NCBI RefSeq assembly: GCF_052324685.1
Contig: NC_135225.1
Coordinates: 14,588,110 to 14,652,109 of the forward strand
Origin: Brachyhypopomus gauderio
Taxonomy: Eukaryota > Chordata > Actinopteri > Gymnotiformes > Hypopomidae
Direction: 5' to 3'
DNA length: 64,000 nt
The notes below the pieces were generated by a model. That model was not told the DNA's origin. It saw only the letters and a program-made list of their open reading frames with translations, and made no database searches. The position numbers and the translations under genes were made by a program. Within the stretch, counting starts at the first letter, position 1, and each line of letters starts with the position of its first letter. This document shows positions 1 through 64,000 of the stretch, in pieces.

Positions 1-106
1 CTGGCACTGCAGGCCCAACAGTGAATAACCACTGCAAATTAGTTCAGATTTGGGTCCAATCTCAGTCTGTGAATCCAGCTCTGAAGGTTTAAAATATTAT
101 ACAAAC

Positions 107-3589
<3,483 letters not shown>

Positions 3590-4864
3590 GTCGCCCTTGA
3601 GAAGTTAGACTCTTCCCTCTTGGGGTTCGGTGGAATTTCTGTTTAGCCCAAAAGGCAGAGAGATGCCCTAATGGAGGGAGAATATGGGACTGTATAATGA
3701 TCTGAACCAAACGCCAACTTAGTCAGGGAGAGGAGAAACCATGGAGGGAAACAGGACTGAAACAAATATATACTCAATATCGCCATCTCTGGTCAGCGAT
3801 GTTCATTGCAGTTAAACGGGCAATGCAGTCTCAAAAACACGAACGGCGTCATGTTCGAAAAGATTTACTACTGCATTCTTTATTTACGAATATTGTTTGA
3901 TTTTATAAACCCAAAATGATTGTCAGTTACTTTGAATATGCATGATTGCAGATGTCTAAAGATTTATTTGTGTTTTTCCCCCATGTGGATTTGTACTGAT
4001 ATCTTGTAGTTATTTATATAAGTATACATTTGCAACGAATTATGTTTTTTTGTGTTTTTTATTTTAAACGAAACATCAAATGTACAAGCATTTGTCACAC
4101 GTTTAAGTTTTACCTCAAATGCATACAGTGTTTTCTCCCTCAGTATCAACTGACCCACTAACTGTTCCTTGACTGTTCTTATAACATGTTTATTAAAGGA
4201 AAACATGACAATGTGAGCAACAAATCTTGATTCCAGTTGTTTTGACATTTTATGTGTTTTGTGCAGACACACGCTGCATTTAACGGTTACAACATTTCGA
4301 ATAATAATTAATAAATCTACCAGAAATTGTCCTGGCAAGTACCCCCCTCCCAAAAAAAAGACCCCGACACAGATGCTCATTGAGGTCTGAAACAGAGGGG
4401 AGGTGTGTTATTTGCACTGCAGTGAAGTGTCCGTTGTATATACGTGTTTGAGGTGGGGGTGTCTGGCCTGCCTTCTGCACACACATTGGAGCCCTTGAGG
4501 TCTGACTGACTCTAACCTGTGCGCCTGTGCTCCCTGCTGAGCGGGTTATGAGTGGCCCACTGCACTGGAGGACACCGCAATGAATATGATGAGAGGAAGT
4601 GATCGGCATGCCCAGGATATGATACAATAACGATAGAATAAAGAAAAACTTATCCTGCAGTTTTAGTAGTTGTTTGTTAAAATAACAAAATAAACAACAA
4701 AACTACTTTTTCAGTATTCAAAGTCCTCAAGACATTTCTGCTATACGTTCTACAACATTAAGGAGTTGTTTGGGGTGTCCCCACAATAAGATTGTTCATC
4801 TCATTTGTGATTTATGTGTACCGTATCTTTCAACAGAAAACCGAAACGCTATAAAAGTCATCAA

Positions 4865-4878
4865 CCAGCAGGGGGCAC
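4865..4878 (+). promoter_or_regulatory. CTCF-like motif
   Basis: CCAGCAGGGGGCAC is a very close match to the vertebrate CTCF core consensus. It lies between two divergently transcribed genes, a common position for CTCF. Binding is inferred, not seen. Confidence 0.5.
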
Positions 4879-5761
4879 TATGTGAATTTTGGCCAACTGT
4901 GCCTCAATTGTGTTCAGACCTCAGCACATGTATAAGAGTGCACTTGCTACTAGTGTCCCCGCCAGACCCGCTGATGACTTATAGCGTCATCAGCAGCAGT
5001 TAGTAAAAACACTTACTGTGTATGACGGGAAAAAGAAGTCCACACAAACATACATGAGACCTCCATAAACGTACAGCAGCTGACAATTCTTTATTCAGTA
5101 AAGGTAAGAGGTTGTCCTGGCATATTTTGCTTTTGACGTATGATTCAATAATATATCTTTGCTCTTGTTTTACATAATTCTTTTTACTGGAAGGGTTTTT
5201 AATTTCTTTTTTACTAAAGAAGGGTTTTGTGTGTGTGTTTATTTAAAGAGGTCAACAATATTAACTTTGCAGTCACACTGCATTGAATAGTGATTGCATC
5301 TGTGTCTGTTACAGATTAGACATAAGATTGCATATGGGAAAACCTTAGTAACAACTCATTGTACTGTTTTGTTTTTTCAATGGAAGTCTAACGGCAATTT
5401 TATTTTTCTATGGTTGCTGCTTGTAGCTTTATAGTCATCTCATTTTTTTGGTTTTATGTTATTTTTTTTGCTTTGTAACTGATCTTTGAAAATGACCCAA
5501 CTTGATATTACCTATCACAAAAACTACTGGGCATCCAGCACTCATGAGTCAGAGGGGACGGATAGTGTGAGGAAGAAGCTTGTCTTGCCGTGTGACAGCT
5601 GAACCTCCTGGTCAGCCGGCCTCCATGTGTGTGGTGAAGATTGAGACCACGCCCAGTGAAGAAATAGTGCAGATAAGCGTGGAACGCCTGTCATCTGGAG
5701 CCCGGGAAAAGGCTGACAACTCTGAGTGGTCGAAACCCGCGAACCAGAAAAGCAGTAGCAG

Positions 5762-5789
5762 GCACACACACACACACACACACACACAC
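5762..5789. repeat. (CA)n microsatellite
   Basis: About 13 CA units, intergenic, upstream of hemgn. Confidence 0.95.
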
Positions 5790-6415
5790 CATCCACCCAC
5801 GGACCACATGGGTTGACCCAGACCCAGTCTTCCACACAACAAAGATGTTCTGTAACAGCTGTGCTCCAGTGCAACTGAACAGCCTGTTGCTAGTGATGGT
5901 GTGCTGTTGTTTAAAGCACACACACCATGGGGCAGAGCAAGCATTTCCCCCCATTCTTTAAATAGATGTTTAGTGTGGTGGATTCAAGACTGAACTTGTG
6001 AAGTGGGATAAGACTGAGGCGTTTGTATCTTTCTTGCCAGCAGCCACAGACCACCATGTTTCCCTGCAGAATCCAGTGTGCAACGTAAACATGCCACTGC
6101 TTAAAAACTCTCTGTAGAATCAGCCACCTTATATAGCTACATGTCAGACTTTAAAAAAAGGAAAAAAAAATGTATAGAAAGTAATGTGAAAACTTTAAAA
6201 ACCATTTATAGTCATACTCTGATTGCCTACACCCATATAAACTCAAATCAGCAGGTTGACTTCAGGATTGCTCTGTTCTAAACCAGGTGTAGAAGATTTT
6301 AAAAATTCAAAAGATGACACAGCACACATGATGACCAATCCCATCTGTACCAGCAGCATGACCAGAGTGTTTTGTGCTTGTGACTACTCTGCCAAGTCCC
6401 CCACCTTTGCAAATA

Positions 6416-6552
6416 AGATAAGAACGACGTTGCAAGAACTCTCCCAGTTCTCTGTTAATGTTTGGCCAGATAATTATTCTCTTTGGGGGAGGGAACCACA
6501 AATAGTCTTTTTTGTTCTGCCTTTCTTCCAATGCACTATATTCATTTGATAG
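6416..6552 (+). promoter_or_regulatory. GATA-motif cluster upstream of hemgn
   Basis: AGATAAG at 6416-6422, AGATAA at 6468-6473 and TGATAG near 6547 lie within 150 bp of the hemgn start codon. Mammalian Hemgn is a known GATA1 target in erythroid cells, so these sites fit its expected promoter. No TATA box was evident. Confidence 0.45.
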
Positions 6553-6561
6553 GACAACAAA

Positions 6562-7657
6562 ATGGAGGAGACACTTGAGAAGGAGAACCCAGTGGACACG
6601 AAGGCTCCAGACAGCGATGAAGGTATGACCCTTCAACTGCATATGACCTTTCAACTGCACAGAGACTCTAAATACAACTCAGGGACATCTGAATGAGACA
6701 TTCAGTTTAGTTTAAGCCTTGTTCCACAAGCATTTAACATTCATTCATTCCCAGACAGTAAAACTGTAACTGGTAATGAAGGAATGCAGCACTTGCATCA
6801 GAAGCCGTTTTGAGAATTGTACCTCCGATTTGTAAAGGAAGAGATTTTTTCTTCGAATTGTTCCAACGTGGTTCGGCAAAGTGATATTTACTCAGAGTTA
6901 CGGTTTGATCTGTACAGAGTGACATATGTCATGTAAGCCTTCTTGCCAAATTGTGCTAAGACTGTTGGTCAATATAGTATTCCTATCGAAACTCCTATCG
7001 AAGCTGTTGTCACTGGTACAATATGTGTGACAGTAAACACGGTGAAGCTATCACAGACCTTTGGTCTGGTTATGTCTTACCAGTGATAGTTTTGCCTTAG
7101 AACATGCAAAGAGTTGAACTTCCAGCAACCTTTATTTGAACTGAACTTGGAGTCCAAACTACCTATCAAGAGCTTACCTCTTCTTTGATTCCAACAGCTA
7201 TCACCTACATTTAAAAATCTATTGCTAAAGAGTGACCTGTCTGCAAAGCACTGTGGGATATGTTTTTATGGCAGGTGGGATTGGCCGGCGGCTGCGGGAC
7301 CGAGACCTGCTGAGGAAGAGAAAGGCTGAGGCAGAAGAGAAGGCGACTAACCAGTGGGTTTATGGGTAAAGTTGGTGCTCGTGCAGTGTGGTGTGGGGCT
7401 GCAGTAACTCCACACAAACTAATGGCGTGTTTTCTTTACAGATGTATTGATTCTGTAAACCCATCCTCACTCTGTTTTAGTGCTGATAGATAGTGTAGAT
7501 GTGTACATGGAGAGGATTGTCACTCATCTGTCCTGATCTTATGTGGGAACTGGGGCTAAGGGTGGGGGAGGGGTGTGTGTGGGGGGTGGGATGAGGCGTG
7601 TGAAGTGAGGGTGGGGTGGATATGGGTATGGGGGTGATGGGTGGGGGTGGGGGGAGG

Positions 7658-7694
<37 letters not shown>

Positions 7695-8780
7695 AGAAAC
7701 TAGATATTCAGGCTCTGCATTCCAGCACCTACCCCAGTGGGTTAAAGAGGCTTTCACAGAAGGATGAATGAGTGCATTCTTCCAATTAACTGCAATGTTA
7801 TGTTGAAGATTAATACACATGAATACACATTAATTTACATGTACAGAAGAACCCATTTATTTTACTCATGTACGTATGCTTTATTCACATATACTGTAAA
7901 CATGTTCCTCTTCTCTGTGTATGTGCTTCAGAGCATATACAGTGTGAATCTAATGTAAACAAAGTGTTCCTGATTGGAGTTCAAACATTCCCCCGTTTTG
8001 AAGGAGTGAGCTCTGATAGTGTTTCTCCCAAAACTTCCAGAGCCCAGAGCAGGAAGAGAGCACGGAAAGAGCCCAGCAACACTCCAGGGAAGAAGGGCCG
8101 GCCGAGGAAGACCACCCCGGCTGCCGATCCCCAAACGGATCAGGCCCGGCTCCAAGCAGCCCACCAGCCAGAGATGCCCATCCCAGTGCAGCAACCTGCC
8201 CCGGTCCCTGTCCTTACCCCTCACACAGCATCTGCCCCAGCAGTGACCCAACAACCACCTGAGCTCCTGCCTGCCCCTGCTACTGGGGTGGCACTGGAGG
8301 AAGTGCCAAGCAGCAAGGCTGTTGGGGAAGTTTTAATCGAAGACCTGGGGCCAGATGAGGAGGAGGACAGACCACAACCTCCAGAGGGGCTTGTCATTGA
8401 CCAAGGTTTTGAAACGGCCTATTCTTATAAGACTTAACTACATACATCTACTATAACATGTATAATCAGTCAGTTGAGTCATGTATAATCCATATGTGGG
8501 CAACTTTGCACACATGCATAGTCAACATTTAAAAACATTATATTCAGTAGGAAATCTTCATTATTGATGTTGTAGTCCAGTCTAGGACAAGGGTTTGGAA
8601 AACCAGACGATTGTCAACAACGTGCATGGCTTACTGTGACACAACAATACGTTTTTTACAGGCGCTTATGAAGAACCCGCCGTTGGATTGGCCGAACTGA
8701 ACAAAGCGTTTTCTGAGCCAGTGTTAGCCCCGCCCCCAGCTCCAACTCAGCAAGCCTACATACCTGGAAACGTGCTGTAA
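6562..8780 (+). CDS. hemgn: Hemogen (haematopoietic nuclear protein)
   Basis: Hemogen is a nuclear protein that promotes erythroid/haematopoietic differentiation. Exons are 6562-6622, 7275-7365, 8041-8405 and 8662-8780 (636 nt, 211 aa, all phases consistent). Exon 2 carries the family signature RDRDLLRKRKAEAEEKATNQ followed by WVYG, matching the human block RNRELLRKRKAEVHEKETSQ followed by WLFG. Exon 3 opens with a basic segment containing KKGRPRK, an AT-hook-like core, then becomes Pro/Gln/Ala-rich and ends acidic (DEEED). Exon 4 adds a short hydrophobic/proline tail ending GNVL. The exon 3 donor (CAAG/GTTTTG) is weak. If unused, translation continues to a stop at 8435-8437, ending YSYKT. 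Human hemogen also ends near a YSY motif, so both ends are plausible. Much shorter than human hemogen, which has an expanded repeat region. Confidence 0.82.
7662..7691. repeat. (CA)n microsatellite in hemgn intron 2
   Basis: About 15 CA units, preceded by a G-rich strand (GGGTGGGG-type runs, 7557-7660). Confidence 0.95.
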
Positions 8781-9045
8781 ACGTTACCGTGGGAGCTCTC
8801 GACCAATCAGAAACATCATAGCAATTTGACCGTTTCATTTTGTATTAAAGTGAACCATTGTATTTGTGGTGAACCTTAATTTTAAGTTTGTATATGCAAC
8901 ACGAAAAGCCTTTTCACCTTAGGTTTTATTTGTGATTTCAAACCAGAACAAATGTATATTTATTCGTGCATTGTTTTTTTGTCGATTGCAATGTGATATC
9001 GCTTTATTAAGCCTGACGACGCATTTTTGCAAGATGAACAATTTT

Positions 9046-9051
9046 AATAAA
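9046..9051 (+). terminator. Polyadenylation signal of hemgn
   Basis: AATAAA about 265 nt after the exon 4 stop codon. It is the first canonical signal in the 3' untranslated region and supports use of exon 4 as the last exon. Confidence 0.6.
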
Positions 9052-9505
9052 GAAAGAATAACAATGGATTTTTACCTCTGATGTTTGCAAAGATGGTTAT
9101 TCACATATGTTGGCACATGGCCAGGCGCCTTTACACCCCCCGATGATAAAAAAGTAATAGTAAATTTTTTTAATAGAATTAAAAAATAGAAAAAAATAAT
9201 CACTGTTCTGATTAGCATGGTGTAAAACTTTACTGTAAAGAAAGAATAAAAAGAGCAGCGAGCAAACGCTACAAAACAGCACAACACCCCGCGCAAGACA
9301 TTGCTTGTCCAACACATTTGTCAGTAGCACGTGTTTCAGTAGGGAAGGTTACAGTAGTTCACGCTGTTTAAAGTGGTTTTTAGAAGTTGTAGAAACGATT
9401 AGTCTTCGCGAACAAAGACAGTATTTATACACATTTATTCATTCTCCACTTTCAGAAACCCAACTCTAAATATCTAGGGTTGTAGCTAGCTGACTGGCTA
9501 ATAAA

Positions 9506-12500
9506 ATGTCGGCAGCACCCTGTCACTGTTTTGAACAAACCCAAAGGTTTAAACAACAAGTATCGGTAATGAGGAAGGAGATAAAGAACCTCAGGTATGT
9601 ATGTAATTGTAATTAATACATCCAGCTCATACATCCAGTGTCGAAGGTAAATACTATCTACTTGCATCCTTTCAGTAGGTTGGTAGGTAAAACTGCTTAT
9701 TTCCACAGACAACATGTAGACAGCGTGGTTCGGGCACACAGGAAACAGATGTCGTCCCTCCAGTCCATACTGGCGGGTGGTGTTAGCCCAGGAAGACCAG
9801 TCCGTCCGTCCCGGGATCAGGGTGGGACGCAGGTGTCTTTAGAGCAAGGTGAGGACTCGTGGTCCATCAGGCAACATGCCTGATCATTGGATTTACAACA
9901 ACCTTTTAAAAATATTACTGATTTACAATACGCAGCATACGAGATACTGTGGTCTCCGCAAGGCGTGATGTAGCTGTTAACGTTCCCACTGTGGATGTTG
10001 CCCGTCCCAGGTCACGTTGAGACCGTCCCCATCGGATACATCAGCTCGTGTTTCGCGCGTAAGAGCGGGACCCCACGGCAGCCCGCGCTCTGCGCGTCAT
10101 CTCGCGCGCGCCTGCAGATACGCGCCTCGGTCTTCAACAATCCTGCACACGCGCTCGCCGGGCTGGAGCAGTACTCCCACGTGTGGTGTGTGTGAGATCG
10201 GACCGTCACTGGAATCATGTGCAGTCTGCAGCTTTGAGTGCATATCCAATTGAATGGGGGGTATCATTCTGTTGAATGTCCCCACATTACTTGGTCATGA
10301 ACTAAAAATGACGTGTTGCGTTTCTTGCAATTAAAAACAATAACAATAATAATTGAAAGCAGTTATAGGAGTACACGCATGTACACTTTTAAACGTTATT
10401 GTAAACGGTTTGATGGTCTTTTTGCTATTTCACGTTTATAGTAAATATTTTGGATGAAGGCCAGATTTATTAGTCTGGAGATAATGAGATGAGGATCATG
10501 ACATACCCCTCTGCTTAAAGCTCATATAAACACACACACATGCACACACACACACACACACACCCAGGACAAGCCCGTGTTTCTGAAGGTAAACCTTATA
10601 TCAAAAGCCACTGATCTTTATATGCAGTATTGCTGCAGCCAGTGTTTGTCATGATGACGTAAATCATTTCAAGTGTTTCTCAAGGTCAGTGTTTCCATTC
10701 CTCACATCTGCTTTTTGTTGTCCTTCCTCCTTTCAGGCTCATCTTCCTCTTCCATAAGAATGGCCACATGAGCTACAAAGCCAAGGTGAAGCCCCCACGC
10801 CTTAACGGGCTGAGGGTGGGGGTGTACTCCACCCGCAGCCCCCACAGGCCCAACGCCCTCGGCCTCACCCTCGCCCGGCTGGAGGGCATTGAAGGTCAGA
10901 GCGCCCTCTTCTGGCTGTCATGCGGAAGGAGCAGGGAGTAGTGAGGTTCCCTCAGATGGTCCCGCTCTCCACCTGTCCATGGAGTTATCTGAAGGGGGCT
11001 GGTGTAGGTACAGGACAGCAGCAGGTGGTAAAGGGGTGTGAGCACTGCTGGGTTAGTCAGCCATGTCACCCTTGTAGATATGCCCTCTCTTTCAGCCTTG
11101 AACACAACTGTTAGCAGTCCAGGAAACATCGTAATTACACATTTTAGTTATTTCCTATTTATATATTCTTGCACTTTGGATATTAAATTAAACAATAACT
11201 GCGTTTCAAGCGTATAATGCCAGCGGTGGTTCACTATGGAGACTGTTTACTCATATTTGTGTGTAACAAGTTTTGCAGACAGAGTCCTCCTTAAGAGCAG
11301 AGTGAGGTTCAGGTCACGTGACTAAAGACCAGAACTTCCATAGCTGCTGGTTCTTGGGAATTCACCTCATTCTCATGCCTTGGTTTGATGTGTTTAGTCT
11401 GTTCTGAATAATCAATATGCCTCTGTACACTTTAGAGTTCACCCAGCTGCTTTCATTGACCATCCTTAACCCTTATAACCCTTTATAACCCATTACTCAT
11501 TAATAACTCATTAATGCACTGTTCATGCCTCTGATCGTATGTGTCACGACATTAGTGTACGTTCTGTTGTTCAATAGGTGACACACTCCACCTGTCCAGT
11601 GTGGATCTGATTGCTGGGACTCCAGTGTTGGATATTAAACCGTATATCCCAGAATACGACTCCCCACTAACGAGGCTGAACGTGGACACCTGTTACCAGC
11701 AAGCAGGAGCCTCCATGATGTCGGATGCTTCCCACACCCTTGAGGAAGATCCTGAAGAGGAGTGTGCATCTTCATCACAGGCCATGGCCACAGAGCCATC
11801 TGGGTCAGAAACATCCGGGCCCAGTGACTTCAGCAAAGTACTAGCTGAAGTGAAAGATTATCTCCAGCAGGGGGAGCTGTTTGCAGAGAGCGCAGCAGAG
11901 AGGAGGCCTGCAGACGCTGCTGTGGTCACAAGCACTGAGCCTGAGAAAGATGTGGCTTCTAGGGTGTCCTATGGACCAGAGGCCTATAGCAGGATTGCTG
12001 ACTGGATCAGAGATCCCCCAGTGGGTACACTGAGTGTACGATTCACCTCTACTGCTGAGAGAGAGCTCACACAGTTTGGACCTCCTGACAGCACAGGTAG
12101 CTTTTGTTTACCTTCACATACACACACTGTCAGAGCATACACTGCATGTTTTATCCATTAGGGGGCAACCTAGTTAAGCCACTGTGTGTTTATGTACTCT
12201 TAAGTGGGCATAGTGCACTTTAAACAAATACAAATGTTGGATGAAGCCATTGCACTGACCTGTAGAAATAAAGCAGGAAGGCATTAAACGTAATAATAAT
12301 GTCGTAACCTTGATCTAATTATCCTGTCTTGGAATCGTTTTTTGTCCTTTTGACTGAAGAAAGAAAACAGTAGTGATGGAATGTGGATATGACCTCACAC
12401 GACTTCCTGCTTGTGTTGAGCAGACACGGGGCGGCCCAAGTTCCAGTTCCTGAAGGGCCCAGAGGACGCGGCGGCTGCAATCCGGGCGCTGTTAGCAGCT

Positions 12501-12716
12501 GACCCACGCTCCGTGTACCGCCGCTCCCGCTGTCCCGACCGCCTCTTCTTCTTCACCCTGGACACGGCCGACGTCACCTGCTGGTTCGGCGATGGCTTTG
12601 TGGAGGTCCTGCGAGTGCGGCCTGTAGGTCTGACCCTCAGTGCCGCTGTAACGCCCACGTCACCACATGGTAACGCGCCAACACCTGCACCTGTCCTGTC
12701 GGACTGTCGGAGTTAG
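9506..12716 (+). CDS. trmo: tRNA (adenine(37)-N6)-methyltransferase TRMO
   Basis: TRMO uses S-adenosylmethionine to methylate N6 of t6A at position 37 of ANN-decoding tRNAs. Six exons: 9506-9594, 9709-9848, 10011-10185, 10737-10894, 11578-12096 and 12424-12716, together 457 aa with consistent phases (human protein about 441 aa). Exons 1-2 encode a Gln/Arg-rich, probably coiled-coil start. Exons 3-5 hold the TsaA/YaeB-type beta-barrel domain: GYISSCFARKSGTPRQP, then the signature STRSPHRPNALGL, then AGTPVLDIKPYIPEYD. A long acidic/serine linker follows in exon 5. Exon 6 has the conserved C-terminal block DTADVTCWFGDGF. It lies immediately downstream of hemgn in the same direction, as in tetrapods. 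Neighbouring order and motifs make the identification firm; the exact C-terminus after VRPV is less certain. Confidence 0.9.
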
Positions 12717-13176
12717 CGCTGCTGGGCTCTGGTATGTTACAACCAAATGCACGCACTGGTCTGCCATTATCCTGTGGGTGAAATGAAGGCACCCCTTCAA
12801 AGTCAAACTCCTCACGGCAGCTCCAGGGCCGTCGGGAAGGTGTCACGTATACAGTACACAGTCAAACCCTCCCTGATCCAGATCACCAGCTGCCCTGAGC
12901 TGCTTGTGCTTTGTGGGAATCAACCAGACACTTCAGGTGCAGCCGATAGAGATGAGCTGGAGAATTGTGGGTAAATTCCTTTATGACTTGTCGTACTTGC
13001 GTCCTTTAACAAAAAATTGTCCCAGGGTTAGTATGGTCTTCTCTTTCCAAACATGTGACCCTGGAAGAGGCTAAAAGAGCAGTAATTGTTGCACCTGTTA
13101 CCAGACCAGATTTGTTCAGGATTTTCAGTGATGTAAATGTGGTTGCGAATGGTCCTGATGTGTCTGGAAAGATTTT

Positions 13177-13182
13177 AATAAA
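13177..13182 (+). terminator. Polyadenylation signal of trmo
   Basis: AATAAA about 460 nt past the trmo stop codon. Confidence 0.5.
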
Positions 13183-13224
13183 AAGATACAAAAAATTTTG
13201 CACATTGTTGTGTGTTTAATGTCC

Positions 13225-13560
13225 ATCCGATATGAAAGTCAAAGTCAAATTTATGTATATAGCACTTTTTAAAACACATGTCATAAAGCAGCATGGGTCC
13301 AGATCCCTAATGAGCAAGCCAGGGGCGACAGTGGCAAGGAAAAACTCCCTATGATGGTGGGGATTAGGAAGAAACATTGGGAGGATCAAGACTCAAAAGG
13401 GAACCCATCCTCCATTGGGCAGCCCACAAGTAAAGTCCATATTTATAGTTCTAATATAGTTTTATAGTTCCAGTTATAGTTCTAATTCTAGGCCAAGCAG
13501 TCACAGTCCCTCCAATGTAGATGTTGAACCTCAGGTAGGAGTTGGCATCGGCCCGTCCGC
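13225..13560. mobile_element. Dispersed teleost repeat
   Basis: Contains phrases that recur widely in fish genomes, for example GGGGCGACAGTGGCAAGGAA and AAAACTCCCT, then GACTCAAAAGGGAACCCATC. No coding capacity or clear termini seen. The class (SINE, LINE tail or non-autonomous DNA element) cannot be decided here. Confidence 0.55.
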
Positions 13561-14086
13561 TGGTGGTGTCCTGTTCAGCTACAGAGGTCAAAATGGTGTG
13601 TTACAAGTGCAGAGTTCAGCTGGTGTGTAGCGTAAGGAACCAGGGGAGCATCAGCCTTCACCCAACATGGTTCAACAAAGAAAAGTGCAGTGACCCTGGT
13701 GGTGTTTGAACATTGTTCTAACTACATTGTTCTTTCTTCAGAGTAAAGATTTCTGGTATTCCAGAGTTGTTTCCTGTGAGGTTCGGTAGGCGTGAGGGTA
13801 AGAGTCTCTAGTGTAGCTGCTTTCTTGTTTCCAGTGACTGAGTATTGATGTGAGAGGAGTTTGGCACCCAGCAAGTGTGAGATTTATTATCTAAACCGTT
13901 TCTTATAGCAACGGTGCACAACTTCACAGCTCAAACACCATTGAAGACCAGGAAGAGCTAAACCTGCATCGCTACCAAGAAGGTTCATTTGATCAAAACG
14001 GGTAAAATACCAGTTCTGTTACTGACTGTTCCTATCTGCTCCGTGTGATTGGCTGTCAGCCTAACTGATCTGAGATCAGAGTTAAC
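13561..14086. other. Region upstream of the ankyrin gene
   Basis: No exon recognised. Probably holds the 5' untranslated region and promoter of the single-exon ankyrin gene; no TATA box evident. Confidence 0.4.
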
Positions 14087-15148
14087 ATGGCTCTACATAA
14101 GGCCATATTGAAGGGGGATTTCTTGGTGACTAGGAGGCTCGTTGAATGCGGAGCGGACGTGAACGCTCGCGATTCCGAGAGCCGCACACCGCTCATGCTC
14201 TGTTGTCTCCATGACAACGAGGACTGGGCGCTGGGTGTGGCCAGAATGCTGTTGGCGCACGGGGGTCGCGTGGGCTCACGTGACCCCCGGGGTCGATCGG
14301 CCCTCGTCTATGCAGTGCTCTACCAACGTGTGGGCCTGGTGCAGCTCTTCCTACGCGCGTTGAACTTTGACCTCAGTGTTCCCGACCGTGTTGGAGGTAC
14401 AGCGTTGGGATACGCCGCTCAGGCCGGCCACCAGACCATCGAGACACTGCTGCTGCAGACCTTGAGGAGGTACGGGTGGAGCGAAAGAACGTCCGGACGT
14501 GGGGCCATTACAGGAGTGGCCAGAGTGCAGCCACACCGCATCCAGAACTCACGGTCAGACAGTGGCGTGCGGACAAGCATCCGCCCGTACAAGACGCTCT
14601 CAGACAAGCTGTGGACAAACCGAGAATCCCTCCGGAGAACGTTCGGTCTTAAACACCTTCCCACTGCCCAAGCTGCAGCGAAGATGGTTAGAGATGAGAG
14701 GGAGGAGATGGGTGGAGGCAGACCGGAGGGAAAGGGAGGGAGTGGAGGTAAAAGCTGCCCTCTGGACTGGAGGCTGGATATGAGGAGTCTGATGGAGGTC
14801 CTGCAGGAGCAGAGCAGCACCTCCTACAGGCTCTGTGCTCAGCTACGCCCCCAACCCCCACGCCCTCGTCGAAGGCCCCGCAGGAATTTGGTGAGCTCTG
14901 GCCTCCAGGGAGCACTGCATCAGCGCAGACAAAGCAGCAGGAAGATGTCTCTCGGTGCTCTGGATGACGCCGTACGAGGGGAAAAGCTTGTCCGTCGGCG
15001 CTGCACCGTGGCTGTGATCCCCCCGATCTGGCCAGCAGGGGGCAGGAGATCTAGCCTTGCTAGTCTGAACGAGCTTAGACTGCAGGGCAAAGATAAAGTC
15101 ATGCGCAGTAAATCTTCTGAAAAGATTACACTCCCTAAAGTAAAGTAG
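14087..15148 (+). CDS. Single-exon ankyrin-repeat protein, ANKRD34/ANKRD63-like
   Basis: An intact 353-aa frame with a strong start context (AACATGG). Residues 1-125 form about four ankyrin repeats: ALHKAILKGDF, GADVNARDSESRTPLMLCC, DPRGRSALVYAVLYQ and GGTALGYAAQAGHQTIETLL. The rest is basic and Ser/Arg-rich, with two arginine-rich stretches near 270-300 and a terminal block RRRCTVAVIPPIWPAGGRRSSL. The layout (N-terminal ankyrins, long disordered basic tail with an RRR[SC]T-type motif, intronless) resembles the ANKRD34 and ANKRD63 families. I cannot assign an orthologue, and no function beyond protein binding is implied. It sits between trmo and spag5. Confidence 0.8.
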   Translation: MALHKAILKGDFLVTRRLVECGADVNARDSESRTPLMLCCLHDNEDWALGVARMLLAHGGRVGSRDPRGRSALVYAVLYQRVGLVQLFLRALNFDLSVPDRVGGTALGYAAQAGHQTIETLLLQTLRRYGWSERTSGRGAITGVARVQPHRIQNSRSDSGVRTSIRPYKTLSDKLWTNRESLRRTFGLKHLPTAQAAAKMVRDEREEMGGGRPEGKGGSGGKSCPLDWRLDMRSLMEVLQEQSSTSYRLCAQLRPQPPRPRRRPRRNLVSSGLQGALHQRRQSSRKMSLGALDDAVRGEKLVRRRCTVAVIPPIWPAGGRRSSLASLNELRLQGKDKVMRSKSSEKITLPKVK

Positions 15149-15559
15149 TTTATTCACAACATTCCAACTATGTACTATAAACCGCACAGTTTGTGTGTTT
15201 TTGCTGTTACTTTCTGAAAATACAGCTGCGCCAGACTGTTGCTATATGTTTTTACATGAGCAAAATGAACAAAAGCAGAAACCATTTTCGTTTTAAAAGT
15301 GAGTTACTGGGAATTTCTCAAAAGGTTATCGTGTTTAGTATAAGGCTTATTCTGTGTCTGTAAAACTGGTCCTACAAGATCTGAAAAATATATTTCAAAA
15401 TGCATGTAGAATACTGTTTTCATAGAAAAAAATGTCAAATCATAGAATTTGTGGATATTTCTCAAATTTTACTAGATTTTCTGAAGCCTTCGAATTGTAA
15501 TCTGGTGTTTGCTGAATGTAGTGCGAACTCGAATTGTTGTGTGAGACATTTGATGTTTT

Positions 15560-15565
15560 AATAAA
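15560..15565 (+). terminator. Polyadenylation signal of the ankyrin gene
   Basis: AATAAA about 410 nt after the stop at 15148 and only about 120 nt before the spag5 promoter motifs, so the two genes are tightly packed. Confidence 0.5.
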
Positions 15566-15683
15566 AATCATGAACGGAAAATGAAGGACGTCGCGATACA
15601 CCCCAACACACTAGGGGGCGATGTGGCACTAAAGGACGAGTGCGGGACGGGTAGAGGGAGTCCGGCGTGAGGACGCTTCTGGT

Positions 15684-15714
15684 CCAATGGCATCGTTGTG
15701 CGTCAATATTTGAA
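15684..15714 (+). promoter_or_regulatory. CCAAT box plus CHR element, spag5 promoter
   Basis: CCAAT at 15684-15688 (NF-Y site) is followed 20 nt later by TTTGAA at 15709-15714, the core of the cell-cycle gene homology region bound by MuvB/DREAM complexes. The pair lies just before a non-coding first exon. SPAG5 is known to peak in G2/M, so the arrangement fits. There is no TATA box. Confidence 0.6.
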
Positions 15715-15775
15715 CAGACAAGAGGCGGTTAAAACTGACGGGAGTGTTTGTCAACTCTTGTGTTTTCTGAAGAAG
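15715..15775 (+). other. spag5: spag5 5' non-coding exon (approximate start)
   Basis: A segment ending CTGAAGAAG before a GTAAGA donor at 15776. The next acceptor (CATTTTGCAG) ends at 16084, and the start codon is 22 nt further on. The transcription start is only inferred from the CHR position. Confidence 0.5.
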
Positions 15776-16106
15776 GTAAGAACACCAAACACAAAATGGT
15801 CGAATAGGCTGCAGTTAGTAAGTAATTGTTTAACTAACAATCTAGCGGTTTGGTGTTTTGGTCGTTTTTATGATGGTATTTCTCAAACTTAGTGCTTAGT
15901 TTTGGCTATTGGCTGCTTACTTGTTAGCGTTGTTAGCTAGCGAGCTAACATGACAGCGCTAATCACCTCGCTAGTTACTACGAGTATTGATTTAAAGTGT
16001 CATTTAACTCGCTTTAGCTTTGGGACATGTACATTTTTAACTAACTCGCAAAGTAAGCTAACGTGTAGTTACTTCATTTTGCAGAAAACCTCTTTAAAGA
16101 AGAACA

Positions 16107-19100
16107 ATGTCGGCTACCAGAGGAACAGTAAGTAGCCGCGCTACCTAACAGTGTTTTTATTGTGCAAATCCAAATGCAGGTTAATTAAAAGCCCCACTGA
16201 GGTCGCAGGTTCTTTAATATATAAATGTGCAGCACTAACGCCGCGTGTTTACTGTGCAGCCTCTGAGGACCCACAGAACTCCTCTGCGCGATGTGCAGAA
16301 TGAAACGTCCACTACACAGCGACGAACTCCAGCTATTAAATTACCGGACATCACTGACCCTCAGGTCAAATTGTATTCAGTAATGAAACCTGACCCTATG
16401 TACAATTGATTGAGAATTTTGGTAACATTGTCTCTTCCGTCCAAACAGACCGAGAATCTGTGTCGTCTGTCTGGACCGATAGATGACTGGGCCACCATCA
16501 CCGGCCCTGCAACAAATGTCGGCTGCAGAGAAGAAGGTTCAGATTACTTGAACGAATATCAAGGAAATGTCACCTTCAAATCTTTCACATGTGCAGGAGG
16601 GGAAGTTGAACTTTCAGAAGAATCTGGAATGTCTGATGAATCTGCTGTCATTGGAGCTCTAACGCTGGAAGACTGTCCCCAGACGTTCAATATTACAACT
16701 GTAATATGTGAAGAAGATACTGAGACTGCCTTCCGTGACCTGGATAAACATGTTGATCATCCATATAGTAGCCACCCCTGTGATGAGCCTAGCTCTGAGT
16801 TAATTATGACTCGGGATGCGGAGAACCAGGTTCAAGGGGTTCAACAGTCAGACACTGTTTTGTCTGCAGTGTCCGGTCAGACAGAGGCAGCTTCTGAGCA
16901 GGCAGACATCACCTTTAAGTCCTTCTCTTGTCCAGGAGGAGAGATTCAGATTGCAGATATGTCCCTCGCACAAGATGAGTTGCTTAATGCGACGGATGAA
17001 GCAAAGGATGAATTCCAGAGCAATGAAGATGAGGGTGAGATTGAAGATGAGAGTGAGGTTCTCGATGAGCACCCCGGACTCGCGCTGCAACCCAGCCCCC
17101 ATATGGACCACCCCTACTGTCAGCACGACCTGGAACCTCTCAGCCCTACACCCAATGGTTCTGTCAGCCCCAGGTCCGCAGTACTATGCCCCCCACAGGA
17201 GTCTGAGTCTGCTGTTGGGGACCCTGCATACTGTGCTCCAGAGCTCAACACTGCAGCAGAGATTCCACTAGTGGATGTTCAGGGAGACCTCACGCTGAAA
17301 TCACTGTATTACTCTGGAGTTGAGGTGGAGATAGAGAATGCAGACATACAGTCCGAGATGTCTGTGCTTATGAAGGACCTGACCCTGGTTAGTCTTCTCC
17401 AGTCCTCCCTGGGCTGTGACGTCATTCTAAGCGAGGGAGAAGGAACTGCAGTTTTGAGCTCGGGGATCAAACATGCGGATCATCTCTACTGCCACGCTGG
17501 AGACGGTGACATAGGCAGAAATGACCCCGCCCCTCCCTCGGCCCCGGAAACGCCCATCATTTCAGAGTTTACAAGTACCTCCGGCTCACGATGTCTCTCG
17601 GCTGGCTCTCTGGAAAGTTCTGAGACGAATGTGCCAGATCTTGCTGACGCAACTACCAGCGGGTCACAAAAAGTCGTTGGCAGCGCAGTGGAAAGTGAGG
17701 TCTCCGAGATCTCCACAGAGCTTCCAGAGGAGTTGCTTTCTAGCACAGAGGAATCCATCTGGAGCGTTTGTTCTTCTCTGCTGCGTGGCAGTGGAGATGA
17801 GGCAGAAGGTCTTGAAGCCCTGCAGTGTCACATTGCTGCTAATGTTGACGCAGCCAGTGAAGGTCTGTCAGCCTCGTATGGCCCTCCTGTGTTTGACCCA
17901 GCTGAAGTGCAGTTAGACTCTCCTCAGACTCCATCAGAGAACAGAGAAGTTCTTTTAGATGTTTGTAAAAGTGCTGAATCCCGTTTCCACACAACTGACA
18001 CGCCTGCTGAGAATTTTCCGGCCGAATCTGGAAATGTCGGAGGGAGAAACGTTGCCGTGGAGACGAGCGCCGGCAGAGACAGTGCCCTGGGGCTGAGTGG
18101 AGACCACGCCCACACCGACGTGGAAGTCCTTCGCTCTGAGAGCGCGTGCGATGGGCCGTGCGAGCCCGCTTCTCTGCACACCCAACTGAAGCGGTTGAGT
18201 GCTACCTGTCTCCCTGACCCCTTGACCCCCAGGAACCTCCTGAGCGTTGTGCGGGCGGACTCGGAGAGCAGACTATGGGCGGAGCTCTCGGACAGCCCCA
18301 TACCACCACCACAGTTCAACTCCACCGCCCTGCCCTCCACCCCCGCACCATGCCCCAAGCCCAGGGAGAACCCGTCACAGCGGGACCGGGCCCTGCTGGA
18401 TCTGTCTGCCATGGGGAAGGGCCCTCTACAACAGCAGCTGCGCCACATGGCCGAGCTGCTTATTCTGGCCTCCGGGAAGATCGCCGGTCCGGCCACTCCT
18501 GCACCAGGACGCTACTGCAGCGCTGAGGTAGCCACCTCTCCTGTGCAGCAACACAGCGCCTGCGTGTGGACCACTCCGGTACTGCAGGCTGACACGAGCA
18601 CCAACACTTCTGCCCAGATGGAGGTGGTGAAGGACGTTCATGTGTCTGATGCCTGCACTTCCACTGACCCGCTGCTGTGGAGGTGAGTCATCACACCCCG
18701 CTGATGTGTAGACTTAATAATCATCCGTCTTTATAATTGAACAACTATATAATTCGAATTTTCAGTACAATTAAAACTGAAATTATGGGACGACAATGAG
18801 GCCTAAAATTATATTATAATAATTTGTAACATTTATAATGCATTTGACAAGGAAACATGTTATTCAATAGGACAATGTAGTTCTTAAGGTTTGAGTTCGT
18901 CTTTGCAGCTATTTAATACTTAAATAATTTATACATTTCTAAAACTTGAGTTCATTTCTAAAAAGTTCAGTTCTATATTGCGCTGACCGTATGTAGTGAT
19001 GGTGTTGTGGTTGTCCTTGTGCCCGCTCCCACCATGCAGTGTGAACCCCAGCAGTCTGGAGACTCTGTCCAGATCACAGCTGGAGCAGAAGCTCCTCACC

Positions 19101-22100
19101 ACTCTCATCATGGTGGAGGTCCTGTCTCAGCAGCTCTCCTCCACCCAGGCCTCCTGCTCCAGGGTCAGCACCGCCCCCTCTGACCTCAGAGATTGCCTCG
19201 TCCAGACTGACCACACCCAGCTCAGCCAGGTAAGAGTGGGGGCGTCCAGGTACAGGCAGTAATCTACGTGTGTGGGATTGCATTCAAACCAAATCCTCCA
19301 TTTACGTGACTGTCCTGTGTTGCTTATTTATTATATAATTAATGAGTTAATTAGTATTATTATTTTAGGCAGGGCCATACAGAGAGCTGTATGTGAGCGC
19401 TCTGGAGAGGATCAGAGCTCTGGAGGATGACCAGGAGACTCTGGGGAGTTTGCTTCAGGTCCTGCAGCATGTGACTGGCACTCTGGTAGGCCCCGCCCCA
19501 CCCTGCCCCGCCCACACTTGCTCTGTGGTATGTTAGTGTCTGCCATGCTGAGATCTGCCTGTGAAACTGTCCCTCCACAGACCAGCGTCAGGAGCAGCAC
19601 GGCCGAGACCCTGGGCAGCCTGAGGCAGGTCGAACGCCTCGTTAATGATGACCAGGAAGTCCTCTCCAAGCAGGTGGGACTATAAAGTATGGACTATACA
19701 GTATGGACCGCTAGGAGCTGGGCTGACCAGTGCAGGATGGGTTCCTTGGTCCACTCAAGGGTTCTTCGTCCTCTCTGCCTAGGCAGTTGTTTAGTTGCCA
19801 CTGTTGCCCCTGGTTTGCGCAGATGTCACTGATAGTCGTGTGTGTGTGTGGGGGGGGCGTGTTTAGGTTCGTGAGATGAAGGCTCTCTATAGCAGGTGTG
19901 TGGGGACTCTGAGGAAGATGGAGCAGAAGACCAAGGCCTGCTTACAGGAGAGAGAGGACATGAGAGACCGCATGAACGAAGCAGTGAACGAGAGACTTAC
20001 GGTATCTCACCGTACACATGCACGCGCAGGCGTACACCATACACGCACCTGGCATACACCATGAGTACGAGAATGGAGGAGGCACTGTAGGAGAGACACA
20101 CCCTGACGCCTTATACCACCACCACACACCCTACACGCACCCTGACACCTTATACCACCACCACACACCCTACACACACCCTGACACCTTATACCACCAC
20201 ACACCCTACACGCACCCTGACGCCTTATACCACCACCACACACCCTACACGCACCCTGACGCCTTATACCACCACCACACACCCTACACACACCCTGACA
20301 CCTTATACCACCACACACCCTACACGCACCCTGACGCCTTATACCACCACCACACACCCTACACGCACCCTGACGCCTTATACCACCACCACACACCCTA
20401 CACACACCCTGACACCTTATACCACCACACACCCTACACGCACCCCCTACACACACCCTGACACCTTATACCACCATACACCCTACATACACCTTGACAC
20501 CTTATACCACCATACACCCTACATACACCCTGACACCTTATACCACCATACACCCTACACACACCCCCTACACACACCCTGACACCTTATACCACCATAC
20601 ACCCTACACACACCCTGACACCTTATACCACCATACACCCTACATACACCCTGACACCTTATACCACCATACACCCTACATACACCCTGACACCTTATAC
20701 CACCATACACCCTACACACACCCTGACACCTTATACCACCATACACCCTACATACACCCTGACACCTTATACCACCATACACCCTACATACACCCTGACA
20801 CCTTATACCACCATACACCCTACACACACCCTGACACCTTATACCACCACACACCCTACACACACCCTGACACCTTATACCACCACCACACACCCTACAT
20901 ACACCCTGACACCTTATACCACCATACACCCTACACACACCCTGACACCTTATACCACCATACACCCTACATACACCCTGACGCCTTATACCACCACCAC
21001 ACACCCTACACACACCCTGACACCTTATACCACCATACACCCTACATACACCCTGACGCCTTATACCACCACCACACACCCTACACGCACCCTGACACCT
21101 TATACCACCACCACACACCCTACACACACCCTGACACCTTATACCACCATACACCCTACATACACCCTGACGCCTTATACCACCACCACACACCCTACAC
21201 GCACCCTGACACCTTATACCACCATACACCCTACATACACCTTGACACCTTATACCACCATACACCCTACATACACCCTGACACCTTATACCACCACACA
21301 CCCTACACGCACCCCCTACACACACCCTGACACCTTATACCACCATACACCCTACATACACCTTGACACCTTATACCACCATACACCCTACATACACCCT
21401 GACACCTTATACCACCATACACCCTACACACACCCCCTACACACACCCTGACACCTTATACCACCATACACCCTACACACACCCTGACACCTTATACCAC
21501 CATACACCCTACACACACCCTGACACCTTATACCACCATACACCCTACATACACCCTGACACCTTATACCACCATACACCCTACACACACCCTGACACCT
21601 TATACCACCATACACCCTACATACACCCTGACACCTTATACCACCATACACCCTACATACACCCTGACACCTTATACCACCATACACCCTACACACACCC
21701 TGACACCTTATACCACCACACACCCTACACACACCCTGACACCTTATACCACCACCACACACCCTACATACACCCTGACGCCTTATACCACCATACACCC
21801 TGACACCTTATACCACCATACACCCTGACACCTTATACCACCATACACCCTGACACCTTATACCACCATACACCCTGACACCTTATACCACCATACACCC
21901 TGACGCCTTATACCACCATACACCCTGACGCCTTATACCACCATACACCCTGACGCCTTATACCACCATACACCCTGACGCCTTATACCACCACACACCC
22001 TACACACACCCTGACACCTTATACCACCACCACACACCCTACATACACCCTGACACCTTATACCACCATACACCCTGACACCTTATACCACCATACACCC

Positions 22101-23614
22101 TGACACCTTATACCACCATACACCCTGACACCTTATACCACCACCACGCACCCTGACGCCTTATACCACCACCACGCACCCTGACGCCTTATACCACCAC
22201 CACGCACCCTGACGCCTTATACCACCACCACGCACCCTGACGCCTTATACCACCACCACACACACCCTGACACCTTGTGTGTGTGTGTGTAGGTGTTGCG
22301 GGTGCTGGAGCAGCTGCGTGCCCATCACACTGCGCAGGTGTCGGAGCTGCAGGAAGAGGTCGGATCCCAGCAGGTCCTGACTGCTGCTCTCACACACACT
22401 CATCCACAACTGGTGAGCAGCGCACATCCACCCACAGAGCACTACCTCTTCCTCCACCCCCTCTCACTCCTTCACTCCACCCCCTCTCACTCCTTCACCC
22501 TGCCCCCCTCTCACTCCTTCACCCTGCCCCCCTCTCACTCCTTCACCCTGCCCCCCCTCACTCCTTCACCCTGCCCCCCCCTCACTCCTTCACCCTGCCC
22601 CCCCCTCACTCCTTCACCCTGCCCCCCCCCCCCCCCCCCCCCTCACTCCTTCACCCTGCCCCCCCCCCCCCCCCCCCCCTCACTCCTTCACCCTGGCCCC
22701 CCTTCACTCCTTCACCCTGGCCCCCTCTCACTCTTGTTCTGTGGTTTATTTGTGCCGTGTGGTCAGGTTGAGCTGAACCGGTCGAGTGTGGAGTCCGTCA
22801 GTGCTGCCTGTGTCCTCCTCAGAGAGACGACGGAAGACCACGCTCACCTGGCTGAGGAGGTGTGACACCTCCCCTCCTTCTCCTCCTCCTCCTCCTCCTC
22901 CTCACCCACAGAGGTTTAGCTGAGGCTCACGAAGAATGCTCTTGACTTACGATTCACTCTTGAGCTGTTGCTGAAAAATAACACATGGACGATATGTGAC
23001 ATCTTAAACATGTTTATGAAGTTTTTTCTTAATGGAGCAGTCACAAATGTATGTCAAACATGTTATCACAGCTCACTTCTGCATTGACTGCTGAGTGTGT
23101 CTGAGTCTTTTGAATGGAATTGCAGTCCCAAGGTAAATTTGTGCTCTTTCCTCTGCGTGTTTAGCTGCATAAAACTCATCAGCTGCTCCAGAGGACGAGC
23201 GCAGTACTGTCCAGGCTCCAGCAGAGGGCGCTAGCTGCAGTGGAGCAGAGTTGGCAGTACCAGGCAGAGAGAGACGCAGCACTGGAGGACAGAGGCCAGG
23301 TCAGGCCTGTTCACCAGCCTCACCCACTCACCATCTAACTCTCCCCACCACCACCACTATTGGAGGGAGCCCTGCTCCTTGGCTCTTGTCTTACTCCACC
23401 CTTCTCTCTGTGGTACCCAAGTTGGAGACTGAGCTGCAGCAGACCCAGTGTAGCCTGCGAGACGCCGACCTGCACATTGCAGACCTGAACACGCAGGTTA
23501 CCATCCTGTCTTCAGGTGGGAGGACTGAGTGAGCCGGCTTGAAGTAATGGAGCATAACGTTAGATGGTCACATGGGCATAACCAATATTTGAGATGAACA
23601 GGAGACTTGTATTA

Positions 23615-23660
<46 letters not shown>

Positions 23661-25275
23661 ACAGAGATGGCGGTTCTGCGTGAGCAGTTGGTCGAGGTAG
23701 AGGAGGAGCGTACTCAGTTGCAGGTGAAGAGTACGGAGCTGTCGGCGACCGTCTCCTCCTCCCTTGCCTCCTACGCCTTTCTAGAGCAGGCCCTCGCCTC
23801 CGAGACCAGCAAGTACGAACTCCACCCTTGAACTCCTCCACCCTTGAACTCCTCCACTCACCTGAGCTGTGTTTGTTCTACACACACGTACAGACTCGGT
23901 GATGTGTTCCATACTGCAGCTCAACTGCTGCTCTGGTGTTTATCACTGCAGGTTGCAGCATTCTCTGCATGAATGCCAGGAAGCCACGGAGAAGGCCAGC
24001 ACGTATGTAACCCACTACCACACACGCATACTCCTGCTACCACACACGCACACACACACACACTAGTCTACTCCCGTTTGTTCACTTAAGAGTCGGTCCA
24101 ACTCCTGCAGGAACTACACATTGGTATAGATGGACCTGGCTGTCGTACACTTGCCTATACATAACAGACTGGAGTCATGAGTGTGGAAGGGAAAGCCAGT
24201 AAATACTTGTGATAGATGAATGACTGGCACACCTTCCATGACATCAAAGGCCCCAAATCACTACCTCCACCCTCACCACTAGGGGGCATGAGCTGCATAC
24301 GTGCGCCCTCACCACTAGGGGGCATGAGCTGCATACGTGCGCCCTCACCACTAGGGGGCATGAGCTGCATACGTGCGCCCTCACCACTAGGGTTCCTGAG
24401 CTGCATACGTGCGCCCTCACCACTAGGGTTCTCTGAGCTGCATACGTGCGCCCTCACCACTAGGGTTCTCTGAGCTGCATACGTGCGCCCTCACCACTAG
24501 GGTTCTCTGAGCTGCATACGTGCGCCCTCACCACTAGGGGGCATGAGCTGCATACGTGCGCCCTCACCACTAGGGGGCATGAGCTGCATACGCGCGCCCT
24601 CACCACTAGGGGGCATGAGCTTGATATGAAACGTATTAAAACGTAATGGCCCTGGAGCAAGGTAAACCCCTCTATGGAACGTACCACTGACTGATAAGAG
24701 GGGGAATTGACATAAGACAATCACAGGACTGAAGTACAGCACAGAGCCAGTAATTATGGCAACACAAGATCAAGCACTAAGCATTAGGCCATTCAGGGGA
24801 GGATCACATTGGACAAACTTCAACATGCGGAAAACAACCATTATAATAGATGTTGGACTCTAAAGTGATTAAAAGATCCAAAAGTAAGAATATGAGGGGG
24901 GGGGTACTGAAACAGGAGGGGTAGGAGGTTGTCCAAGTGGTAATGGGGTCACTTGGGGCTGTGACCCCTGAACTGCAGGAGTGTCTCCAGCAGTGAAGTA
25001 AACTGAAGTAGAAAGCAGCAGTGCCATCACGCCTCGTCCCTTTGGTAGCTTGAGGACCATCTCGTGTGTGTGTGTGTCCTTCAGCCTCCAGACTGCTCTG
25101 CAGGAATCCCAGCGGCGGGTGGAGGAGCTGGAGGAGGTGCTGGATCAGAGGACCGCCCTGCTGACCCAGCTCCACGCAGAGGTGGAGGCTCAGCGTCTGC
25201 AGCTACGCCGCCTCTCACAGGTGGAGTCTGAGCTCTTCAGCGCCCGGGAGATGAGTGAGGTGAGACCAGGAGCCT

Positions 25276-25341
<66 letters not shown>

Positions 25342-25376
25342 CAAAACTGCCTGCTCCGTCGGCACACTTGCATATT

Positions 25377-25412
<36 letters not shown>

Positions 25413-25657
25413 TTATAGTTCCTGCAGGTGGAGACCGAGATGAGCCGTGAGCAGCTGGTCGAGAGTGAGAACCTCCTCCGCTTACACCTGCAGGGGCTAC
25501 GGGAGAGAAACCTGGAGTGTGAGGACCTTAGATTGGCCCTGGAGCAGCTCCGGTAACTAACCACACACACACACACACACACACACTCCTGTTGTACAGC
25601 TGATTTTTTTTATTTATTATTTTATTATTATAACAATCAATCAGTGAACATGGGGTA

Positions 25658-25690
<33 letters not shown>

Positions 25691-28600
25691 TCTGGAGAGG
25701 GCCTCTCTTCAGGAGGAGGTGGACGGCACGCGTGCTAAAGCTCGCAGCATGCTGTTGGAGCAGGGGGAGCAGCTGGCTCAGGCCATGCTGGACGTGTCCC
25801 TCCTCCACAACCGTGTGCGCAGCCTCACCTCCACCACCCGCAGCTACACCACCTCCACCACGGTACGTCTGCACTGGCCTCCGTCCACCACACCCACTTC
25901 ATCCCCATGGCGGCAGCAGCACGTTCCAGAGGGTCTGGGCTCTCACGTTGATGCGCTTGGACACGCATGAGCTGCCCGTAGTTAAAGAGCTCGACACCAT
26001 GTGCAGGCCTGATAGTTTTCAGGCGCCACGCCGAATTCCGGTGTACCGACATGTCCGCGAGAAAAAAAACATTTGAGGGGGGAGGGGGGGGGGGGATCCG
26101 TCAAATCATAATGATAAACCACACGCGCGCGCATGCTATCTGTTTTGAGGCCGAAATATGATCCTTATGATCCTTACGAGGTTCCCAAGTTACGATTTTT
26201 CGTGGTTACTACACATCTCCCATTTACTGTATAAAGCCTCGTTTGGACCTAAGTGGTTCTGCGTCGTAAACGAAACTTGGTGTTTGGTGTGCGCGGCGTC
26301 AGGATTAGTTAAACGCAGCTATGGATAAAGGTATTTGCCAAAAGGCTAGCTTTAGGATAGGATAACTGCGTGTAGTACGTTATTTACGTACAGTATGTAC
26401 GTATGTTCCGATTTACACCGAAAATTGATTTACGACGGATCAATGTCGTAACCCGGGGACCGCCTGTATTTCAGACATCGGAAGAGCTTCAGAGGTAGAT
26501 ACAAGATAAATTCAGTATTTTATCTTTATTCTGATTTACGTTAAATTTTTATCAGAAATATAAGTGTTTTTTTTTTTTTTTTTTTGAGCCGGTACAGGCA
26601 GGGGCGCAGATGGAAATTCTGAAGTGAGGGGGACCAAGCTGTACTATATATATATATATAATATAAATCTTATAATAATAATAAGATATATATAATAATA
26701 TAAATCTGGAGGGGACATGTCCCCCTCCGTCCCCAGTGCCATCTGCGCCCCTGGGTACAGGTGGTCAGACGATCTGGTTCATCCTGGCCGCCTTACGGCG
26801 TAAGGTGTAATACATGAACAAAAGCACAAAATGTATGTCCTAATAAACCAACACAAAATATTTATTAAATTTACACACTTTGTGTGTTTGTCTGGTTGTT
26901 TGGTTCCTTTTGGGGTTTGTGTGTGTCTGTTTTTTTGTTTACTCGGTAAATGTTGACGATTCGTGTAGGGGCTTCCGGTTCCTTTCTCATCACAGCCTCA
27001 AAAATAACGTAAAATGTCTGTCGTTTTTCACACTCCCTGTGGTTATTATGAAGTGGTGACGCAGTGGTGCGTCTCTTGTCCACAGGACTGCTGGCCCTTA
27101 CGATCCTCCCGTGTTTTAGTGCTCACACCAGGGTCTCTTCAGTCTCTTCCCTCAGTTACTCCTTTCACCCCAAGGAGGTCATCACCACCACTGCTGCCTT
27201 TGGCTTTGATAACGCTGTTTGGAGATGGTATCTACTGTTAAAAGCAGAAGTTCTATACGTTGGAAAACTCACTTCACTTGTGCTGTTCCCCCAAATTGAT
27301 GTCCCCAGAGCTCTGATCCTGCAGGCCTGGACGTGGCTGCCCAGCGCCCCCTACAGACCCCCCGCCGACCCTGCACGTCTTTCCTCAACTCCGTCATGTT
27401 GGCCCTCACTGAGGAGCAGCAGTGTGAAACAGTGCCACCTGCAGATCAAGGTCTGTTACTGCATTGCGTCCCACTCTGACGTCACTGACCTCCATCGCAG
27501 TGCTGGGGGGGGCTTGTCTTGGCTTCGTGGGCAATGTCAGCACGAGCTGAAGTGTCTCTCTGTGCACCTGCAGGGGAGGCGGAGCCGGGCGATGTCATTG
27601 GTGGGAGCAGCAGTGCCTTCACACGCATCACTGTGGCTGTACCCCAACATGTTGAAGGTACCGTGGGCCTGGCTTCCTCAGCCCTGCCTTATCTTCACCA
27701 CCTGGATCTCTCCCTCTCCACATTTGAATATCAAATACTAACGTGAAGGCTATGTCTCCATGCAAACAGATTTCACTTATATTTTTGTTATGCAAAATTA
27801 GTAATTCAAACCTTTTGGGACAAGATGTATTTTCAGATTGTACGGCAGAATGCATTTGTTGCGTGCTGTGAGGAGGGCGTGTTCACCCTCAGGGATGATG
27901 AGTGCATTCACACTGGTCACACTAGTGATTTACCTGTGCCTCCACACAACACAGATGTCTGTCATCTGTCTTGTTTTGCTGTGTTGTGCAAGATCAGCTT
28001 GTATTGTACTTCATGGTTGATTACATGCCGTGTTTTATGTGTTTTGTGCTGTTATGTATGTCATGTCTTGTGTGTGTAGAGGAGAGCAGTAACACACTTG
28101 TGGGGCTGGTATCTTCTCTGGGAGACAGTGTGTCCGATTTCCAGTCTGCTGTCCAACAGCTGAAAGAACATAAAGACTCTGAAGTACAGAGCCTGCAGAG
28201 TGAAGTGTAAGACCAGCCTCTCTCTCTCCTTTATGATGTCAGACCAGCCTCTCTCTCTCTCTCAATTCAATTCAATTCAATAATGCTTTATTGGCATGAA
28301 TGTAACCAGGTACACTATTGCCAAAGCAGGCAAACAATATACAAATAAATATCATTTAAAAAAAATACAATACAAATCAATATAAATCAATACACAAAAT
28401 AATAAAACTACTATTACTCTACTACTACCACTAATACTACCACTACTACTATAACTACTATTACTGCTACTACCACTAATAACAACAATAATAAAACAAT
28501 AACAATAAAAACAGATACAATTATAATAGATATATATATATATCTATATATTCTATAATATATCTATAATATTTAACTCTATATATTCATAGAGTTAAAT

Positions 28601-30520
28601 GAAATGGTAGTTTCAGTATTTATGAAATGTAATTAATTGAGGGGGGGGGGATAATATTTTTTTATTTTTTGTAATAAGCTTTGGAGAAGGGTGGGATTAA
28701 ATAAGTTTTATACTTCTTCCCATTCCTTTTCAAATATGTAAAATTGTTTTGTTATCTGTTTTATCATTTGTTTTGTTTTTGGTTTTCCATATTTGAAATA
28801 AACATTGACATTGAATAGATATTTACAGAGAGAATGATTATAATTAATTGTAACTAACATGAATTGAAGGAGAATAAGTCTAGGGAGACGTTATAAATGT
28901 ATAATTAATCAGTAATAATCAGTTACTACTGCTCTCTCAAGTTGTGGCAGTCTGTTATGTATTGTGCTGCAAGTTTGATCAGCTCTTTCTTCTCTCCCAG
29001 TATGTACTGGAGCTTCTCAGAGTCAGTGCAGAGCTGGAACTCTGGACAGACTCTACTGGCTCTTAGGTAGAACCTGGATCTGATCCGCTCATACTTGGAG
29101 CACTCAGTCAGGAAGTGCTGCTCTGTCTCCACCACAGAGAGCTCACAGTGAGAGCACAGCCTCGCCTCTCTGGGGGTCCACTTCTGCCTATGACGGCCTG
29201 TCTCGATGGCCAGATTGTGCTCACTGAGTCGGTACCTGGTCAAGATCTTCCTCAGTGACCTCTCTTTGATGTCTGTGAGGTACTGGGCCAGTGTGTACTC
29301 TCGGTTGAGGGCCAAGTAGCACTGCAGTTTGTGTTGTTGTTGGGCAGTGTGGGTCCAGTGTGTGAGGTAGTGATGTTTGTGTTGGGTTATAATTTGATTG
29401 GGTCTGATTTTGCGAGTGAGTGTGTAGTGAGGATGTTTGTTGTCAGTGATGTCGTTGGGTTTTAGGCCACTGAGGGTCATGACCAGCTGGCTGAGGGGAC
29501 TCCTGTCGATGTTGAGCTCCTGGCTGGACAGTGCTTTGTAGTGCAGTGATTGGGGGTCACTGGATTTAATGTGCCTCCCGAAGTTCAGAGCTCGTTTGTG
29601 AATGGTGATCAGGAGGTCTCTCTCTCTCTCTCTCCTTTATGATGTCAGACCAGCCTCTCTCTCTGTCTCCTTTATGATGTCAGACCTAGAGGTGTATTCA
29701 ACTAAGGATTTTCATAGTCCAATCTGATTTGTCAGATTTTCCGAATCGGGTTTTTTTTTTTTTTAATCTAGAGCACCTTAAATGTCTTATTTTTTTAATG
29801 AAACGTTAGAGAATATTAATAAATAAGTCACCGTCAGTGCGCATATTGAACTGTCCGATAGGCACTGTGCAAAATGTCAAATATTTTAAATAAAATATGC
29901 CAGCCTGAAAATATTTTTAAAAATTGCCACACAACAGCAAAAAAATTTTAAGGAAAGGTTCAAGTAACAGGGTTTAAAAAGCAAACAACAACAAAAAATG
30001 TTTATAGGCCTACTTGCCGAGACGCACCGCGACACGACGAGACGACAAACGGCCGAACTGTTTTCTTTTTCGCCTTGCGCGTATTAAATGGTATGCCATA
30101 TTGGTGCAAAATGAAAGACATTGAGGAGATAACTTGCACTTTTTCAAAATACCTTTGAAGTTTTTTTAGTAGCCATTATAATCTCGGCAGATGCTGACTA
30201 TCCTGTAGCGCGTTCAGCTCCGCTCATTTGGATTGTGCAACTACAGGGTGTGATTTATTAATGTGTAGTAAGAAGATGCCTATTGTAAATGCGCACACAT
30301 CATTTAAAAATATTTATTAACAAATTAGGATGATGTTATTTGACAAAAGGCTATATATAATGAAAACAAAGACGTTTCATGTAACAACTAATGCTTAGCA
30401 GCATCCTTGGTCACCCCCATGCAGTTAGAAGGATACATTCGACTATGACGTTCATAGACGACTAGGGGGTATAGTCGACACTAGTCGAATAAGCGACTAT
30501 TGCAGGTCACCCCTAGTCAG

Positions 30521-30576
<56 letters not shown>

Positions 30577-33500
30577 TGAAGTGTAAGACCAGCCTCTCTC
30601 TCCTTTATGATGTCAGACCTCTCTCTCCCTCCCCTTTTATGAAGTGTTAGACCAACCTCTCTCTCTCTCTCTCTCTCTATGCACTCACACATTTTCTTCA
30701 CCCCTCATAGTTCATGAGTCAGAGCGTTAAAGTGATCCATTGACCAGTCATGCTTCATTAACCACCTCTCTGAGTCCTCAGCACTGAGAACCACTTTGCT
30801 CCCTGCTGTTGTTCCAGCCGTAACCTGCAGGAGGCACTGCAGGCAGAGTCTGACAGGCACATGGAGGCGGAGGCGGAGCTCCGGCAGCAGGTGAGCCGTC
30901 TGAAGGCTCAGGTGGAGAAGGGCACGCAGGTCCTGCATCAAAAGACACAGGTGAGTGACGGGTGTCCCACTCTAACCCCCACCCCTTCAGACAATCTCAG
31001 ACACCTCAGCAGTGGCAGCTGGAGGAGGATGAGTGTGCCCGTCTGTGTGTGTAGAGGGGCGGAGTCTGTGTGTGTAGAGGGGCGGAGTCTGTGTGCCAAG
31101 TGAGAGTGGCTTGGTGCTTTAGACAAATCCCGTCTGTCATGTTGAACTGTCACGCACTTCTGCGTGTATGACAGGTATGAAGTGTGGGTAGGCTAGTTGT
31201 GAATGATTTTTGACACATGGGGTGTGTGTGTGGTTAAGGAGGAGAAGGCTCTGAGGAAGCTTTGCAGTGACCTGGAGGAGACCGTGCAGACAGAGCAGAA
31301 ACACAGAGCAGAGAACAGTGTAAGTGACCGCCCTGTACACTCCTGCGCACTCTTCACAAACCCACACACGGCCCCACCACTCACCCCCCACAGCCCTACT
31401 AAGCAGGGTTGGTCCTGGCTATAATGGAGGTGGAGGTGATACCGTCGTGATCAGGTGCACATCAGGACATACACCTGCCTGCAGGCCGCTCCACCAAACT
31501 TTTTTACAAGCAACAGATTTTAGGCATTCTAATAAATGTATAACTGATGGAATTGACTCACGTGAAAGCATATTTTATAAAGATAAAATCTAAAGTATCT
31601 TGCTTAATATTAAATTTAAAAGAAATGTTAATTTTACAGTGTGTGTATTCAAAATCATTCCATCTGCATACTCCACTCCTTCCCAGGGCTGCTAAACGTC
31701 TTGGACAGCTGTGTCCTTGCTTGTTTAGTTCGATGTTCGTAATTTTTTATGTATATATTCCTTGTGATTGTGTTGCTAGGAGCTGCGGCGTGAAGGGGTG
31801 GAGTTACGCCGTGCACTGCAGCAGTCCCAGGTAGAGGTACAGGCTTTGAGGGAGGAGCTACTGCGATCAGCCAACCAAACATCAGCCAGCACAAAGCAAC
31901 TGGATGACAGGATTCACCTACTCAAAGAGGTACTCGAGGTTGTGTAGGTGAAACATCAGAGCAGCATCTGAATCATTTTAATAATTACATTTGTTCACAT
32001 CTGATATCATCACACTGTACATTTAATGTAACTGGCACTAACTAGGGATGCACCGAATATTTGACAGCCAAAATTATTCAACCAAAAATTACTTAAAAGA
32101 ACCGCAAACCCCAATTTTACTACAACACGATAAAAACCCAGTTGTGAAGTGAGGCACTTTGTAACTGCAGCTAACACAATGTCTGTGGAAGTATTTAAAA
32201 ATGTTGGAGAACGATCCGAGGACAGACGTTGGCAGACATTGTTCTGCTTAATTATCAAGAGGTGGAATATCAGCAAGGAGTAGTAATATTTTATACTTAC
32301 ATTTGTTTATAAGATGAAGATATTTTGGGAAAGGTGTTATATATGAATTAATTCTCAACACAATTTTTTATGCACTCTTAGCAAACAGCTTTATTTCAGA
32401 ACTTTAGTTCCTCACTCTGCATATGTGAGAATGTCTTCAGGATGGATGGAAAAGCATCATAGGTGCTGCTTCATGAAGCTGATTACATCACCTTCTTTTC
32501 ATTGGTTTTCTTTCATTGGTCGGCATATTCCCTGTTTTTTATGTTGAAAATAATAAAAATTAAACAGTAGATGTGTCCAAACTTTTGACTGGTAGTGTAT
32601 ATAGTTCAATAAATAATTTTAAATTGCAGTTGTCTTTTTTTGCTTTTTTCTAACCAAAACAAAAATATACAGAGGTCTAATAGTGGCAAAATGAACGAAC
32701 CGCTGTGAAAGACAGTATTCGGCCTACGGCCAAGTGTTTCTTTTTGTTTGGTTTGTATGTATGTACATTTTGGTGCATCCCTACTAGTAACAACAGATGT
32801 AGTAGTACTAACAGTAGGAAAACAGTAGTAGTTGTAGTAGTAGGTAGTAACAGTAACTACTACCACTGTTACTACTACTATTGTTACAACTACTACTAAC
32901 AGTGGTATTGGTGGTAGTAACGGTAGTAGTGATTATAAGTTATGGTAGTATTAGTAGTAATAGTAGTAACAATGGTGGTGGTGGTGGTGGTAGTAGTAAC
33001 AGTAATAGAAGTAGTAATAGTGGTGGTTGAAGTAGTTGTAGTAGTAACAGCAGTAGTAATGGTAATGGTAACAGTATTAGTGGCAGTAACAGTAATTGTA
33101 GTAGTAGCAGTAATAGAAACTAATTGTAACAGTATTAGTAGTAATGGTAGTAGTAGTAGTTTCAGTAGTAGTAGAAATTACCATTAGCTTAGATGCTTAT
33201 AGTGGTGATGGATAAACTATAAACATAATGGATGAACAGCTCTGCAGTATTTTGCTTTGCCCACAGGTGGAAAAACTTAAGGTCAGCCTGACAGAAGTGG
33301 AGGAGTCCAGGACCAGACTATTGGAGCGGGCCAAAAGACACGTAAGACCTCCGTCCTCCACCATCCAGTACAGCTTTACAATGCAAACAACATCCTTCAT
33401 TCTGATGCTCCAAAGGTGTTCAGCTAAAAGTGTTAATAAATCTAAATGTAGCATTGTTGGATGCTACAGTACCACAAGATATAGATCTTTTTATATCTTG

Positions 33501-34054
33501 ATGAACAGGTCTGATGTTTTTACCTGATGTATTTATTATTGTTAACAATAACTATTTATTATTGTTAATTATTGACCCGCATTACTTCTGACTTGCACTT
33601 TTACATTTTTTAGTAAAATTTTTGTGCATTTGAAAAGCTCCAGCTATTTATTTTCTGGAAAATGCACAGAGTACATCACAACCTTTTGTAGACATTGGGA
33701 TTGTTATATTTTGGGTTTTTGACTAATGAGATGACTAATCTAATCTCTTTCGCTCTCTTTTTCTCTCGTTCTCTCTAGCAAATGGTACATTCCATGAATC
33801 AGAGCAAACTAGAACGTGAGCTCCACCTGCTGGATGACATGATTGAGACTGTGAGAAAGGTGGAGTAAGGGTGGATTTCAGCCACTGCATTCAGACTCTC
33901 ACGCATGTGTATATGTGCGCATTCATTCAGATGCTGCTGTGACTGATCCTGTGCAATATATAATGGTTTTTGTCTCTTTTAGACACTGTCTTCCATCCCT
34001 GAAGTGGTGAAGAACAGCCCAGAGCTGCTGAAACTAGTGGACTTCATTGGATGA
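16107..34054 (+). CDS. spag5: Astrin / sperm-associated antigen 5
   Basis: Astrin is a microtubule and kinetochore protein needed for spindle integrity and chromosome alignment. I join 25 coding exons in frame to 1653 aa: 16107-16127, 16260-16364, 16449-18682, 19040-19229, 19369-19485, 19581-19673, 19867-20001, 22293-22412, 22767-22859, 23165-23299, 23422-23515, 23665-23812, 23952-24002, 25085-25259, 25419-25552, 25691-25862, 27309-27450, 27574-27657, 28080-28206, 30818-30950, 31239-31319, 31780-31929, 33267-33341, 33779-33859, 33983-34054. Anchors to human SPAG5 are RTPLRD near the N-terminus, the segment [25 protein letters not shown], and the C-terminal [19 protein letters not shown]. Exon 3 encodes a long acidic, low-complexity N-terminal half. 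Exons 4-25 encode a nearly continuous coiled coil. The protein is longer than human SPAG5 (about 1193 aa). The exon 11 acceptor (CCCAAG) is the weakest border. Confidence 0.88.
16449..18682 (+). other. spag5: spag5 large exon 3 with three internal protein repeats
   Basis: A single 2.2-kb exon encoding the disordered N-terminal half. A compound motif appears three times: T[FL]KS[FL]..[CYS]..G.E[VI] at about 16566, 16902 and 17284, each followed 150-200 nt later by H.DH.Y at about 16750, 17100 and 17470. The spacing is irregular, so it is a diverged protein-level repeat, not a DNA tandem array. Confidence 0.7.
20097..22275. repeat. 2.2-kb VNTR (36/39/25-bp units) in spag5 intron 7
   Basis: About 60 units built on CCTGACACCTTATACCACCA plus a CA-rich part. 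Units are 36 or 39 bp up to about 21780 (differing by one CAC), then mostly 25 bp, then 25-28 bp with CACGCA. Because 36 and 39 are multiples of three, long open frames appear on both strands ([13 protein letters not shown] repeats). They lie between well-defined exons 7 and 8 and are not coding. Confidence 0.95.
22440..22730. repeat. C-rich minisatellite in spag5 intron 8
   Basis: Repeats of CTCACTCCTTCACCCTG followed by C-runs, two of which exceed 18 C. The minus strand therefore has repeated G-runs. Confidence 0.9.
23617..23658. repeat. (GT)n before spag5 exon 12
   Basis: About 21 GT units ending six bases before the exon 12 acceptor. Confidence 0.95.
24003..25084 (+). other. spag5 intron 13 with CA tract at 5' end and GT tract at 3' end
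   Basis: Donor-proximal CA-rich tract (24017-24063) and acceptor-proximal (GT)7 tract (25064-25077). The interior holds a 36-bp minisatellite of CTCF-like motifs. Confidence 0.7.
24276..24620 (+). repeat. 36-bp minisatellite carrying CTCF-like cores
   Basis: Ten units starting at 24276, 24312, 24348, 24384, 24420, 24457, 24494, 24531, 24567 and 24603. Six have CCACTAGGGGGCA, a CTCF-like core. The four central units have the core changed to CCACTAGGGTTC, and some of these are 37 bp. Confidence 0.85.
25260..25418 (+). other. spag5 intron 14, (CA)n...(GT)n
   Basis: 159-nt intron: donor GTGAGA, (CA) tract 25277-25339, short spacer, (GT) tract 25379-25410, acceptor GGTTATAG. The two tracts are complementary in the transcript. 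Confidence 0.9.
25553..25690 (+). other. spag5 intron 15, (CA)n...(GT)n
   Basis: 138-nt intron: donor GTAACT, (CA) tract 25561-25586, AT-rich spacer, (GT) tract 25661-25688 directly abutting the acceptor AG. It has no ordinary polypyrimidine tract. Confidence 0.9.
26178..26468. mobile_element. Degenerate interspersed repeat in spag5 intron 16
   Basis: The right edge (CGGGGACCGCCTG) and interior (TTACGAC, TACGTA-rich) resemble a repeat often seen in fish genomes. Left edge and target duplication are not clear. Confidence 0.3.
26599..26753. mobile_element. 155-bp hAT-type MITE
   Basis: Inverted termini CAGGGGCGCAGATGG and CCATCTGCGCCCCTG enclose an AT-rich core. The element is flanked by a perfect 8-bp direct repeat GGTACAGG (26591-26598 and 26754-26761). 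An 8-bp target duplication and CAGGGG termini are typical of hAT elements. It has no coding capacity. Confidence 0.85.
28263..29620 (-). mobile_element. 5'-truncated non-LTR retrotransposon (LINE)
   Basis: The minus strand carries an open frame (about 29625-28926) equal to the C-terminal end of a LINE reverse-transcriptase protein. It includes a cysteine/histidine motif [20 protein letters not shown] near [12 protein letters not shown]. The 3' end is at the left, with a short tail of ATTGA repeats (CAATTCAATTCAATTCAA on plus). The 5' part is missing, so it is an immobile copy. Family not determined. Confidence 0.75.
29687..30515. mobile_element. 829-bp non-autonomous hAT-type element
   Basis: Ends are TAGAGGTG (left) and CACCCCTA (right, inverted TAGGGGTG). 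GTCAGACC is found immediately on both sides (29679-29686 and 30516-30523), consistent with an 8-bp target duplication. That octamer also occurs in the surrounding minisatellite, so the duplication is suggestive only. No transposase frame. Confidence 0.65.
32044..32785. mobile_element. hAT-like element remnant in spag5 intron 22
   Basis: Left end TAGGGATGCACCGAAT and right end TTTTGGTGCATCCCTA are inverted copies of a terminus common in vertebrate hAT elements. The flanks are no longer identical. The interior also contains TCCAAACTTTTGACTGGTAG, a phrase seen in other fish repeats, so insertions may be nested. Confidence 0.6.
32786..33187. repeat. Imperfect (GTA)n trinucleotide array
   Basis: About 400 bp of GTA/GTAACA-type repeats in spag5 intron 22. 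Its valine-rich open frame is an artefact. Confidence 0.9.
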
Positions 34055-34225
34055 GCTTAATCTGTATTTGGATTAACTTGGATGACCGTAATCTGTTAGT
34101 ATACTGCAGATTATTTACAATTAGCTGTGTTGACTCAGTAATATGCACTTTTAAAATGTTTTTTTTTTTTTTTTGTTTGAAACAAAAATTTAACCGAGAG
34201 GTTTATTGTGTATACACTTATTTAC

Positions 34226-34231
34226 AATAAA
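34226..34231 (+). terminator. Polyadenylation signal of spag5
   Basis: AATAAA 172 nt after the spag5 stop codon. Confidence 0.7.
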
Positions 34232-36410
34232 AATCTAGTTGGTTGAAGCTAAATGAATGTGTCAATGTTTTGAGAATAGGGGTCAAGTTGGACCCCCCCA
34301 CCTCCAAAAAACCCCCACAAACAAAAAAAAAAAAACTAGCAGAAAAATTGGCCAGTTTACATGTTTGTGGATTGGCTGGTGATGATGACTGGCATGATTT
34401 TTTTTAAAGACACTGAGTTTGGGGTTTTATTTGCACTTTAAGAATATTCCACTAATGTACAAGTAATATACAACTAATGTACACTGAAGTGTTTTTGTTG
34501 TGGTTTTGACAGTTTAAGTTGTCAGCTCTTTCAAAGATTGCATTGGGGTGTGTATTTCGAACTGCGTGTGTGTTTTCTGTATGTAATGCACTGGAGTGTG
34601 TCTGTTCTGCTCGATTGTGTGCATATTTTCTGGGTTTCCCCAAGCCCTGGTTAACAAGCGTGCGAGACGGGATTGCTCCTTGCACGAACATGTGAGCGTG
34701 TCGAGCGCGCACGGTGAGTCGCTCTATTAGCTGATGGATGAATGTGGAAAGACCTCGCTAGGCTCGTTCCCCCGGAGGCTGCTCCTCGGAGATTGAGTTT
34801 GCTGTAATACATCACAGCACCGTTGGGCACTCCGTGTCCCAGCCTGCAGCAGTCTGGCGCAGGTGAACAGCTGTAATCTCACTTCTCCACCGGCAGCAGG
34901 AGCAACACCCAGCCGTCTGCTCGACTTCTGTGTGCGGCAGTCCACCTCCGTTCCTGAGGACTTAAGTGCTTCTCCTCTGGGTGTTGTATTACCATCTGCA
35001 ACTGGCACGTACAAACCGTCTCTCAGGTTGGGTTAAAAAGACACAAGGCGTTTGTTTATTAACCATCTTTGACCAACACAGAAGTGCGTTTCCCATGTGT
35101 TTGGACTAACTGGTCAGAACTGAGGAATGCCCCCTTTTTAATTTTTGTGTGACAATTAAATGTGATAAATGCAAACTTAATTGAAAATAAAAGAAAAGAA
35201 AAGTGATAGGAATAAAACGGTTGTTGCAAATGCTTCCTGGTAAAGCATTAAGCCAATTGAAATGATATCTGTCTGTCTTTCTAGTTATCTGTCTATCTCA
35301 CTATCTACGCCACCACCTCCACACCCCCTTCACCTAATTTGGGGCTTGTCACTTAACAGCAAGTAAGACATTCACTAATAATACTGACTCACTGCTGATA
35401 TTTCTAAGAAGTATGTACCAGGTTTAAGTAATTCTCAGTAAGGGAATTATGTATTGAACAGATGATCCAGGGTTTTTATGTTTTATGATTGAGATGTTTA
35501 ACACAGGGGAGCCTAATCTAGGACTTGGATGTACAGCTCTGACAGGTGAGGCCGGGTTGATGATCATGTTTCTCCATCTGTAGATGCTTAACTGAAACGC
35601 TGCACTATATGTTCAGTAAATGTACAGGAATCTGCCTCAGGAACATTATGAACATTTTCTTCTATCCAACGTTTTTCCGTTTTGCAATTTATGATCTATC
35701 ACCCTTGAAAATAAAAGAACAAACATTGTGTATGTGTCAGAAAAACCCTAAATGCCCTTAAAAAACGTTTGAAACTTTGCTTTGGAACGCATTTGGATTT
35801 TGGAACTTTTTACATTTTTAGTTGAGAATATATTATTATTATGGAAATTTCTGAAGATTGCGGTCAACATCACCGTTAAACCGCTTTGAATTTTACGCAA
35901 CACCAACATTTTATTCCGCTGAGTCTTCAAGACGAGATGTCTAACTCACCAAGAATTTGTTCATTAATCTTGTTTGGTTTCTTTGTCAGAAAGCAACTTA
36001 ATTAAAAAACTGTACAGAAACACACCTGAGCAAATTTCACATGGGTCAGATGATGATGAAAAACAGAGACCTTCAAACAGCCTGTAGTAAATATCTCACC
36101 AACCTGAACAACATGCACTTAACACATGCTCTCTCTTTAGACGTTCAACAAATACGATGGGGATAAAGGGAGTTTGTGGGTGAGAGACTCAACTCTGGTG
36201 GTGCTTAAGTGAATCAGAAACATGAAAGCTCATGTTGTGGCTCACCTCAAGTAAAAAAAAACCAAAACAATTTCACCTCAAGAACAGTCATTTAAAACAG
36301 CAATTAGACATCATTAGACAAGAAGAAACATTCTGGAAAATGTCTTCAAATAATTTTCTAAACCCAGTATTGTTGCAGGCAGCAGCAGTTTTTGGTAGTT
36401 CAGTGGGATT
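34232..36410. other. spag5-foxe1 intergenic region (convergent)
   Basis: The 3' ends of spag5 and foxe1 face each other. A CpG-richer patch at about 34640-35000 has no frame I recognise; the rest is AT-rich. The part next to 36410 is presumably the foxe1 3' untranslated region. Confidence 0.5.
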
Positions 36411-37487
36411 TCAGATGGCAGACACAAACCTGTCCATCCCGGAGGAGTAGGAGGGGTGTAGCAGATAGCCAGCGGAGGTGCTCGTCGGGCAGCTGTTATT
36501 GTACTGGGCAAAAGAGCCTAGATGTCCCGGGGACGCCCTGCCGTACGGATCCCCCAGTGCGTCCCCAGCCATTGGGGGTGAGGCGGTGACCCCTAGCCGG
36601 CCGGTCGGGCTGTAGCCCTGGCCGCCGGCGCTCTGAGGGTAGCCCCCCTGGGCTTGGGCGTACGCGTGGGTCCCGGGACTCGGATAGGCAAAGGTGGCAT
36701 GGCCCAAGGATCCGGAGCGGCGGGAAAGCACTGTGGCGGCACCGCAGGGCTGCGTCTGGAAGCCCGATCCCCCCAACCGGCAGGAGCCTCCGTCGGCGCT
36801 GAAGGTGCGGCCGCCCTGCGGCCCTGTCGCCTCCGCACTCGGACCCAGACTGCTGTGGGAGCCGATCAGCGTGTTAATGCTGAACACGCGTGACTGGGTG
36901 GAGCCGAAACCGGGCGAGGACGGGGCGCAGTAGGGCGAGGACAGCTGCGTCCCATACGGGGGGCTCACCGCCATGCCGGGGTAGACGGAGCCCGCGTAGG
37001 CAGGGCAGGCGATCTGGACGGGCGAGAAGACGGGCGTGTCGTGGACGTAGGAGGAGTAGGTGGTGTAGTCGCAGCGCTTGAAGCGTTTGCGGCGTCTCAG
37101 GAAGCTCCCACTCTCAAACATGTCCTCTGCGTTTGGGTCCAGGGCCCAGTAATTCCCCTTCCCTGGCCGGCCCGGCTCTCTGGGGATCTTGATGAAGCAG
37201 TCGTTCAGTGTGAGGTTGTGCCGGATGGAGTTCTGCCACTTCTTCGAGTTGTCCCGATAGAAAGGGAACCTCTCCGTGATGAACTTGTATATGCCACCCA
37301 GGGTGAGCTTGCGCTCGGGGGAGCTTGCAATTGCCATGGAGATGAGAGCGATGTAGCTGTATGGGGGTTTGCCCCTCTGCAGGGGTCTCTTCCTGCGACG
37401 CCCACGTTGTGGGTCTCCCATGTTAGACTCCACCGCCGGGGCGGTCGTCTCGGACGGAGACTCCTTCTCCACCTTAACCACAGGCAT
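36411..37487 (-). CDS. foxe1: Forkhead box E1 transcription factor
   Basis: FOXE1 (TTF-2) is a pioneer transcription factor for thyroid, pharyngeal and palate development. It is a single intact exon of 358 aa, as in other vertebrates. The forkhead domain spans about residues 38-135: [20 protein letters not shown], then [20 protein letters not shown], then [10 protein letters not shown], with basic flanks [13 protein letters not shown] and [11 protein letters not shown] conserved FSINTLIG motif follows near residue 200. The C-terminal half is Gly/Ser/Pro/Tyr-rich. The polyalanine run that follows the forkhead domain in human FOXE1 is absent. Foxe3 is the main alternative; linkage to trmo/hemgn/anp32b favours foxe1. 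Confidence 0.92.
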
Positions 37488-38149
37488 TTTTCTGTTGCTC
37501 TAAAATTTGCTGCAGCCTAACAAATCACGCAGGTGTGTCTGACATCAAATATTCTGAGCTCGTTTGGCAAATGTGACGCTAGTAAAATTCAGTTTCACCT
37601 TGTACTGATCAGGAGCAGCAAGTGGTGTGTGCCAGCAAATGTTTTAATAAATCACACCAAGCTGCCATGGTGCTGAACTTACGATTCTCTGTCAAAATAA
37701 GTCCATTCCTCTGGACGTCTATCACATCCGGTCTCTTCCAAGTGATTCTGTGATCTTAAAGTAATCATGTAAACAGCATTTTTCCCGAGGCAGAGACTCC
37801 ACTTGGCGTTGAGAGCTGAATAATGAGCTGCAGTGAGTGACAGAATGTGTTACCTGCACAGTGAAGCACCTGACGAGCATTCCGCCCCGCCTCCCCACAG
37901 AGCTGATCATGTGACCCAGCAGAGGAACACCTCGCTCTGGACTTTACGGATTCTCCATACAGACACTACAAAGTTGCCTGGTAGAACTGCAGGACGAATC
38001 AAGCGATTCTGCTCAGCATTTTCATGTATTTCTAAATGGCTGAAATTCTAAAGCTTAGTCAGCGTTCTGCACTGTGCCAGTGCAGACATGTTTCTTGCTC
38101 TTGTCTTTAGACATGAGCTGTGGGGCCATGCAAAGAAGAAGAGCCTTAT

Positions 38150-38440
38150 AGAGCATTGAGTATAGAGTATTTAGCATAGAGCGTAGCGTACTGAGTATTG
38201 AGTATTGAGTACAGAGAATTGAGAATAGAGTATAGCATATTGAGTATTGTGCATTGAGAATAGTGTTGAGAATAGAATATAGAGAATAAAGTAATGAGTA
38301 TAGAGTATTTAGAATAGAGTATAGCATATTGAGTATTGTGCATTGAGTATAGAGTGTTGAGTATAGAATATAGAGTATAAGTATTGAGTATAAAGTATTT
38401 AGAATAGCGTATTGACTATAGAGTGTTGAGTATATAAAGT
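38150..38440. repeat. Degenerate GAGTATAGAGTATT repeats
   Basis: About 290 bp of irregular 10-20-bp units (GAGTATAGAGTATTGAGTAT). No coding potential. Confidence 0.85.
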
Positions 38441-39663
38441 ATTCAGATGAATCCGTGAAAGAAACTCTCTGTGGCTCATCAGTAACATTTCCCCTATTAC
38501 CTTCCTACAGCTGTTTGTTATTGTGCTGTGTAGATCTGACACTCTAGCCTGCAATTGTGAGCTCTCACGCAGACACATTATTTAGGCAGGTAGTGTTTGG
38601 AGAACCACTGCGATGTGGAGACAGGGCCTTTCTCTTTCTTTGGTTCTGTAGTGGGCTTCTGACAGGAAGACAAGCCGTGCTGCTTCATGTTATGACATGT
38701 CAGCCTTAAGACACTTTAAATCCAAACTGATACCTTCTTTTGTCATTAATACAGTTTCTGATTTTTCCTATTAAAATTCCAGGATATTTACACTATCCTA
38801 ATAAAATCTGTCTTTATTTATAAAAAGTCTTTATTCTTTAATTTGTTATATTTGTTGACAGTGTTAAGTGATATGAGGTGACAGTGATAAATCCATACTG
38901 ATTTTGTCCAAATGGGATGTTATTTAAACTGACAAAACATTGTTTAACTTGAGCGTTTTTCTCTTGTAATGTTTGTAATGTGATACAGCTGAACTGTGCT
39001 GATATTGCTTGTTCCTTCACCGCTATAATGTGGGCAATGAGGTTTATTTTTTCTCAAAAACACAACAAGGTTTTTTGGTGTTTGATGTGAACATCTGGTA
39101 ACACTAATGGCCCTGTTTAGTGGTAAGGTAAAATCCCGACAGGTTTGTCTGCTTTACTTTGGTTTAGTGGTGTTGTGTCTCGTGGTGGCAGCTGTGTGAA
39201 AAGATGCAAATGTGTGAAAGCAGCCTGGACCTTGCACACACCTCTGTTTTAACAGCATGCAAATGATACATTTTAGATTTTCTTTGGGGTGAAGAAGGAG
39301 GTGGAGATGGGAAAACAATGAATGTGCCAATAATTTTGTATATGAGTCTTCACTGTTAAAATGAAGTTAAAAATGATAGAAGTTGTAATAAATTTAAGGA
39401 TGAAAACTTTATTATGTAGTGTTTCTCCATGGTAAGAATCCCATTCACCAGAATAGAAACATTTCTCAGAAAGGAGAGCATCCCTTCCATTGCCTGGTCT
39501 CCAGTCAGGCGTAGATCTTGTCCTGGTGTGGAGCTCAGAGGGAGATGTTTACATTGGTGAGACTCTAATCACCCTGCTTAGAGGTCCTGCTCAGCAGACA
39601 GAGCTGGCAGGGTCGTGTGTAAACACTCAGAACCCCTCGTGAAGGAGCAGGGATGTAATGGAG

Positions 39664-39667
39664 GGGC

Positions 39668-39704
<37 letters not shown>
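39664..39704. repeat. (GT)n microsatellite
   Basis: Roughly 18 GT units followed by a G-run. Confidence 0.9.
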
Positions 39705-39706
<2 letters not shown>

Positions 39707-39939
39707 GGGGGGGGGGCTGCTGGGCTTTGATGATAGCCTCTGCCCCCCGCTGTGGGAGATGCACCCAAGGCACAAGACTTGACAGAAAACCCATCTCAGA
39801 GACTCATCCAGGACAGCTGACCCATTCCTCTGGCAGGCCGGTAATCCTTCTCTCCGATGGCAATTATTCCAACTGTTTGAGAATAATTCCCAACTGACAG
39901 CTGAGTTTCTGATGATGGGCGGGTGCAAGAAGCATCTCC

Positions 39940-40305
39940 ATAGTGCTACACCCAGAGACCCTTACACCTCTGCTACACCCAGAGACCCTTACACCTCTGC
40001 TACACCCAGAGCCTCTTACACCTCTGCTACACCCAGAGACCCTTACACCTCTGCTACACCCAGAGACCCTTACACCTCTGCTACACGCAGAGCCTCTTAC
40101 ACCTCTGGTACACGCAGAGCCTCTTACACATCTGCTACACCCAGAGCCTCTTACACCTCTGCTACACCCAGAGACCCTTACACCTCTGCTACACCCAGAG
40201 CGTCTTACACCTCTGCTACACCCAGAGACCCTTACACCTCTGCTACACCCAGAACCTCTTACACCTCTGCTACACCCAGAACCTCTTACACCTCTGCTAC
40301 TCTAA
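39940..40305. repeat. 27-bp minisatellite
   Basis: About 13 copies of a unit beginning CTACACCCAGAGACCCTTAC and ending ACCTCTG, with some AGCCTC variants. Being a multiple of three, it yields spurious open frames. Confidence 0.9.
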
Positions 40306-40763
40306 GACTGACACTTTTCCTTCATCTTCTAAATCTATCTCATCTGCTAAAGCTCCTCTATGCTCATAATGTTTTTCTTGCAAATTTCCCTTATGTCTAA
40401 AGTCTGTGTTCATTTCTCAGAACTAAATCTCAGGTGGACTGTACAGTACAATCCTAAATATGAAAATATATGACCTTATACTGTATTTATATTTTGAAAC
40501 ACTGATTTATTCCATTTTCTCGGCGGACTGAAGCAGTAGGGGAGCTGTTCTGTAACAGTAGATATTTCCTTTGGTTAGTCTGGAGTCAGTGGCCATGTCT
40601 GCCTACAGGTCAGTCCTTCAATCCTCATGCCATGTTTACTCTTCTGGAGGCGGGTTTGGAGGCACTGGGTCCAATACGCTGCACTTTAAAAACACACCAG
40701 GGTCAGCCATGGAGTGATCATGTAAACCCAGGGTGTGTTATCATAAGACATGCAAAGGGCTCC

Positions 40764-40765
<2 letters not shown>

Positions 40766-40811
<46 letters not shown>

Positions 40812-40833
40812 GAGAGAGAGAGAGAGAGAGAGA
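40766..40833. repeat. (GA)n microsatellite
   Basis: About 33 GA units with two interruptions. Confidence 0.95.
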
Positions 40834-42351
40834 AAGGGACCCACAAAATCTATTTTTCACAGACATTAGTACCAGTCACCTTCTGGGCTTTTACTATATG
40901 TTAACAAACCAGACAGATAGAGACAAACAAATGTCATAAACAAATAAATGAACACAAGCTCATTTATCTTCCTCTCTCTTCACTGATGTTACTATATATG
41001 ACTTCCATTATTATTATATTATACTATATATTATACTATTATAATATCTGAAATTTGTCAACTGTGTCTCCTGTTTATTTTCTGTGCACTGAATTAAGCT
41101 TGACGTTTTTGCCGTGACTCTTAATGTCAAGAAACAGAAGCGTTAATTTCACTTTGCTGCATGCTGAGTAGTGTGTGGATGGCATGAGCTGTGATGAAGA
41201 GTGGGCCTGCTCGCCCCCCCCACAGTGACCCAGCATGACCAGCCTAGTGTGAACTTCATGCCTGCAGTACTAAAGCCAGCAGTGCTGCTGACTGTTCAGT
41301 TGGTTCATATGAGGCACGTCCCTACTGTAGTCTACCTCTCATGCTTGATGGCTAAGTTCACTAATTTCTCAGTTATTCGGTGTAATGTAAAGCTGCTAAT
41401 TCATCTCCGTCACGTCCTGGCAGCAGTCCACCTCTTATGCTGACATTTTGATATATTGGCCAAGGGCTTTGGGCTGTCTTGCTTTTGTTTTGGGCTGTGG
41501 TTGAGGATTATATCAGAGAGGCTAGAATGGTACAGCAATCTCCACCCTGTGGAAATGAAGAGTGACAAATGTGTCTTCAGATCTCTGCAGTGTGCATGCG
41601 TGTGTGCATGCGTGAGTGCATGTGTGTGTGTTTTTTTAGGTGATAATGAATTTTGTTTCCATCTTCAACGAGCCAAACAACTTAATCCCATATTCCATCA
41701 CTGCCTACTTCTTCAAAAAGCGTTGTGGTACATTTGACCAGATTACAACCAGGTGTTTGATATTAAATGGTGTCTGGGTTTTTGCTTTTCATAACAGAGA
41801 TGTTTGGTTTCTGCCAGTATGAACATTATGCCTTAATTAGCTCTTCTTTCATGTCAGGTAAGGATTTAAAACATGATTAATACAGTTATATTTATATAAA
41901 TATATTCAGCAGGTAGTAGCCATTAAATCCTGGGCTGTAAAATGGGTAATTTCAGTAAATGACAGTAAAACTAGTGTCTATTTAAAAGAGGATTATTGTG
42001 AAAATTAGTCATTCATATGAAGTGGTGGCCCACAGGCACTGTGGGAGTCACCATGTTAACACTTCTGTAAAGATCAGTGACTAAGATTTTGGATGAGTGC
42101 TTTTAAGATATGTGACATGATTTTAAAGTACATTCCAAACACTCTTTACAATTGTAAGACACTGACATGTTTTGACATCTCTTTGACTTTCGAGCCATTT
42201 GGTCACATTTTGGTCACATTTTGGCCATTTTACTCACACACACACACATACGTAGAGAATTAATACTTCCACTTAGTACGACCTTCCAGCTTATGGAAAA
42301 GTACCCCAAGGTACCCTTCCTCCAGCTTTAATATCTCCGTTACTGCCTCAA

Positions 42352-42352
<1 letters not shown>

Positions 42353-42442
<90 letters not shown>
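42353..42442. repeat. (CA)n microsatellite, about 45 units
   Basis: Long uninterrupted CA tract of about 90 bp. Confidence 0.95.
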
Positions 42443-42444
<2 letters not shown>

Positions 42445-43300
42445 GTTTGTTTGTTGGGCCTCAGTGTCTGCTTGAAACATACAAGAATCGACAGTCCCTA
42501 GAGTCCCAGAATTCAAAATATAGCATTTTAATTTTCATTTTGTGGAAAATTGTGTATTAGTGTTGTTTTCAGAATAATTGTACATTTGATATAAGCTAAA
42601 GAACGATATTGATATTCAGAAGATATTAAGTGAATATTACGTTACTGTGGAGCACAAACTGATGAGTTTTCTTATAATAAAAACCTATGTTTTCTTTCTT
42701 TCCTTGAAATTTGTTTACTACAGCAATAACTGTTGTTTTATCTTCGTCGGAGCCCCTGTGGAGGCCTGAGGCAGGGGGTGTTTACACTAGTTAAGTGCCT
42801 GAATACTTTGTGCTTCATTGTTACTGTGCGCCTGAGAATAGTTTGTTTTCCTACTTTGTTTAAGTTTTTCGGTTCTTTATAAGTGGTGTTTGTGTGTGGA
42901 GTGCGTGTCTGTGTGCGTGCGTGCAAAAAGTATGGCGTTTGCATTTCACTCGAGCTCCCTCAGTGACAATGCAAACTCCCGGTGCCGGTTGACTGATTCT
43001 CGGCCCTGCTCGGTTTACATAACTGAAGTAGTGTGATGTCGCCCTCGGCTAACGTTCACTCACAGCGCTCCTTCACGGGGCAGCCACCTGTGTACGCCGA
43101 TGCAGCCCACCGCAGCAGAGGTATCCGCGCGGGCCTGGAGAGCACGCGCAGGGTTGACTTCAGTGGTTGGGAAAAGAGAGCAGCGGATTTGTTGAATTAA
43201 GCCTCATTTCCATTCTAAAAATAATGTTCCTTTTTATTATTAGATTATTTAGACTATTGCGAATATATATATATATATATATTTCTTCCTAGACCGTATG

Positions 43301-44030
43301 TAGGGGAGACCGGGTATGGTTGTAACATGAGGAGAGTTGTAATACCATCAGTTCCACCCATCACGGATGAGATAGGAGTCATATGATCTTTCCAGTATTT
43401 ACCCAATTCCTCCCTGATCCCACATGGTGAATATCAAGGCTGTAAACACACGCATGCAGATTCCATAGAGAAAAAACTGATTTTGAGGTGTGAAAGTAAA
43501 TTTCTGAATCAAGACTATATTTTGTTTAGTACGTATACTACTGCAGATAAAACCATATGAATTATATTACATTAAACTGTAGTTTCTCAGGTAAATTGTG
43601 ATGCATTTCCCCCTGTTAATTTTAAATCCCCTTGCTAATACAGCAATGGCTGACAGGGGTAGGGTGGGTTGTAACAGCTTTAAAAAGTATTACAACCATC
43701 ACCTTACATACAACAAAGAAAGATTTCTTGATTTTAATAATTTTACAGAATGTTTAGGCAGTGGAAAAGAAAGACTGACAGAGATGCGACTAAATGTTTT
43801 TTTAAAAGCATCTGATGAGGTCACAATGAAGGACAAGTCAGTCAGATCAATTGTGAAGGCACATAGTATCTGCCATGTAACACACACACTCACACTCACA
43901 CACACGCACGCACGCGCACGCACGCACACAAACATTGACATTGTTTATTATTTGACATTGTAATATTATTATCTACATGTTCTACCTACAGGTACATTGT
44001 ATTAAGAGTGTTCATTAAGCACACACGTAA

Positions 44031-44080
<50 letters not shown>

Positions 44081-44290
44081 CTGAGTAAAACAGAAAGTGG
44101 ATATGAGTTGTGGTCAGTCACAGAGAGAGAGTTTGTTCTGGATTGTTATTTTATTATTTTATTTCAAAAACCTCTTTTTGAAGCATATTGCATGGTGTGG
44201 CCTCTGTTTTTGCTTCTTTTGTCTATTGTTACAACTTACTCCCGCATGAACCTACCCTGGTAGTGGGGTAGGTTGTAACAAAGGAACACC
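43301..44290. mobile_element. Probable DNA-transposon remnant with GTTGTAACA motifs
   Basis: GGTTGTAACA or its complement recurs about six times (43318, 43335, 43668, 43688, 44228, 44271), with GGGGAGACCGGGTATGGTTG near the left edge, a phrase typical of some fish DNA elements. A clear right terminus is missing. A (CA)n tract sits at 44033-44078. Confidence 0.4.
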
Positions 44291-45834
44291 AGGTTTGTTC
44301 CTTTGACATCATTTGACATCACCTCACGAGGGCTGTGATATTCGAATTTCGAGTTTTGAATTGGTGCCATTTGTAGTAAACAAATGGGTGTACTTTGTAT
44401 AAAAGTTTGATAACTCTAGCTCTAAAATTCAGGGAGTTACAGGTGCTGAAGCAAAATGTGTCTCCCCCTATAGCTATATAGCTCACATTATACGTCATAC
44501 TACTATATAGTTACTCAGATATGATCTATTTTTAAAAATCTAATGAAATACACAATTCACACATTTACAATTATGAAATAGGCATGCTTAAAACGACCAA
44601 CCGAACCAACCATTTCATACCAGTTTTTAATACAAGGAATCAGTCTTCTTGGCTTTAAAATAGTATTAATGTAAATGCTATCTGAATATATTTTGGAATG
44701 TTTCAACCTGTTTAAACTTGTTTAAACGTGATGGGCGTTTACTAGATATTCCGCCTAAATAAAGAAAGCACTTGTGACATTTTTATTGATTAATTAGTCC
44801 TAGTTGACTGGAGATCCCATTAGGGTGATTTAACGCAGCTGTTTCTCGCGTTTACACATGAACGCATCCCCTCCACTATAAAACTTTGTCAGACAAGCGT
44901 GGAGATGAAAGTTTCGTGCAGCTTTGAAATGAGTTCACTAGTCCGGTTCCGTGTGGTTTACGATGCGTCTCAGTGCATTGCTCGTGTGTTGTCTGCCGGT
45001 GTCCCGACGAATCCTCTCCCCCTGGCTCCGCCGCTAACGCGGACTTTCTCGCTGCCTGCATATGAATGGGGTGTTCAGCTTAGTCACACGTGAAGGCTCC
45101 GCTTGTGTCCGTGTTGTTTCTCCTTCATTAAGATACACTCGTCTTTTCCGTCTCTGACAGGAAGCGCAGCTCGCGGGAGAGCCTGCGGCTGCTGTCTGGA
45201 TGAGACTGCGGGAACTGGTTTCACAGCTCGGCACCAAGAGACTGTTACTAAAAGATTTTATGATCTGTTTTTTATTAGCAGATATAAAAGCGTGTACGGA
45301 AAAGGGTTAATCAAGTGTCGAATAGCCGCTGATTGATGTAGACCACTCCCAACTTCAAACTGGGTGTATAAAACCGGCCCACTGAGTTTAACAGAATCCA
45401 GTGACCCAACAAATTACAGGTTTGAACACATTCTTCCGACATTCGTCTATGCTATTCGTCCTACATTGTTAGGATTTCCAATATCTTCTGGAATTATCGC
45501 ATTAGTGTTCATGCGCAAACTGAGAGTTTGTCATACTTCTCTGTTTTCTGTGGCTGTCAGTCAATGCGCTGTCTTTCATTGACTCCAGATTTGTTAAAAG
45601 TGTTGTCAGGATTTCATGTTCAAGTTAACTGAACAAATATGTTTGTGAAAGGTTAATACTACATTTAACCTGATGACATTTAGGTCTGACAGGTAATACA
45701 CTACCAATAACTTCAGGTTAATAAAATCTGGTTCCAGTGAATGTATTCCACTTGACTAGGTAATATTTAATCGGCACACTGGGTTTTGAAGCACCAAAGG
45801 CAGCTATAGCAGTGAATTAAAAGACTAGTCTGAA

Positions 45835-46345
45835 TCTGTGACCAGTGTGTGGTGTGGTGTTACCTCATCTGTGACCAGTGTGTGGTGTGGTGTTACCTCA
45901 TCTGTGACCAGTGTGTGGTGTGGTGTTACTTTCTCTGTGACCAGTGTGTGGTGTGGTGTTACCTCATCTGTGACCAGTGTGTGGTGTGGTGTTACCTCAT
46001 CTGTGACCAGTGTGTGGTTGTGGTGTTACCTCATCTGTGACCAGTGTGTGGTTGTGGTGTTTCCTCATCTGTGACCAGTGTGTGTTGTGGTGTTACCTTC
46101 TCTGACTAATGTGTGGTGTGTGATTACCTCATCTGTGACCAGTGTGTGGTGTGGTGTTACCTTCTCGGACTAATGTGTGGTGTGTGGTTACCTCACCTGT
46201 GACCAGTGTGGGGTGTTACTTTCTCTTTGACTAATGTGTGGTGTGTGGTTACCTCACCTGTGACCAGTGTGTGGTGTTACTTTCTCATTGACTAATGTGT
46301 GGTGTGTGGTTACCTCATCTGGGACCAGTGTGTGGTGTGGGTTTA
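45835..46345. repeat. 33-bp minisatellite, degenerating to the right
   Basis: Units of TGACCAGTGTGTGGTGTGGT plus GTTACCTCATCTG; about 7 close copies, then variants with TTTCTCTGACTAATG. Confidence 0.9.
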
Positions 46346-46497
46346 CCCCCATAGTCTGCTGCCTCCTTTCTGGAGGTCAGGATCTGTGCAGGTGCACAGA
46401 GGGCATTCAGAGGTTCAAGGGTTGTCAAACAGGACACTGAAACAAAGTTGGGACCGAAGAATGGCCACAGCACCTGGTCAAGAGGTGGGATATTGAT

Positions 46498-46725
46498 ATT
46501 GTCTCACAGACCCGTTCTCCTGGACATCTCTGACGTTGTCTCACACACCAGTTCTCCTGGACGTCTCTGACGTTGTCTCACAGACCCGTTCTCCTGGACG
46601 TCACTGACGTTGTCTCACAGACCCGTTCTCCTGGACGTCTCTGACATTGTCTCACACACCAGTTCTCCTGGACGTCTCTGACGTTGTCTCACAGACCCGT
46701 TCTCCTGGACGTCGTGCTGTGAGTC
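46498..46725. repeat. 37-bp minisatellite
   Basis: Six copies of GACGTTGTCTCACAGACCCG followed by TTCTCCTGGACGTCTCT. Alternate units differ at CACAGACCCG versus CACACACCAG, suggesting a 74-bp higher-order unit. Confidence 0.9.
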
Positions 46726-47185
46726 AGAGTGGAGGGCTGGCTGGCATGAGGCCCCTGCAGATCTGTTACTGTGGGATTTGAGTGTGCTCCATCACTGCCA
46801 TCGAGGGATTACCTGTTCTTCACACACCGAGTCATCGCAAGCCTCAGCATGTAGGCAAGCGTTCACACTCTCACACACTCTGGCCTTCACTCAGGCTTGG
46901 AGTCGCTTCTTTATCACTGACAGCAGAGTCTTTATGATTCTCGTGTTGTGCTAATTTCCTGCTCTTAAAGCGTATACCAACTGCCGTACTGGGAAGGGTA
47001 ACTGTGGGTGATTCTTTCACTTCCTCTCTGTAAAGGTCGTGACATGCAGCTGTGCTGAACAAACTGACAAATCTGTTTTAAAAAGCATTTCCTGTCTGGA
47101 ATGTCTTGCAATTGCCATTTAACTTCTAGTACAAGGTATTGTGGGTGATCTTACCAAGAAGGCGAGTGGCGCTGTGGCAGAACAT

Positions 47186-47615
47186 CCAGTCTTTAGTCTG
47201 ATAGGATTTAGTCGATCCAGTCTTTAGTCTGATAGGATTTAGTCGATCCAGTCTTTAGTCTGATAGGATTTAGTCGATCCAGTCTTTAGTCTGATAGGAT
47301 TTAGTCGATCCAGTCTTTAGTCTGATAGGATTTAGTCGATCCAGTCTTTAGTCTGATAGGTTTTAGTCGATCCAGTCTTTAGTCTGATAGGATTTAGTCG
47401 ATCCAGTCTTTAGTCTGATAGGATTTAGTCGATCCAGTCTTTAGTCTGATAGGATTTAGTCGATCCAGTCTTTAATCTGATAGCCTTTAGTAGAGCCAGT
47501 CTTTAATCTGATAGCCTTTAGTCGAGCCAGTCTTTAGTCTAATAGGATTTAGTCGATCCAGTCTTTAATCTGATAGCCTTTAGTAGAGCCAGTCTTTAGT
47601 CAGATAGCCTTTAGT
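47186..47615. repeat. 31-bp minisatellite
   Basis: About 14 copies of CCAGTCTTTAGTCTGATAGG plus ATTTAGTCGAT; the left nine are nearly identical and the right ones diverge. Confidence 0.92.
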
Positions 47616-48423
47616 AAAGTAGCATCTGCACTCACCCCCTGTTTTACATGTGGTACATTCTGATTGTGTGTGTGTGGGGCATTCTGATGAAGGAAAAACC
47701 TTATGCTGTGAGGAAACCCATTTAACTAATGTTGGGAATTGTGACTAAACCCCACAGCTGTTGTTCTGTCATGCTAGCGTATGTATATGCCTGAGTGTTT
47801 TGTGACGGGGGCGTTTATTATGTATTATTTCCAGCTCGGGACCTCTACCCGGTCCTACATACTATCTCAGCTGTCCCTAAGACAGAACTCTACTCTTCTA
47901 GCTCGGCTCTCTTCTCTCTTGTTCCTTGTTTCTGATATTGAAGTCACTTGGGATCACTACATCTATCACTCCAGCCCTCTTCTGGTGTTTATCCATCACT
48001 GCTATGTCACTGCTATTAAGTGCTGGATTGTCTTAGGTGCACCTTTGCACAGTCAGTATCTGGCCTCCAAGCCTCTATTGATCTTGTGTTCAGATCTAGT
48101 TACCGTGTGCCTCTGTGCTGTCTTTCAATCCAGCCTTTTACAGACATTGGTGAGATTTCTTCATATGAAGAACTCCCATTTGCAGGTGGTACATCCAGTG
48201 CAGGGATTCATCCTCCCATGATGGTTCCTGTTCCTCCTCATCCTCATCATCCTCCTCAGATCTGAGGTTCTGACTAAGCAATCCATCACTGGGGGCAGTC
48301 TACCTGGATAATTCTGAATTTTGGACGTCTCATCCTGGACTGTGTACTTCAGTGCAATTTTGAACGTCTCACCACCTATATATCAGTTTCTATGTATGCA
48401 GATATATACTGCATGTGTGCGGT

Positions 48424-48472
<49 letters not shown>

Positions 48473-48564
48473 AAGAAAGAGAGAGGGTATGTTCAAGGCT
48501 TGGCCCTTCTAAATATATTCATCCAATTCGTCAGACCTTCTGTCAGATAAGCTGTCAGATATAC

Positions 48565-49260
48565 TCTCATTGGCCACTTTATTAGGTCCACCTTGTACAC
48601 ATACATCCATCCATACATGCATGGCCACTTTATTAGGTCCACTTTGTTAGTACAGGTTTGGACCCTCTTTTGCCTTCAGAACTGCCTTAGTTCTTGGTCT
48701 CAAAGGTTCAACCTGGAAACATATTAACATTCCCCAGAGATTCTGGCCCATATTTACATGATGACATCACACAGGTGCTGGAGATTTGTTGGCTGTACAT
48801 CCATGATGTGAATCTCACATTCCACCACATCTCAAAGGTGATCTACTGGATCGGGATCTGGATCTCCCATTCCACTCTAGACCCAGCAATATTTTAGCTG
48901 ACAGGAGTGGCACCTGCTGTGGTCTTCCTGTTCTTCCACTGCTGTTTCTGCTTCAGAGATGCTCTTCTGCATACCTCGGTTGCCTTTCTATAAGCTCAAA
49001 CCAGTCTGGCCGTTCTCCTCTGATCTCTGGCATTAGCAAGTCATTTCTGGGAACTGCTGCTAACTATGTTGTCTTTTTAGGACCATTCGCTGTAAACCCT
49101 ACAGATGGTTGTGTGTGAAATTCCCACAAGATCACTGAAATCCTCAGAGCAGCCTGTCTAGCACCAACGACCACGCCGTGTTCACAGACACTGAAATCTC
49201 CTTTCTTCCTCAGGTTGATGCTCAGTTTGAACTTTAGCAGGTCTTCACCATGTGCAGTCA
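48565..49260. mobile_element. DNA-element remnant with CACTTTATTAGGTCCAC terminus
   Basis: GGCCACTTTATTAGGTCCAC occurs at about 48572 and again at 48625. The interior (CTCAAACCAGTCTGGCCGTT, GGCATTAGCAAGTCATTTCT) resembles a very common fish repeat. Coding remnants are too decayed to name. Confidence 0.5.
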
Positions 49261-49530
49261 TGTGATTGTTTGATTAGATATTTGTGAGCAGTTGAACAGG
49301 TGTGTGTGTGTGTGTGTGTGTGTAAAAGAGAGAGAGCGAGAGAGAGAGAGCAATAGAGAGTCTGAGTGTATGTATGTACAAGGGTGTGTTCGAGGCTGTG
49401 TGTAAAGGTGATTAGGACCAGTGCAGCCTCTGACATGGAGCAGAAACAGGTCAAACATTGCAGCTTGTGTGGGAGGGGATGGTGGAGCTGTCCTGAATAC
49501 CTCACAGATCTGTGCATGCATGCATGCACA

Positions 49531-49576
<46 letters not shown>

Positions 49577-50441
49577 TCTATACCAGTCATCACTCACCCC
49601 CCCACCCATCTAGCCAGGTCATCACTCTCAGACACACCTAATTCAGCCAGCATATCACTCACACTTACACGTAAACAGTTCTTCCTAGCAATGAGTGGCA
49701 AAAACACAAGTTATGTATGTGTGTGTATGTGTGTATATATGTGCAGCTGTCAAACATATCATCTGTGTGTGTGTGTGTGTGGATGAGTTTGAATATACTA
49801 ATGTATTATTTGCACAACAAATGGTGCCTTGCTGGGGTGATTTGCCTGGTGTGTGTGTGTGTGTGTGTGTGTTACTCTAGCTGACTCACTTTACACCATT
49901 CACTCATGAACTCACAACTAAAGAGACAACACACACACAAATACACACACACACGCACACATATATAATATGTGTCAGAATATATTATATTTAAAAAGTA
50001 ATATTTATATATCTCAATCAATAACTCATAGGAAAAAATGAAAGGGAGAGAGAGAGAGGGAGAAAGAGAGTGGAAGGGAGGAGAGAAGGAAAGAGGAGAT
50101 GAGGAGAGAACAAAGAGAGAGAGCACACAGGAAAATGACAGATGACAGTTACTGGTAGCAAGATGTGTTGGTGGACACTATGCACACAGTGGAACATTAA
50201 AATGAAGGTTGTTTTGATGCTCCACATTAGTTTATTAGATAATGTATTGAATTACTTAATTTTTATTGTATATATTTTGGTATGACCTCACATCAAAGTA
50301 TCATATAGAACGTATATAGAGTATCAGAGCCGACCCCACCACACACATCTCCTCCATCTCCTCCATCGCCTCCTTCCGTCTTTCCCTCACTCCAGGTTCC
50401 ATCAGATTCCTGAATAATTCCCATATTTTGGAGCTGCAGGA

Positions 50442-50482
<41 letters not shown>

Positions 50483-51281
50483 AGAGAAGAACAGGATGGA
50501 CGTTTTCGTTTTCCTCTTCTGGCTCTGTGCCAGACTGGGCGAGTTGTGGAGAGACAGACAGGTTGGGCTGACAGACACACGCGGGACGTCTCTCTGCCAT
50601 TTTAGTGGATCCTTGGCGTCTCCTTCCTCCTCTTCCTTCTGAGAGCTCCTGGTTTACTTCTCCTTTATTATCACAGCAACTCATTACATAAAAGACTTTC
50701 TGCTTTCTCTCATAGCTGTTGTGTAGTAGATTTTCTCACTTTGTTATTAAAGATACACACACACACACACACACACTTTGTGGTCTGTGTTGCACTCATA
50801 TGGATACACACCTTAAACCACGTATGTTCCCTTTCACACTTCTTCACACACACACACTCGCTCACTCACACACTCAGTGTGGTCTCTGTGTTTCACTCAT
50901 ATGGATACACACCTTAAACCACATACATTCCCTTTCACACTCCTTCACACACACACGCACACACACACACACACACACACACTCACTCAGTGTGGTCTCT
51001 GTGTTCCACTCATATGGATACACACCTAAAACCACATACATTCCCTCTCACTCCTTCACTCACACACACATGCACACACACACAGCCATGCTAGCACACC
51101 TGAACTCGCTGTAGTCTGACCCGTCTTACTGCCTCATTTGTCATGTGCAGTCGCTGGCTCTTTTCAGCGGAACTGAAAGCCGGGGTATTAGGCGCCTGTG
51201 TGTGGTGTTGAGAGCTTAGACAGCTCCGCTCAATAGAGGAAATATGTGGGAACAGAGAGAGAGGGCATGTAGCAACACAGA

Positions 51282-51320
<39 letters not shown>

Positions 51321-53151
51321 TTCCCTGAGGGCAGTCCCTGAGTCCACCTGACATCCCCCTCGTTGTGATGTGTGTCTGACCCTGAGCTGTCTGTCTGGCC
51401 TGCAGCCATTCTGTGGTCTGGATCATTCTGTGGTCTATATTGCTATGTGGTCTGGATCATTCTGTGATCTAGATCGTTCTGTGGTCTGGATGACTGGCTT
51501 TAATACAGACCAACCTTCAGAAGTCACAGGAAGAAATTTTTGGACAACACTGAAGATCTTGATAAAGGTAAACAGGGATGTCATGTTATTACTCATGGAT
51601 GGAATTCGGATTGCACCAAACCACAGTCTGACACTGTGGAGACTGACACAATGACACAAAGACTTTAAACAACTCCCAGATGTTTAAAGGGCCAGTAAGT
51701 CCAAAAACAACAGTGCTCTGTGCAACTCGCCTGCTGCTTGTACTGTGTGAAAGGTGCTACAACAACCGCAGAATGGCACAAAGTAATTAGGAGGAAGAGT
51801 CATTGTGATGAACATCCCGTTCTTACACGCTGTTCCTGGGGGTCACTTTCCTGAGTCACCCCCCTTCCCCCCTTTCTTTCTCTCTCTCACTCACTAGCTC
51901 TTTCCTCCTCTCTCCTTTCTTCTCTTTTGCTCTTTCTAATCTGTCTTGCTCACCATGTTCCGTTCACAAACCCTCAATTTGTGTCATAACCTGATAAATT
52001 CCGTATTATGTTTAAATGCAGACTTTTCATTCAGATGTAACAGATACATAAGATCTTGTCCTTTTCCTAAATAAAATGTTTACATTTAAATGCAGTTCAG
52101 CATCAAAAAAACAAATTAAAAAAACAAGCTTTTCCTGAAATTGAAAATACACATGGTTTTATGGACTGACTGCATATCTGAATTCAAAACCCTTTCCTAG
52201 CTGAGTCAAATGTAGGAGCTTCATATAGTGAACAGCAAAAGACTTTAATTCCAAAAACTTTTAATATATATATTGTAGTGAAGTATGTTTAACACATTTA
52301 TCTCACACGTGTATTTCACGTCTGGTTTATGGCCAGACTTTGTGCACTTCAGTTTTTAATATCTCAATGCATCTTGCGTATCATAAGTATACTGCAGTTA
52401 CTTACCTGGAATATTCTTCAGATTTATATATAATAATACATTTAAGTGGATTTATTCTGATCACCTTTCACCTTTGACCCTGGACTAACCTGTTTCCCAT
52501 CATTCACATGCCAGCTCATGAATCTAGAGAGGTGAATATGAAGTTGAAGCGCTGAAGTCTGACGTTTGTCTGGACGTGCCATCTGTCTCGTCTCACCGCT
52601 GGACTGACGTCTTGGCCGTTCTACAGCCAGTCTGGGTCCACTAACGAGACTTCTGCACTGATATGACCACACCTGTACCATATTCTTACATAGCTGCTTT
52701 CAAAGGACATCACATCTCGAACCATTTCCTCCACTGCAATGAGCTAAAATACAGGAGCAGTGAACCAATCAAATTAATTTGTACAAATCAAATTATTGTA
52801 CAAGGACTTAAAAGTTACATTACTTATTTACATTAATTAGTCATGGTCATAGTCACTTCTATTTTGAAACCACATCAACACGTTACCCATACACCAAAAT
52901 CATTGCAGTATATCATCTGTTGTTTAATGGAAGAGGGAGTGATGGTTGAGATCTTGACCATTACCCAATTTAACCCAAGAGGTATCCCAACACAAGGTCA
53001 CAGCTATAAACATTCAACCTGTACCGCGGTGTCCTCTGGACCGCCTGGTAGTCCACAAGGTATTTGCTAAGGGGAAGAAATTAGTAAATATTTACAGTGC
53101 ACGGTGAGCTCTGTGGGTGTGTGCGCGTTTATGTGTGTGCGCACATGCTCT

Positions 53152-53194
<43 letters not shown>

Positions 53195-54181
53195 CAGGCT
53201 GTCTGGCACTGGTGGTGGGGTGGGGTTGCGGGGTGGATGGGTGCGGTCTATGCGATATGCCTCACTGGCAGTGACTACAGTTGGTGGACAGTGTGACATG
53301 TGAAGCATGCCAGCACCTGGGCGGGATCACTGGATGATTGACAGCTGAAAGCTCTCTGGTTCTCCTCTCCACCCCTGTCAATCTCCAGGAATCTCTGCTG
53401 GAATCTCCCATGACTGAAAATATTTTTAATCTTCCTTCAAATTGAGCCAATTCTGGTTTAGACTCAAGTGAGGTGGTCTTTCACCACCCAAGCAGATGTG
53501 AAATGTGCTCAAGTAGGCCTGCTTCAACAATGCACAGGTTTCAAAATCAGCATGCTAGTAATATTTAGGAGTGTAGTGATCAGACAGGCCACTTTCAGGA
53601 CATTACTCAATAAATGTTGAGTGAAGGCTTTCAATAACATATTTTTATTTCCAAACTATGTTTGTATGTGTGTATTTGGCAGTGTCCTGCTGAGGTTAGT
53701 GGATTCCTGATGTATCCATAACAAAAAGCTCATCTGTGTGTGTGTCAGATTTGAACATGAACTGTGTAATTCAGTCATGTTGACTAATGTAATAGTGAAA
53801 CCCTAACTACAGTGTTTGTTGTATATATGGTTTAGGGTTAAACTGCAAGAGTTAGTGATACATACAGTGTAATGTTAAAATAGACAACAATATTATACCA
53901 CAGTACAGAGCTTCACCTTTACTGACAATCAAAGCAGAGTGTTTGTGGTTTATTGTTGTCTGTCGTTTTATTGACTACATATTTTGAATAGATTGATTGT
54001 AGTATAAAACTGCAACATTGATAGTAGACTTATACTGGCTTTATATTGGTGATAATGTTGATATAATTGTTATACAATGTTGACAGTAAAATTGGTGGCA
54101 ACTTTTATGGCTACAATTAATCTGAATTATTACAACTATTATGAAATACAATACCGGTGCAACTGGTGCAATCCAGTTTTC

Positions 54182-54184
<3 letters not shown>

Positions 54185-54271
<87 letters not shown>

Positions 54272-54290
54272 ATATATATATATATATATA
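54185..54290. repeat. (TA)n microsatellite
   Basis: About 50 TA units; the tract continues on the far side of the inverted-repeat element that follows. Confidence 0.95.
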
Positions 54291-54517
54291 TTAGTGCTGT
54301 CAATTCCAGGTGCCGCGATTAAAAGTCCTCACCAGGATTTTGCTCAAGCTTGCTAGATTTTCTAATCTAATCTAATTCTAGATCTTTCTAATTCTAATCT
54401 AATCTTTACCTGGATTCTAAATCCAGGTAAAATTAGTGGAATCAACACAATCCAGGAAGCCTGAGCAAAATCCTGGTGAGGACTTTTAACTGCGGCACCT
54501 GGAATTGACAGCACTAA
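54291..54517. mobile_element. 227-bp near-palindromic MITE in a (TA)n tract
   Basis: The left arm starts TTAGTGCTGTCAATTCCAGG and the right arm ends with its exact complement. The arms match for about 57 bp with only a few mismatches, around a short AT-rich centre. TA repeats flank both sides, so the target duplication cannot be read. No coding capacity. Confidence 0.75.
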
Positions 54518-54884
54518 TATATATATAAATATATAAAATATTATTATCATTATTATTATTATTTACTGCATTAGTGACACATTTCTCTATGATTATTGTA
54601 TTTGAGAAACACAGACTGCAGGAATTCCCTCTTTATTATACTGCAGTGACATACTGATATTAAACTTTAGCAATACAGTATACTGGGTAGCATTAGAATT
54701 AGTCATATTCTGACTGTAGTTTCAGACTGTAGTGCAGTACTGACATTGTCTGTAGTATTAGTCTGTAGTTGAACATGAATACGGAATATTTAACTCTAGT
54801 GTAGTGTTGGACTAGAATGACTGTAGTGCTGAAGTGTGGTTGATGGACTTTAGGATCAGTTAATACCTGTACTAGAGTTCAGCA

Positions 54885-54990
54885 CTGATAGGGTTCAGCA
54901 CCGATAGGGTTCAGCACCGATAGGGTTCAACACCGATAGGGTTCAACACCGATAGGGTTCAACACCGATAGGGTTCAACACTGATAGGTG
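54885..54990. repeat. 16-bp minisatellite
   Basis: Six to seven copies of GATAGGGTTCAGCACC, with AACACC variants. Confidence 0.9.
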
Positions 54991-55569
54991 CAGCAGGTGC
55001 AGTTGTTTACTGTTTTTGTTATGGTTGTTTATTCTGTGATGGTTCCCATGTTTATGGACGCTGCTGAAACGTAAGGAAATAAGGCTCCTACCAGCACCGC
55101 TGTTTACAACCTCCTCTCCAGGTCCATAGGAACAAACTCTATACGTTAACGTCTATAATATTAGTGATACATTGAAACTGTGACATGACATTGACATTAT
55201 CATTATTGTAATGAATGGTGAATATTTTAGTGAATAATAAAAATAATACAATTAAAACAACTATAACAATTATAGTGAATTTTACAGTGAACAAATAAAA
55301 TGATATGAATTCACTGAATAATAATAATAATTACTGTTAGCAATGTCTCTCTAATGATACAGTAGGTAAATGGTGCTACAGTAAATTACTAACAAAGCAA
55401 TGATTATATTACATTCACATAAACTACTAGGAAATTACTGCATTGATTTCCTGGATCTTTAAGTCTGTTAAAGTAAACATTTAGCTCACTCTGTGCTCTG
55501 AGATTAAAAAAGTTATTTGTTTTCTCAGCTGAATGTATTTTTAGAACAACTGTGTTGCGTGCTGTGATC

Positions 55570-56140
55570 TAGACTCCTGCTGCCTCTATGGCCACACTGT
55601 GACTCCTGCTGCCTCTCTGGGCTGTGTGCTCACACTGACTCCTGCTGCCTCTCTGGGCTGTGTGCTCACACTGTGACTCCTGCTGCCTCTCTGGGCTGTG
55701 TGCTCACACTGTGACTCCTGCTGTCTCTCCTGGCTGTGTGCTCACACTGTGACTCCTGCTGCCTCTATGGCCACATTGTGAATCCTGCTGCCTCTCTGGG
55801 CTGTGTGCTCACACTGTGACTCCTGCTGCCTCTCCTGGCTGTGTGCTCACACTGTGACTCCTGCTGCCTCTCTGGGCTGTGTGCTCACACTGTGACTCCT
55901 GCTGCCTCTCTGGGCTGTGTGCTCACACTGTGACTCCTGCTGCCTCTCTGGGCTGTGTGCTCACACTGTGACTCCTGCTGCCTCTCTGGGCTGTGTGCTC
56001 ACACTGTGACTCCTGCTGCCTCTCTGGGCTGTGTGCTCACACTGTGACTCCTGCTGTCTCTCTGGGCTGTGTGCTTACACTGTGACTCCTGCTGTCTCTC
56101 TGGGCTGTGTGCTTACACTGTGACTCCTGCTGCCTCTCAA
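55570..56140. repeat. 38-bp minisatellite
   Basis: About 14 copies of TGACTCCTGCTGCCTCTCTG followed by GGCTGTGTGCTCACACTG, with a few truncated units near the left. Confidence 0.92.
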
Positions 56141-56295
56141 CCAGTTCCTGATTTACTCAATGGACCAGATGCAATTCCAGGCAGTGCCGGATCCATCATT
56201 CTGGTTAGTACACCTATATACTGTGAGCAGCACAGCAGTGAACCGAGTTATTGTGAATTAGTTACACTATAGACCAGGGAATTTCTGGAGCTGTT

Positions 56296-56309
56296 GTGCC
56301 ACCTACTGG
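56296..56309 (-). promoter_or_regulatory. CTCF-like motif, minus orientation
   Basis: Reads CCAGTAGGTGGCAC on the minus strand, a close match to the CTCF core. It lies between the 38-bp and 36-bp arrays. Confidence 0.45.
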
Positions 56310-56768
56310 CTGAAGCAATAACTACGCTGCAGATCCTGATTTTCCAGTAGAGCTTGCTGTTTATTTCAGTTACATTGAGCTTTATATTCTTTCCATTACA
56401 TCAAGTATGTTACTCACTAAAGGAGGAATCACTCGAGAATCATGAAAAAGAAACAAATCAAAATACATTGTGTTTGCTACTAAATCCTCCCTTCAGCAAG
56501 TAATCACATGTTATATATATATCTGTTATATATATCTATCTGTTATATATCTATCTGCATATACTTTATCACTTCTGCAGAAAGAACACAGCATTGCAGA
56601 TGTATTACCAAACACAGGATAACAACACAAAACACAAAAGAAAGCTACACACACACACCTCACTGAGGGTAACGCTGCCGCTGAAAAACAAGGCATGGAT
56701 GATTTATCATCTTCGAAGAGGACTATGCCCTCTGCTCCAGATTTATGCTCGTCACCAAACAGAACACC

Positions 56769-57222
56769 AGGGATATGGACCTGTCCAACACTCGATCTAG
56801 ATGTCGGGATATGGACCTGTCCAACACTCGATCTAGATGTCGGGATATGGACCTGTCCAACACTCGATCTAGATGTCGGGATATGGACCTGTCCAACACT
56901 CGATCTAGATGTCGGGATATGGACCTGTCCAACACTCGATCTAGATGTCGGGATATGGACCTGTCCAACACTCGATCTAGATGTCGGGATATGGACCTGT
57001 CCAACACTCGATCTAGATGTCGGGATATGGACCTGTCCAACACTCGATCTAGATGTCGGGATATGGACCTGTCCAACACTCGATCTAGATGTCGGGATAT
57101 GGACCTGTCCAACACTCGATCTAGATGTTGGGATATGGACAGGTCCAACACTCGATCTAGATGTCGGGATATGGACAGGTCCAACACTTGATCTAGATGT
57201 TGGGATATGGACCTGTCCAACA
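56769..57222. repeat. 36-bp highly homogeneous minisatellite
   Basis: Thirteen copies of GGATATGGACCTGTCCAACA plus CTCGATCTAGATGTCG. Most are identical; the last three share CAGG or TTGG changes. Open frames on both strands (for example GIWTCPTLDLDV repeated) follow from the stop-free unit. Confidence 0.93.
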
Positions 57223-57668
57223 CTCAGTCTGAAGCTTCTGATCCTAGCCAATCTCCAATTCTCACAAGCTGATAATCCCACCACTATGGATCACTATGGT
57301 CACCTGGTGGGCCTGGGGTGTCTTACACAATAAACCAAATGACAAATGTCAATCAAATCCACTTCCACATAAACAGAAATGGTAGTAATGAAACATCCCA
57401 GTGCAGCCTTCATGGTCGTCACAGCGACGGTGGGGGGCCACACGGAACCACCCGACCTTCCATCCACTGGAAACCCATGGGGCTCTCCACTGTTCTAGTG
57501 TGGCTCATAATGGTGTCCAGATTCGGGGGAGGATATGCTCTGAAATGGGAAGGGTAGATGGAGAGCCCAGAAGAAAAGCGAAGCATTTACAGGTAAAACA
57601 GAGACAGGGCGTCCCATCAGGGACAGCAGCGGCACAACAACACAACAACATAAGCTATGCTTCTTCAT

Positions 57669-57700
57669 CTCCGTCTGTCTGTCTGTCTGTCTGTCTGTCT
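57669..57700. repeat. (TCTG)n microsatellite
   Basis: About seven TCTG/GTCT units. Confidence 0.9.
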
Positions 57701-57982
57701 TGTGTGTGTTTCCTAATCATGCTGGCAGGTAGTGCCTCATGTCTTCAACCTGTTCAGGAAACATACAACCTCAAAAACTGACAAAGCTGGAAGAGCAAGG
57801 AGCCGACATATGGTACACCTGTCAACACTGGATTATGAGATTATTAGATTACAATGCAAAAAAACATCACAATTTGCTTTCACACGGTCATAAAGAGAAA
57901 TATTTAATTTCATTTGTTTCATTTAGCAGGAAACAGCTTGGATTTAAATCACGACATGCCTACATTTATACTTCACATCACA

Positions 57983-58000
57983 TTTATTTTTGTATTTATT
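57983..58000 (-). terminator. Candidate polyadenylation signals of sh3gl2
   Basis: On the minus strand AATAAA occurs at 57988-57983 and 58000-57995, about 670 nt beyond the sh3gl2 stop. The actual end is not established. Confidence 0.4.
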
Positions 58001-58667
58001 AATATTGGTCACAGATTCATGGCTCCATAGAATCACAAACCAGGCCTGTGGACCCAGCAGAGCGGTGTCTTTAATACTGACGGCATACGAGCCGGGTTAA
58101 AATGATCACACTGGAACCCACAGGCTGGGAGCGTAAGATACAGCAGCTTGGTAGACTGGACGGTGGTGAGACTTGGGAGCTGCTCTCACACATGCAGAAG
58201 AAAAAATTATATTAAAACTTTTTTTTCCTTTACATCCAGGTTGAAGAGGGTCAGGAGGAAGGTGGAAGAGGCCTGATACAGGGAACATTCTTTTCAAAAC
58301 GCTACGGAGGACTACAGCCATTGGCATTTCGATGTCACAGAAACAGGCAAAGAGAGGGCACAGGGGGGGCACGTACTGTTCACCTTCTTCTCACGCATTT
58401 CCACCCCCACCAAAAAAACGCCCTCCTAAAGAGTAAAACCAAAACAGAGCCAAAAACAAAATAACAGTTCTCCAACTCAGTAACAGTGATGTACCAATGG
58501 CAAAAAAATCGTCAACGCTGTTCTTCACGGAAACACGTGCTAAGCTGCTCTTCATTTCTGGTGTTTTTGTCGTTGTCGTCATGGTGATTTTTCTCCCCTT
58601 GTGGGAGGAGTGTGTGGTGGAAAGGAGAGGCCCAGGTGAGATGTGGGGGCGGGGTCACGTGTGCCGT

Positions 58668-61167
58668 TTAGTGTGGCAGGGCCACCAGGATGTCGACGTA
58701 GTTGACGGGGAAGAAGCCGGATTGGCCGTGGATCATACCTTCATACCAGTTCTCATCAATCTTATTGGTCAAGGTGATGACGTCGCCTTCCTTGAACCCT
58801 AGCTCACCTTCATTCTCGGGGTCGAAATCATACAGCGCCCGACAGCAGGGCTGGTCCATAGGAGCTGGGAGAGAGAGGGAGAGGGAGAGGGAGAGGGAGA
58901 GAGAGAGGGAGAGAGAGAGAGATAGTATTAGAGTAAGCACTCACATTTGGCTAGTGTCTGAGAGAGGTGCAGGTGTATCAGGCCTCACCAGGTGAGCGAG
59001 CAGGGCCACTGTGACCGATCCCCCCATTGAGATTCTCGCTGGTAGGGGTGAAGTCGATGGCGGTGCGTGGCTTGGGCACGTACTCCTTCCTGGGCTTATT
59101 GGAAGCATCTCTTATCCTGCATTTCACAGGACAGGACACACGCACACGGTCAAGACAGCAACACAGCAACAGGGCACCGCTAGCCTGCACCATCAGACCC
59201 AAATCTCCATGCATTGGTTTAAATGATAAAAATGTAAATTTTGTTCTAAATAGTTTTTATGTTTAGGACTAGGCTTAACTGAAGTATGTAAATCTTTATT
59301 TTCCCTGATTGCTAGCTGGCATGTGGGGAGGGCGTCTTCGTAACCTTACGCTGCTGGGGGTGCCGCGAGGTTTGGAACCCGCGCTGTCATGTTGTAAATC
59401 CATTAATCAACAAACGCTTCATGTGTCAGAGCCTAGAGACAACTTCACCAGGGAAGATACCACACTTCATCTGAACTTGACACAAAGGAAAAGACTTTAA
59501 TATTGGTCAGTCCCTTCTTTTCTATTTCCTTCTGTCCAATTGGTCAGCCCTTTGTTTTATGTTTCAATTATCCAGCTTATTGAGTAATCCTGCAGTATCT
59601 CCTCTGAGATATATAAATGAAACAGGATTCTTGGGTTAGTGAGCTAATTCTACCTGTAACGCAGGCTAAAAATATCTTGATGGTGGCTCAAAATCTAACT
59701 AGCTCAATCACCATAGCAACATAACATATTATAAGCTTGTCATGGAGAGTATGTTGCAGTTTAGTTTAAGTGAGTAGGAAGAGTGTTTTTTAACCATTCT
59801 GGTTGAAAGTGTCATAAGTGAGCAATACTCAGTAATGCATAAATCATAAGTGGGGAGTATGGGAGTTGTCTTCCTAACGTTCTTTATGCTCCCCGAGGTT
59901 CTTGTGCTCTACACTGGTAGAACAGGTAGAGTGGGGCACCAACAGTGGCACTCATGGGTTGGACCCGCCATCATACTGATTAATGTGTGTCAGGTGCTCT
60001 GGATTAAAGTGAACGACCAAGGCTGAAGGTTGAGGTATCTGAACACACATAAATCCGGAAGCCACGTGTTTCTCCCTCAGCTGAATTCAAAAGCCCACAA
60101 TCACCCTTTTTGTAAGTGCTCCTTGTAAAATCAAACCTGCCCAGCACACATAGACCAGATGCATCATTAAGTCGGTGCACACAGACCAGTTAGTGCACAT
60201 AGACCAGATGCATCATTAAGTCGGTGCACACAGACCAGTTAGTGCACATAGACCAGATGCACATAGACCACAGTACACACAGACCAGTTAGTGTACATGA
60301 CCAGATTCAGCCTAATCAAGTCTCAGCTTTCTTACACATTTTATACGTTTTATTTTCATGTGAGCGGTGGTGCAGCCTGCTCTAGCAGCAAACACATTCA
60401 GATCAGATGGATTCTGACATTTTCTATCGGCGCCTTCAATTTCTGTCTTTAACAAAAGTGTGATGGAGCAAATGTGCTCCAGCAGCAGTGTGGTTGGAGG
60501 TGGTGGGCGGAGCGGTGCAGCTACAGTGCGGCTCTGCGCAGCCTTCATGGATCTGACTCAAGCCTGCAGCTTCTTAGCCATTATATGTGTCACTGAATAC
60601 TAAGGCTAAGACTTCACGTAGCTGGTCCTGCTCTAGGGTGCATTAGGCCTAACTGGTGCTGTTTGGTCAATTCCGTCTTCTCCAGGAAAGCCTGGCGTCA
60701 TGACGTCTAGGCCAATATCAGTCTGAACCTGGTGGTGCTGTGTTAGGAGGCAGACCTGTCGTCCATCTTGCTGGTGAGCTGTTGCAGGATCTCTGTGGCC
60801 TGTCTGTGGTAGTCCAGCTGGGCCTGGACCAGGGCGGCCAACTGGCTCACCTGCTCAATCTGTTCCACACACACACGCGCGCACACACACAAACATGCAC
60901 GAACACGAGCGCACACACGCGCGCACACGCATACACGCACGCACACAGGCAAACATGCACACACATGTACGCACACACACACACACACATACACGCGCAC
61001 ACACACACACACAAACGCGTACATGCACACACACACGAATACAAATGCATACATGCACACACACACAAATACAAATGCATACATGCACACACACACGAAT
61101 ACAAATGCATACATGCACACACACACGAATACAAATGCATACATGCACACACACAACACACACATGG

Positions 61168-61250
<83 letters not shown>

Positions 61251-61838
61251 TGTGTACCCATGCCGGCACAGGCACACACACGCAGCGCATTCACAAGAGG
61301 AAATACAGAGCATAAAATACTGTGGAAAACTCGAATATCAATAACAATGTAACGAATGCACAACACTAATAAAAAGACACTACTGTACTACAAGTGACTA
61401 ATAAAACTAGAGGTCCAAATATGGACACAGATGTTACATAGTGAACTAATCTAATCTAATCTAATCAACAAGTAAGTTCAGGTAGTACAGGTCAGAAAAC
61501 TCCTTATTTTTTTATTATTAACAAGGTAAAAGTGGTGAGATGTTATTAGAAGTTGAGGTGGGCGTTTCATTCTGTGCACCAGGAAGCTAAAGAGGTGGGA
61601 CTACAGAAGACAGACAGCTTATTGAAAGGCCGTGATTGTGTGGTGGAAAACACATACACACACACTCACAAACTCTTACATCATTCTCCAGCAGGTTGAA
61701 CATGCTCTGCTCAGCTATCTCCTTCGAGTCATCGAACTTCTCCAGCGCCTGCTTGATCTCGTCCTCCGTCACTTTGCCCTGACGCTTCTTCTTGTAGTCG
61801 AAGTCCAGCCGACGGCCCTCCATCTTCTTAAGGTGGTG
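58668..61838 (-). CDS. sh3gl2: Endophilin-A1 (SH3-domain GRB2-like 2), C-terminal part
   Basis: Endophilin A1 is a presynaptic BAR-SH3 protein that binds dynamin and synaptojanin in synaptic-vesicle endocytosis. Four minus-strand exons: 61680-61838, 60756-60859, 58989-59116 and 58668-58864, joining in frame to 195 aa plus stop. The first two encode the end of the BAR domain ([24 protein letters not shown], then [20 protein letters not shown]). The third is the variable linker ([12 protein letters not shown]). The last is the SH3 domain ([39 protein letters not shown]). The ending ILVALPH is that of SH3GL2, not SH3GL1 or SH3GL3. About 157 N-terminal residues lie beyond the right edge. The last intron ends in a long pure pyrimidine tract ((GA)n on plus, 58868-58922). 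Confidence 0.92.
60160..60300. repeat. Short tandem repeat GCACATAGACCAGATGCATC
   Basis: Two 57-bp units plus partial copies of the ACAGACCAGTTAGTGCAC phrase, in the sh3gl2 linker intron. Confidence 0.75.
60866..61245. repeat. CA-rich array with 30-bp units
   Basis: A (CA)n-rich block. At 61020-61155 it has about four copies of ACATGCACACACACACGAAT plus ACAAATGCAT, then pure (CA)n to 61243. It lies in the sh3gl2 intron next to the exon at 60756-60859. Confidence 0.9.
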
Positions 61839-61894
61839 CTGTGGTGGGGAGACAGCAGTTCTGGAGGTGGACTAATCTATCCAGCTCGAGGTCA

Positions 61895-62315
61895 CAGCGT
61901 CGGTGTGTGAGGCCACAGCGTGTGTGAGGCTACCCTGGGTGTGTGAGGTCACAGTGTGGGTGTGTGAGGTCACAGCGTGTGTGAGGCTACCCTGGGTGTG
62001 TGAGGTCACGGTGTGGGTGTGTGAGGTCACAGCATGTGTTAGGCTACCCTGGGTGTGTGAGGTCACGGTGTGGGTGTGTGAGGTCACAGCGTGTGTGAGG
62101 CCACAGCATGTGTGAGGTCACGGTGTGGGTGTGTGAGGTCACAGCGTGTGTGAGGCTACCCTGGGTGTGTGAAGTCACGGTGTGGGTGTGTGAGGTCACA
62201 GCGTGTGTGAGGCTACCCTGGGTGTGTGAGGTCACGGTGTGGGTGTGTGAGGTCACAGCGTCAGTGTGTGAGGCCACAGCGTGTGTGAGGCTACCCTGGG
62301 TGTATGAGGTCATGG
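61895..62315. repeat. 57-bp minisatellite rich in AGGTCA half-sites
   Basis: About seven copies of a unit containing GAGGTCACAGCGTGTGTGAG, GCTACCCTGGGTGTGTGAGG and TCACGGTGTGGGTGTGT. The CTACCCTGG phrase recurs every 57 bp in the left part. Confidence 0.85.
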
Positions 62316-62817
62316 CGTGGGTGTGTGTGAGGGTTATTGACCCATGGCCAACTATGCAAAGAAGCATCCAGAAAACAGGATTCATAAAATTATAACTTTT
62401 GGCTCCATGTTTAAATGAATAAGTTTGTACACAACTGCTGGTCTTTGTTCTGTAGTGTTGCTCAAAATAAGCACAGACAGCTGTGAACATGCTGCTCCCG
62501 CCGGTCTGACCAGGCTGTATGCGCAGTTACCATGGCATCACACAGCACACGTTCCGGAGTCAGCCAGAATACATCAGATACATTAACCACATCCACCCGC
62601 TGTACATCAGATACGTTAACCACTTAATGTTCAAATACCCTTGTTTTTTTTAACAAAGCAGAGACTGTTTTTATGGTTTGGTTGTTCAGATATTTACTGC
62701 ATTGTTTCTTTGTTTGTTTACATATACTTGGGCTCAATTTAAAGCTTTATGCAGTGTTGGTTTCCTGCACCTCGGCTTTCAGAAAATCCTGAAAGTTCAA
62801 GATCCACCTCTGGACTG

Positions 62818-63003
62818 AGGTCACAAAGGGTCAGCTGAGTGAGGTCACAAAGGGTCAGCTGAGTGAGGTCACAAAGGGTCAGCTGAGTGAGGTCACAAAG
62901 GGTCAGCTGAGTGAGGTCACAAAGGGTGAGCTGAGTGAGGTCACAAAGGGTCAGCTGAGTGAGGTCACAAAGGGTCAGCTGAGTGAGGTCACAAAGGGTC
63001 AGC
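62818..63003 (+). repeat. 24-bp minisatellite; each unit a DR4-type nuclear-receptor motif
   Basis: Eight units beginning at 62818, 62842, 62866, 62890, 62914, 62938, 62962 and 62986. Each holds AGGTCA-CAAA-GGGTCA, a direct repeat of two receptor half-sites with a 4-bp spacer (fifth unit: GGGTGA). It lies in the sh3gl2 intron upstream of the exons seen. Confidence 0.85.
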
Positions 63004-63922
63004 TCTCCTATGTTGTTCCTACTGTCCTACATTTTTCAGCTGCTTGAGGTTTTGGCTCGTCTATGTTGTTTGGCTGGATACGTTGGTTTATGACTATTGA
63101 ATGATCTGTCACGTTCAGCTGGTCTACACCACTCGGCTGGTCTATGACAGCGGGAGCGCTAACTAGAGCGGTGATGCATCAACAAACCTGTATTAAAAAC
63201 ACAGTACTGCAACAGAACAAAACCAACCGGTCAAAGTGCAATGGTGAGAATAGCCGTAACAGAGATGTAGTGTTTAATCGGATTGAGTCTTGGGTGCTGT
63301 CCTAGTGGATGGTGTCTCTGTTCTGACTGTAATCCAAACTTCCCACTGGCTTCTGTCATTTCACATCTCGTCAGGCACAAGATGCCAGCGAGATTCTTAA
63401 AATTAAAACCAAGAGCAGATTATCCTGTCAGAAAGCGTCAGACTCTGTGCCTCCAGGCCCTGTGGTAATAAGATAAACATCCCTTTAAACTGACAGTCGC
63501 AGTTTCACACACATAAACAGCTGTGTCTGAGTAAAAACACGACATCAGTCGCTGTGTCCACAAAAGCCTTAGCTGTCTCAGACACAAACGTTTCCCCATT
63601 ACAAACCACAACTCTGTAGTCACATGATCTCTTGTCAGTGTTGCATCAAATGTTACTAGGCAACCATTAAACAAAAGGGATTTCTGCCTGTATAAATATT
63701 CTGTTCAAATATAGTATAATATAATAGATATAATATAAACTGTTGGCCTTTAAAGGGTTCCCTGAAAATTAAAAGTTAAAAGTGACTCCATATCATTTTA
63801 TTCTCTTGTGATCAATTTAAGATGCTCTACTTCATCCAGGGGTTTCAGCTGCAGTCTTGGTGTCTCACTGCTCCACGTAGGGTCAGGTGTCCCCTCCTCT
63901 AGCGCACCTGACCAGGTAATGA

Positions 63923-63928
63923 TATAAA
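63923..63928 (+). promoter_or_regulatory. TATA box
   Basis: TATAAA in a GATATAAAAG context, 34 bp before a possible start codon; an E-box-like CACCTG is at about 63905. Confidence 0.45.
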
Positions 63929-63961
63929 AGCAGCCGGGCAGGCGAGCTGGAGGTGTAGAAC

Positions 63962-64000
63962 ATGGAGCAGTTCAGTCCAGTGGGAGCTGCAGCTGAAAAG
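63962..64000 (+). CDS. Possible start of an unidentified gene, cut by the window edge
   Basis: ATG in the context GAACATGG opens a frame MEQFSPVGAAAEK that runs to the edge. The TATA box 34 bp upstream implies a very short leader. Too short to identify; it may be chance. Confidence 0.3.
   Translation, partial: MEQFSPVGAAAEK

Follow-up and report, generated by a model that had tools for sequence, protein, structure and literature searches.

What confines base pairing to the introns of a pre-mRNA when introns with complementary AC and GU tracts at their ends follow one another, so that every exon between them has GU and AC flanks? Introns whose ends are bridged by such tracts, the (AC)m-(GU)n class, have already been published, and two adjacent bridged introns surrounded by competing tracts pose a question that single introns cannot. 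The class was described in zebrafish, fish and lamprey (Lin et al. 2016, Genome Research 26:12-23, as cited in excerpts of PMC9024468, PMC7404189 and PMC9198270), which bears out the reports of AC/GT-bridged fish introns that a preliminary description of the present locus had mentioned. According to these excerpts, introns of the class are spliced without U2AF (PMC9024468, PMC9198270), and the AC and GT tracts enforce splice-site selection (PMC7404189). We analyzed a gene in which CA and GT tracts occupy the ends of three consecutive introns. On the predicted folding set out below, we lean towards reading two of them, introns 14 and 15, as adjacent members of the known class with ends bridged by CA:GU pairing.

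The host gene and its introns

The host gene lies on the plus strand of the 64 kb window, which is the whole stretch of DNA analyzed. Its spliced frame runs from the ATG at 16107 to a stop near 33869 through 24 coding exons and encodes 1632 aa, and all 23 coding introns, as drawn in our gene model, are GT-AG. The preliminary description labeled the gene spag5, a name that we keep as putative. A Pfam search with the large exon gave no match, and for the 553-aa coiled-coil part a Pfam search gave sub-threshold matches only and a PDB search no match. The coordinates and lengths previously assigned to introns 13, 14 and 15 were correct, with GT-AG ends and a frame that stays open across each. The features concerned are as follows.

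16107..33869, plus strand: coding span of the host gene, ATG to stop, spliced open reading frame open end to end
24003..25084, plus strand: intron 13, 1082 nt, GT-AG, in frame; proposed as bridged, weak
25085..25259, plus strand: exon 14, 175 nt, with GT13 and CA14 on its flanks
25260..25418, plus strand: intron 14, 159 nt, GT-AG, in frame; predicted bridged hairpin
25419..25552, plus strand: exon 15, 134 nt, with GT14 and CA15 on its flanks
25553..25690, plus strand: intron 15, 138 nt, GT-AG, in frame; predicted bridged hairpin

By arithmetic, loss of exon 14 or exon 15 singly shifts the frame, and loss of both (309 nt) keeps it. Intron 14 is a multiple of three in length and has no stop in the host frame up to its acceptor TAG, so that retention of this intron would stop translation exactly at that TAG. 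Exon 15 has at its start (25413-25427) two in-frame acceptor-like AGs, TATAG and TGCAG, spaced by 9 nt, the extra one at 25427 lying downstream of the intron 14 acceptor.

CA and GT tracts lie at the splice sites

We inventoried pure CA or GT runs of at least 12 nt across the 64 kb and found 22 CA and 13 GT tracts, of which the host gene holds 3 and 6, respectively. The CA tract past the donor and the GT tract before the acceptor that had been described for introns 13, 14 and 15 were located in all three, and GT tracts absent from that description stand at the acceptors of introns 11 and 6. The tracts, named here by their introns, are listed below.

19838..19850, plus strand: GT6, 13 nt, ending 16 nt before the end of intron 6
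22276..22290, plus strand: GT7, touching the intron 7 acceptor; pairs within the VNTR
23619..23659, plus strand: GT11, 41 nt, at the acceptor of intron 11; competitor for CA13
24041..24063, plus strand: CA13, pure part 24049-24063 (15 nt), 46 nt after the donor
25064..25077, plus strand: GT13, 14 nt, 7 nt before the end of intron 13
25277..25339, plus strand: CA14, 63 nt, donor +17
25379..25411, plus strand: GT14, 33 nt, acceptor -7
25562..25586, plus strand: CA15, 25 nt, donor +9
25660..25688, plus strand: GT15, 29 nt, adjoining the AG (-2)

CA13 is longer but interrupted when counted from about 24012. The placement of the tracts in this gene is well above chance. In all six introns with a GT tract (6, 7, 11, 13, 14 and 15), 2 to 16 nt separate the end of the tract from the intron end, and the three CA tracts start 9, 17 and 46 nt past the donors of introns 15, 14 and 13. 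Under random placement of each tract within its own intron the combined p is 5e-7 for the GT tracts and 0.009 for the CA tracts, by Fisher combination with the tracts assumed independent and with an intron 7 value that rests on an otherwise-VNTR intron; when the GT set is limited to introns 11, 13, 14 and 15, the combined p is 9e-5. When runs of at least 10 nt were counted over the 23 introns, GT runs ended within the last 30 nt in 7/7 cases and CA runs started within the first 60 nt in 3/3. The pattern is less pure at a threshold of 8 nt, where 8/12 GT runs fall within the last 30 nt and, among 27 CA runs, 3 are at donors, 23 occupy mid-intron positions in introns 7 and 12 and 1 is at the end of intron 7.

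Such placement could arise from tolerance, if the tracts were neutral microsatellites that pair incidentally and leave splicing unaffected. A GT tract contains no AG, and half of it is U, so that it could substitute for a pyrimidine tract between branch point and acceptor, while CA would simply be tolerated after donors. Introns 6, 7, 11 and 20 have GT runs at their acceptors and lack a bridging CA partner. Indeed, no CA run of at least 8 nt was found inside introns 6, 11 or 20 despite the GT run at each acceptor, and bridging is therefore not needed to explain acceptor GT. An endophilin-like gene on the minus strand points the same way: its intron at 60860-61679 is GT-rich both past the donor and before the acceptor, and since the same GT tract stands at both ends, bridging is impossible there. 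Complementary CA/GT pairs of at least 12 nt also occur outside the host gene, in probable intergenic DNA around 48-51 kb, with counts outside versus inside the gene of 1 versus 2 within 100 nt, 5 versus 4 within 300 nt and 14 versus 8 within 1100 nt. What tolerance does not account for is that CA follows the donor only in introns with acceptor GT: at 12 nt, donor CA is present in 3/6 introns with acceptor GT versus 0/17 others (p = 0.011, from one gene), and at 10 nt in 3/7 versus 0/16. We regard tolerance as an unlikely explanation, if one to be taken seriously.

Introns 14 and 15 are predicted to fold as bridged hairpins

The preliminary description held that tract pairing brings the splice sites together in all three introns. 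We folded introns 1 to 15 of the 23 and compared them with shuffled sequences, using 20 shuffles for intron 13 and 3 for intron 7; introns 1 and 2 were folded with boundaries off by 2 nt and 1 nt. Introns 14 and 15 stood out. Intron 14 had a minimum free energy (MFE) of -77.4 kcal/mol, and in each of two runs 0/200 dinucleotide shuffles were as stable (z = -4.67 and -4.98). Likewise, intron 15 had an MFE of -59.5 kcal/mol, again with 0/200 shuffles as stable in each of two runs (z = -6.18 and -5.92). Intron 13 (MFE -360.4) did not stand out, as 4/20 shuffles were as stable, so that the energy argument is valid for two of the three introns and the earlier claim stands for introns 14 and 15 and is weak for 13. 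Shuffles as stable numbered 21/200 and 7/200 in two runs for control intron 12, 120/200 for intron 6 and 2/3 for intron 7, the last two being unremarkable; intron 11 was less stable than most of its shuffles (196/200 as good), and intron 8 had the lowest count among the remaining folded introns (12/200).

These energies can be set beside the published class. In the excerpted account, the MFE of (AC)m-(GU)n introns lies 50-100% below that of ordinary introns of similar length (PMC9024468). Introns 14 and 15 fall within that description when compared with five folded control introns of 122-149 nt from the same gene (1, 4, 10, 11 and 12), whose MFE ranged from -23.9 to -31.9, a control set that left out intron 17, of like length (123 nt). 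Two further marks of the class, an AC repeat near the 5' splice site and a GU repeat near the 3' splice site, are present in introns 13, 14 and 15 (at +46, +17 and +9, and at -7, -7 and -2, respectively).

Pairing of the tracts across the intron was then followed in a longer context, a 2347-nt stretch (23516-25862) that extends from intron 11 to exon 16. In this context CA14-GT14 kept 32.7 of 33 nt paired and CA15-GT15 24.5 of 25 nt. The CA15-GT15 pairing of intron 15 dropped to 11.5-18.6 nt in three other folded stretches, which are considered below. As a predicted structure, bridging of introns 14 and 15 by CA:GU pairing has good thermodynamic support.

The distance between the splice sites in the fold was less informative. 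Donor and acceptor were 13.0 steps apart in intron 14 and 3.6 steps in intron 15, compared with 12.7, 11.0, 41.0 and 28.4 steps in introns 12, 11, 10 and 4, four controls without a tract pair chosen from 21 other introns, with mononucleotide shuffles in this analysis. Because introns 12 and 11 give similar values without a tract pair, a small distance is not special to the bridged introns. The donor of intron 14 was itself mostly paired (unpaired 0.12) when exons 14-16 were folded.

A possible working of the bridge

In the reading that we favor, the CA tract past the donor would pair in the pre-mRNA with the GU tract ahead of the acceptor to give a long hairpin. The base of this hairpin would hold both splice sites, which could then be paired off with each other even though no normal polypyrimidine tract stands beside the AG. 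The helix base would thereby help donor and acceptor to pair early, with the branch point carried in the enclosed part, and the helix of about 25-33 bp would later be opened, before the first splicing step. Opening would be needed because a branch point upstream of the GU tract sits past the far end of the helix. Formation of such a helix in cells, a benefit for splicing and a reduced dependence on U2AF2 are our inferences. The tracts of intron 13 are arranged in the same way, but here the stronger partners GT11 and CA14 probably take them up for as long as introns 11 and 14 are present.

The pyrimidine content near the acceptors counts in favor of bridging in introns 14 and 15. Scored over a 17-nt segment that stops 3 nt short of the intron end, the pyrimidine fraction was 0.47 for each of these two introns, compared with 0.65 for intron 13, 0.35 for intron 6 and 0.41 for intron 11; among introns 3-12 the remaining eight had values of 0.59-0.82. 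A branch-point-like site was found in intron 15 as a motif match only.

25600..25604, plus strand: CTGAT, branch-point-like site of intron 15

Its A is 87 nt from the intron end and is followed by a T-rich stretch at about 25603-25632. Both would be enclosed by the CA:GU helix, and in the predicted fold CTGAT is paired in an inner stem. The preliminary description had the GT tract of intron 15 touching the AG and replacing the polypyrimidine tract. The contact with the AG is as described; a T-rich stretch does exist, but it lies behind CTGAT, a site 87 nt from the AG that would be enclosed by the helix. A CAG is also present between CTGAT and the real acceptor. The last 120 nt of intron 14 contain no match to yTnAy, and since the same holds for introns 5, 11 and 13, this absence in intron 14 means little.

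Introns 13 and 7

Bridging of intron 13 is doubtful. When this intron was folded alone, CA13 and GT13 paired over 12.0 nt, and in the 2347-nt context this pairing was absent. It reappeared (13.4 nt) in a transcript with introns 11 and 12 removed that ends at exon 14, and was lost again in a longer transcript. In context CA13 is occupied by GT11, and GT13 by CA14, so that intron 13 is not bridged at equilibrium.

Intron 7 had been put forward as a possible fourth bridge. This candidate was rejected, as GT7 pairs inside the VNTR and not with the donor end: its expected pairing was 0.04 nt with the donor end (20002-20100), 5.7 nt with 22200-22275 and 8.7 nt with the rest. We likewise rejected three bridged introns in a row as a structural fact, given the failure of intron 13 in the 2347-nt context. 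Of the earlier series of three with a possible fourth, two adjacent bridged introns are left.

Predicted competition among neighboring tracts

The tracts of neighboring introns offer one another alternative partners. All folds reported here are equilibrium folds of naked RNA, with splicing order, proteins and helicases outside the model. In the 2347-nt context GT11 paired with CA13 in two parts of 14.3 and 22.4 nt (36.7 nt), and GT13 paired with CA14 over 13.4 nt, filling the spare part of CA14. A nascent transcript spanning 23422-24120 already contained the GT11-CA13 pairing (36.8 nt).

These pairings raise the alternative that the tracts act around exons, with GT11:CA13 enclosing exons 12-13 and GT13:CA14 enclosing exon 14, and thereby favor skipping or circular RNA. 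The extent of GT11-CA13 and GT13-CA14 pairing in context, and the presence of the former in the nascent transcript, speak for such a role. Against it, pairing within the intron wins for introns 14 and 15 in the same 2347-nt context (32.7 and 24.5 nt), and equilibrium folding disregards proteins and splicing order. We consider this alternative improbable.

The partner of GT15 varied with the stretch that was folded, as summarized here (nt paired).

2347-nt context, native CA14 length: GT15 remains on CA15
Introns 11 and 12 removed, longer transcript: GT13 on CA14, CA13 takes 10.0 nt of GT15, CA15-GT15 down to 18.6
Exons 14-16 alone: GT15 split, 17.1 on CA14 versus 11.5 on CA15
Exons 14-16 at 26 C: similar split, 16.0 on CA14 versus 12.7 on CA15
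Introns 14-15 and exon 15 (25260-25690): tie, 13.5 on CA14 and 13.5 on CA15

CA14 (63 nt) is nearly equal in length to GT14 and GT15 together (62 nt) and would just accommodate both. We folded exons 14-16 with CA14 at eight lengths and all else fixed, a stretch that leaves GT13 outside. With CA14 at 17, 31 or 39 nt, GT15 stayed with CA15 (24.6-24.7 nt), and at 23 and 11 nt it was nearly all with CA15 (23.3 and 20.7 nt). At 47 and 63 nt GT15 was split, with 13.9 and 11.5 nt on CA15, and at 79 nt it was nearly fully captured, with 28.5 nt on CA14 versus 0.2 on CA15.

This series would fit a tract-length switch, in which the length of the CA14 microsatellite sets an isoform ratio through competition among the tracts in the row. 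Short CA14 alleles would give two clean intron bridges, and near the reference length CA14 and CA15 would compete for GT15. Alleles beyond that length would draw GT15 onto CA14 and place the intron 14 donor beside the intron 15 acceptor, from which skipping of exon 15 and a frameshift would be expected; farther upstream, a GT11:CA13 helix would tie the two ends of exons 12-13 together. However, the series was folded in exons 14-16 only, and in the 2347-nt context at native length GT13 occupies the spare part of CA14 and GT15 remains on CA15. We hold a switch of this kind to be the least probable of the readings considered. Length-dependent competition among tracts is nonetheless where novelty would lie if it were demonstrated, the class itself being already published, and should CA14 vary in length in nature, that variation would provide a graded test of pairing versus bound protein in splice-site choice.

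Possible proteins or quadruplexes on the tracts

Known binders of GU tracts are TDP-43 and CELF proteins, and such tracts can instead fold into pUG quadruplexes; CA tracts are bound by hnRNP L. Tracts bound by protein or folded into quadruplexes could thus tune the inclusion of exons 12, 15 and 16 in place of bridging. GT11, GT14 and GT15 (41, 33 and 29 nt) amount to 20.5, 16.5 and 14.5 repeats and so exceed the 12 repeats needed for a pUG fold, a length that would also allow TDP-43 to bind densely; GT6, GT7 and GT13 fall short of 12. GT11, moreover, has no CA partner in its own intron. Excerpts of two papers add that human pUGs are enriched near splice sites and cite the binding of TDP-43 to the TG tract of CFTR as leading to skipping of exon 9 (PMC12276007, PMC12697283), and both points count in favor of a protein or quadruplex role. 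On the other side, the half-life of pUG folding in vitro is given as 13 min or more in the excerpted source (PMC12276007), and a GU tract would probably pair with a CA tract close by faster than it folds in this way. The locus differs from known pUG folds in that any putative quadruplex would face competition from complementary CA tracts in cis, and a protein role has no need of CA tracts at donors. We think a role of this sort very improbable as the main explanation.

Comparison with known systems

Introns 14 and 15 resemble the (AC)m-(GU)n introns, as far as excerpts describe these, in their donor AC, acceptor GU, extended hairpin, close ends and low MFE. Intron 15 is further likened to the zebrafish cep97 example, for which the excerpted account has the branch-point element masked in double-stranded sections (PMC9024468); its own branch-point-like element is predicted to be enclosed and paired. 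Unlike in the cases of the class published in these excerpts, two such introns are adjacent here, and neighboring introns carry tracts that compete or lack a partner.

The UG tract at the CFTR exon 9 acceptor, bound by TDP-43, offers a second comparison. In the partial accounts that we draw on it is, like the GT tracts here, close to an acceptor, and in CFTR it is variable; the present gene differs in having long CA tracts past the donors of the same introns. Hefferon et al. reportedly made a structure proposal for this CFTR tract in 2004. Yeo et al. are likewise said to have reported, in PNAS in 2004, AC/GT words near fish splice sites, a statistical report, whereas a single gene is treated here. 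A literature search on repeats near fish splice sites gave nothing beyond the papers cited here.

Other features of the window

The host gene contains three minisatellites, at 20096-22255 in intron 7, 22457-22733 in intron 8 and 24270-24621 in intron 13, with units of about 36, 24 and 36 bp, respectively, and that of intron 13 comprises 9.7 copies that are 97% uniform. In the N-terminal part of its large exon (16500-18682), a short motif like TFKSFxCxGGEVE was noticed by eye in two clear copies and a diverged third. On the minus strand inside intron 19, a 236-codon open frame (28926-29636) resembles by eye what we take to be part of a non-LTR retrotransposon. The endophilin-like gene on the minus strand was recognized by eye from its SH3 and coiled-coil exons, and its intron at 60860-61679 is GT-rich for hundreds of bases up to the acceptor. 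A further minisatellite, at 56700-57250, is open in several frames on both strands.
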